Of a DNA stretch of 32,459 bases, positions 1-32,459 are shown in pieces. The notes under the pieces are model-generated. The model saw nothing but the letters and a program-made list of their open reading frames with translations, searched no databases and was not told the origin of the DNA. Positions within the stretch are counted from its first letter, which is position 1; each line of letters starts with the position of its first letter. Origin of the DNA: a virus. Where the stretch lies: positions 1 to 32,459 of IMG/VR virus record IMGVR_UViG_3300007276_000167, one strand, 5' to 3'. The translations under genes and the position numbers were made by a program.

Positions 1-123
1 CGCTATATTCAAGAGCATTGATAAGTCATCGATTGATAATGACCTGATTAAAGATGGTGACAGGGAGCTGGTCTGTGATGGTGCTACTGAGATTAAACAG
101 GGCGAGGTTATAGAGTCGTCAAC
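1..123. repeat. Terminal direct repeat, left copy
   Basis: Bases 1-123 are identical to 32337-32459. The open reading frame that enters the right copy continues without a break from base 2 to a stop at 209-211. The simplest reading is an assembly overlap of a circular or circularly permuted phage genome with unique length 32,336 bp. A genuine short terminal repeat cannot be excluded from sequence alone, but it would then lie inside a gene. Confidence 0.93.
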
Positions 124-211
124 TGGTGAGAAATTTATAGTTATCAGTGTGTCTATTAGCTCACCCTATGGAATCCCCTTAGCTTATAAGCCGATAGTGA
201 GGCGCAAGTGA
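2..211 (+). CDS. Head-closure/connector protein, C-terminal part (gene cut by window edge)
   Basis: Continuation of the gene that starts at 32164. Joined across the circular junction it encodes 127 residues. It lies between the adaptor gene (31643-32164) and an HK97 gp10-like neck gene (208-684), the usual place for the small head-closure (stopper) protein that seals the portal-adaptor channel after packaging. The visible C-terminal part is rich in beta-type sequence and ends in RRK before TGA at 209-211. That stop overlaps the GTG start of the next gene (GTGA). The assignment rests on position and size; no signature motif was recognised. Confidence 0.7.
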   Translation, partial: AIFKSIDKSSIDNDLIKDGDRELVCDGATEIKQGEVIESSTGEKFIVISVSISSPYGIPLAYKPIVRRK

Positions 212-684
212 TAAAGGGTATGGGTAACGCTCTGAAGGCTATCGATGGCATGGTTACAGGCTCGAATGAGACAGTTAAAAAAGAATACATTAAAACACTG
301 ACTGCTATCATCAAACAAACACCTGTTCATTTTAAAGACGGTGGCCGATTGCGTAATAGCTGGAACCTATCAGAAAAAAGCCCCAAGGGTGTAGTTAGAA
401 CACCAAGCGGCAGCGGTAGCGGTTCATTTTCAAGCGTGGCGCGTATGCCAAAAGTGGTTATAGGCAAGAAGCTATTTTTTACTAACCCTATGCCTTACGC
501 TAACGTGGTTGAATACGGTGGTTATCCAAGCCCAGTTAAGATGGGTACTAATACCTCAGAGGGTGGAACACCTCAATACCAGAAGCTATCAGCAGGCGGC
601 TATTCTAAACAAGCCCCTAATGGTATGGTTAGACTCAATGTTAAGCGTATGCGTACACGATTAAAGCGGAAGAATGCTCAATGA
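208..684 (+). CDS. Neck/tail-completion protein, HK97 gp10-like
   Basis: A 158-residue protein of the HK97 gp10 type, which joins the closed head to the tail tube. The family pattern is visible in order: an N-terminal helix, a GGRLRNSWN segment around residue 46, TNPMPYANVVEYGG in the middle (the common N-x-M-P-Y-A-x-x-x-E-Y-G motif) and PNGMVR near the C-terminus, followed by a basic tail. The start is GTG at 208, chosen because it overlaps the upstream stop as GTGA and has GAGG at 198-201; an ATG at 220 is the alternative. The stop overlaps the next ATG (ATGA at 681-684), so translation is probably coupled along the neck genes. Confidence 0.85.
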   Translation: MIKGMGNALKAIDGMVTGSNETVKKEYIKTLTAIIKQTPVHFKDGGRLRNSWNLSEKSPKGVVRTPSGSGSGSFSSVARMPKVVIGKKLFFTNPMPYANVVEYGGYPSPVKMGTNTSEGGTPQYQKLSAGGYSKQAPNGMVRLNVKRMRTRLKRKNAQ

Positions 685-1112
685 TTGATAGTTATCAGGC
701 ACTGGTTAACCGATTGACGGATGCTATTAGTAACTCAGAGATAGCTAATATTGATCTATCTGATGTTGCTTATGAGAACATGACCTATGACCCAACAGGA
801 AAGGACGCATGGCTATCTGTTTACTATATGCCCGCCTCGATTGATTCATTGGCTAAGGATAGATTCGACGAAGAAAACGGACTATTTCAGATTGCAGCTT
901 ATGTGCCACTAAACGATAGAACCGGCAATGTTTCTCGTGGAGTGCTAAGGCTGATACAATTGACTCAAGATATACAGGACATTTATTATAACAATGCGAC
1001 AGCTACGGCTAATGGCCAAACTGTTTACATTCAAGATTTAACAATAACACCATCAGCATCCAGTGAGAGTTGGATGAGTAAAACCATTACTATTAACTAT
1101 GTGAGAAATTAA
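681..1112 (+). CDS. Tail terminator-like protein (DUF4128 type)
   Basis: A 143-residue protein directly after the gp10-like gene and before the tail tube gene, where lambda-like siphophages put the tail terminator (gpU/DUF4128-like) that caps the tube at the head end. Visible features fit: an N-terminal helix (YQALVNRLTDAI), a central strand-rich part containing WLSVYYMP and a GLFQIAAYVP strand, a helix (GVLRLIQLTQDI) and a C-terminal strand pair. It begins in an ATGA overlap with the previous gene and ends one base before the tail tube start. I rely on gene order plus these patterns. Confidence 0.72.
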   Translation: MIDSYQALVNRLTDAISNSEIANIDLSDVAYENMTYDPTGKDAWLSVYYMPASIDSLAKDRFDEENGLFQIAAYVPLNDRTGNVSRGVLRLIQLTQDIQDIYYNNATATANGQTVYIQDLTITPSASSESWMSKTITINYVRN

Positions 1113-1113
1113 T

Positions 1114-1542
1114 ATGGCTACTCCAGGCGCACAACAGGGCTTAGCTTGCGTAATTGCAAAAGGCTCAACACCCACCGTAGTAGTCGGACAGGGTGAATTT
1201 ACTATGACAATGGGCGGCGCGATTATTGATATTACCAATAAATCATCAGGCGGCTTTGTTGAGTTGTTAGATAAAGCGACCACTTCACAGCAGATTGTAT
1301 TTGCTGGAACCATTGTCTATAACAGCGATGTTGATTTTGAGGCTATCCGAGAGGCTGCTTTTACAGGCCTTCAAGATGATTACACTATCACCTTTGGCGA
1401 AACTGGTGAGACATATGTGGGTAAATTTACCCCTAATGCCCTCAGTGATGCCTTGCCTACCGATGGTAATGCGGTAATGACATCGATTACCTTTAGCTCT
1501 AGCGATGTTGTCACACGCACTCCACATACTCCGCCAGTATGA
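1114..1542 (+). CDS. Major tail tube protein
   Basis: A 142-residue protein in the tail-tube slot, between the terminator and the frameshifted chaperone genes. Like phage major tail proteins of the TP901-1/lambda V kind it is almost all beta: an N-terminal GTTL-like opening (QQGLACVIAKG), a central stretch with DITNKSSGGF, which is the typical tube loop describing a labelled test sequence in this family, and later strands (GETYVGKFTPN, AVMTSITFSS). It should polymerise as rings around the tape measure. The next gene starts at its stop (ATGA at 1539-1542). Confidence 0.82.
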   Translation: MATPGAQQGLACVIAKGSTPTVVVGQGEFTMTMGGAIIDITNKSSGGFVELLDKATTSQQIVFAGTIVYNSDVDFEAIREAAFTGLQDDYTITFGETGETYVGKFTPNALSDALPTDGNAVMTSITFSSSDVVTRTPHTPPV

Positions 1543-1919
1543 TAAAGCTCTGTTATCAGCAGTATGAGTCAAGTGTCACCCTAGCCGCCCATAGAGAATT
1601 TATTAAGCGGCAGGGTAACTCACTGGGCTATTATATTGGCAAGGTTATTATTGCTGCCTCTAGTGGTCAGGGCCAGGGGGTTGCTAATCAGATGGCATTG
1701 ATAGCAGAAGCTGTCCCCTTTGGTGTGGCTTTGGATATATTCGACGTTGTTACTGACAAGAACGTATCCAAGGAAGAGCTTGAGGATGCTATGTTTAGAG
1801 TTGATTGGATACCGACTGAGCGCGATGGTGATATGTCGGAGCCGTGGACTTTTGAACTGGCAAGGCTTGCGGGTGAATATTCAACAATCTACAACGAGAT
1901 ATCCGAAAAAAAAAAGTAA
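1539..1919 (+). CDS. Tail assembly chaperone, short form (G-like)
   Basis: A 126-residue protein between tail tube and tape measure, the place of the lambda gpG-type chaperone that coats the tape measure during tail assembly. It is mostly helical. It ends in EISEKKK directly at a run of ten A residues (1906-1915) followed by G and the stop TAA. The run contains a classical slippery heptamer in the correct phase, which produces the longer GT form annotated separately. The ATG at 1539 overlaps the tail-tube stop. Confidence 0.85.
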   Translation: MIKLCYQQYESSVTLAAHREFIKRQGNSLGYYIGKVIIAASSGQGQGVANQMALIAEAVPFGVALDIFDVVTDKNVSKEELEDAMFRVDWIPTERDGDMSEPWTFELARLAGEYSTIYNEISEKKK

Positions 1920-2161
1920 CCTGCCGATTTGAAGGGTTAGCCAAGGTTATGTCATCGGATGCCCTTACTATTGATTTTTGGGCATTCTATACCGCGTTAG
2001 TTAAAGATCTAAAGATTGCCCCATCTGAAGCATGGAATCTTGATATGCTCGAATGCTTCAAACTGTTAGACATCAAATTAGAAACCAAACAAGACCTATC
2101 CTTAATGCTCAACTATAAGCGGCTGCAACATGGTGCGTCTTATGATTGGCTCATGGTGTAA
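1539..2161 (+). CDS. Tail assembly chaperone, long form (GT-like) made by -1 frameshift
   Basis: Slipping back one base at A-AAA-AAG (1910-1916) joins the 126-residue short form to a frame that is already open before its first ATG: after the slip the frame reads VTCRFEGLAKVMSSDALTID from 1916 and ends at 2159-2161, giving about 207 residues. That the downstream frame is open back to the slip site, with no start needed, is the mark of the G/GT chaperone pair of siphophages. The T part contains an ALTIDFWAFYTALVKD helix. Its stop lies two bases before the tape measure ATG. Shift efficiency cannot be read from sequence. Confidence 0.88.
1910..1916 (+). promoter_or_regulatory. -1 programmed frameshift site (A-AAA-AAG)
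   Basis: Frame-0 codons are AAA (1911-1913) and AAG (1914-1916), followed at once by TAA at 1917-1919. With the preceding A this is the X-XXY-YYZ heptamer A-AAA-AAG, one of the most slippery known in gammaproteobacteria. The -1 frame is open for 81 codons downstream. Confidence 0.9.
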
Positions 2162-2163
2162 TC

Positions 2164-3846
2164 ATGGCTACAGAAAAACTGGTATTAGAGTTAGACGCTA
2201 AGGTCGACAAGGCTGTTAAAGATCTTAATGACGTTAAAAAAACGCTTAAAGATACCGACGAAGAAGCGACCAATCTAAGCACTTCATTTAAAGCGGTAGG
2301 CAATGCGGCTGCAACAGTAGCTAAAGCAGGCTTAGCAGCGGCAGCGGCTATCACAGCTATTGCGGTGGCTACGGCTAAGGCTGACCGGACAATGGGTAAC
2401 TTGGCTGTAACGGCTAAGATGTCAAAGGAAGAGTTCAAGGGCTTAGCATTTGCATTCAGTCAGTTTGATGTTGACGCTAAAGGGGCGGCTGATTCGCTCA
2501 ATGATGTATCGGAACGAATAGGGGAATTTACAGCTACATTTGCCCAAGATGGTAAAGGGTCTGGAGCCTTTCAAGACTTCGCCGATACTATGGGCATGAC
2601 TGATGCTGCGGCGGCGGCCTTTGCTATGACACTGGAGGAAATGAAGCCAGAGGACGCCATTATAAAGATGGTCGACACTATGGAGGATGCAGGTGTTAGC
2701 GGCGCTAAGATGTCATGGGTTCTTAAATCGATGTCGAACGATCTTGAATATACCTCGCAGCTATTCAGGGATAACGGTTCAGAGCTAAAGAATTTAGAGG
2801 GCGGATATAAGGATATGTCTGAGTCTTTACAGCTAACGACTCAGCAGTCTGAAGATATAGCAGCAATGGCCGGATCGTTTGACCTGTTAACGGCAGGATT
2901 GGGTGATTCAGCATCAATCATTACCTCATCTATTGCACCTGCATTAGAGGGCTTTTTTAATGCTGTTATTGAGATAGTTCCAACAGCAACCAATGCCATA
3001 GTAGATTTTATCAACCGGTTCAGAAGCATTGATGACCTTTCAAGTCTTAGGGAGTTAGATGCCCAGCTTGATATTATGGAAGAGAAGCGGGCGACCAATG
3101 CGGCACTTGCCGAGAATACAGGCCGGTCAGCGAAGGCCGCAAGGGAAAGAGTTAAGGAATTAGACTTAGAAATACTGGCCATTAACGAAAGGATTGCTGA
3201 AGTTAAGGCAGAATCGGCAGAGGCTGACATTGCCCGTATTGAAGCTGAAGAGGGCGGCAGCTTTGGTGAGTCATTTGAAGACAAAATGAAGAAGAATAAA
3301 AAGGTTGCTGATGACAAGATAAAGGCAACAGAAAAGGCATCTAAGGCACAGTTAAAAGCTGATAGGGATGAAGCGAGAGCAGACGATCTTTTACATGATG
3401 GCAAAAATGCCAATGTACAAAACGGCGTATCGGTGGCGATGGCTGCCAATGCTTTATTGTTTGGTGATTCAAAAGCAATAGAGGCGGGTTTAGTTGTTGC
3501 TAAAACGGGTGCTGCTGTAATGCACCAACTTGGTAGTGGTGATCCTTATACAGCTTTCGGAAGAGCAGCGGCAGCGGCGGCAATGGGAGCGGTTCAGTTA
3601 GCGGCTACACTGTCAGCATCTAAAGGCGGTGGTGGTATTGCTCCAGTTTCTTCGTCACCATCAATAGCATCAGATCCAGAACAGGGCCAGGATATAGCGC
3701 AAGGAGGTGCAGACTTATCGGCTACTGATGCAAGTGGTGCAACTGGTTTTGCTTCAAACATCACACTTGAAATTGATGGCGAGGCTATAGCTTCTATTGT
3801 TTATGATAATATTGCCAAACTAGAGCAGAACGGGGTTATATCGTGA
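2164..3846 (+). CDS. Tape measure protein
   Basis: The longest gene of the tail-assembly stretch before the tip, 560 residues from ATG 2164; an ATG at 2146 would overlap the chaperone and add six residues. It is helical and lysine/alanine rich, with a coiled-coil start (residues 1-45), a hydrophobic Ala/Ile segment near residues 48-65, a charged coiled coil in the middle (near 300-410), and a C-terminal Ala/Gly-rich part in which GDSKAIEAGLVVAKTGAAV is the sequence common to many tape measures. It sets tail length; at about 0.15 nm per residue the tail would be roughly 80-85 nm. The stop overlaps the next start (GTGA). Confidence 0.9.
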   Translation: MATEKLVLELDAKVDKAVKDLNDVKKTLKDTDEEATNLSTSFKAVGNAAATVAKAGLAAAAAITAIAVATAKADRTMGNLAVTAKMSKEEFKGLAFAFSQFDVDAKGAADSLNDVSERIGEFTATFAQDGKGSGAFQDFADTMGMTDAAAAAFAMTLEEMKPEDAIIKMVDTMEDAGVSGAKMSWVLKSMSNDLEYTSQLFRDNGSELKNLEGGYKDMSESLQLTTQQSEDIAAMAGSFDLLTAGLGDSASIITSSIAPALEGFFNAVIEIVPTATNAIVDFINRFRSIDDLSSLRELDAQLDIMEEKRATNAALAENTGRSAKAARERVKELDLEILAINERIAEVKAESAEADIARIEAEEGGSFGESFEDKMKKNKKVADDKIKATEKASKAQLKADRDEARADDLLHDGKNANVQNGVSVAMAANALLFGDSKAIEAGLVVAKTGAAVMHQLGSGDPYTAFGRAAAAAAMGAVQLAATLSASKGGGGIAPVSSSPSIASDPEQGQDIAQGGADLSATDASGATGFASNITLEIDGEAIASIVYDNIAKLEQNGVIS

Positions 3847-4580
3847 TTTTATCTAAATCGAATGTTTCAGCTACTGCAACTATTGTTGATAGCCCTGTAT
3901 CAGCAACACAGGATATTAATGTTATTGCTGATGGTGATTACTCCAGTGTTTATGTGGCAGCAATGGCAGGCACTCACTCGACGACTTTTACTTATGGCAC
4001 AGCTCAAGAGATTGGCTATATAGCTATAGCGGGCAATATCTCACAGAAAACAAGTATAGAAATTAAATGCGACACTGTAACAGTCGTTAATAATACGCTT
4101 GGCAGTAATGACGCTCAGGTCATGGTGTTTAACGTCGATCAAACTGGAATAACTACGGTTGAGATTATTGTCACAGGAACCGGCGATATTGCAATTATAG
4201 AGATGGCTATGGGTGAGTATTACACAGTACCCCATAACGGCGAGCAGGCAGGCTATAAACGACCATGGACTGTGCCTAATAGAGAATCACGCGGCGCTAA
4301 GTCTTTGAATAGCTCTCCTATTGCTTTGCTGTATCAAGCCAAGACGATTAAATCATCTCTGTCTATTCCTAATAATCTAATGAGTGAATATCAGGGGTAT
4401 TATGATTTCTTAGACTTCGCCACTACTAATACATTTTATGTGCTTGAGGATGACAATGTATTTCACTCATGTGCGGGCTTTGATGCTAAGGCGATGGAGA
4501 CAAAAGCGCACGGAGTCACAAGGCTGCTAGGTGTGTCATCAATATCATTTAACGCATATTCAAAGGGCTTGATCCTATGA
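3843..4580 (+). CDS. Distal tail-like protein
   Basis: A 245-residue, strand-rich protein located between the tape measure and the tail tip protein, the usual slot of the distal tail (Dit or lambda gpM/L-like) protein that forms the baseplate ring under the tube. The N-terminal half resembles a beta-sandwich (strands with VTVVNNTLG, TVEIIVTGTGDIAI). The C-terminal half has a YYDFLDFATTNTFYVLED segment, which resembles ring domains of distal tail proteins. It starts with GTG in a GTGA overlap and ends in an ATGA overlap, so it is tightly coupled with its neighbours. No firm family motif was seen; the call is from position. Confidence 0.6.
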   Translation: MILSKSNVSATATIVDSPVSATQDINVIADGDYSSVYVAAMAGTHSTTFTYGTAQEIGYIAIAGNISQKTSIEIKCDTVTVVNNTLGSNDAQVMVFNVDQTGITTVEIIVTGTGDIAIIEMAMGEYYTVPHNGEQAGYKRPWTVPNRESRGAKSLNSSPIALLYQAKTIKSSLSIPNNLMSEYQGYYDFLDFATTNTFYVLEDDNVFHSCAGFDAKAMETKAHGVTRLLGVSSISFNAYSKGLIL

Positions 4581-6916
4581 GGACGGAGTTCGCGCAATAT
4601 CACTATTCACTTTATGAATTAATCCTGCCTTATTGCACTGTCTGTACTCCGGTCGATGGGGTGAATGGTACGTGGCACACACCTATAACGTGTACGCAGT
4701 CGAGCGATTCTACTTATTCATTGTGGTTTACATCTCAGGACGCACCCAATGTAAGCCAGCCATCAGCATCAATCACAGGCAAATCGATACTTAATAGTAA
4801 GATATTTAAGTGCGTTAGTTCTTCGAGTGAATCAACGCCACAGATTAAGCCTGGTAAGGGTATGTCGAGCCGTTCAACGATTACGTTATCAATGACTGAT
4901 TTCGATAGTGACCCAGGCCCGATTAATTTCAGTGATAACGGTTCATTCTTTGGGAAGCTATTAGCGCGTAATATTTTAGATGGTAAGCAACTGAAGGTTT
5001 ATAACTACGCTATTGCTGATGGGGTTAGCTATGAAATATCCACAGCTATCTATTTTATTGAATCATCTCAACTGTCTGGCAATCAATTTAAGATTACTGG
5101 TAAAGATGCGCTCAAGGATATTGAGAAATTCAACGAACAATTCCCAACACCATCAACTATTACATTAACGGCTGATATTACAGAATCACAATTAACTATT
5201 CCTGTAACAGAGACTACAGGGCTTGCTGCGATTGATAGGGTGATAATCGGTGAAGAGATAATCAGGATTGATAGTTTAACGGCTAACTCGATTACTTGTA
5301 CGGCTAGAGGTGCGGATCAGATAGGCACAGGCGGTATATTATTATATAGAACCACAGCAGAGGCTCATGACTCAGGCGACACTGTACAGCTCTGCTACGT
5401 GATGAACGCTTACCCTTTGGCTAATATGCTAACTACTATTTACAATCATGTTGGCCTGTCTGCTTATGTTGATTTTACACAATGGAATAATGAGATAACC
5501 GAGTGGAATTCATCGGCCTTGCTTTACGGTATCTTTACTGAGCCAGCCCCTGCTATAGATTTGATTAATCAAATGCTCGAAGTGTATATGGTTGATATGT
5601 GGCTAAATCAATCAACTCAGAAAGTAGTTGTTTCAGCAGTTAGTGCTTGGAAGGAATCAATAAGAACACTATCTGAAGTCAACGACATTCAAAACTTAAA
5701 GGTAAAGACACAGCCTAACCAACGCTATTCAAGGGCATACATTACCCACAGAAAGCCCTACCAAGCACTATCAGATGACAAGAACAATTATAAAAAGTAT
5801 ACGGTATACACTGACACAGCATCAGAGTCTTCTGATTTGTACGGCGATGTTTCAATGTATGAATTCGACCCTTGCCGGTTTATATCTGACTCGTCATCAA
5901 CAATATTAGCGAGTCGGTTTGTTCAGCGGTTCAATGAGCCACCAAAAGAAATCTCATTCAATATTGAAGAGCGTAAATTATCCGGCACTTCGCTTGGTGA
6001 TGTTGTCGACATTATATCGAGAGACAGCCAACTCCCTGATGGCACAGAATACGGCGGCAAGATAACGGCACAGATTACACAGCTAAAACCTGTTGTTAAT
6101 GGTATAGGCCGATACTACGCAGCTAAGGCACTTAGTTATATTCCTTTAATCGATACAGGCGGCGGCCCATTAGTTATATTTATATCTGGCACAGTTTTTG
6201 ATTTAAACCTATATGACAGGGCAGGCGCTCCGGCTTCAGCTGTTGATGTCACCTTTGTATTGCAGGGCGCTACTATAGGCTCTAGCTCTTCACAATACGC
6301 AATGCGGGCGGGTAACTTTGCGTCAGGGTCAACGGTTAAGATCATAGCCACAGCAGGTACTAAGTGGGCGGCTAAGGGCGGACTAGGGGGAACAGGCGGC
6401 ACAGGGGTTCCTGGTGATTCATCGGGTCAAGTAGGTAGTGATTCCTACCAATCAGACAGCATAACTACGCAAATCTATCTTAATTATGGAGTTGTCGATA
6501 CCTATACAACTGATGGTGAGCTATATGCAGCAGGAGGCGGCGGCGGTTGTGTTATTCAAGACGGTACAGGTACGGGGAGAACATTACTTAACGGTGGCGG
6601 CGGATCGGGCATTCCTGGTGGACTGGGTGGCGTTACACCTCCAAGCGCAACATATACACCAACCAACGGGTCAAACGGTAGCTTTAGTGCTGGTGGACTG
6701 GGTGGAGTTTTTGGTGGGTCTATTGCTGCTGGTGACGGTGGGTTTTCTTTAGATGGTGTTGCAGGTAATGACGGCGGAGTGCCTATTTATGTAACTTATC
6801 CTGGCGGCTCTGCTGGCGGAGCATTTAAAGGCACAGGAATAACAGTATATAATTTGGCGGCAAGTGCGTCCAAGCTCCGAGATGGCAACTCAGACGTTTA
6901 TACTTTAGTGACTTAG
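4577..6916 (+). CDS. Tail tip/hub protein with glycine-rich C-terminal adhesin-like domain
   Basis: A 779-residue protein that ends the tail block. Roughly residues 1-520 look like a tail hub: mixed strands, a GRYYAAKALSYIPL segment near 512-525 and a long region of repeated strand motifs. From about residue 585 the sequence becomes glycine rich, with runs such as GGLGGTGGTG, AAGGGGG and GGGGSGIPGGLGG up to about 765. Such glycine-rich stretches form polyglycine-II helix bundles in gp38-type receptor-binding adhesins of phages such as S16, and occur at the end of several central fibre proteins. The likely role is receptor recognition at the tail tip. The downstream stop region overlaps the end of a minus-strand lipoprotein gene by 12 bases. 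Confidence 0.75.
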   Translation: MRTEFAQYHYSLYELILPYCTVCTPVDGVNGTWHTPITCTQSSDSTYSLWFTSQDAPNVSQPSASITGKSILNSKIFKCVSSSSESTPQIKPGKGMSSRSTITLSMTDFDSDPGPINFSDNGSFFGKLLARNILDGKQLKVYNYAIADGVSYEISTAIYFIESSQLSGNQFKITGKDALKDIEKFNEQFPTPSTITLTADITESQLTIPVTETTGLAAIDRVIIGEEIIRIDSLTANSITCTARGADQIGTGGILLYRTTAEAHDSGDTVQLCYVMNAYPLANMLTTIYNHVGLSAYVDFTQWNNEITEWNSSALLYGIFTEPAPAIDLINQMLEVYMVDMWLNQSTQKVVVSAVSAWKESIRTLSEVNDIQNLKVKTQPNQRYSRAYITHRKPYQALSDDKNNYKKYTVYTDTASESSDLYGDVSMYEFDPCRFISDSSSTILASRFVQRFNEPPKEISFNIEERKLSGTSLGDVVDIISRDSQLPDGTEYGGKITAQITQLKPVVNGIGRYYAAKALSYIPLIDTGGGPLVIFISGTVFDLNLYDRAGAPASAVDVTFVLQGATIGSSSSQYAMRAGNFASGSTVKIIATAGTKWAAKGGLGGTGGTGVPGDSSGQVGSDSYQSDSITTQIYLNYGVVDTYTTDGELYAAGGGGGCVIQDGTGTGRTLLNGGGGSGIPGGLGGVTPPSATYTPTNGSNGSFSAGGLGGVFGGSIAAGDGGFSLDGVAGNDGGVPIYVTYPGGSAGGAFKGTGITVYNLAASASKLRDGNSDVYTLVT

Positions 6917-7495
6917 AGCACTAGTGACGAGTTGAGCAGTAAGATTATGGCCTTCATCATCGTATTCAGTGCCGACTAATGGAGCGCTTTCAATAATTGG
7001 GCCTTCGCAAACATCAGTAATATAATCGCGAACTTGCTGAATAATGGGTTGTAAGTCAGGGTTTTCAGTCAAAGGAGGTAGCAGGCAGTATATCTCACGA
7101 TCAAGATAAACTCCGTTAGCCATTATCGTTGCGTAGTTTGATTTAAAACCCGCTAGTGACTGATTGCCAGATAGTATGTTTTTAGCCTCTGTGTGACCTA
7201 TCGCCATAATCAAGCTGCCGTTAACCGTTGCCTCGATAAAGTGGTAATAATCATTAATATTATTAAAGTGGCCATCAATGCAGCGGCGCTTATTATATAC
7301 ACCAAAGCCGCTAATGCGATCAGGCCAAGGGGTAATTAAGCCGGTTGATGTATTACACAGAGCGTCACCTATAACCACAATTCGTTTAGTTGAATCTGGC
7401 TCAGGCTCTGCGGGTGGTGTTGATGTATTATCTGACCCTCCGCTTTTACATGCAGTTAGCAGGGCTATTAATGCTATAGATAATAAAATCTTCAT
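6905..7495 (-). CDS. SGNH-hydrolase-like lipoprotein with an altered nucleophile motif
   Basis: A 196-residue predicted lipoprotein. The signal peptide MKILLSIALIALLTAC has a clear lipobox (LTAC, Cys16), followed by a Pro/Glu/Ser-rich linker. The mature domain has an SGNH-like frame: strand IVVIGDALCN (block I, residues 40-48), and near the end YDDEGHNLTAQL, matching the block V D-x-x-H (Asp180, His183). The block I serine, normally GDS, is alanine here (GCT), and block III reads GHTEAKN instead of GxND, so activity is doubtful. Start chosen at 7495 because AAAGGA lies 8-13 bases upstream; a longer frame adds 12 residues before the signal peptide. It is convergent with the tail tip gene. Possible jobs: surface receptor masking (superinfection exclusion) or a decayed esterase. 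Confidence 0.72.
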   Translation of the reverse strand: MKILLSIALIALLTACKSGGSDNTSTPPAEPEPDSTKRIVVIGDALCNTSTGLITPWPDRISGFGVYNKRRCIDGHFNNINDYYHFIEATVNGSLIMAIGHTEAKNILSGNQSLAGFKSNYATIMANGVYLDREIYCLLPPLTENPDLQPIIQQVRDYITDVCEGPIIESAPLVGTEYDDEGHNLTAQLVTSALSH

Positions 7496-7537
7496 GAGTA
7501 TGTTTCCTTTAGTCAATAGGTAGTCAGACAAGGCGGC

Positions 7538-7557
7538 AGCAGTGACTAACTGCTTTT
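7538..7557 (+). terminator. Short hairpin plus T4, candidate terminator
   Basis: AGCAGT (7538-7543), five-base loop, ACTGCT (7549-7554), followed by TTT. It could end rightward transcription coming from the tail block through the antisense lipoprotein gene. The stem is only six pairs and the T run short, so this is weak. Confidence 0.4.
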
Positions 7558-7558
7558 C

Positions 7559-7588
7559 GGTTGTACAACCTAGCCGCGAGGCTATAAT
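7559..7588 (+). promoter_or_regulatory. Candidate promoter with nested palindromes
   Basis: A perfect 12-bp palindrome GGTTGTACAACC (7559-7570) is followed by TAGCC-GCGA-GGCTA (7571-7584), a stem with a GNRA loop, which runs into a perfect -10 box TATAAT (7583-7588). A weak -35 (TTGTAC, 7561-7566) lies 16 bases upstream, inside the palindrome, so a repressor bound there would block the promoter. It would serve the small rightward cassette 7616-8041. Confidence 0.5.
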
Positions 7589-7615
7589 ACAGTAAATATC
7601 AAATAGGTGCCAAAC

Positions 7616-7704
7616 ATGCCAAGCATAACGATTACAGATGTTATTTTGGGCATTCCCTTATTACTATGAATTTATACATTGTTAATCCTTTGGTGGTTGT
7701 ATGA
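7616..7704 (+). CDS. Two tiny coupled reading frames (leader peptides?)
   Basis: A 17-codon frame (7616-7669) with a fair ribosome site (AGGTG at 7605-7609) ends in an ATGA overlap with a 12-codon frame (7666-7704), which ends in another ATGA overlap with the lipoprotein start at 7701. Both peptides are hydrophobic (MPSITITDVILGIPLLL and MNLYIVNPLVVV). They may only carry ribosomes to the lipoprotein gene, or be remnants of a membrane protein broken by frameshifts. Confidence 0.3.
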
Positions 7705-7877
7705 ATAAGATTTGCTTAATAATATTGCTTATACCTGGCTGTTGCACCATCACTGGCAACAATAACAGCTGTGATTTTACTGACTCAAGCAGCGAGGCTA
7801 TCGACTTAGGTGATGAGGCTAGAGAACCATTCCTGATTGACACTAACCAGATTGGCGAAGAGGTTAAGTCGGTATGA
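7701..7877 (+). CDS. Small lipoprotein
   Basis: 58 residues with a short hydrophobic signal sequence MNKICLIILLIPGC; the Cys at 14 is the likely lipidation site (IPGC lipobox), followed by a polar acidic tail with no recognisable domain. GGTGG at 7691-7695 may serve as ribosome site, and the stop overlaps the next start as ATGA. It could be an outer-membrane spanin (Rz1-like) or, given its separate promoter and opposite direction to the lysis block, a superinfection-exclusion lipoprotein of the Llp/Cor kind. The sequence alone does not decide. Confidence 0.6.
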   Translation: MNKICLIILLIPGCCTITGNNNSCDFTDSSSEAIDLGDEAREPFLIDTNQIGEEVKSV

Positions 7878-8041
7878 ATGATGAGACCGAGGAAGCCGTT
7901 GACCGCTTTGAAGCAATGGAAGCTGACCTGCAAGACTTGATTGCCTTTAAGCGTAGGGCTAACAAGGCTTTCGTTTGGCTTGGTGGGATATTGGGTACGC
8001 CAATGGTCATATTAATCTGGGAATTTATCACGGATGTTTGA
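7874..8041 (+). CDS. Small membrane protein with charged N-terminus and C-terminal anchor
   Basis: 55 residues: an acidic helical N-terminal half (MNDETEEAVDRFEAMEADLQ), a basic KRRANK stretch at 26-31 and a hydrophobic segment at 33-51 that ends in FITDV. This layout, short cytoplasmic coiled coil and one C-terminal membrane span, is like XhlA-type holin accessory proteins, though too short to be sure. Coupled to the lipoprotein by ATGA. Its last 30 bases overlap the end of the minus-strand HNH-like gene, so the two transcripts converge. Confidence 0.6.
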   Translation: MNDETEEAVDRFEAMEADLQDLIAFKRRANKAFVWLGGILGTPMVILIWEFITDV

Positions 8042-8410
8042 TAGGAACTCTGTAAACTCACCCCACAGCTCAAGCAGTATAGAAAATTCAAAGCCATTGC
8101 GGGCTATGTCTAAGTAGATGTAACTACACATAAAGATAATTATTAAAATAGTAAGAAATCTTATCATCCAATACAAACTCCACAGATAGATTGATTTAAC
8201 GCCCCACTTTGTCTTTGTTCCCTGCTTTAAATTACAGGGCTGACATTGATGCTTTAAGTTGAAACGCCACAAAGCAAAGAGAGGGTACTTGTGAGCCGAT
8301 AAAATATGCCCTGACTGAATGTCTGCTGTACTACCGCAATCCACACAGCGTAGGGTTTTGAAGTCCTTTGATAGCTTTACCCAAGAGGCTGACTGGTGGA
8401 AGTTACCCAC
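8012..8410 (-). CDS. HNH-like zinc protein with C-terminal membrane segment
   Basis: 132 residues. The N-terminal half has the zinc-bound HNH frame: Cys22-x-x-Cys25, Gly34-His35, then Cys56-x-x-Cys59-Asn60 (CVDCGS, GHIL, CQPCN). From about residue 75 to 100 it is strongly hydrophobic (IRFLTILIIIFMCSYIYL), which is not part of usual HNH nucleases. The start is GTG at 8410, overlapping the upstream gene by eight bases. It is the last gene of the leftward operon. HNH proteins often help terminase, but the membrane anchor suggests another role, such as acting on incoming DNA at the membrane. Both parts are clear; the function is inferred. Confidence 0.65.
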   Translation of the reverse strand: MGNFHQSASWVKLSKDFKTLRCVDCGSTADIQSGHILSAHKYPLFALWRFNLKHQCQPCNLKQGTKTKWGVKSIYLWSLYWMIRFLTILIIIFMCSYIYLDIARNGFEFSILLELWGEFTEFLSNIRDKFPD

Positions 8411-9008
8411 CCCTAGTATTCACGGCAAGTTTTATCAGTTCATCCCTGAATTTTATAGGTGTAGCTGATGCCTCTACCCCTCTGATTGTTGGTTTGTTTT
8501 TAGCTTTGCCTCGTTTATCGCATCCGCCTATTTGATGGGTTCCCGCTACTCTATCCCACTTGAGCTTATGGGGCGGGTAAAATCCTCTGTAATATAGCCA
8601 TGTTGCCTTATTCGCCTTATGCCCATAGGCTGACTGCCATACCTCGCAAACCCAAGCCCCATCGATGGTGGCTTGCCATCCGCTCCCTGTTGGGTGAGGT
8701 ATTCCATATTCAGAAAACGCTTTAGTACCTGCCGGATGCTCTAAAACTCCGCCACATGAATTAACAGAATATAAAGCAGACTCAAAACAACCTTGATCGT
8801 TCTTAGGCTTATTATTCTCGCCACCCCATCTAGCATAATTCACCGATGCTAGGTTTCCCCATAACTGGCAGGGAGGGTGAGCTACAACAGGCAGGATTCC
8901 ATTATATTTCCTTGCGTCCCTTTCTTCATCCCATAAGTCAACATCGCCCATTCCAGAGTAGCAGCCATCAGGCCGAACAAACAAAGCAGCGCAAATATGT
9001 CGAGTCAC
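8403..9008 (-). CDS. Cytosine methyltransferase-like protein (PPC family), B
   Basis: 201 residues. It shows HPPC at 44-47 (the catalytic Cys motif of cytosine-5 methyltransferases has the same P-C core), EHP at 90-92 (in the place of ENV/ENP) and GHKANKATWLYYRG at 129-142. The last motif recurs at exactly the same residue numbers in the phage's other such protein (16515-17150). There is no obvious glycine-rich cofactor motif at the N-terminus. GTG start at 9008 with AAGGAGG five bases upstream and a GTGA overlap with the preceding gene. A DNA-modifying enzyme is likely, but methyl transfer itself is not shown. Confidence 0.65.
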   Translation of the reverse strand: MTRHICAALFVRPDGCYSGMGDVDLWDEERDARKYNGILPVVAHPPCQLWGNLASVNYARWGGENNKPKNDQGCFESALYSVNSCGGVLEHPAGTKAFSEYGIPHPTGSGWQATIDGAWVCEVWQSAYGHKANKATWLYYRGFYPPHKLKWDRVAGTHQIGGCDKRGKAKNKPTIRGVEASATPIKFRDELIKLAVNTRGG

Positions 9009-9247
9009 TCTGCCTCCTTAAAAACAACCTTCTTAATAATATCAATCTGACCCTTACACTCTGAGGCCGTTATTGTAGTCTCTCGAATTTCCTCCCTTGC
9101 TGTTTTCTCAACCGTATTCAGGGCTTTAACTATCATGCCTAGCCGCCATATAACAAAGGTGGCGAAGGCTAAGCCCATCAGCAGCACTATCTTAAGCCCG
9201 ATACTGGCGCCAAAGTCATCAACGATATTGATTATGAAGTCCATCAT
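9005..9247 (-). CDS. Small membrane protein with N-terminal anchor and coiled coil
   Basis: 80 residues: a hydrophobic segment at 16-38 (IGLKIVLLMGLAFATFVIWRLGM) is followed by a charged helix to the end. One N-terminal membrane span and a soluble coiled coil is the architecture of Rz-type inner-membrane spanins, and the gene lies two genes after the endolysin, so a spanin role is possible. Starts ATGATG at 9247/9244 with GAGGGG close upstream. No sequence motif confirms the role. Confidence 0.6.
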   Translation of the reverse strand: MMDFIINIVDDFGASIGLKIVLLMGLAFATFVIWRLGMIVKALNTVEKTAREEIRETTITASECKGQIDIIKKVVFKEAE

Positions 9248-9254
9248 TCACCCC

Positions 9255-9341
9255 TCAGTTAGATAAAAATGCAAAGACTAAACACCCAACAGCCAGGATG
9301 AATAGTACTGCTACTTGTGAAAATATATCAGGCTCTTTCAC
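9255..9341 (-). CDS. Tiny single-span membrane peptide (28 residues)
   Basis: Reads MKEPDIFSQVAVLFILAVGC followed by LVFAFLSN. It starts with GTG at 9341, which overlaps the endolysin stop as GTGA, and ends 7 bases before the next gene. One hydrophobic span fills most of the peptide. The overlap and the fit of the gap support a real gene; it could be a pinholin-like or lysis-timing peptide. Function unknown. Confidence 0.5.
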   Translation of the reverse strand: MKEPDIFSQVAVLFILAVGCLVFAFLSN

Positions 9342-9751
9342 AGCAAATACTCTGCCGGATCAAAGAACTTACCGTCCTTATCCTTAACCTCAAAGTGGAT
9401 ATGCTCAGTAATACCGTGATACTTTTTCCCAAGCTCTTGAGAGATGCCGATTGATTGACCTGATTGAACCATATCGCCCACAGCTACAGCAGGAACAACA
9501 TAGAAGTATCGAGCCTTAAAGCCTAACGGGTCTTGAATCTCGACATAGGTAAAGTCAGGCTTGCCGTCATTATCTTCATCGTCATCATAGGGGTAGCCAA
9601 TCTTAGTGACTCTGCCGTACTTCTCAGCGCAGATACTAGAACCAGGATAGCAGGCAAAGTCGATGCCCTTGTGCTTACGTGATCCTCTGTTGGCCCCGTA
9701 ATGCCCCGCTCCCCATGTATCTATAGTTCTTTGTGGTGGTTTAGTTAACAT
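9338..9751 (-). CDS. M23 family metallopeptidase endolysin
   Basis: 137 residues from the ATG at 9751, which has AAGGAG 7-12 bases upstream (a longer frame adds eight residues without a better site). The lysostaphin-type zinc site is visible: H-x-x-x-D as HKGID (His27, Asp31) and H-x-H as HIHFEV (His117, His119). The strand pattern PGSSICAEKYGRVTKIG and VGDMVQSGQSIGISQ is the usual M23 beta-fold. An acidic loop DDDEDNDGKPD (56-66) resembles a calcium-binding loop. There is no signal peptide, so it needs the holin to reach the wall. It probably cuts peptidoglycan cross-bridges. The first bases overlap the end of csrA by 11. Confidence 0.88.
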   Translation of the reverse strand: MLTKPPQRTIDTWGAGHYGANRGSRKHKGIDFACYPGSSICAEKYGRVTKIGYPYDDDEDNDGKPDFTYVEIQDPLGFKARYFYVVPAVAVGDMVQSGQSIGISQELGKKYHGITEHIHFEVKDKDGKFFDPAEYLL

Positions 9752-9932
9752 TGCCTTTCTCCTTAATTCTATCATTTCTATTCTTGAGTGAGTCTCTCAG
9801 GATCTCAACATCATCAGGTGCCTCTATCGCTAGTCTGGCACTCCTTCTATCTGTAAAAACTAACGATATTTTAATATCCTCACCTATCCAGATTGGGCCG
9901 TCTGTGTCTTTGATTGTTAATACTAAAGCCAT
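9741..9932 (-). CDS. csrA: CsrA-like RNA-binding regulator
   Basis: 63 residues that line up with CsrA over nearly the full length: start LVLTIKD for LILTRRV, IWIGEDIKISLV for LMIGDEVTVTVL, RLAIEAPDDVEILRDSL for RIGVNAPKEVSVHREEI. The key C-terminal Arg (R44 in E. coli) is kept in ILRDS, while the N-terminal R6-R7 pair is Ile-Lys. CsrA dimers bind GGA in RNA leaders and block or stabilise messages. Its own start region, GGGAG and AGGATGG, contains two GGA elements at the ribosome site, which suggests self-control. It overlaps the endolysin gene by 11 bases. A phage-borne copy may redirect host carbon or biofilm control or time lysis. Confidence 0.85.
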   Translation of the reverse strand: MALVLTIKDTDGPIWIGEDIKISLVFTDRRSARLAIEAPDDVEILRDSLKNRNDRIKEKGNVN

Positions 9933-9933
9933 C

Positions 9934-10155
9934 CTATTTACTCCCTACCAGTGAATAACGCGCCACCTTATTTGAGCGCCCCTTTACATTGACCATCTGC
10001 CTTGCTGTGTCATATCCCATTGCATGAATATCGACTATCCTTGCCGCTAGACGCAAGCAGCCAAACAATTTAAGCGCCTCCAGTGCTGTGATAGTCTTGC
10101 CTTTTTTCAGATGCTTGAGTATTTCCTTTGTCTGCGATTCCATATCCTTCTCCAT
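9934..10155 (-). CDS. Helix-turn-helix (winged) DNA-binding protein
   Basis: 73 residues with the pattern common to small phage HTH proteins: an N-terminal helix SQTKEILKHLKKGKTITALE, a second helix ALKLFGCLRLAARIVDIHAMG and a final VARYSLV strand, as in the HTH_39/winged type where a leucine-rich helix is followed by RLAARI. It starts at 10155 in a TAATG overlap with the small lipoprotein gene and ends one base before csrA. A regulator of lysis or late genes is plausible from the place. The DNA target is unknown. Confidence 0.75.
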   Translation of the reverse strand: MEKDMESQTKEILKHLKKGKTITALEALKLFGCLRLAARIVDIHAMGYDTARQMVNVKGRSNKVARYSLVGSK

Positions 10156-10262
10156 TAGTTTACTGTAAGTGTTAATCCTGTTGGTGACTTCGGCGGGTTC
10201 TCGCAGCTAGTGTAAAAAAACATAAACATAGCCACAACTATTCCAGCGTATAACCACTTCAT
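10155..10262 (-). CDS. Tiny lipoprotein, Rz1-like
   Basis: 35 residues: MKWLYAGIVVAMFMFFYTSC is a signal peptide whose Cys20 would be lipidated, followed by a proline-containing tail ENPPKSPTGLTLTVN. Short proline-rich lipoproteins are typical outer-membrane spanin subunits (Rz1) that disrupt the outer membrane in lysis. It starts in an ATGA overlap with the FN3 protein and ends in a TAATG overlap with the HTH gene, within the holin-endolysin stretch, which supports a lysis role. Confidence 0.6.
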   Translation of the reverse strand: MKWLYAGIVVAMFMFFYTSCENPPKSPTGLTLTVN

Positions 10263-10546
10263 ATTAAAACCGCTGTCAGATTTAGCGGTGCGTTTGGGGC
10301 TATCATAAAATTTACAGTTACTGCTGCTGACCTTTCCGACTCTGCGCTATTGCCGTAGCGAGCTGTAACTTGATAATTGTAATCACCCCCAGTTCTGCCA
10401 TTCATATCAATACTAAATTGAGCAGGGGCTAAGTCATCGATGATCTTAATATCATTTTCATAGACTGCGTAAATTAGCGCACTGCTAACAGGTGTTCCGT
10501 CTTGGTTATTTACTGGTGGTTGCCAGTCGAGTTGAATGCCAGGCAT
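10259..10546 (-). CDS. Fibronectin type III-like single-domain protein
   Basis: 95 residues with the look of one FN3 domain: LDWQPPVNNQDGTPV near the start, IYAVYENDIKIIDDLAPAQF in the middle and YNYQVTARYGNSAESERSAAVTV near the end, which are the typical W-x-P-P, Y-x-V-Y and Y-x-V-x-A-x-x-x-x-x-x-S-x-x-S features. No signal peptide or membrane span. In phages this domain is usually attached to structural proteins; here it stands alone between holin and the tiny lipoprotein. ATG at 10546 begins right after the holin stop. It may be packed on the virion or interact with the cell surface. Confidence 0.75.
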   Translation of the reverse strand: MPGIQLDWQPPVNNQDGTPVSSALIYAVYENDIKIIDDLAPAQFSIDMNGRTGGDYNYQVTARYGNSAESERSAAVTVNFMIAPNAPLNLTAVLI

Positions 10547-10547
10547 G

Positions 10548-10910
10548 TTATTTCCCCTTGAATTGAGTTAAGTAGTAAAACGATACCGCAGCAACAAATG
10601 CCCATCCTAGCTTCCATGCGTCCATTACAGACACAAGGTTGGTCACCTTATCCATTGAATCAAACGCTACATAGATCACAGCTACAACGAACGAGAAACC
10701 ATGCAAGGCGATAATAAACCACAGTAAATCCCTACGGCTGATTGACGTGCCTTGTGACTTGGTAGCCTCTAATAGTTTAAGTAAGTGGTCTGCTTTTTCC
10801 TGACTGGTAAAGTCTGCATTGTTCCACATGCCCATACCAGATTTAGCAACATCACCAACAACGTCGATAGCTTTATCAATTGAACTTTTACCGAAAAAAC
10901 TCATATTCAT
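10548..10910 (-). CDS. Holin (GTA-type 3TM-like)
   Basis: 120 residues. After a soluble N-terminal part with KADHLLKLLEATKSQ, two hydrophobic segments are clear (LLWFIIALHGFSFVVAVIYVAF near 63-84 and WKLGWAFVAAVSFYYLTQF near 99-117). The layout resembles the family of holins of gene-transfer agents and related phages, in which a charged N-terminal helix precedes the membrane parts. It would open the inner membrane for the M23 endolysin. Start ATG at 10910 with AAGGAG eight bases upstream, overlapping the previous stop as ATGA. Confidence 0.65.
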   Translation of the reverse strand: MNMSFFGKSSIDKAIDVVGDVAKSGMGMWNNADFTSQEKADHLLKLLEATKSQGTSISRRDLLWFIIALHGFSFVVAVIYVAFDSMDKVTNLVSVMDAWKLGWAFVAAVSFYYLTQFKGK

Positions 10911-11068
10911 AACTCCTTAACAGTTCGTCTTAATACGCCTAACCCAAACTCAAGCGCTTCTATTTGTATCTGTAACTCATTCAACATCACTTCATAATGC
11001 GAGATAGTCTCAAGCAATGTTTTCTTATCTTGTGCTAACCCAAGTTCAAGGACGTTACCCATTTCCAT
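10907..11068 (-). CDS. Small coiled-coil protein of unknown function
   Basis: 53 residues, MEMGNVLELGLAQDKKTLLE at the start, then a leucine/isoleucine heptad pattern (HYEVMLNELQIQIEALEFGL). ATG at 11068 lies within the end of the preceding gene (34-base overlap) and the stop overlaps the holin start as ATGA. The overlaps on both sides and the good holin ribosome site within its end support a real gene. It could be an antiholin or holin partner by position only. Confidence 0.55.
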   Translation of the reverse strand: MEMGNVLELGLAQDKKTLLETISHYEVMLNELQIQIEALEFGLGVLRRTVKEL

Positions 11069-11343
11069 AATCCTATTAATTTATCGTGAAACCCTGCAAA
11101 CTTACAAGCCGGTGCTTTGCGGTAGTAATCCTTGCCATCTTTAAACAGCCAATCACTAGAGGCACTCCAGGCATTCAAACTATTATTAAACGTTTTCTGT
11201 GTCGGCTTATCGAATGTTAGAAACTCATCACCATCAACCGAATTGCAGAACATTTTATACAGTACGCAAACTCTATAGCGCTGCTCAACATTCATATTAG
11301 AATTGAGATGATAGAGCTGGACGGTGTGAGGGATGGGCTTCAT
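11035..11343 (-). CDS. Hypothetical protein (102 residues)
   Basis: Rich in aromatic residues: Tyr-x-x-Cys and two Trp-rich stretches (LNAWSASSDWLFKDGKDYYR and LIGLWKWV). No signal peptide or membrane span was seen. It begins with TAATG overlap to the previous gene, and its end overlaps the small coiled-coil gene. I do not recognise the family; its place between NinG and the holin is a hinge between recombination and lysis genes. Confidence 0.5.
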   Translation of the reverse strand: MKPIPHTVQLYHLNSNMNVEQRYRVCVLYKMFCNSVDGDEFLTFDKPTQKTFNNSLNAWSASSDWLFKDGKDYYRKAPACKFAGFHDKLIGLWKWVTSLNLG

Positions 11344-11609
11344 TACGCCACCACATCAGTAAGAATTGGAATATTAATACCGTAAATAGCCGCTACACTA
11401 TCAGGCACTCTTGCAATAATAGCCTTCGTATTTTTAATCAGTGCTGAGTAAATCTTATCGATATAATCTGATAGCTTTAAATTAGGCGCTACTAAAATAA
11501 TCGAATAACCGTTTCCAATATCTCTATACATGACGCCACACTTGGGAAAGCTGCTCATTAGTTTGTGAACGTCTTTAGCCTTAACGTATCTATTAAAATT
11601 ATCTAACAT
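11343..11609 (-). CDS. Hypothetical protein (88 residues)
   Basis: Start chosen at ATG 11609, preceded by GAGGGA at the right distance; a longer frame up to 11741 has no site and overlaps NinG. The sequence mixes helices and strands (SIILVAPNLKLSDYIDKIYS, then AIIARVPDSVAAIYGINIP). No known motif. Overlaps the NinG stop by seven bases, so it may be translated together with NinG. Confidence 0.55.
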   Translation of the reverse strand: MLDNFNRYVKAKDVHKLMSSFPKCGVMYRDIGNGYSIILVAPNLKLSDYIDKIYSALIKNTKAIIARVPDSVAAIYGINIPILTDVVA

Positions 11610-12172
11610 TGTTGATCCCTCAGTAGTCGTTTTGTTTTTCTGGTGTACCATTTCTGGATTGTTTTTAAGTTGGCTATTGTGTACCGCTTGGCGGGGTGGC
11701 TTCTTTCCATTTCGGCAACAGCAGCTTCCCCAATCTTGCAAAGTAAATTAATTCTATAATTAGATATATTCCCAGAAAGATGATTGTTGCACGCAGAACA
11801 TTGCTTATGGCAGTTGGTTGGTATGAATCTGAGTTCAGGGTTAGCACCAACAGATCGGTAATGACCGGCGTGATATTGGCCAGTGTGAAACCTGCCACAA
11901 CTGATACAAGGCAAAGCCATATCACGTAAGCGAATATAAGAATTAAATATGCGCTGAGTCTTTTTTGTTTGAAATGATTTATCATTGTCTTTCAAATCCT
12001 TCTTAGCTTTAGTGTGGGCCTGCTTCTCTTCCTTAACCTTTTCAGCCTTCGCCTTTTTCAAGCCTTTACTACCTGCACAATCGATAGAGCAGAAAGTACC
12101 GCGATTGATTTTTATCTTATCCGATTGAGGGAAGTATTCACGGCAACCAGTGCAGCGGAATTTGCTGTTCAT
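11603..12172 (-). CDS. ninG: NinG/Rap-like recombination protein
   Basis: 189 residues from the ATG at 12172, which overlaps the upstream Lar-like gene as ATGA. It matches lambda NinG (Rap): an N-terminal zinc finger CTGCREYF with C-x-x-C and a second CSIDC pair, a lysine-rich linker, then RLRDMALPCISCGR, GQYHAGHY, LRFIPTNCHKQCSACN and LSGNISNYRINL in the order seen in the family. Rap is an endonuclease that cuts branched recombination intermediates, and works together with a single-strand annealing protein, which this phage has (13968-14612). Length is close to lambda NinG (about 204). Confidence 0.9.
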   Translation of the reverse strand: MNSKFRCTGCREYFPQSDKIKINRGTFCSIDCAGSKGLKKAKAEKVKEEKQAHTKAKKDLKDNDKSFQTKKTQRIFNSYIRLRDMALPCISCGRFHTGQYHAGHYRSVGANPELRFIPTNCHKQCSACNNHLSGNISNYRINLLCKIGEAAVAEMERSHPAKRYTIANLKTIQKWYTRKTKRLLRDQQC

Positions 12173-12354
12173 GCGCGAGTATTCCACCATGCGATAGCTT
12201 CTTTTTTAGTTGAAGCCATAGGGCCATCAGCAGAGCAATCAAAACAATAAGCATTAAACGGAAGATGGCGATCAACTTCGTCCATACAAATTGTTTCGCT
12301 ACCACAAAACGGGCAAGGTTTTAATTCTGGTGTGTTATCATTCTTTGCAGTCAT
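12169..12354 (-). CDS. Lar-type restriction-alleviation zinc ribbon protein
   Basis: 61 residues with the Lar family layout: LKPCPFCGSE near the start, a second CFDCSADGP, and the characteristic ending AIAWWNTRA. Four cysteines in two C-x-x-C knuckles should hold one zinc. Lar of Rac prophage reduces restriction by the host type I system. AAGGA lies at a proper distance before the ATG at 12354. The end overlaps the NinG start (ATGA). Confidence 0.85.
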   Translation of the reverse strand: MTAKNDNTPELKPCPFCGSETICMDEVDRHLPFNAYCFDCSADGPMASTKKEAIAWWNTRA

Positions 12355-12429
12355 CGTAGTTCCTTATAACTATTGATGATTAGGGGCAGGCAGTTAGTCG
12401 CTGTCTGTCCTGACATTGTAGCACGATAT

Positions 12430-12741
12430 TCAGATATTGCCCTTTCTGGAGTTGGCCGACTTAGTGCGCCAGATTTCAATCCTGATATTAATCGTTTCTC
12501 TCTCTACACCTAAAGTCTCCATATCCAAACAAGCATCCTTATACTCTTCCAATGACTCAAGGTGTACAGGATCAACTTCAGACATAGCCTTACGCACTTC
12601 TCCTGTACCTGTAGCAGATAGAAACGCTTGAGCCTTAACAACCTTTAGCTTCTTGTCCAGGTACTTAACCTTGGCTTTAGCATCAGCATAAGGCCCATCA
12701 CTGGCACAAAGAAACTCTACGCATTCATCCATTGTTTTCAT
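12430..12741 (-). CDS. Conserved phage protein of unknown function (RIEIWRT type)
   Basis: 103 residues, almost wholly helical: an N-terminal VEFLCASDGPYADAKAKVKYLD helix, a linker with EVDPVHLESLEEY, and the ending INIRIEIWRTKSANSRKG. The RIE-x-WRT-x-x-A-x-x-R ending is shared by many phage hypotheticals found in recombination blocks; a function is not known to me. The ribosome site is weak (GGGTGA). The gap of 75 bases to the next gene (12355-12429) holds no gene that I can see. Confidence 0.65.
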   Translation of the reverse strand: MKTMDECVEFLCASDGPYADAKAKVKYLDKKLKVVKAQAFLSATGTGEVRKAMSEVDPVHLESLEEYKDACLDMETLGVERETINIRIEIWRTKSANSRKGNI

Positions 12742-12797
12742 TTATCACCCGCTCTGACCATTACTATTCTCGTCATTGTTATCTCGTTAAAAGTACA

Positions 12798-13031
12798 TTA
12801 TTGCGGCTTAGCGTACTCAATAAAGCCACTTGGGTTGCTCCAAGATGATATGTCTACGCCTTTCGCGGGATCAAAACCAATGAAAATCGGAGTGTCCTTT
12901 TTCAAACTATGTCGCGCCATAAACATTAATTTTGTATCTGAGCGGGTAAGGTTTGGCCATATCGGTTTCATGGCATCTGTAAATAAAACAGCGGCTTGTT
13001 GCCATGATTCTTCTGTTGTTGGCGTTGCCAT
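12798..13031 (-). CDS. Hypothetical protein (77 residues)
   Basis: Contains WQQAAVLFTDAMKPIWPNLT and a strand-like FIGFDPAKGVDISSW; no motif known to me. GGAGG lies about 11 bases upstream of the ATG at 13031. Same strand and spacing as its neighbours in the leftward operon; the 57 bases between it and the next gene are short. A small phage protein of unknown role. Confidence 0.55.
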   Translation of the reverse strand: MATPTTEESWQQAAVLFTDAMKPIWPNLTRSDTKLMFMARHSLKKDTPIFIGFDPAKGVDISSWSNPSGFIEYAKPQ

Positions 13032-13062
13032 TCTAATAATTCCTCCAGTACATTATTTAGAG

Positions 13063-13251
13063 TTAAAGCGGGCCTTGAGCCTCATTCCATGCTTTCTTTG
13101 TTTTCTCCCAGTCGCGCAACCCATCAACCGATGTTCCGCAATCTTTGGAGCATTCAACCTTGTAGCTCTCATTATCATTAAAGCCAATAGGCCAGCGCAC
13201 AAGCCTCATAGCACCACCACAAACGCATTTATCCGGTATTATTTCGGTCAT
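13063..13251 (-). CDS. Second Lar-like zinc ribbon protein
   Basis: 62 residues from the ATG at 13251 (AAGGA upstream; a longer frame adds eight residues). One C-x-C pair near the start (CVCGG), then CSKDCG after a loop, and a final helix LRDWEKTKKAWNEAQ. The knuckles and the A-W-N ending resemble Lar proteins, but the ending differs from the canonical AIAWWN. So this is a diverged Lar-like protein or another small zinc ribbon. Together with 12169-12354 it gives two in the same operon. Confidence 0.55.
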   Translation of the reverse strand: MTEIIPDKCVCGGAMRLVRWPIGFNDNESYKVECSKDCGTSVDGLRDWEKTKKAWNEAQGPL

Positions 13252-13326
13252 TTTTCTAATCCTTATTCGATACATATTAACAATTAAAAAAGCGGTTGAG
13301 TAAATCCACTACCCGCACAATGCCCA

Positions 13327-13641
13327 CTATCGGGCCAGACCTCGAAACAAATTCTGCATTGATACTGCCATAGCCGTAGCTCTACTGTCCTTGCTTCTAT
13401 GCTCCCGATTATCAACCTTGGGAACCGTAGCAGGGATGTTATTCGCTTTGGCATATTCCATTTCAAAAAACCTATACTTGCCGTTAGAGTCTTTCTGTAC
13501 AAATAACTCTTCAGCTTTCTTGAGTCGATTTCTCGATGAGCGCATTGTCTTTACACTGGCATTGGTTTTATCTCTGAGTGAGCCGGTGCCTATGCCTGGA
13601 CTGTTACGGACTAGCATCATCACTTGTCTATCTATGTTCAT
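13327..13641 (-). CDS. Winged-helix-like DNA-binding protein
   Basis: 104 residues. The first 60 look like a winged helix: helix DRQVMMLVRNSPGIG, helix TGSLRDKTNASVKTMRSSRN with many basic residues, then a beta hairpin ELFVQKDSNGKYRFFEMEYA. The rest is unstructured and basic. AAGGAGG sits five bases before the ATG at 13641. It lies next to SSB and the annealing protein, so a regulatory or replication-initiator role is possible. Confidence 0.6.
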   Translation of the reverse strand: MNIDRQVMMLVRNSPGIGTGSLRDKTNASVKTMRSSRNRLKKAEELFVQKDSNGKYRFFEMEYAKANNIPATVPKVDNREHRSKDSRATAMAVSMQNLFRGLAR

Positions 13642-13650
13642 GGTGCCTCC

Positions 13651-13971
13651 TTAGAATGGGATTGACTGGTCGTCTTCCCAGTCAGATGGATCGTTGCCCT
13701 GTTGTGCCATAGCCTGTTGATTAGCCTGTTGTGGTGCGTTGTTATCGTCACGCCAGAACACTTGCACATTGCCCAGTATCGGCCCCTTAACGCCTTGGTC
13801 TTTCTCTTCCTTCTTAACGTCTTGGGTAATCATGCCGTTGTTTTCGTATTGATCTTTATTGTCAACGTCAATAAACACAGTGGCATCTAAATACACGCCC
13901 TTTTGCCCTTTGAATAATCGAGCCTTTTCAATCTTGCTTACGTCCATCTTTATTTTTACGCCAACTTTCAT
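13651..13971 (-). CDS. ssb: Single-stranded DNA-binding protein
   Basis: 106 residues. The core is strand rich (GVKIKMDVSKIEKARLF, GVYLDATVFIDV, GPILGNVQVFWRD), followed by a Gln/Asn-rich linker and the acidic tip DWEDDQSIPF. The D-x-x-D/E-D...I-P-F ending is the protein-interaction tip of bacterial and phage SSBs, recruiting recombination and repair partners. The start overlaps the upstream annealing gene as ATGA, so the two proteins are made together, which suits their joint work on single strands. Confidence 0.85.
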   Translation of the reverse strand: MKVGVKIKMDVSKIEKARLFKGQKGVYLDATVFIDVDNKDQYENNGMITQDVKKEEKDQGVKGPILGNVQVFWRDDNNAPQQANQQAMAQQGNDPSDWEDDQSIPF

Positions 13972-14612
13972 TTTTCTACTCCAGTTTGATTAGCTTTTCT
14001 AAATTCTGCTGACTTCATTTCTTCACGCTCTTGGGTAGTGAAACAACCTCCGCGACTCGGTGCCTTCCATAACCCCATCTTTTCTTCCTCGGTTAATTCC
14101 TGCCAAGCCTCACTACCTGCTGAATAATCACCAGACTCAATACTTTCCTTAATCGCATCGATTGTTCCGGCAAGAGTTAGACATAGTGCATCATACTTAG
14201 CCTTCTCAGCAGCTTGTGTAACTTCAGGATCGGGCAAGTCTTCACCAGCGTATAGATAGTGACCTAGCCCAAACATAGCTAAACATTTAACTAGGCAGCG
14301 CATTTTATTATCTGACACTTCTCGCGATGTTGGATTAATAACTGAGGCGTTTTTATGATTCATCACAGGAAGCCACATAGACCGCTTTAAGCTATGGTCG
14401 CCCTCTTTAACAGTTACATTGCAGAACACAGTTACAGATCCAACAGCGTCAATCTCTGAGCTTGTAAACTCATATTCTGATTCAGGGTAATGATTCATTA
14501 ACTGCGCCCAAGCCCAAGCCCAGGACAGGTAAGTCATGTTCCCTTTCTTATCAACCTTATCACTACAATTAACCGAGGCTAATGTAGTCCATACTTCCTT
14601 TGCAAAGCTCAT
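13968..14612 (-). CDS. Single-strand annealing recombinase (DUF1071-type SSAP)
   Basis: 214 residues. The family pattern is clear: TYLSWAWAWAQLMNHYPES near 27-45, LPVMNHKNASVINP near 82-95, then NKMRCLVKCLAMFGLGHYLYAGEDLP near 101-126. DUF1071 proteins belong to the Rad52/Erf-like annealing proteins used by phages for recombination-dependent replication. The gene is joined by ATGA overlaps to an unknown gene upstream and to ssb downstream; ninG lies in the same operon, making a small recombination set. The last third is a charged tail without a motif. Confidence 0.85.
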   Translation of the reverse strand: MSFAKEVWTTLASVNCSDKVDKKGNMTYLSWAWAWAQLMNHYPESEYEFTSSEIDAVGSVTVFCNVTVKEGDHSLKRSMWLPVMNHKNASVINPTSREVSDNKMRCLVKCLAMFGLGHYLYAGEDLPDPEVTQAAEKAKYDALCLTLAGTIDAIKESIESGDYSAGSEAWQELTEEEKMGLWKAPSRGGCFTTQEREEMKSAEFRKANQTGVEK

Positions 14613-14857
14613 TCACCTTCTCCTAAAGTTCTAGCAGTATCTTTCTGCTCTTGTTCGTAATTACGCATAAACTCAACCACCAATAACTTTCTTTCTTCAT
14701 CATAGGCAGAGTACTCAATAGTTCCCTCTGGATAGAGGTTAGTCCTACCCGCTACAAAGTCATCGGTTTCCTCTTTGAAGTGCAGTGCAGCCTTAGCCCT
14801 TGCCGCAAAACACGCTCCATCTCTTGCCTGTTGAAGTATCGGTTCTAACTCGCTCAT
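14609..14857 (-). CDS. Hypothetical protein (82 residues)
   Basis: An acidic protein with LEPILQQARDGACFAARAKA and, later, YDEERKLLVVEFMRNYEQEQ. ATGA overlaps on both sides (14854-14857 and 14609-14612) link it with the annealing gene and the 55-residue gene before it. Not recognised. Position suggests a helper of the recombination set. Confidence 0.5.
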   Translation of the reverse strand: MSELEPILQQARDGACFAARAKAALHFKEETDDFVAGRTNLYPEGTIEYSAYDEERKLLVVEFMRNYEQEQKDTARTLGEGE

Positions 14858-15021
14858 GCTTTGTCACCATGCTTGCGCTCAAATTCCAAGGCAGCTAATA
14901 AAGCCCAAGCTAATTCTTTCTGAAGGTATTTATACTCAGTGCTATGAATGTCATTAGCGTCAAACATAGCCCGCATTTTATCTGCATTAACTTCAGCGGT
15001 TTTTGTAATGTCGATATACAT
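14854..15021 (-). CDS. Hypothetical small protein (55 residues)
   Basis: Two helices, MYIDITKTAEVNADKMRAMF and EYKYLQKELAWALLAALEFE. The ATG at 15021 sits in a TAATG overlap with the upstream gene, and its stop overlaps the next start as ATGA. It exactly fills the gap between two genes, which is the main reason to believe it. Function unknown. Confidence 0.55.
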   Translation of the reverse strand: MYIDITKTAEVNADKMRAMFDANDIHSTEYKYLQKELAWALLAALEFERKHGDKA

Positions 15022-15230
15022 TATTCTGCTGCTCCTATTACTTCTACTGGGATTAAAAAATATTCGATATAAATATCACAATCATCAATAGCGTGGACAG
15101 TGCGATAACCCTTACCTCTATCAACATCATACTGCTTGTAACCATCATCAATAAGCGACTCGATAAAAGCATCAACGCTCACTGCTATCTGTCCGTCCAT
15201 TCCTTCTGCTTGTACATGCCATAGCTTCAT
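15021..15230 (-). CDS. Hypothetical protein (69 residues)
   Basis: Strand-rich small protein: start MKLWHVQAEGMDGQIAVSVD, end YIEYFLIPVEVIGAAE. GGAAGGTG lies upstream of the ATG at 15230. The pattern is like small phage cytosolic proteins of mixed alpha/beta fold; not recognised. Confidence 0.5.
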   Translation of the reverse strand: MKLWHVQAEGMDGQIAVSVDAFIESLIDDGYKQYDVDRGKGYRTVHAIDDCDIYIEYFLIPVEVIGAAE

Positions 15231-15367
15231 TTCTTCACCTTCCTATCTGCTGATCCCCAAATAAACTTGCCGTTCTTTTTCTCTAACTTCGGAACCTTAG
15301 TGGGTAGCGGCTCCGGCTCTAAATCTCTAACCGGCGGTGAATAATCAAATATGCTTGCTGTCTTCAT
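15227..15367 (-). CDS. Hypothetical protein (46 residues)
   Basis: Start placed at ATG 15367 because GGAGG lies seven bases upstream; a longer frame has no site and would overlap a hairpin. Short, proline- and lysine-rich (YSPPVRDLEPEPLPTKVPKL), with a C-terminal FIWGSADRKVKK. Follows directly a predicted terminator at 15398-15421. The overlap ATGA at 15227-15230 links it to the next gene. Function unknown. Confidence 0.45.
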   Translation of the reverse strand: MKTASIFDYSPPVRDLEPEPLPTKVPKLEKKNGKFIWGSADRKVKK

Positions 15368-15397
15368 GTCCCTGCCTCCGTTTTGACTGCTTCTACC

Positions 15398-15421
15398 AAA
15401 AATGCCCACACTAGGCGGGCA
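15398..15421 (-). terminator. Terminator/attenuator after the first leftward gene
   Basis: On the minus strand a seven-pair stem (TGCCCGC with GTGGGCA, one G-T pair, five-base loop, 15421 to 15403) is followed by five T. It lies between the first gene of the leftward operon (15443-15637) and the second (15367), the position of tL1 in lambda. Either the first gene is expressed alone early or antitermination lets transcription pass. Confidence 0.65.
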
Positions 15422-15442
15422 ATAAGTTAACTATCTTTTTTA

Positions 15443-15637
15443 TCAGAAGGCTCCGAACCATAGTCCGACTCCGTGGATGATTCCGATGGGGAACATGATG
15501 GCTCCCGCAATGAGAAAACCCCAAGCCTCTTCAGATAAGCAATGAATAATATGGGTAATCCAAGCGGCAAAAATAATCGCAATAAATAAAAACGCTGCGA
15601 ATCCTGTGGTTGCATTTCCTCTTTGTCTTTCATACAT
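15443..15637 (-). CDS. Small two-span membrane protein
   Basis: 64 residues with two hydrophobic segments, FAAFLFIAIIFAAWITHIIHCL near 13-34 and WGFLIAGAIMFPIGIIHGVG near 39-58. The pattern WITHIIHCL...WGFLIAGAIMFPIGIIHGVGLWFG is known to me from phage and host hypothetical proteins with no assigned role. It is the first gene behind the leftward promoter and is followed by a terminator. AAGGAG is eight bases upstream of the ATG at 15637. A superinfection or host-membrane function is possible but unproven. Confidence 0.65.
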   Translation of the reverse strand: MYERQRGNATTGFAAFLFIAIIFAAWITHIIHCLSEEAWGFLIAGAIMFPIGIIHGVGLWFGAF

Positions 15638-15676
15638 CTTCTATCTCCTTGGTTTAAGTTTTGATTTGATAGCCGA

Positions 15677-15705
15677 ACTTTAGCAATTGATGCTGTGGCT
15701 GTCAA
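15677..15705 (-). promoter_or_regulatory. Leftward early promoter (PL-like)
   Basis: On the minus strand: TTGACA (15705-15700), 17-base spacer, TAAAGT (15682-15677). The -35 is a perfect match and the spacing optimal. It drives the leftward operon from the membrane gene at 15637. The repeats at 15711-15750 lie directly upstream of the -35 box, so the divergent control region can act on both sides. Confidence 0.75.
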
Positions 15706-15710
15706 CTAAA

Positions 15711-15750
15711 TAGTTACACTCAATGTAAAATAGTGCTACTATAGCTACAC
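15711..15750. promoter_or_regulatory. Candidate operator repeats between divergent operons
   Basis: Three related short elements: TAGTTACACT (15711-15720), TAGTGCTACTA (15731-15741, TAGT and ACTA mirrored) and TAGCTACAC (15742-15750). They sit between the leftward promoter and the Cro-like gene. A weak rightward promoter could lie here (TAAAAT at 15726-15731, preceded by TG). Operators for the Cro-like protein are the natural guess. Confidence 0.4.
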
Positions 15751-15776
15751 ATTAACAAGATGGGAGTTAAAAATAA

Positions 15777-15983
15777 GTGGGCACTCAGAGTTGGAGTTTG
15801 GAGAAATTCAAGAAGGAGTTTGGCGTATATGAAACCATGCGAGTCATGGGATATACGTCAAGGCAGGCCGTTTATGCTGCTATCGGCATCCGTAATATTA
15901 GGATTACATTAACTGAAGATAATCGCCTTGAGGCTTGGGAGGCTAAGCTAATTGGCAGTGTGGAGGTGTTGGGTGATGAATAA
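15777..15983 (+). CDS. Cro-like helix-turn-helix regulator
   Basis: 68 residues. Starts with GTG at 15777, preceded by GGGAG about ten bases upstream. A helix-turn-helix is visible: LEKFKKEFGVYETMRVMGYTSRQAVYAAIG, where YETMRVMG-YTSRQAVYAAI corresponds to the Cro type (helix, Gly turn, helix with Arg-Gln-Ala-Val-Tyr). As the first gene of the rightward early operon opposite a PL-like promoter it takes the place of cro. No CI-like partner gene is seen. A 14-codon frame (15976-16020) follows with a ribosome-site-like GGAGG; I do not count it as a gene. Confidence 0.65.
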   Translation: MGTQSWSLEKFKKEFGVYETMRVMGYTSRQAVYAAIGIRNIRITLTEDNRLEAWEAKLIGSVEVLGDE

Positions 15984-16021
15984 AGAAAAACTTATATCTG
16001 CCATTAAGGAGGACAAGTAAA

Positions 16022-16336
16022 ATGAGCGAATGGAATGTAAATTCAGTTATAGAATATCCGATGACAGCGGTAGCAGCCATTGAAGGGATGGAAAAAGTTA
16101 TAGAGCGCCTTCAATCCCAACTGGCAGAAAGGGAGTGGATAAGTGTGGATGATCGACTGCCTGAAGATGGTGAGGTTGTTTTTGTCTACTGCAAGGAAAA
16201 TGACCGGCTTGAGTGTGTTCCTTTTGTTGGTCAATGGCCCTTAGTTATTATCAACTGGGAGACTGGAGATAGTACAAGCCCTGTAACCCACTGGATGCCC
16301 CTCCCCACACCACCCACAGCCAATAAGGAGAAATAG
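16022..16336 (+). CDS. DUF551 domain protein
   Basis: 104 residues. After a helical N-terminal part (AIEGMEKVIERLQSQLAER) comes the DUF551 core: EWISVDDRLPEDGEVVFVYC, a central strand and VTHWMPLPTPP at the end. DUF551 occurs in many phages of enterics and related bacteria; its function is unknown. Strong ribosome site AAGGAGG eight bases before the ATG. Member of the rightward early operon. Confidence 0.85.
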   Translation: MSEWNVNSVIEYPMTAVAAIEGMEKVIERLQSQLAEREWISVDDRLPEDGEVVFVYCKENDRLECVPFVGQWPLVIINWETGDSTSPVTHWMPLPTPPTANKEK

Positions 16337-16338
16337 CA

Positions 16339-16515
16339 ATGAATAAGGCAGTTCTACTATCAGTAGGAATCGCCCTAGCAATGATGGCATATTCGCTTTA
16401 TAACCCTGAGAAGCTGATAAAGGCGAAGAATTATTTACTGAACAAGGATAATCCCTGGCCTCTGTATTTATCGGCCCTGGTTGTAATCTGTTATATAAAC
16501 TGGATATTTTACTAA
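16339..16515 (+). CDS. Small membrane protein (58 residues)
   Basis: MNKAVLLSVGIALAMMAYSL forms an N-terminal hydrophobic segment, and YLSALVVICYINWIFY a second at the C-terminus, with a basic loop KLIKAKNYLLNKDNPW between them. AAGGAG lies nine bases upstream of the ATG. Its stop overlaps the next start as TAATG (16513-16517), coupling it with the methyltransferase-like gene. Function unknown. Confidence 0.6.
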   Translation: MNKAVLLSVGIALAMMAYSLYNPEKLIKAKNYLLNKDNPWPLYLSALVVICYINWIFY

Positions 16516-17150
16516 TGCGCGTTTTAATAGCTTGCGAATCATCCGGCACAGTAAGGGATGCATTCAGGTCTAAGGGGCATGATGCTTGGAGCTGTGACCT
16601 ATTACCGGCTGATGATGAGTCTATCTATCATATCCAGTGCGATGGTGTTGAGGCTATCCGCAACGGTCATTGGGATTTAATTATCTGTCACCCTCCCTGT
16701 ACTCATCTTGCGGTAAGCGGTGCGGCTCATTTCGCGGCTAAGAGGGCAGACGGTAGGCAGCAGGAAGGTATTGACCTGTTCATGGCTTTTGTTGGTGCTT
16801 GCGTTGATTCTGGGGCTAGGTGGGCCATTGAGAACCCTGTTTGCATTATGTCTAGCCGGTATCGATTCCCTGACCAGATTATTCAGCCTTGGATGTTTGG
16901 CCACAAAGAACAAAAGGCTACCTGCTTATGGCTGTCTGGCATTCCACCACTACATCCGACCGATGATGTTTATGATGAGATGATGCTATTACCTGCTAAT
17001 GAGCGACAGAGAATACATTTTATGCCGCCTGGACCTGATAGGTGGAAAGCTCGATCTAAGACTTTTGACGGTATAGCGCAAGCCTTTGCTTCTCAATGGT
17101 GTGTTGATGATTACATTGAGCAGCCTAAAGACCAGCTATCTATCTTCTAG
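16515..17150 (+). CDS. Cytosine methyltransferase-like protein (PPC family), A
   Basis: 211 residues. The N-terminus MRVLIACESSGTVRDAFRSK followed by GHDAWSCDLLP resembles the cofactor entry of cytosine-5 methyltransferases (strand, G-x-x-R/F helix, strand ending in acid). HPPC at 59-62 is the catalytic motif, ENP at 106-108 stands for the ENV motif, and FGHKEQKATCLWLSG (128-142) follows. The target-recognition domain of classical enzymes is absent; the family is common in phages and is usually labelled DNA methyltransferase. It may protect phage DNA from restriction or alter cytosine in other ways. It shares three motifs with the protein at 8403-9008. Confidence 0.72.
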   Translation: MRVLIACESSGTVRDAFRSKGHDAWSCDLLPADDESIYHIQCDGVEAIRNGHWDLIICHPPCTHLAVSGAAHFAAKRADGRQQEGIDLFMAFVGACVDSGARWAIENPVCIMSSRYRFPDQIIQPWMFGHKEQKATCLWLSGIPPLHPTDDVYDEMMLLPANERQRIHFMPPGPDRWKARSKTFDGIAQAFASQWCVDDYIEQPKDQLSIF

Positions 17151-17168
17151 CTATTACACTTGCACCCT

Positions 17169-17215
17169 AATAGGTAAAACTTATCAGTAATCAGATTTCA
17201 ATAGGTTTTACTTAT
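17169..17215. repeat. Two 16-bp repeats with an inverted core
   Basis: AATAGGTAAAACTTAT (17169-17184) and AATAGGTTTTACTTAT (17200-17215), 31 bases apart (about three helix turns), differ only in AAA versus TTT at the centre. GTAAAAC and GTTTTAC also form an inverted repeat. They lie upstream of the structured, gene-free region. Likely protein-binding sites (regulator or replication). Confidence 0.5.
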
Positions 17216-17271
17216 TTGTAAAGACGGTTAAATAGTATTAGAGTTATGTTTATTGGCTTGCCAGATGTAGA

Positions 17272-17303
17272 AAACCCCTAACAACGCAAATTGAAAGGGG
17301 TTT
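17272..17303 (+). other. Stem-loop AAACCCCT...AGGGGTTT with competing partner
   Basis: An eight-pair perfect stem with a 16-base loop. The 3' arm AGGGGTTTGA (17296-17305) can instead pair with TCAAATCCCCT (17351-17361), with one bulge. This gives two exclusive structures, the form expected of an attenuator or riboregulator. Not followed by a T run, so not a simple rightward terminator; on the minus strand the stem is followed by TTTT. Confidence 0.45.
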
Positions 17304-17744
17304 GAGGTAGGCCAACGTAGTAGTAGCTACGGAGGATGTTTGTATTTTAATCAAATCCCCTGAAGTTTTCAACTACAAAACACGTACTTCACCACCAGCC
17401 GTGATATAGAAACTTAAACGGCAAATATTCTCTCCGGAGAATAGGATTTAGAGGGGTGGGTTCTATCCTTGGCAGCATACGAGGGTGGACATAAACAGGG
17501 TCATTAAGACAAGCGTTCTATAGCCATCGCATTTAATCAATTGGCTACCTGAGCAAAACAGGGTAAACAAAGCGGATCACCGGAACTAATCCGGTCTAAC
17601 AAATGTATAGGCTCCGGCAAGAGTAAAAACTGTACCCTGATAATTGAATGATACGTGCCTAAGCTGTATTGATTATATAAAAGAGGAGCATAGGTCAAAT
17701 GACCCTCTAAGATGACCCTATGCCTGAAAATTGAGGAGTTTTAA
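17304..17744 (+). other. Gene-free structured region (possible ncRNA or long leader)
   Basis: From 17151 to 17744 no convincing gene is present on either strand. The stretch holds further perfect hairpins: CGTAG-loop6-CTACG (17316-17331), TATTCTC-TCCG-GAGAATA (17426-17443), ACCGGA-loop5-TCCGGT (17579-17595), and near the end two exclusive foldings: GGTC/GACC (17693-17704) inside AGAG/CTCT, or GCATAGG with CCTATGC (17688-17723). The last lies just before GAGGAG (17733-17738), the ribosome site for the frame at 17745. A structured leader or small RNA controlling the helicase operon fits best; a replication origin is another possibility. Confidence 0.45.
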
Positions 17745-18007
17745 ATGAGCAGGAAAAACAAACAAAAAAGCATAACTATTACCCAAGCTATGATCGAGTT
17801 TATGTAATGGACGCGCCTAATGGAGGAATGACAAGGTCATCAACCCTAATTATCAAAACACTACTGAAGGCTGCTGAATGGGCTAGATCATATAGCCCTA
17901 TTGAGAGTGATCTGCCATTGAGAATAGAGCAAAGAGCAGACTCAGGTGGTCGTTTGATGATTCGGATATTTAGCAACAGCGGTAAATTATTGGAGTCAAG
18001 AGGATGA
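17745..18007 (+). CDS. Small early protein, possibly interrupted by a -1 shift in an A run
   Basis: Two frames: 17745-17807 (MSRKNKQKSITITQAMIEFM, with GAGGAG seven bases upstream) and 17807-18007 (66 residues, MDAPNGGMTRSSTLIIKTLL onward), joined as TAATG. The second frame is open well before its ATG and there reads KHNYYPSYDRVYVMDAPNGG, which looks like natural protein sequence. One extra A in the A6 run at 17764-17769, or slippage there, would give a single 87-residue protein beginning MSRKNKQKKHNYYPSYDRVY. The C-terminal part (LRIEQRADSGGRLMIRIFSN) is strand rich. Not recognised. Confidence 0.5.
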
Positions 18008-19485
18008 ATCTCTACAAACATCAAGAAAAAGCACTATTACTGGCTAGGGATTCAATGCGTAGAGGCTTAAAGCGCCCCATCATTGCGGCCCCAACATCAT
18101 TCGGTAAGACAGTGTTAGCCGGTGAGATGCTTAAAAACTGTCAGGATATGGGTAAAAAGGGCTGGTTTTTCTGTGATCGTAAACAGTTAGTTGAGCAGTC
18201 TATTGATAAGTTTACACAGATGGGGATTGATTTCGGTGTAAGGATGGCTAATCACCCATTACATAACCCGCAAGCTCCTATCCAGATAGCTAGCATTCAG
18301 ACTGTTCAAGCAATGATAGGTAAACATAAGCGGGCATTGCCTGAGTTTGATATGGCTTTAGTGGATGAGTGCCACACTCAGTACGATGTTATTAATCAGA
18401 TAATCGCTCAATATAACAATATCCCCATTATTGGATTAACAGCTACGCCATACAGCAAGGGGCTTGGTAAGATTTACAACAATCTAATAGTGCCGATAAC
18501 TCAGCGAGAATTGTTAGACCAAGGCTTCTTATGTCCTATCCGTTATTATGGCGGTGAGCATATTGATATGAGCAAGATAAAATCAGTTAACCCTAATACC
18601 TATAAGACTGATGATATTGAGCGAGCTACTGAAAGTGATAGCGATAGGTTAGCCGGTTGTATTATTAGGAATTGGATGGAATACGGCGAGAATGCTCAGA
18701 CCATAGCCTTTAGCCCCACACAGAACCTATCTAAAAACCTTGTTGAGCGACTGAATAAGAATGGCATCAGTGCTGAGCATGTTGATTGTACGTTTAACCA
18801 GGATGAAAGAGATGAGCTATTTGAAGCGCATGATAGAGGTGAGTTTAAAGTCTTGTCTTGTTCTCGTCTTCTTAACACTGGATACGATGCCCCTAGTGTT
18901 AGGTGTATTATTGATTGTTTTCCTACTAAGTCGATTACTACTTATGTTCAGCGCGTAGGCAGGTTGATGCGTACATTTGAGGGTAAGACTCATGCTATTT
19001 ATTTAGACCATGCCAGTAACTTTGAGCGGTTTGGATACGCTGAAGACATAGTTCCAGAGGTATTACATAGCGGTGATAAAACACATAATGAGCAAGAGCT
19101 AACTAAAAAAGATGTTAAAGAGGTTAAGACTAGAGAATGCCCTGATTGTTTTCAGCAGATGGCAGGATATAAGTGTAAGGCTTGCGGCTATGAAGTACCT
19201 AGATTAGAGCAGATGGAAGACGATGGCGCTTTATTGGTCGAGTTAACCGGAAGTAAGGCTAATCGTAAGGATACCAGAGAGACAAAAGAGCAGTTTTACT
19301 CAGAGCTATCTAAGTATGCAGCATTCAAGGGCTATAAGGGTGGCTGGGCTGCTAATCAGTACAGGGAAAAGTATGGAGTTTGGCCTAACAAGATAAACAG
19401 GCATGATGTTGAGACTTGGGGCGAGATGACTCATAACTGGATTAGATACCAGAATATTAAATACGCAAACAGGAAGCCACAATGA
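18004..19485 (+). CDS. DEAD/DEAH-box (SF2) helicase with C-terminal zinc ribbon
   Basis: 493 residues. Superfamily 2 motifs in order: Q-like start (YKHQEKAL), motif I APTSFGKT (29-36), motif II DECH (121-124), motif III TATP (146-149), motif VI QRVGRLMR (316-323). A zinc ribbon with Cys379, Cys382, Cys391, Cys394 follows, then a 90-residue tail. Similar helicases replace the replicative helicase in several phages, opening DNA for host replication proteins. It starts in an ATGA overlap at 18004 and ends overlapping the next gene (ATGA), so helicase and primase-type zinc finger are made together. Confidence 0.9.
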   Translation: MNLYKHQEKALLLARDSMRRGLKRPIIAAPTSFGKTVLAGEMLKNCQDMGKKGWFFCDRKQLVEQSIDKFTQMGIDFGVRMANHPLHNPQAPIQIASIQTVQAMIGKHKRALPEFDMALVDECHTQYDVINQIIAQYNNIPIIGLTATPYSKGLGKIYNNLIVPITQRELLDQGFLCPIRYYGGEHIDMSKIKSVNPNTYKTDDIERATESDSDRLAGCIIRNWMEYGENAQTIAFSPTQNLSKNLVERLNKNGISAEHVDCTFNQDERDELFEAHDRGEFKVLSCSRLLNTGYDAPSVRCIIDCFPTKSITTYVQRVGRLMRTFEGKTHAIYLDHASNFERFGYAEDIVPEVLHSGDKTHNEQELTKKDVKEVKTRECPDCFQQMAGYKCKACGYEVPRLEQMEDDGALLVELTGSKANRKDTRETKEQFYSELSKYAAFKGYKGGWAANQYREKYGVWPNKINRHDVETWGEMTHNWIRYQNIKYANRKPQ

Positions 19486-19886
19486 GGGAATTATTAGCGG
19501 CATTGGGTGACAATGTAAAAGTGCAGGGGAGTAAATGGATAGCTAAATGCCCCGTTCATGGCGATAAGGATTTTGCCATGATAATCTCACAGCGTCCTGA
19601 TAGTTCGGTTGGGGCGCACTGCTTTGCTTGTGATGCTAATGGATTAGATTTATATAACGCATTAGGTTTGAACCTGGATGAGCTATTCGGCGGCAAGAAG
19701 CTAGAGAAGCGAGACAAGCCCTATTTGCCTAACCATCTAAAGGATCAGTTCTTAATTGATAAAATCTGCATTGATATTAATAAGGTCGATATTGATGCAG
19801 GGAAAACAATCTCATTGGCAGATAAGCGCAGGGTAAGGCTTGCCATTGCTAGGATTGACGGGATTAAGGCTAAGTTTACAGTTTAA
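19482..19886 (+). CDS. Stand-alone DnaG-type primase zinc-binding protein
   Basis: 134 residues. The first half has the CHC2-like pattern: KWIAKCPVHGDKD (Cys23, His26), then SSVGAHCFACDANG (Cys47, Cys50) and LDLYNALGLNLDELF. This is the zinc-binding module with which DnaG-like primases recognise template. No TOPRIM or helicase domain follows; the rest is a helical tail (ISLADKRRVRLAIARIDGIK). It may direct host primase or act with the helicase at 18004-19485. Start overlaps the helicase stop. Confidence 0.75.
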   Translation: MRELLAALGDNVKVQGSKWIAKCPVHGDKDFAMIISQRPDSSVGAHCFACDANGLDLYNALGLNLDELFGGKKLEKRDKPYLPNHLKDQFLIDKICIDINKVDIDAGKTISLADKRRVRLAIARIDGIKAKFTV

Positions 19887-19952
19887 CCATTGATGATAAG
19901 AACTTACTTAACTAACAAAGAGGATAAGGCGGATAAGGTACTTTAAGCCCTG

Positions 19953-19981
19953 TTAGCATATAATCCAAACAATGATATAAT
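19953..19981 (+). promoter_or_regulatory. Promoter for the late/packaging block
   Basis: TTAGCA (19953-19958), 17-base spacer, perfect TATAAT (19976-19981). A transcription start near 19988 would precede the gene at 20010. It lies in the 123-base gap after the primase gene; no other function seen there except two tandem GGATAAGG elements at 19922-19929 and 19931-19938, which could bind a regulator. Confidence 0.6.
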
Positions 19982-20009
19982 GATGATTAAATAATCAGGC
20001 TTAGCTGGT

Positions 20010-20189
20010 GTGGCGCAATTCACCAAAAAAGAAGTGTTGGACAGAGAAGAGCTTAAGCTTACCAAGACTCTTGATGTTAAGTATTTGGTGATTGAGTCGA
20101 TTGAGCAGTTCTGGCATGGTGGAGATTGTTTTATCCCCGTGAGATACAAGGCTAAGCCCTACAAGCGGCGAATTAAAATTAAGAGGTGA
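20010..20189 (+). CDS. Small basic protein of unknown function (59 residues)
   Basis: Begins with GTG at 20010 (no ATG in the frame; upstream stop at 19992). Sequence MAQFTKKEVLDREELKLTKT, a strand-like LDVKYLVIESIEQFW, and a strongly basic end RYKAKPYKRRIKIKR. First gene behind the promoter at 19953-19981. A weak ribosome site is the main doubt. The basic tail suggests nucleic acid binding. Confidence 0.5.
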   Translation: MAQFTKKEVLDREELKLTKTLDVKYLVIESIEQFWHGGDCFIPVRYKAKPYKRRIKIKR

Positions 20190-20192
20190 GTA

Positions 20193-21989
20193 ATGGCTGG
20201 TTGGATAAAATACGACTCAGGTGATATCGCTATACAGATTACTAATTCTTTGGCTTCTCTGCCTACCGATGGTGAGATGGGTGCAGATGCTAACGAAAAC
20301 TCAACCGATGTTATAAATAATTCGGGCGATTACTTTGATGGGACAAGTTTTAACGCTGGCGCTAAGGGCGTGGTTGGTGGTGGTGTTGGTGGCACCCCGG
20401 GTATAATCTCATATACCTACAACTCCGGTCAGCTCGCGTTTATGCAAACAGAGGGGCAATTGTCCTTTGATATTGAGACTGAATACCTCACCGCTAATAA
20501 TACGGCTAGCGGTTCAACAGGCATGGCGACAACAGGCACAAGGCAGGCATTCGGTGTATACAGCACACTAAACATTAATCGATTTGAATTACTGCAAAAA
20601 GTATCTGTAACTGATGAAATTGCTAGTTATCTTTTTAATCTGGCTACTCAGAAAATAGAGACCAATGCAATCACCGGAATTACTGATGTATTAAAACTGC
20701 ACAGCCTACTCAATACAGATGAATTTACTAGAGTCAACTTCTCTTGGTATGTTGATGCAGGCAATACCTACATGACGCTGGGATTTAATAACGCGCCATA
20801 CATGACAGCAGTTGCTACAGGCTTTGACTTATCAGGGCCGCAGCATACAGAGATATGCTTTGGTGCTAACTCTTTTGGAGCCGCAGCGCTATCAGTTACA
20901 GGTGTAAGGTTTAAAAACTTCCTGATTGCTAATGTTAGGGCTGATTTAGTTGCGACAGATGCGCCTATTGTTTTGCTTGGTGATTCTCAAACTAATCAAC
21001 AAGAGCCATCGGCCTCTTTTTCCGATGTTCCCTATGATTGTCAAACAGCATGGATACTTCAGCGACGATTAGCAGCAGAAGATAGATATGCAAAGATAGG
21101 AATATACAACGAGGGCGGCGGGTATGTTAACGCATCAACGGGCGTCATTATTGGTGATGCTATCAACGGAACCCCTTTAAGTGGCGGCCCTAATATTGCG
21201 ACAGCTTACCCCGATGCGGACACAGCGTTTTATATTGGCGGCACTAATGATGCTTTAGATTGGGGTAACAAAGGGGCTGGATTCTCAGCGGCCTATCAAT
21301 CAGATATAAATGAGCTTCAAGCGGCTTTTGTAGCAACGGCTGATATTTATACTGTAAATGTTCGAACTATTTGGGCAAGGACGGATCTCGATTCACAACC
21401 GATAAGGGATGATAGGAACGAGGCAAATACAGAGATCACTGCAATAACAGGAATTAAATCCCATATTGATACTTTCACAGCTTTAGGGGGTGATCCACCA
21501 CTAACAGCGCTAAACCAGGGCATAGGGTCGCTGCCAGATTACACATTTAAAGGGCAGTATGGTGGCGTTAACCCTATGAATGACTTACACACAGGTACGG
21601 CAGGCGCATTCATCGAAGGCAACTTACTTGCTGATTACTACTTTGGCATTTTACCGGCGGGCGGCTCACCCACTCTAACAACGCCATACACCAATATAAA
21701 CACAGACAACACAACATCAGACAGCATTGATTTAGGCGCTAACTGGACAGGCGCATCGACTTACACTATTACAGGATTGCCTCCAGGTGCGACTCAAGTA
21801 GGCACAACGGGTGTAGTTAATTACGTAGCCACTACAGCAGTAATAACAACACTGGTTACTGTAACGGCAATCAACGCTAGCGGTATGTCACAATCAAGCT
21901 TCAACTGGAATGTATATTCAGCAGCGGGTGTTAATGACGAAACACGAAACACAACACTGGCAGCAATAGTAACTAAGCTCACTCCATAA
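20193..21989 (+). CDS. Structural protein with SGNH/GDSL hydrolase domain
   Basis: 598 residues. N-terminal part (to about 250) is strand rich like a jelly-roll or lectin domain. The middle is an SGNH hydrolase with all blocks: block I GDSQTN (263-268, Ser265), block II glycine near 308-310, block III GGTNDA (349-354) and block V DLHTGTAG (464-471, Asp464, His466). C-terminal part (from about 490) looks like one Ig-like domain (YTITGLPPGATQVGTTG). Such proteins in phages remove acetyl groups from surface polysaccharides (O-antigen, capsule). Position before the terminase is unusual for a fibre or spike. Ribosome site GAGGTGAG. Confidence 0.8.
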   Translation: MAGWIKYDSGDIAIQITNSLASLPTDGEMGADANENSTDVINNSGDYFDGTSFNAGAKGVVGGGVGGTPGIISYTYNSGQLAFMQTEGQLSFDIETEYLTANNTASGSTGMATTGTRQAFGVYSTLNINRFELLQKVSVTDEIASYLFNLATQKIETNAITGITDVLKLHSLLNTDEFTRVNFSWYVDAGNTYMTLGFNNAPYMTAVATGFDLSGPQHTEICFGANSFGAAALSVTGVRFKNFLIANVRADLVATDAPIVLLGDSQTNQQEPSASFSDVPYDCQTAWILQRRLAAEDRYAKIGIYNEGGGYVNASTGVIIGDAINGTPLSGGPNIATAYPDADTAFYIGGTNDALDWGNKGAGFSAAYQSDINELQAAFVATADIYTVNVRTIWARTDLDSQPIRDDRNEANTEITAITGIKSHIDTFTALGGDPPLTALNQGIGSLPDYTFKGQYGGVNPMNDLHTGTAGAFIEGNLLADYYFGILPAGGSPTLTTPYTNINTDNTTSDSIDLGANWTGASTYTITGLPPGATQVGTTGVVNYVATTAVITTLVTVTAINASGMSQSSFNWNVYSAAGVNDETRNTTLAAIVTKLTP

Positions 21990-22037
21990 CGGAGTTAAAC
22001 GGCCTTAGGGGTCAAACATAATCTCTTAGGGGGATTT

Positions 22038-22418
22038 ATGGGTAAGATGACGGATAAAGAGAAGATATTTGTTAATGAGTATTGCAGTAACGGATTTAAC
22101 GCAACAAAGGCAGCAATTACAGCAGGTTATGCCGAAAACTCAGCAAGGCAGACAGCCTACCGCATAATGACAAATGATTACATTCAGGATGCTATTCAGG
22201 AGTTCATGGCAAAGGCTCAAGAAGATGCACTTTGTACCGTCGAGATGGTTGTTAAAGGGCTGTTAGCTGAGACTAAGGACGATGTAGAGGGCTCAACCCA
22301 ATCGGCTAGGGTGAGCGCATGGAAGGCTTTAACGGATTACACTGGTGGCTTTGATAATAACGTACAGACCACTAAAAACACTGTGACTGTATCAAAGGCT
22401 GATGATGCCGAGTGGTGA
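22038..22418 (+). CDS. terS: Terminase small subunit
   Basis: 126 residues of the Terminase_2 type: KMTDKEKIFVNEYCSNGFNATKAAITAGYA at the start (helix-turn-helix with the NATKAAITAGY pattern), then SARQTAYRIMTN and a helical oligomerisation part to about residue 95. It recognises phage DNA and hands it to the large subunit. Strong GGGGG-type ribosome site upstream of the ATG. The end overlaps the large subunit start by 17 bases. Confidence 0.92.
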   Translation: MGKMTDKEKIFVNEYCSNGFNATKAAITAGYAENSARQTAYRIMTNDYIQDAIQEFMAKAQEDALCTVEMVVKGLLAETKDDVEGSTQSARVSAWKALTDYTGGFDNNVQTTKNTVTVSKADDAEW

Positions 22419-23652
22419 GCTAGACTTAGCGGCATTTCAACAGCACGTCAAAGATAAATCTCCTGCCTTTGTCCCTTTGTTTCAGAATCAATCACGCTAT
22501 CAGGTTCCTTATGGGGGTGCTGGTTCGGGTAAGTCTCATATTGTCGGTAGGAAGAAGCTTTATCGATTGCTTAATGAGTCTGATGTAAAGCACACTATTT
22601 TAATAATCAGAAAGGTTGACCGGACAATAAAAAAATCAGTCTGGAAGCTGATGAATGATCTAGTTATCAAGTGGGGGCTATATAACGACTTCACTATAAA
22701 CAAGACTGACAAGGAAATGACCTATAAGCCCAATGGGTCGATGGTTATCTTCAGCGGGCTGGATGACGTGGAAAAACTCAAATCTATTGAGGGCGTAACG
22801 TCGATATGGATAGAGGAAGCCAGCGAATTAACACAAGAGGACTTCGAACAGCTTGATTTACGACTAAGGGGTGAGCATGGCTGCCTTAAACAGATAATAC
22901 TTACATTCAATCCTATATCAGACCAACACTGGCTAAAGAAGGTGTTCTTTGATGATCCAATACAATCAGTGTTCACTCTAAAAACCACTTATCTCGACAA
23001 TCAGTTCATCGATGATGAATATAAAATGGTCATGGAGAACAAGAAGAAGACTAATCCCCGATATTATAATATCTACTGCTTAGGCAATTGGGGTACATCT
23101 GAAGGGCTGATATTCCAGAATGTTAAGATTAGGCCCATCAAAGAGGCAGACATCTCAGGGCTTGATTGTGTCCAAGGATTAGACTTTGGCTACACTAATG
23201 ACCCCTCAGCATTCAATCAAACCTATATCGATGTAGAGAACCGCAAGCTGTTTATATTCGAGGGCTTCTATGAGAAGGGTTTAAGCAATTACGCCATATC
23301 TGAAAAGCTCAAGGAAATGAACGCACACAGGCATCTGACAACTTGTGATAGCGCAGAGCCTAAATCAATAGATTCACTCAAGGGTAAGGGCTGTCGAGTA
23401 CGTGGGGCGATGAAGGGTAAGGACTCTATTAATGCGGGAGTCGACTTTTTGTTAGAATTTGAAATCGTGTTAAACTCTCACTTAGTAGAATTTAAGACAG
23501 AATTTGACAACTATTGTTGGGCGGTGGATAAAAGTGGCAAGGCTACCAATAAACCTGTTGACGATTGGAATCACTTTATCGATTCCCTTCGTTATGCCGT
23601 TGAGCATTACTACATCAAGCAGAAGCGAAAGCGCTTTGCGATACACGGGTAG
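22402..23652 (+). CDS. terL: Terminase large subunit
   Basis: 416 residues, PBSX-like. ATPase part: Walker A GGAGSGKS (38-45), Walker B SIWIEEAS (134-141). Nuclease part of RNase H fold: DFGYTNDP (261-268), CDSAEP (315-320), and DDWNHFIDSLRYAV near the end. Motor and nuclease for DNA packaging through the portal. Start ATG 22402 (a second ATG follows at 22405). Confidence 0.95.
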   Translation: MMPSGELDLAAFQQHVKDKSPAFVPLFQNQSRYQVPYGGAGSGKSHIVGRKKLYRLLNESDVKHTILIIRKVDRTIKKSVWKLMNDLVIKWGLYNDFTINKTDKEMTYKPNGSMVIFSGLDDVEKLKSIEGVTSIWIEEASELTQEDFEQLDLRLRGEHGCLKQIILTFNPISDQHWLKKVFFDDPIQSVFTLKTTYLDNQFIDDEYKMVMENKKKTNPRYYNIYCLGNWGTSEGLIFQNVKIRPIKEADISGLDCVQGLDFGYTNDPSAFNQTYIDVENRKLFIFEGFYEKGLSNYAISEKLKEMNAHRHLTTCDSAEPKSIDSLKGKGCRVRGAMKGKDSINAGVDFLLEFEIVLNSHLVEFKTEFDNYCWAVDKSGKATNKPVDDWNHFIDSLRYAVEHYYIKQKRKRFAIHG

Positions 23653-23655
23653 CCT

Positions 23656-25110
23656 ATGAACACCAACAACCAGAAATTCAAAGCAGATGATTTATATATT
23701 GATTCTCTGCCAGTATGGGCGCAAATCAGAGCGGCTATTCTCGGCAAGCCTGGAGTGGTTAGGCTGCTAACAGCTGATCAGGGATACTTCAGCATCATTG
23801 CCCCGAGCTATCGCAGTTCTAACAGCACAGAGCTAACTAAGCGCAAGTTTGACTACTTCTCTCGGGGTCGATTTACCAACTTTACCGGAACCACTCACGA
23901 CACCTATCTGGGCATGATTGGCGAAAAGGCTATTGAGGTTGAACTACCTGATAGGCTGGAAGAGCTAAAGAATAACGCTGATGGTACTAATTCAACAATG
24001 CAGGACTTTGCTAATGCTATTACTAGTGAGGTATTAATCACTGCTCGATCTGGTGTATTGGTCGACCCTCCTACATTGGCCGGTGGTACGTTGGCAGACG
24101 CTAACCAAGCACTGCCCAAATGGATACCCTACACAGCAGAGAATATTAAGAGTTACGTGGTCGACAAAGACGTATTAGTTCAGGTCTGTCTGTGTGAAAC
24201 CTATTACCAATATGAGAACGGTGAATATGAATTAGCCAGTCAAGAACGTGTATTAAATCTGCGCGATGGTGTTTATACAGTAACGGTATATAGGGATGGT
24301 GTTCAGTCTGGCGAAATCATCATACCTTTGGTTAATGGCAGAGCGCTCGACTTCATACCTTTTCAATTTATCGGCTCAGAGAATAATAACCCATCTTATG
24401 ACAGGCCAGTAATGTTCGACCTTGCTCATCAGAATCTAGGCCATTTTATGCTTGATTGTGATAATCGGGACAACCTGCACTATCACGGCCAGGGCATGAC
24501 TAACGTCTATAGCAATATGGGCGATGAGGCATTCACAGAATTAAACCCTGAAGGCATGGACGTTGGTGCCAAGGGTAAAAACATGTTTGAGCAGGGTGAT
24601 AGGGTAGAGATATTACAGATTGAAGCCACAGGCGCTATTGCCTCTGAAATGCTGAGAGATGAGCAGCGCATGATTATGTTGGGCGCTCAAGTGGTTCAGG
24701 ACAAATCATCATCTAAGACATTAGGCGGTGAGGTGATGGAAAAGAATGCAGCTACATCACAACTTAAGCGTATCGCCTCGAATGTATCGGCAGGGCTTAC
24801 TCAGTGCGCTATCTGGTCGGCTGATATTATGGGCGTGTCATCTGATGACATACTGATAAAAGTTAATGACAAGTTTGTGACCGAATCGATGACGTTTCAA
24901 GACGTTCTCGCCATGTTCCAGATGGTTCAAGGTGGTGCGGCTTCACTGAATGAGCTGCAAGAGGTTAAGCGCAAGGCAAACTACACTGATAAAACAAACG
25001 CAGAGCTTGAAGATGATCTGACCAATGAATCTGATGGCATGTCTGAAACTGAAGCGGCTTTATTGCTAAGGATTGAGCAGTTAGAAAATCCGGTATCTGT
25101 TGATGAGTAA
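23656..25110 (+). CDS. Portal protein (DUF4055 type)
   Basis: 484 residues right after the terminase. DUF4055 portal features: the VWAQIRAAILGKPGVVRLLT opening, RKFDYFSRGRFTNFTGTTHDTYLGMI, ITSEVLITARSGVLVDPP and the helical RMIMLGAQVVQDKSSSKTLGGEV near residues 345-363. It forms the dodecameric ring at the vertex through which DNA enters. An acidic tail follows. Three bases separate it from terL. Confidence 0.92.
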   Translation: MNTNNQKFKADDLYIDSLPVWAQIRAAILGKPGVVRLLTADQGYFSIIAPSYRSSNSTELTKRKFDYFSRGRFTNFTGTTHDTYLGMIGEKAIEVELPDRLEELKNNADGTNSTMQDFANAITSEVLITARSGVLVDPPTLAGGTLADANQALPKWIPYTAENIKSYVVDKDVLVQVCLCETYYQYENGEYELASQERVLNLRDGVYTVTVYRDGVQSGEIIIPLVNGRALDFIPFQFIGSENNNPSYDRPVMFDLAHQNLGHFMLDCDNRDNLHYHGQGMTNVYSNMGDEAFTELNPEGMDVGAKGKNMFEQGDRVEILQIEATGAIASEMLRDEQRMIMLGAQVVQDKSSSKTLGGEVMEKNAATSQLKRIASNVSAGLTQCAIWSADIMGVSSDDILIKVNDKFVTESMTFQDVLAMFQMVQGGAASLNELQEVKRKANYTDKTNAELEDDLTNESDGMSETEAALLLRIEQLENPVSVDE

Positions 25111-25351
25111 TGTTACCCCGTTAAATCAGGCTATAGGGCTAGCGTATATCGTTGACGAATGCGGCAATAATGGCATCACTCATGTTGACTGGCCGGTTGA
25201 TTTAATGAAGATTGACGGCAATGCCTGCATGATTGACAAAGTTAGCGGCGAGATTAGCGAGGTTATGGAGTCAAACCTATTCAATTCAATCATCTACTTC
25301 TGGTTATTATTAGACGCTCCTGAATTGTTTGAGCATGTGAAGGAACACTGA
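25103..25351 (+). CDS. Hypothetical protein between portal and MuF (82 residues)
   Basis: ATG at 25103 lies within the end of the portal gene; a TTG three bases earlier is the alternative. Contents: NQAIGLAYIVDECGNNG, HVDWPVDLMKIDG and NLFNSIIYFWLLLDAPELFEHV, a helical end with an aromatic core. It ends where the next gene begins (overlap of one base). Possible virion cofactor of the portal; not recognised. Confidence 0.55.
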   Translation: MSNVTPLNQAIGLAYIVDECGNNGITHVDWPVDLMKIDGNACMIDKVSGEISEVMESNLFNSIIYFWLLLDAPELFEHVKEH

Positions 25352-26460
25352 TGGCAGCTAATGAGGAGTTGATAGCACTGGAAGCCAAGCACAACCTCTA
25401 TATTCAGCGTGTGGCTGTCGGCTTAGGCAATGACGCCAAGCCTTATATTGCAGCGATGCAGCAAGATATAACTAACCGCATCAATCGCGAAGTTGGCAAG
25501 AATCTAACGGCTAACCGGCGCAAGAAGCTATTAGCTGACATCAACGAGATTACCCGCACTCACTTAAACGAATACAACAAAGAGTTATCCACAGGCAATG
25601 CGGCAGTCGGTAAGTACGAAGCTGACTGGCAATCTAAAACTATTGGGGCGATGTATCCAGAAGCAGAAGCAGCTGTGGTTACAAAGGCGGCGGTAAATGT
25701 AGCCGCTAAAACTTCACTGATTAAACTGGGTGAAGGCTCATACACTTCTTACAATCAGATGCTCAGAAATTACACCAATAAGAATGCTCAGCAGATCAGC
25801 GCTATTGTGGCGAATGGCTTTGTTGGGGGTGTATCGACAAGAGAGATTGCAGGCCAGGTACTAGCAGAAACCGACAACCGGATTATCAAAACACAGAAGG
25901 AGGCAATGGGTATAGCTCGCACAGGGACGAACCATTATGCCAACACAGCCAGACAGGTATATTTTGAAGAGGAGCCGTTAGTCGAGTATATGCAGCATAT
26001 CTCAGTACTTGATTCACGTACTAGCCGTATATGTTCCTCAAGGGATGGCGCTATATTCAAAAAGGAAGAGCGCCGATACTATCCGCCACTTCACTATAAT
26101 TGCCGTTCAGCTGTTAGCCCCTATATTCAGGCTGATGATGACGAAGATGAAATAGGTTACAGGCCATCAAATTTCCGCGATGCTGATAGTGGATTGTTGC
26201 AGCCTACTCAGACCAACTCAAAGCAGATATTTTATGATGAGTTTGCCAAACTTGGTAATAAGAAAGGAGGCGCGGCAACTCAGGACGCTCAACTAGGCCC
26301 AACATTAGGTAAGGCATTCCGCAAAGGCATCAAGGACAAATCTATAACCCCTGAGTCATTCGCAGCGATGACCATTGATGACAAGAATCTAACCCCTTTG
26401 ACTTTGACAGAGATGAAGGACAAGGATAATGCTCTTGGCAGGATACTTAGAGGCCAATAA
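25351..26460 (+). CDS. MuF/SPP1 gp7-type head morphogenesis protein
   Basis: 369 residues. Family motif in the middle: GIARTGTNHYANTARQVYFE, then ISVLDSRTSRICSSRDG and PPLHYNCRSAVSPY, as in the SPP1 gp7/Mu gpF minor head protein family (R-T-S-x-x-C...PPLHxNCR). N-terminal 130 residues are helical. Minor capsid protein, probably inside the head and injected with DNA. C-terminal 90 residues do not match a known toxin, though MuF proteins sometimes carry one. Confidence 0.9.
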   Translation: MAANEELIALEAKHNLYIQRVAVGLGNDAKPYIAAMQQDITNRINREVGKNLTANRRKKLLADINEITRTHLNEYNKELSTGNAAVGKYEADWQSKTIGAMYPEAEAAVVTKAAVNVAAKTSLIKLGEGSYTSYNQMLRNYTNKNAQQISAIVANGFVGGVSTREIAGQVLAETDNRIIKTQKEAMGIARTGTNHYANTARQVYFEEEPLVEYMQHISVLDSRTSRICSSRDGAIFKKEERRYYPPLHYNCRSAVSPYIQADDDEDEIGYRPSNFRDADSGLLQPTQTNSKQIFYDEFAKLGNKKGGAATQDAQLGPTLGKAFRKGIKDKSITPESFAAMTIDDKNLTPLTLTEMKDKDNALGRILRGQ

Positions 26461-26527
26461 TAAGCGGGAGAGTTTTGGTTATCATTTATCTCCATAGATT
26501 CACACCTATTGACACCCCAACTTAAAC

Positions 26528-26628
26528 CTATTTCTTTTGATAGGGGTTTATATACCCCTTAAACCTGCTTAATTTCCCTTTAGTTTAAACACCCCTTAAA
26601 CACACCCCCAAATATATTGTCAAGGGGG
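26528..26628. other. Hairpins after the MuF gene (candidate terminators)
   Basis: AGGGGT-TTATAT-ACCCCT (26542-26559, perfect six-pair stem), overlapping CCTAT/ATAGG (26528-26544), then CCCCC/GGGGG (26605-26609 and 26624-26628) with 14-base loop. ACCCCTTAAAC occurs twice. None has a long T run. They separate the upstream transcript from the strong promoter of the scaffold gene. Confidence 0.4.
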
Positions 26629-26661
26629 CCAATTGAAATCGAATGACACTCCCTCGATATG

Positions 26662-26716
26662 TGACACTTTATGTCAGAAAGTGACGCTATTTGTCAGAAA
26701 GTGACAATATTTGTCA
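26662..26716. promoter_or_regulatory. Three tandem palindromic operators, period 20 bp
   Basis: TGACA-N5-TGTCA (26662-26676), TGACG-N5-TGTCA (26682-26696), TGACA-N5-TGTCA (26702-26716). The three start positions are exactly 20 bases apart (about two helix turns). The last overlaps the -35 box TTGTCA of the promoter at 26711-26739. The centres are about 77, 57 and 37 bases before the expected start, so a cooperative regulator should lie along one face of DNA. Confidence 0.8.
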
Positions 26717-26739
26717 CAATTGCAAAATGCGTTTATAAT
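26711..26739 (+). promoter_or_regulatory. Strong regulated promoter of scaffold and capsid genes
   Basis: TTGTCA (26711-26716, five of six matches), 17-base spacer, TATAAT (26734-26739, perfect). The expected start near 26746 leaves a 34-base leader before the scaffold ATG. Overlap with the third operator palindrome makes this a regulated late promoter. Confidence 0.85.
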
Positions 26740-26779
26740 TCTCAATGACGGGCTAGGCCCACAACGCATAAGGTGCATC

Positions 26780-27424
26780 ATGGATTTATCAACAATAGAA
26801 GGTTTAACAGACGAGCAAAAGTCCCTTATTAACAAGGTTCACGATAAAGACGTCGAGGGCTTAATTAATAAACGTGATGAACTGCTTGGCAAGATCAGCG
26901 AGTCCAAGGCTGTTGTTTCAGAAAGTGAGCAAAAGGTTGAGGACGCAAGAAAAGCGGCTGTAAAGGCTGATGAAGCAAGGCTGATAGCTGAGGGGAAGTT
27001 TGAAGAAGCTCAGAAATTGGGCGAGGCCGAACGATCTAGATTAGTTGCTGAAGCAAACTCGAAGGCTGAGATTGCTAATAATTTGTTAAAGCAGCGAGAT
27101 TTAAACGATGTCCATTTTGACATTTTAGGCAAGGTTCACGATAACTTCACGCCAGCAGCAAAGGCGATGTTAAATGCCGATACGGACGTGTCTTATAGTG
27201 AAGATGGCAAACCAACGATTTCTATTCGCTCCGGCGGCAAGGAATTTAATACAACAGAAGACTTTTTAAAACACGCAGAAACTGATCCTACTTGGTCAGC
27301 AATGCTTAAGGCTCCAGATACCAAGGGTTCAGGCGCAAACAATTCACAAGGCGGTCAGGCGGCCAGTGATGATCCAGACGCAGCATTTAAACAACGACTC
27401 CGCGCAAGCGGTCTGACTTCTTAA
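26780..27424 (+). CDS. Scaffolding protein
   Basis: 214 residues from ATG 26780, with AAGGTG six bases upstream. A frame open further upstream begins at TTG 26711 but would run through the promoter. The protein is highly charged and helical (coiled-coil part EQKVEDARKAAVKADEARLI, AQKLGEAERSRLVAEANSKA), with a disordered Gly/Ser-rich C-terminal part. Typical of scaffold proteins that guide capsid assembly and leave before packaging. Directly before the capsid gene. Confidence 0.82.
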   Translation: MDLSTIEGLTDEQKSLINKVHDKDVEGLINKRDELLGKISESKAVVSESEQKVEDARKAAVKADEARLIAEGKFEEAQKLGEAERSRLVAEANSKAEIANNLLKQRDLNDVHFDILGKVHDNFTPAAKAMLNADTDVSYSEDGKPTISIRSGGKEFNTTEDFLKHAETDPTWSAMLKAPDTKGSGANNSQGGQAASDDPDAAFKQRLRASGLTS

Positions 27425-27453
27425 TAGGGGCTTATGCCTCAAGGTGAATTATC

Positions 27454-28431
27454 ATGGCTTTATCAAATATGCAGGTTTATAACGAGGAGATTCGTTTACG
27501 CACTATCGAATTACTCGGACAAAAATTAACGGCGTTTAATGCTGGTTCAGGTGGCGCTATTCAATTAATCCCAGGCCGATGGATGGGTAACTTTGACAAG
27601 GCTTCGTTTTTTGCCTCGGTTGCTGGCGCTCAGCGTCGAGTAGTACGAACAGGCGCAAATGCTACGCAAGCGGCAACACCTTTGGCTGAGTCTGAATTAG
27701 TAGGCGTTAAGGTTGCAGGCGGTTTCGGCCCCATCATCTTTGAGCCTTCTCAGATTACCTATCTGAATGACGACCCACAGAATGCGATTAATAGCATTGC
27801 TGAAGGTTTTGCCGATGCTCTATTGGCTGACCAACTCAATACTGTTGTTGCTTCTGGTGTTGCTGCTGTTGAGAATGTCCCTGCATTGGTTAACGATGTT
27901 TCAGCATTGACATCAGGTGCGGGTGCTTTGACGCAGACCGCTATCAACGGCGCTCACGCTAAGTTTGGTGATATGTCAGGAATGCTGGTTGCTGATGTAA
28001 TGAGCGGAGCTGCTTATCATAAGTTGCTACAAAAGGGCTTAGAGAACGGCGAGCGTTTGTTTCAGTCTAGCAATGTGACAATCCAGTCTATTCTTGGCAA
28101 GGTGTTTGTTGTTTCGGATATTCCTGCTTTGACCGACACATCTGGAACACCTGATTTGTATAAGGTGTTGTCATTGGTTAGCGGTGGTCTGATTGTTGAT
28201 GGTTCTAGCGACATTATCACCAACATTGACACCACTAACGGCAATGAGCGGATTGATACAACCTTCCAGGCTGATTACACTTTCGGCAGCAAGGTTAAGG
28301 GATACGCTTGGAATACAGCTATTGCCTCACCCACAGATGCCCAACTAGCAACTGGCGCAAACTGGGTTAATGCAATGTCTAGCACTAAGCACACTGCCGG
28401 TGTGTTAACCATTGCTGATCAAGCACAGTAA
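27454..28431 (+). CDS. Major capsid protein
   Basis: 325 residues, the main head protein by position (after scaffold, before a clean terminator) and composition: long N-terminal helical part (NEEIRLRTIELLGQKLTAFN), repeated TTLASGVAAV-like strands, FGPIIFEPSQITYLNDDPQN (E-loop like), and C-terminal DTTFQADYTFGSKVKGYAW, a frequent ending of HK97-fold coat proteins. AGGTGA seven bases before the ATG. Expected to be the most abundant virion protein; the terminator after it supports high expression. Confidence 0.88.
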   Translation: MALSNMQVYNEEIRLRTIELLGQKLTAFNAGSGGAIQLIPGRWMGNFDKASFFASVAGAQRRVVRTGANATQAATPLAESELVGVKVAGGFGPIIFEPSQITYLNDDPQNAINSIAEGFADALLADQLNTVVASGVAAVENVPALVNDVSALTSGAGALTQTAINGAHAKFGDMSGMLVADVMSGAAYHKLLQKGLENGERLFQSSNVTIQSILGKVFVVSDIPALTDTSGTPDLYKVLSLVSGGLIVDGSSDIITNIDTTNGNERIDTTFQADYTFGSKVKGYAWNTAIASPTDAQLATGANWVNAMSSTKHTAGVLTIADQAQ

Positions 28432-28436
28432 TCCTA

Positions 28437-28460
28437 TAGGGGCTTAACGGCCCCTTTTTT
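28437..28460 (+). terminator. Rho-independent terminator after capsid
   Basis: GGGGC, six-base loop, GCCCC, then TTTTTT (28439-28460). Ends or reduces transcription from the scaffold-capsid promoter so that downstream structural genes get less message. Confidence 0.92.
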
Positions 28461-28481
28461 CATTCTTTAGGAGTTTGAATT

Positions 28482-28652
28482 GTGGGCGAAGATTATAAAA
28501 TTAAATACTTAAAGCATCCTGTCGATATGAAGGAAGTTAAAAAGTGGCGAGCTAAAGGCTTTGATGTAATCGATGCCAAGTTTGACCCTAACCCCAAAGC
28601 AGTTACGGAGCCTCCTGTCTTAATGGCAGATGATAAACCGGCTTTATTGTAA
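28482..28652 (+). CDS. Small protein after capsid (56 residues)
   Basis: Starts with GTG 28482, preceded by AGGAG eight bases upstream. MGEDYKIKYLKHPVDMKEVK, then WRAKGFDVIDAKFDPNPKAV and a short hydrophobic end. The pattern (KYLKHPVS..K...GFKIIDARF) recurs in phages directly after capsid or in head blocks; the role is unknown, perhaps a small head protein. Terminators lie on both sides. Confidence 0.65.
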   Translation: MGEDYKIKYLKHPVDMKEVKKWRAKGFDVIDAKFDPNPKAVTEPPVLMADDKPALL

Positions 28653-28670
28653 TATTGCCCAACTAAATAG

Positions 28671-28693
28671 CCTCCTTAATTGGGGGTTTTTTT
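28671..28693 (+). terminator. Second terminator in the head block
   Basis: CCTCC, loop of six, GGGGG followed by seven T (28671-28693). An alternative pairing of CCCAA (28658-28662) with TTGGG (28680-28684) exists. The following bases hold a small perfect stem GCCTA/TAGGC (28696-28710) and CGAAG/CTTCG (28725-28740), then the low-complexity stretch 28757-28800 with repeated TCCCTCA. No gene is seen until 28851. Confidence 0.75.
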
Positions 28694-28850
28694 ATGCCTA
28701 TAATTTAGGCTATACTTAATATGTCGAAGTGAGGGCTTCGGCACGTTGCCGCGCGGTGACACCTTACCCTCTCCCTCATCCCTCAATAGTCCCTCATCCC
28801 TTAACTGCCCTCAACGCCCTTTTACTAGGGCTTTAACATCAGGCAGCATA

Positions 28851-29111
28851 ATGTTAACTAGGAATGAGCTTTTACAACGAATATCTGAATTAGTTAACCC
28901 CGTTGCAGTTCCTTATGTAATTGATGAGCGCACAAGAAACAATCTTCTTGAGCTTGCCATTAATGTATCTGGTGGAAGTGTTCCAATTCCATCGGGCATT
29001 ACTAGAAACGAATTATTGCGGCTATTGCTTGATGTTATTAGTCCTACACCTATCCCGCCTAACTGGTTCGACCCTGAAGCATGGGATGATTCTGAAAACT
29101 GGACGGATTAA
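28851..29111 (+). CDS. TRN-repeat protein A before the beta-helix fibre
   Basis: 86 residues from ATG 28851. Contains three copies of a T-R-N-x-L-L unit: LTRNELLQRISELVNPV, TRNNLLELAINVSGG and ITRNELLRLLLDVISPTPIPP. The C-terminus is acidic and Trp-rich. A shorter sister protein (31442-31633) with the same three units lies on the other side of the beta-helix gene. The start codon has only a weak ribosome site. Function unknown; repeat modules in structural blocks often act as chaperones or binding pegs. Confidence 0.65.
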   Translation: MLTRNELLQRISELVNPVAVPYVIDERTRNNLLELAINVSGGSVPIPSGITRNELLRLLLDVISPTPIPPNWFDPEAWDDSENWTD

Positions 29112-29114
29112 ATT

Positions 29115-31154
29115 ATGCCTAGAATACCATTAGAACCAACAACGCATGGCGACATTAGAAACAGTCTAAACACCATGTTAACCAATGATGTATACGCGCC
29201 TCGCTCTACTTTGTATTTTGATAGTAATGCAACAGCACAAGGCAGCGGTTCAGCTGTTGACCCTTATAACGATTGGGCGGATTTATTGACTTTTGTAAAC
29301 GCTAATCCAAGCACAGAATATTCAGTAGCCGTTCAAGCCGGTTCTCATACCAACGTAACGTATGCACCTAATTTATCGGTGGTGGGCTTAGGTTCGGCCA
29401 ATGTTATTCGAGTAACGAATGAGGTTATTTATTCTGACCCATCAGGCTATCAAGGCGAAACGTCCAATCTCACCTTTGAACAATCTGTCACGTTTGATGC
29501 TGACAATAATTACAAAATGCAGTTTGACGGGATCGCTTTTGATAACGGATTAACCTTCGGTTGCCGCTTGACTGACCCGACAAACTACGTTCGTTTTAAT
29601 GCCTGCACCTTTCAAGGTTCGGTTGAAACGAATTTAAAAGCTCCGCGAATAGCGATTTCTAACTGTATTATCACGCCCCAAGCAAATGAGCCACTTATTA
29701 TTCAAAACGATGGTGCGCTTATCGGTCAGAATATTGACTGTGTTATGAATACATGTGTTATTGGTGCGGAAGTACAAGTTATCGCTGATACAGGTAATGT
29801 GACGGTGACTATAACTGACTGCTCATTGCCGCCTACATTCTCCATAGTGACTAACAGTATCGGCACCGGAACAGCCTTAGTAGTTTTTGATGATGTTACG
29901 TATATACAAGCTGTTAATCTTGGTGTTGATTTAACCGGCGTTAATTACGTTGTACTTTCGTCATTCATACAGAGCTTTGTGGGAACAGCCCGCTATTTTG
30001 ATGTTAATGCCCCTGATGGTGGTGATGGTGGAAGTGGCCGTGAATATAATGCCTGGGCCGATGTGGTTAGTTTGGCCGATGCTAATCCAAGCCTGGATTT
30101 TACAATTTGGCTATCATCAGCTGAAATTCCTGACGTGACAATCCGCGAAAATGTATCAATGAGGGCACAAGGCTCGGATGAAAATACATCAGTAGTGGTA
30201 GCTAATGCCTATACTGGTGACCATGAAGGAAGTTTCCGTGATGTTACATTTACTGATTATTTCAACTTTGGGAATGCTACATCAAACCTCCAAACAGCCT
30301 TTGAAAACGTGTCATTCAAACAAGGCATTCACGCCATCAGCAATACAAGCGGCCAACTAACATTCAATAATTGCACCATGTTGGCCAATGCGACTAATAA
30401 TGTCCTTGATGTTGATAATGGGATTTATAGGGGTTGTACGTTTGGCGGGGGTGATAGCACGATTTTCACCACAGCATCAAGAAGCCAACCCAGTGTAGAT
30501 AGTGTGCAATTATTTGATTGTAGTTTGGAAAGTAATTCAATCCAGTTTTTGTGTCAGTCATTTAAAACCATGAACATCACAATGACTTCATGCCGATTCA
30601 ATACTTCAAGTGTGACGTTTGAATTGCCCGCTAATGCCAATATAGCGCTAACAGTGGATGCTATGAGTGAAGATGCGTTAATCAATGCGGGTGCTGATTT
30701 AATTCAAACAGGATTAACTGTCATTCGTTTAAATACTTATCCACCCTATTTGTATGAATACAATGATTCAGCGCCATCAACCTCATCAACCACCACCCAA
30801 GCTAATAATGACACAGCACCAACAAATTGGGTTACATGCAAATCTTGGTTTGTGCCTGATGTTCAGCCTAGCGGTATTTATGAGTTAACGGTGAATTGGT
30901 CATATAGTTTGAATTCAACAGGCAAGCGGGCATTTTTTCAACTGTTAATTAACGGCGCACCTTACGACCCATTTTATAGAAAAGAACCCAAAGAATCTGA
31001 TGATTTGGTTTATGAATCTTTAACCTTGGCATTGGATTTGGCCACAACCCAACAAAATCAATTTTTATTTCAAATGCTGATTGAAGGTGCGGGTGGTGGA
31101 ACCCCGACATTAACAGTTGATAAAATGACATTTATTTTTGAAAGGAAGGGATAA
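29115..31154 (+). CDS. Beta-helix fibre/decoration protein with duplicated modules
   Basis: 679 residues. The pattern is that of a right-handed beta-helix (repeats such as VRFNACTFQGSVETN, ISNCIITPQAN, LTFNNCTMLANATNN, YRGCTFGGGD), made of two related modules: YFDSNATAQGSGSAVDPYND at residue 34 and YFDVNAPDGGDGGSGREYNA at residue 294, each followed by ADANPS-type sequence (WADLLTFVNANPST and WADVVSLADANPSL). C-terminal 115 residues (from about 565) form a different strand-rich head. The gene lies inside the head block, so a head fibre or capsid decoration is likelier than a tail spike. Possible polysaccharide-binding. No catalytic residues could be identified. Confidence 0.72.
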   Translation: MPRIPLEPTTHGDIRNSLNTMLTNDVYAPRSTLYFDSNATAQGSGSAVDPYNDWADLLTFVNANPSTEYSVAVQAGSHTNVTYAPNLSVVGLGSANVIRVTNEVIYSDPSGYQGETSNLTFEQSVTFDADNNYKMQFDGIAFDNGLTFGCRLTDPTNYVRFNACTFQGSVETNLKAPRIAISNCIITPQANEPLIIQNDGALIGQNIDCVMNTCVIGAEVQVIADTGNVTVTITDCSLPPTFSIVTNSIGTGTALVVFDDVTYIQAVNLGVDLTGVNYVVLSSFIQSFVGTARYFDVNAPDGGDGGSGREYNAWADVVSLADANPSLDFTIWLSSAEIPDVTIRENVSMRAQGSDENTSVVVANAYTGDHEGSFRDVTFTDYFNFGNATSNLQTAFENVSFKQGIHAISNTSGQLTFNNCTMLANATNNVLDVDNGIYRGCTFGGGDSTIFTTASRSQPSVDSVQLFDCSLESNSIQFLCQSFKTMNITMTSCRFNTSSVTFELPANANIALTVDAMSEDALINAGADLIQTGLTVIRLNTYPPYLYEYNDSAPSTSSTTTQANNDTAPTNWVTCKSWFVPDVQPSGIYELTVNWSYSLNSTGKRAFFQLLINGAPYDPFYRKEPKESDDLVYESLTLALDLATTQQNQFLFQMLIEGAGGGTPTLTVDKMTFIFERKG

Positions 31155-31300
31155 TGCCAGTACATAAAGTAGGTAATAAGTATCAGTGGGGTAAGAGCGG
31201 TAAGAAATACCCAACTAAGGCCCAAGCAGAGGCTCAAGGTAGGGCGGTTTATGCTAATGGCTATCGTGGTGAATCAAGAAGCAGATCAAAGGGCAAATGA
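31154..31300 (+). CDS. Small basic head-block protein (48 residues)
   Basis: MPVHKVGNKYQWGKSGKKYP, then TKAQAEAQGRAVYANGYRGE and a Ser/Arg/Lys tail. The Y-x-W-G-K-S-G-K-x-Y-x-T-x-A-Q-A-E-A-Q-x-R-A motif recurs in phages as a small gene or as a tail of larger head proteins; the role is unknown to me. AAGGAAGG precedes the ATG. Basic tail suggests contact with DNA. Confidence 0.65.
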   Translation: MPVHKVGNKYQWGKSGKKYPTKAQAEAQGRAVYANGYRGESRSRSKGK

Positions 31301-31404
31301 TGTATTCTGTCGGTTGTGATTGTGTTCATTATGCCAAGATGGAATACAGGCCGACCATCTGCGATAGGGTTAGATTATTCTTTGAGCGCATTGGATTTAT
31401 CTAG
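31297..31404 (+). CDS. Tiny protein (35 residues)
   Basis: ATG 31297 overlaps the preceding stop as ATGA. MMYSVGCDCVHYAKMEYRPT, then ICDRVRLFFERIGFI; three cysteines near the start and middle. Translational coupling is the main support. Function unknown; it may be only an unselected frame. Confidence 0.35.
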   Translation: MMYSVGCDCVHYAKMEYRPTICDRVRLFFERIGFI

Positions 31405-31426
31405 TTTTTGTGTTTATGGCTATGGC

Positions 31427-31435
31427 TGTTATAAT
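31427..31435 (+). promoter_or_regulatory. Extended -10 promoter at the TRN-repeat gene
   Basis: TGTTATAAT (31427-31435), a perfect extended -10 (TG-n-TATAAT) without a clear -35. The start of transcription would be at about 31442, the A of the ATG, so the message could be leaderless. No ribosome site is visible before this gene, which agrees. Confidence 0.4.
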
Positions 31436-31441
31436 TAAGCC

Positions 31442-31633
31442 ATGACTAGAAACGAATTATTCGATCAAATATCTGAGCTAATTAGTGTGACTCCGGCACT
31501 GTATGCCATCACGCCAAAAACTAGAAATCAGTTACTTGATGACATCATTGTTCAGTATGGCGGAACGTCATCACCAAACCTCACCAGAAACGAGATGCTT
31601 AAGCAGATTTTAGCCCTCGCACCAACACCATAA
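31442..31633 (+). CDS. TRN-repeat protein B
   Basis: 63 residues: MTRNELFDQISELISVTPAL, TRNQLLDDIIVQYGG and LTRNEMLKQILALAPTP, the same three-unit layout as protein A (28851-29111). An exact 17-base match (ACTAGAAACGAATTATT, 29001-29017 and 31444-31460) shows recent common origin. Located between the fibre and the adaptor gene. Function unknown. Confidence 0.65.
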   Translation: MTRNELFDQISELISVTPALYAITPKTRNQLLDDIIVQYGGTSSPNLTRNEMLKQILALAPTP

Positions 31634-31642
31634 GGTTTAATC

Positions 31643-32164
31643 ATGCCGCTAACCGTAGAAGATGGAACAGTTGTAGCTAATGCTAATAGCTTCATCAGCC
31701 TGGCAGATGCTCGCCTAATGGCTACTGATATGGGGCTTGTTATTGATGCTGATGACACAATAGCAGAGACACAGCTAAGGCAGAGCTATTACCAATTAGT
31801 TAAGTCTTATCAGAACCGATTACAGGGCAATATTGTTGACCCTACTCAAACCGGCATCTTTCCGCGCCGTAATGTTTACGCTCATGGCTATTTAGTAGCT
31901 TCTAACTCAATACCTATTGATGTACAACGAGCCCAGATAACTTATGGCGACTCGATTAATAAAGGTGCAGACTTCAACAAGACTGCTGATGATCAAGAGC
32001 TTAAAGGCTTTAATGTTCAGGGCGTTTATTCCGAGGATTATAAAGACGGCTCGAATGCCCGTACTACTCCGCTTGTGCCTGCTGTGTCGCAATGGCTAAA
32101 CCCTTACTTAAAGAGTTCAGGGCTACATCGTGAAGAGTTTTTCTATAGCGGGATAAATATCTAA
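31643..32164 (+). CDS. Head-tail adaptor (DnaT-like family)
   Basis: 173 residues. Start MPLTVEDGTVVANANSFISL, ADARLMATDMGL, then QLRQSYYQLVKSYQNRLQG and GIFPRRNVYAHGYLV, the pattern of the phage adaptor family often labelled DnaT-like ssDNA-binding; such proteins form the adaptor ring below the portal. A C-terminal part SQWLNPYLKSSGLHREE is conserved in these families. The stop overlaps the next start (ATG at 32164). Confidence 0.85.
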   Translation: MPLTVEDGTVVANANSFISLADARLMATDMGLVIDADDTIAETQLRQSYYQLVKSYQNRLQGNIVDPTQTGIFPRRNVYAHGYLVASNSIPIDVQRAQITYGDSINKGADFNKTADDQELKGFNVQGVYSEDYKDGSNARTTPLVPAVSQWLNPYLKSSGLHREEFFYSGINI

Positions 32165-32459
32165 TGGGCGGCCTATCAGTAGCTGCTAAGGTAGTTCGCG
32201 GATTAGCTAAAGCCAATGTAAAAGTGGGCGAGAATGACTCGCCTATTCTTACACTTGTCAAAGTCACTGTGACAGGTGGTGGTAATAACCCTTTCGACCC
32301 ACCTGTGACAACTACTGAAAACATCGTATTAGTTAACGCTATATTCAAGAGCATTGATAAGTCATCGATTGATAATGACCTGATTAAAGATGGTGACAGG
32401 GAGCTGGTCTGTGATGGTGCTACTGAGATTAAACAGGGCGAGGTTATAGAGTCGTCAAC
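32164..32459 (+). CDS. Head-closure/connector protein, N-terminal part (continues at base 2)
   Basis: ATG at 32164 overlapping the adaptor stop. Begins MGGLSVAAKVVRGLAKANVK, followed by VGENDSPILTLVKVTVTGGG and beta-rich sequence. The reading frame is open to the window end and continues from base 2 to the stop at 209-211, total 127 residues. Between adaptor and gp10-like protein it should be the head-closure (stopper) protein. See the entry at 2-211. Confidence 0.7.
   Translation, partial: MGGLSVAAKVVRGLAKANVKVGENDSPILTLVKVTVTGGGNNPFDPPVTTTENIVLVNAIFKSIDKSSIDNDLIKDGDRELVCDGATEIKQGEVIESS
32337..32459. repeat. Terminal direct repeat, right copy
   Basis: Identical to 1-123. It reflects the overlap of a circular assembly (see left copy). 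Anyone counting genes should remove one copy. Confidence 0.93.

Follow-up and report, generated by a model that had tools for sequence, protein, structure and literature searches.

The locus described here lies in a virus genome record (IMGVR_UViG_3300007276_000167) of 32,459 bases, the whole of which was analyzed and is referred to as the window. An exact repeat of 123 bases is present at both ends of the record (1-123 and 32337-32459), and therefore the record is a complete circular assembly with 32,336 unique bases. The genome is that of a tailed phage, with PHROG matches for terminase, portal, capsid, scaffold, tail and tape-measure genes. Its large terminase is 65-73% identical to those of Vibrio, Aeromonas, Pseudoalteromonas and Alteromonas phages, and its tail fiber is 43% identical to that of Vibrio phage 1.144.O and about 60% identical to those of the IMG/VR contigs L105 and L106, the closest relatives of the phage. 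The rightward tail genes stop at position 6916, and on the other side lies a leftward arm encoding Sak, NinG, a CsrA-like protein, an HTH_39 protein and an M23 endolysin; the locus under study is the meeting point of the two. A gene for a NinG/HNH-like domain with a C-terminal membrane helix (the HNH-TM gene; 8012-8410 on the minus strand of the window, 10201-10596 in L105, 1838-2284 in L002) is kept in relatives at the convergence point. The M23 endolysin has a close relative (71%) at 1468-1881 of L002, a phage with a different tail module, and the endolysin gene is overlapped by the gene of the CsrA-family protein (9741-9932, minus strand; PF02599, 1.3e-10). Near the corresponding slot L105 encodes, at 10901-11431 on the minus strand, an outer-membrane beta-barrel (OmpX/Lom-like by eye), which suggests that the region collects envelope genes.

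The protein-coding features at the meeting point are the following.

6905-7495, minus strand: gene of a 196-aa lipoprotein, led by the RNA described below (coding score; motifs by eye)
7616-7704, plus strand: two tiny ATGA-coupled frames of 17 and 12 codons, not established as genes
7701-7877, plus strand: 58-aa protein resembling a small lipoprotein, with a lipobox (LIPGC) recognized by eye; orphan (coding score)
7874-8041, plus strand: 55-aa protein, charged in its N-terminal part and with a single membrane helix at the C terminus; orphan (coding score, hydropathy)

The codon-usage score of the leftward gene 6905-7495 was reached by 1 of 110 out-of-frame controls. Its product carries SGNH-hydrolase-like motifs, recognized by eye, with GDA in place of GDS, i.e., an Ala where the nucleophile Ser is expected; with no Pfam match and no GDS serine, it does not qualify as an SGNH hydrolase. 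The protein has no relative among families, phages, viral contigs or PDB, and its single-sequence fold prediction (pLDDT 44) is too poor to use.

On the plus strand, a preliminary description of the DNA had pointed to a chain of ATGA-coupled frames ending with a lipoprotein and a membrane protein. Four frames with three such overlaps are indeed present (7616-7669, 7666-7704, 7701-7877 and 7874-8041), and the last two encode a lipobox-bearing protein followed by a one-helix protein. These two frames are coding-like and look like real genes, since none of 110 out-of-frame controls reached the coding score of either; the two tiny frames have scores that 10 and 1 of the 110 controls attain. For the overlapping frames of the minus strand the numbers are 52 and 70 of 110, and these do not look coding. 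Homologs of the 58-aa protein were found in none of the viral contigs, phages, genome contigs or 30 related records searched, nor those of the 55-aa protein in viral contigs, phages or the 30 related records, and the cassette proteins have no match of weight to any family of PADLOC, Pfam, NCBIfam or PHROG. PADLOC gave a partial match of 11 bits for the 55-aa protein and none for the 58-aa lipoprotein. These searches yielded no evidence of a role in exclusion or defense, nor do they speak against one.

In L105 and L106, two different small genes lie between the tail fiber gene (60% identical) and the HNH-TM gene (50%). The overlap between the last of these two and the convergent HNH-TM gene is like the one seen in the window between the 3' end of the 55-aa gene and the gene 8012-8410. 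In other relatives the position following the tail fiber is occupied by lysis genes or genes for C-anchored proteins. The cassette was originally presented as a separate unit, a moron expressed independently of the phage program. What stands of this is that it has promoter-like DNA of its own and replaces a different two-gene block of L105 and L106, and because it is such a separate, replaceable unit with two real-looking genes, "moron-like" is a fair term. We regard it as a separate pair of small membrane-associated genes, placed back to back with the RNA unit in a variable slot after the tail fiber.

Ahead of the chain of frames, the preliminary description listed a terminator-like hairpin (AGCAGTGACTAACTGCT followed by TTTT, 7538-7557), a perfect 12-bp palindrome (GGTTGTACAACC, 7559-7570) and a GNRA-loop stem, TAGCC-GCGA-GGCTA, merging into TATAAT (7571-7588). 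All of them are there; taken singly, each is at chance level. Compared with 60 dinucleotide shuffles, used for the dyads and the ATGA chains, the window holds 5 perfect 12-bp palindromes against 10.35 expected and 1 GNRA 5-bp hairpin against 1.97, and ATGA-coupled chains of at least four frames occur somewhere in 20 of the 60 shuffled genomes. The scanned region has 3 terminator-like sites where 2.2 are expected, and the plus-strand fold is unremarkable (z -0.30). The stretch with the dyads (7503-7584) exceeds chance only through its match to DNA of other phages and through a covarying fold of the minus strand.

When the DNA of 6905-8110 was compared with 50,697 phage records in a sensitive blastn-type search, the only part that matched was a stretch at about 7505-7577, found in 38 records, of which 37 are Vibrio phages and 1 is a Pseudomonas phage. 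E values are as low as 1e-5 (over 39 and over 111 bases; 5e-5 over 69 bases), no annotated gene lies under the match in 37 of the 38 rows (19 of 20 in the first listing), and the matching stretch coincides with the hairpin and the palindrome. Nine aligned copies share, with small variations, a common block AGTCA..AGG.AGTC and CAGTGAC.A.CTGC.TTTCGG...CCTA.CCG. A pattern scan of IMG/VR gave 6 further contigs with the element; the genome contigs scanned have no copy of one exact 21-letter pattern, a result that concerns that pattern only.

The default Rfam scan of the window was empty. Scanned alone, the stretch in the window matches the int-alpA family RF02996 on the minus strand with 26.8 bits (E 6.5e-4), and the copy of phage VpaJT_1 matches it with 25.9 bits (E 8.8e-4) on the equivalent strand. 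In a search of 36 records with RF02996, the window copy had an E value of 2.6e-5 and copies were found in 14 records; the gathering cut-off of 35.8 bits was reached in none of the 36, the best score being 35.0 (contig G016). The three-way junction with its conserved joining letters, CUAGG and CGAAA(A)GC, is as in RF02996. The int-alpA RNA takes its name from a position between integrase and alpA genes, and this neighborhood is absent here: the neighbors in the window are two lipoprotein genes and a membrane protein gene. Judged by its sequence, the element is a sub-threshold relative of RF02996, a variant of a catalogued RNA family that serves in this phage to lead a lipoprotein gene. We also built a covariance model (R1) with the window copy among its sequences; it locates a single copy in the window, copies in 15 of the 36 records and none in the records of the nearest relatives, L105 and L106.

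The fold itself is a three-way junction in which helix P1 closes the hairpins P2 and P3, and it is well supported by covariation. In a sequence-only alignment of 14 copies, 96.0% of the cells of P1, P2 and P3 are paired (84.4% after shuffling), 6 pairs are changed on both sides (2.3 shuffled) and the covariation score is 0.288 (0.098 shuffled), with none of 500 shuffles as high on any of five measures. Partners slid along the same alignment pair in 25-54% of cells, at most 53.7%. An alignment of 20 copies made by model R1 has 96.6% of cells paired and 9 pairs changed on both sides, an alignment that is fitted to the model. The case for the RNA is built on comparison and not on stability, because the leader in the window folds with an ordinary energy (z -0.51). 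U.G wobbles in P2 and P3 would favor the plus strand as the RNA strand, but they are outweighed by the Rfam match, the pairing of loop L3 with sites in the leader and the gene association. The resulting anatomy, all on the minus strand, is listed below.

7608-7613: -35-like hexamer TTGGCA (promoter scan, 10 of 12 together with the -10)
7496-7591: int-alpA-like leader RNA, extending from the -10 as far as the last base ahead of the start codon (blastn, RF02996, model R1, covariation)
7584-7589: -10-like hexamer TATTAT (promoter scan; constant place across elements)
7573-7577: 5' strand of P1, GCGGC, pairing with 7533-7537 (RF02996, covariation)
7559-7570: P2 hairpin, GGTTGTACAACC, the palindrome of the preliminary description (RF02996)
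7539-7553: P3 hairpin, GCAG-UUAGUCA-CUGC, its terminator-like hairpin (RF02996, covariation)
7543-7549: loop L3 of P3, UUAGUCA
7533-7537: 3' strand of P1, GCCGC (RF02996, covariation)
7521-7526: site 1, UGACUA, complementary to L3 over 6 bp (L3-leader pairing test)
7509-7515: site 2, UGACUAA, able to pair with all of L3 over 7 bp (L3-leader pairing test)
7505-7510: ribosome-binding site AAAGGA, with site 2 running into it
7495: start codon of the led gene

The dyads taken for the terminator, operator and promoter stem of a rightward unit thus turn out to include helices P3 and P2 of a leftward RNA, and the evidence from conservation, from the Rfam match and from the genes that follow favors the minus strand throughout. 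The preliminary description picked a real conserved feature, for reasons that fail one by one and on the wrong strand.

For the comparison with other phages, 23 elements were counted; this number does not include L126, identical in sequence to L123, L014, which duplicates L013, or a further weak hit of 15.7 bits in GJ44. The -10-like hexamer ends 2-9 nt before P1 in all 21 elements scored and matches on average 4.57 of 6 positions, against 3.20 in shuffled sequences (21 of the 23 elements used); therefore the transcript would start at P1, which puts the inferred start at the 5' base of P1, at about 7577. The minus-strand promoter TTGGCA-18-TATTAT fits in 10 of 12 positions, better than the plus-strand TTGTAC-16-TATAAT, the latter read from the sequence. 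Promoter-like sites in the region number 7, where 5.8 are expected by chance, and the leftward -35 is weak by itself.

A gene follows in the sense of the RNA in all 21 readable elements, i.e., all but the one in 1.027.O, where the record ends and the next gene was not read, and that in L132, where no gene was found. The orientation to a start codon is constant. The position of 7496-7591 as a 5' leader of the lipoprotein gene 6905-7495 is well supported. The led gene is nuclease-like in 15 of the 21. Eight of these (AL, L022, L135, L136, L137, PB15, PfAn1 and XX1924) form one cluster with HNH_3 proteins, three (K373, 1.144.O and L119) belong to the cluster of the K373 HNH endonuclease, three (PS17B.1, VpaJT_1 and 1.024.O) are of the T5orf172 type, and one, at the second copy in the contig of L134, was assigned by its HNH motif. 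Three of these labels were confirmed by Pfam (HNH_3 for PfAn1 and for XX1924, T5orf172 for PS17B.1), whereas the K373 and L136 proteins gave no Pfam match; the other nuclease labels thus rest on record annotation, clustering or by-eye reading. The remaining six elements lead genes for TerL (1.046.O), a helicase (L133), Prim-Pol (L134), KilA-N (GJ44), phrog_12600 (L013), whose neighbors are found mostly in unrelated phages, and the lipoprotein of the window. A portable module would look like this, with an unrelated set of genes behind one leader. The contig G020 has two copies of the RNA, at 7512-7608 and 12051-12147 (L142, L134), one preceding an HNH-like gene and the other the Prim-Pol gene. 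In L132 (64-161) the RNA copy has a shortened leader and a strong hairpin in place of the gene; it may represent a defunct module or else a small RNA that acts freely.

Loop L3 and the leader downstream of it are matched to each other, as shown statistically. In distant relatives both leader sites change together with L3: the loop UCAAUC is found with GAUUGA, UUCGUC with UGACGA and GACGAGG, UCGUUA with UAACGA twice, and CGUAGA with UCUACG. When alignment columns were taken by machine from 20 aligned elements, one per distinct loop (9 loops), the mean score of a loop with its own leader was 22.7 against 17.1 with swapped leaders, and 7 of 100,000 random assignments of loops to leaders were as good; 1.144.O, PB15 and L119 stand outside this set, as model R1 does not find them. 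With loops chosen by eye in 20 of the 23 elements (L132, PB15 and L119 left out), which form 8 classes, none of the 40,320 assignments attains the score apart from the true one. Some of the 20 elements pair weakly (L137, p 0.62; 1.027.O, 0.23; XX1924, 0.12; L134, 0.10). Site 2 ends 5-17 nt before the start codon in most elements.

These observations can be combined into a mechanism, which we consider probable for the window: the minus-strand stretch 7496-7591 would be an int-alpA-like leader RNA acting as a two-state switch on the translation of the lipoprotein gene 6905-7495 behind it. Pairing of L3 with site 2 would hide the ribosome-binding site, pairing with site 1, the earlier of the two to be made, would leave it free, and the two sites would compete for the loop. 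More speculatively, the trigger in this phage could be the CsrA-like protein encoded at 9741-9932 or the ribosome itself. As an idea only, a CsrA-family protein could bind GGA motifs such as that in the ribosome-binding site of the leader. The promoter, the RNA and the gene may together form a portable unit, a moron or selfish-gene module, carrying a lipoprotein gene here and mostly genes of homing-type nucleases elsewhere.

The same RNA may be imagined to act in trans, as a small RNA whose loop L3 is an anti-Shine-Dalgarno seed and whose place before a gene is a by-product of its own promoter. Rfam types RF02996 as "Gene; sRNA", the element has a -10-like box of its own, the consensus int-alpA loop CCuUua could, in our reading, pair with a UAAGGG-like end in the model, and the L132 copy has a hairpin behind it instead of a gene. 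We find this unlikely, however: conservation reaches as far as the start codon and L3 co-varies with each of its two sites, and a purely trans-acting RNA would need neither. In a further reading it is the DNA that is conserved, as a site for homing or as a cos or packaging site, because a TerL, TerS or HNH/T5orf172 gene adjoins it in the 8 named phage records that were examined first. The window has its TerL gene at a distance of 14 kb, other copies precede helicase, Prim-Pol, KilA-N or phrog_12600 genes, the helices co-vary as pairs, the orientation to the start codon is constant and one virus contig, G020, has two copies, all of which makes a DNA element highly improbable; its cos-site version was dropped in view of the copies before the helicase and Prim-Pol genes and of the Rfam match.

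The original interpretation, in which the dyads are the terminator, operator and promoter of a rightward moron for exclusion or defense, can point to the TATAAT at 7583-7588 of the plus strand and to the divergent layout. The exclusion lipoproteins Cor and Llp, which are small and encoded near tail genes, would be in line with it. Against it, the conservation, the family match and the gene association are on the minus strand and no defense family among the PADLOC models is represented, and we hold it to be quite unlikely. For the cassette proteins themselves, position and shape make a late envelope or lysis accessory the most likely role. The more specific proposal, an outer-membrane spanin-like lipoprotein with an XhlA- or holin-like tail-anchored protein, is a tentative one. 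The architecture is the same and relatives have lysis genes or genes for single-helix C-anchored proteins in the slot after the tail fiber, but the profiles do not single out the cassette proteins, neither of which has a PHROG match. As an o-spanin, the 58-aa protein aligns well by eye with the spanin of phage 1N2-2; BLASTP gave nothing, and with a profile of 9 members its score was equaled by 27 of 500 shuffles, so as an assignment by sequence this was rejected. PHROG 1275 (Rz-like o-spanin) is absent, and for an i-spanin partner there is neither a PHROG 1026 match nor such a frame in the cassette. The 55-aa protein has the short length and the single C-terminal membrane helix of XhlA, by hydropathy only; 19 of 500 shuffles reach its score, the XhlA/hemolysin profiles (PHROG 937 and 1193) do not match it, and by sequence it was likewise rejected as XhlA-like.

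Returning to the translational switch, its extension beyond the window is more speculative: int-alpA-like RNAs may perhaps form a widespread class of portable switches, each with its own promoter, that control the translation of selfish genes and morons in phages, and in which a loop with two sites toggles access to the ribosome-binding site. If true, any gene captured behind the module, be it a homing nuclease, KilA-N, helicase or lipoprotein gene, would share stage- or signal-dependent control. A literature search found no role for the int-alpA RNA and, being thin on subscription journals, no paper describing the association of the RNA leader with a gene. The analysis ties a sub-family of int-alpA to a fixed architecture (own -10, three-way junction, loop with two partners, ribosome-binding site and start codon) and to genes that move between phages. 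An orphan RNA thereby becomes a hypothesis that can be tested with a single reporter and compensatory mutations, and the leader offers a way to find selfish or moron genes of phages.

Compared with known systems, the cassette proteins are similar to Rz-like o-spanins and XhlA in size, in the lipobox or C-terminal anchor and in the place after the tail genes that such genes have in relatives, but they have no significant sequence relation to them. The RNA unit resembles those of homing endonuclease genes of the HNH_3/AP2, NUMOD-like HNH and T5orf172 types in that most relatives of the RNA lead such a gene; it differs in that the window RNA leads a lipoprotein gene, for which PHROG, Pfam and other family searches gave no nuclease match. 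The closest likeness is to RF02996, with which the element shares the three-way junction, a CUAG that follows the 5' strand of P1, CGAAAAGC joining P2 to P3, its own orientation and a loop that could pair with a 3' end of AAGG-like sequence. Unlike the catalogued family, the copies described here score below its cut-off in every record searched, have other sequences in the P3 loop and the downstream sites, and precede nuclease and other phage genes instead of lying between integrase and alpA.

Follow-up and report, generated by a model that had tools for sequence, protein, structure and literature searches.

Three copies of the palindrome TGACR-N5-TGTCA follow one another upstream of the scaffold and capsid genes of a phage, and the last of them runs into the -35 box of the promoter of these genes. 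The sequence-only reading of this DNA had interpreted the repeats as an operator array and had offered as possible binders three phage proteins, an HTH protein (9934), a winged-helix protein (13327) and a Cro-like protein (15777), or else a host factor. The locus therefore raises the question of which class of regulator recognizes such an array, and what its position over a capsid promoter would mean for the phage.

The array and the scaffold-capsid promoter

The window, that is the whole stretch of DNA analysed, is a viral record of 32,459 bases. Given the 123-base direct repeat at its ends (1-123 and 32337-32459), the record is probably a complete genome, circular or terminally redundant. 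Neither a tRNA nor an Rfam family was detected in the window. At the end of the tail genes, an ORF on the opposite strand (6905-7531, minus strand) encodes a lipoprotein-like product whose signal contains LLTACKSGG, possibly a moron or exclusion gene. The features of the scaffold-capsid region are collected in Table 1.

Table 1. Coordinates of the array, the promoter and the neighbouring genes in the window
Feature	Position	Strand	Description
Head morphogenesis (minor head) gene	25351..26460	+	upstream; homologous to L061 8830-9915, PHROG head morphogenesis protein
Intergenic region	26463..26779	.	head morphogenesis gene to scaffold gene; gap of 319 bases
20-bp tandem array	26661..26716	+	2.8 copies; both spacers GAAAG
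Site 1	26662..26676	.	TGACACTTTATGTCA; centre about -77 from the expected start (26746); weight-matrix score 16.7
Site 2	26682..26696	.	TGACGCTATTTGTCA; centre about -57; weight-matrix score 18.5
Site 3	26702..26716	.	TGACAATATTTGTCA; centre about -37; right arm is the -35 hexamer; weight-matrix score 23.2, maximum of the window
Sigma70-type promoter, scaffold/capsid genes	26711..26739	+	TTGTCA-17-TATAAT
Head scaffold gene	26780..27424	+	214 aa; ATG at 26780; first downstream gene; between minor head and major capsid genes, as in relatives
Major capsid protein gene	27454..28431	+	PF20036, Gp13-like, E=9e-95

A motif scan of the whole window returned the three sites as the only exact matches to TGACR-N5-TGTCA. 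All three sites have palindromic TGAC/GTCA arms, and the fifth base is perfect only in sites 1 and 3, site 2 reading TGACG...TGTCA. The repeat unit is 20 bp including the GAAAG spacer, which is also present in other arrays (e.g., L057 and L115), and Tandem Repeats Finder gave the array a period of 20 and a score of 84, the highest in the window. A tandem pair at period 20 never appeared when the window was simulated 300 times with a first-order Markov model, and the expectation for a single site was 0.04. The exact periodicity announced by the sequence-only reading is thus borne out; the array occurs nowhere else in the window and greatly exceeds chance expectation. With a weight matrix trained on bacterial arrays alone, the three sites occupied the first three ranks among all positions of the window, the next score being far lower (10.2), and all of them are confined to one promoter region. 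By this rank, the array belongs to the motif class found at pilin promoters, and its 20-bp period matches that of L115 and others. Imperfect repeats, with CTTAAAC/TTTAAAC words 37 bp apart, are found just upstream in the same intergenic gap (26521-26601).

The -35 hexamer TTGTCA (26711-26716), supplied by site 3, is separated by 17 bp from the -10 hexamer TATAAT (26734-26739). This pair matches the sigma70 consensus at 11 of 12 positions and is the top promoter-like match in 24001-32459, which supports both the near-perfect promoter and the overlap of an operator array with its -35 box as they had been described. With transcription expected to begin near 26746, neighbouring site centres are separated by about two helical turns. 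The scaffold gene product has no Pfam match, and the major capsid protein is 70-72% identical to the proteins of Vibrio breoganii phages.

Occurrence of the array in viral and bacterial sequences

The array is rare. Among 2.9 million viral contigs scanned, paired TGACN6TGTCA sites at a 20-bp period were found in 72 stretches, whereas the control patterns gave 2 (period of 25 bp) and 1 (scrambled palindrome); exact-pattern scans of this kind miss arrays with different spacings or arms, many of the viral loci are fragments, and unique loci were deduplicated by eye using shared flanks. The consensus of the arrays is near TGACAAAAATTGTCA. A stricter pattern gave 11 bacterial loci, and in a sample of 369 gammaproteobacterial genomes six carried the array and none the reversed control. 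There is usually one array per genome. The independent lineages with an array include P22-like phages (L043, L082, L081 and L064), L061, L067, L080 and the window.

When cultured isolates with a full array were sought, BLAST gave only weak partial matches, the top one being in Pseudoalteromonas phage ACA1, upstream of ogr. In this cultured, P2-like phage (L339), several TGTCA/TGACA half-sites and a TGGCATACATGCAAC stretch (3980-4270) separate ogr from the gene of a FocB-like transcription factor, and ACA1 could perhaps serve as a test case in culture. Desulfovibrio sp. A2 has a GC-rich form of the array (L111, 4629-4743), in which TGACCGGTGCTGTCAGGGGG is repeated many times at 20 bp beside a 669-aa ORF; it looks like a minisatellite of the array motif.

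The bacterial arrays mostly adjoin type IV pilin-like or pilus-machinery genes (L112, L114, L115, L117, L120, L325, L333, L334 and L336). Some of these loci may encode something other than a type IV pilus, since a type II secretion gene is found close to the pilin-like gene of L333. Beside the array of L334, L335 and L336 there is a gene whose product combines Sigma54_activat and HTH_8 domains. In L334 and L336 this gene directly adjoins the array, and a pilin gene follows immediately downstream; the two longer regulator ORFs among the three loci contain a receiver domain in addition. Since NCBIfam returned no equivalog above cut-off for these regulators, the label "PilR-type" refers here to the pilin neighbourhood and the domain set and is not a curated name. 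Outward-facing sigma54 -24/-12 promoters were found 20-220 bp from the array in 9 of 10 bacterial loci (0.4 expected) and in 21 of 48 viral loci (1.2 expected), and inward-facing ones in 1 bacterial and 3 viral loci. Taken together, the sigma54 promoters, the pilin genes and the regulator genes suggest, as the best reading of the array, a set of enhancer sites for an NtrC/PilR-type regulator, an assignment that is well supported at the level of the class. A literature search for the exact motif and for a PilR motif found no statement of TGACR-N5-TGTCA.

Near-consensus sigma54 promoters lie beside the array in the viral loci L045, L050, L059, L070, L084, L086, L090, L093, L103, L104, L107 and L109, in divergent orientation in L050 and L090. 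They mostly drive genes of unknown function (e.g., PHROG 1221, 1448, 2319 and 2554).

These data also bear on the reading of the repeats as replication iterons or a chance tandem duplication. Direct repeats of 20 bp, close to the imperfect repeats at 26521-26601 and in an AT-rich intergenic region, would be in agreement with it. However, the copies share their palindromic arms but not their centres, the array is in strong excess over both control patterns and is linked to sigma54 promoters and pilin genes, and there is neither a shared replication protein nor a GC-skew switch at the array. This reading is disfavoured and we regard it as extremely improbable.

Arrays at the head genes of other phages

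At the window array, no sigma54 -24/-12 promoter lies within about 200 bp, whereas 30 of 58 other loci have one. Arrays lacking such a promoter are found in other phages upstream of the scaffold gene (L043/L082 and L081, which are P22-like phages, and L061, a distant relative of the window), of the head protease gene (L067) and of the major head gene (L080). Further neighbours of viral arrays are terminase, helicase, minor tail, HNH or unknown genes. By simple tally of these loci, head genes are therefore frequent, not exclusive, neighbours of the array.

A sigma70 -35/-10 pair starting in the array or at most 12 bp from it was found in the window (0 of 500 shuffles), L067, L082, L061 and L064. 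The corresponding empirical p values, from flanks shuffled per locus and for cases picked after the data had been seen, are <0.002 for the window, 0.004 for L067, 0.036 for L082, 0.068 for L061 and 0.066 for L064. No sigma70 promoter overlaps the array in L043, L080 and L081. The idea of a palindrome over the -35 box as a general design was rejected: a general scan gave no excess over the control (90 versus 86), and a further site 20 bp upstream was absent from all 80 such loci examined. The overlap with the -35 box is thus not a universal design.

That arrays recur immediately ahead of scaffold, protease and coat genes, and that they overlap promoters, also matters for a possible decoy function. 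Each genome offers two or three strong sites, usually in a single array, which could titrate the host regulator as the phage DNA multiplies, lowering pilin and excluding other pilus-using phages, and the promoter overlap would then be incidental; the varied locations of the arrays would fit such a role. Both the placement and the overlap point instead to local regulation, and we consider a decoy very unlikely.

Conservation of the repeats in relatives had been proposed as a check of the operator reading. The comparison covered 35 related loci (Guernseyvirinae-like, L004-L038) and two Vibrio phages (L122 and L123), and no array was present upstream of the scaffold gene in any of them where the stretch was present. 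The expected conservation thus fails among the closest phage relatives, and the array is found again in unrelated phages. The near relatives of the L043 and L061 phages are likewise without it. Missing in close relatives and present in unrelated phages, the array is recurrent and independently placed, not inherited. At the corresponding place, L006, L007 and L008 have TTGTAA-N18-TATAAT without the array, and sigma70-like matches, though weaker, are also found at the position of the scaffold promoter in the Vibrio phages. As the promoter is kept in several relatives that lack the array, it appears to be the older element, and the array would have come to overlap its -35 box.

Candidate binding proteins

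The regulators beside the arrays of L334, L335 and L336 have an HTH_8 domain. No HTH_8 protein was found in 49 array-bearing viral contigs or in the window, while the positive control detected the family in 9 genomes, which suggests that the binder is probably encoded by the host. NinH, a Fis-like phage protein, was rejected as a candidate, its reported motif (a 15-bp G-N13-C site) being different and no Fis-type HTH_8 protein being present in the window.

The alternative is that the array is a switch for the late genes, recognized by a phage repressor or activator: the HTH_39 protein 9934, the winged-helix protein 13327 or the Cro-like protein 15777. It is consistent with the array being found a single time in the window, at an important promoter, and with the close relatives, which have neither the array nor close homologues of the three proteins. 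These homologues are absent from the array contigs too, so that a regulator specific to the window and using the motif is conceivable. Against this, none of the three proteins gave a tblastn match (E<0.01) in the array-bearing contigs examined. The HTH_39 family (PF14090), to which 9934 belongs, was found in 0 of the 49 array-bearing viral contigs, and 9934 was set aside for this lack of co-occurrence, a result of little weight as the control genomes were silent as well. Across 11 long contigs and additional fragments there is no regulator gene common to the array-bearing phages, the shared protein families being those of packaging, head and common phage genes only. In addition, the same array stands in bacteria at pilin genes, beside NtrC-type regulator genes. 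A phage-encoded binder is therefore judged unlikely. From the list offered by the sequence-only reading, it is the host factor that is favoured, since the bacterial arrays adjoin pilin and NtrC/PilR-type genes, and the three phage proteins are left unsupported.

Proposed role of the array

From the comparison of sequences, we propose with modest confidence, somewhat better than even, that sites for a host PilR-type regulator have been laid over the sigma70 promoter of the scaffold-capsid genes, where they would hold back capsid production according to a pilus- or surface-linked state of the host. The array would be bound by a host response regulator of the NtrC/PilR type with a Fis-type HTH, which would normally bind such arrays upstream of the sigma54 promoters of type IV pilin genes. 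In the phage, the array would lie over an older sigma70 promoter. Regulator dimers, spaced by 20 bp along the same face of the helix, would occupy the -35 region at site 3 as well as the DNA above it, holding back RNA polymerase for as long as the host regulator is active. Capsid production would thereby depend on a host state tied to pili or to contact with a surface. The usual role of enhancer-binding proteins is to activate sigma54 promoters from afar, and they less commonly repress a sigma70 promoter. Repression is favoured here because a regulator at site 3 would cover the -35 box. We infer that the binder may be PilR itself or a close paralogue, that its effect would be repression (or modulation) and that pili would matter for the phage.

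A host regulator could also activate the capsid promoter from these sites, or the sites could serve a distant sigma54 promoter that escaped detection. The array accompanies sigma54 promoters elsewhere, such enhancers can act from afar, and the -35 box is imperfect (TTGTCA), all of which would be in agreement with this option. Yet no sigma54 match of at least 9/12 occurs within 400 bp of the window array, the sigma70 promoter is close to consensus and its position is kept in several relatives, and site 3 covers the -35 box. Activation, direct or from a distance, is thus rather improbable.

The repression proposed for the window may be part of a wider pattern. As a more tentative suggestion, which we hold somewhat less probable than its opposite, unrelated phages would repeatedly have recruited PilR-class arrays, some driving genes through sigma54 and others covering a capsid sigma70 promoter, so that particle production would be deferred or timed by the pilus or surface-sensing state of the host.

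Comparison with known systems

Few host regulators are, to our knowledge, documented to control the late genes of phages. The array can be likened to the PilR enhancer sites upstream of pilA in Pseudomonas and Geobacter, where sites ahead of a pilin promoter are recognized by an NtrC-type response regulator. The sites at pilA activate a sigma54 promoter from a distance, whereas the phage array overlaps a sigma70 promoter, and the reported hallmarks of P. aeruginosa PilR sites, TGTN11AGA and GTCT elements (PMC6058289), are not exactly the phage palindrome.

Sites for host regulators within phage promoter regions are described for LexA in SOS-controlled phages (PMC9437464), but this repressor answers to DNA damage, and its spacing and motif differ from those of the array. 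The Spo0A boxes of the Bacillus phage phi29 are closer to the proposed role, being promoter-associated sites through which a response regulator of the host puts the lytic programme on hold in a virulent phage (PMC9437464); they differ in the regulator, the host phylum and the signal, which is sporulation.

Clusters of CtrA sites in pili- and flagellotropic phages of Alphaproteobacteria, for which "lytic deferment" was proposed with binding and reporter data in a work that does not mention PilR (PMC9437464), resemble the array in several respects: the sites are dense, confined to a promoter region and have arisen independently in several phage lineages, and CtrA is a host regulator of surface appendages, as is proposed for the binder of the array. 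CtrA can repress or activate (PMC9437464). It acts in Alphaproteobacteria, whereas the array belongs to the NtrC/PilR-like class of sigma54 activators and its target is a scaffold/capsid promoter. If PilR-type sites recur in phages outside Alphaproteobacteria, the idea of lytic deferment would cover a further regulator as well as sigma54 control, and common laboratory strains would suffice to test it. The tandem TGACA-N5-TGTCA at a 20-bp period would then be a simple signature for finding such phages, and perhaps for guessing that they use or watch pili.
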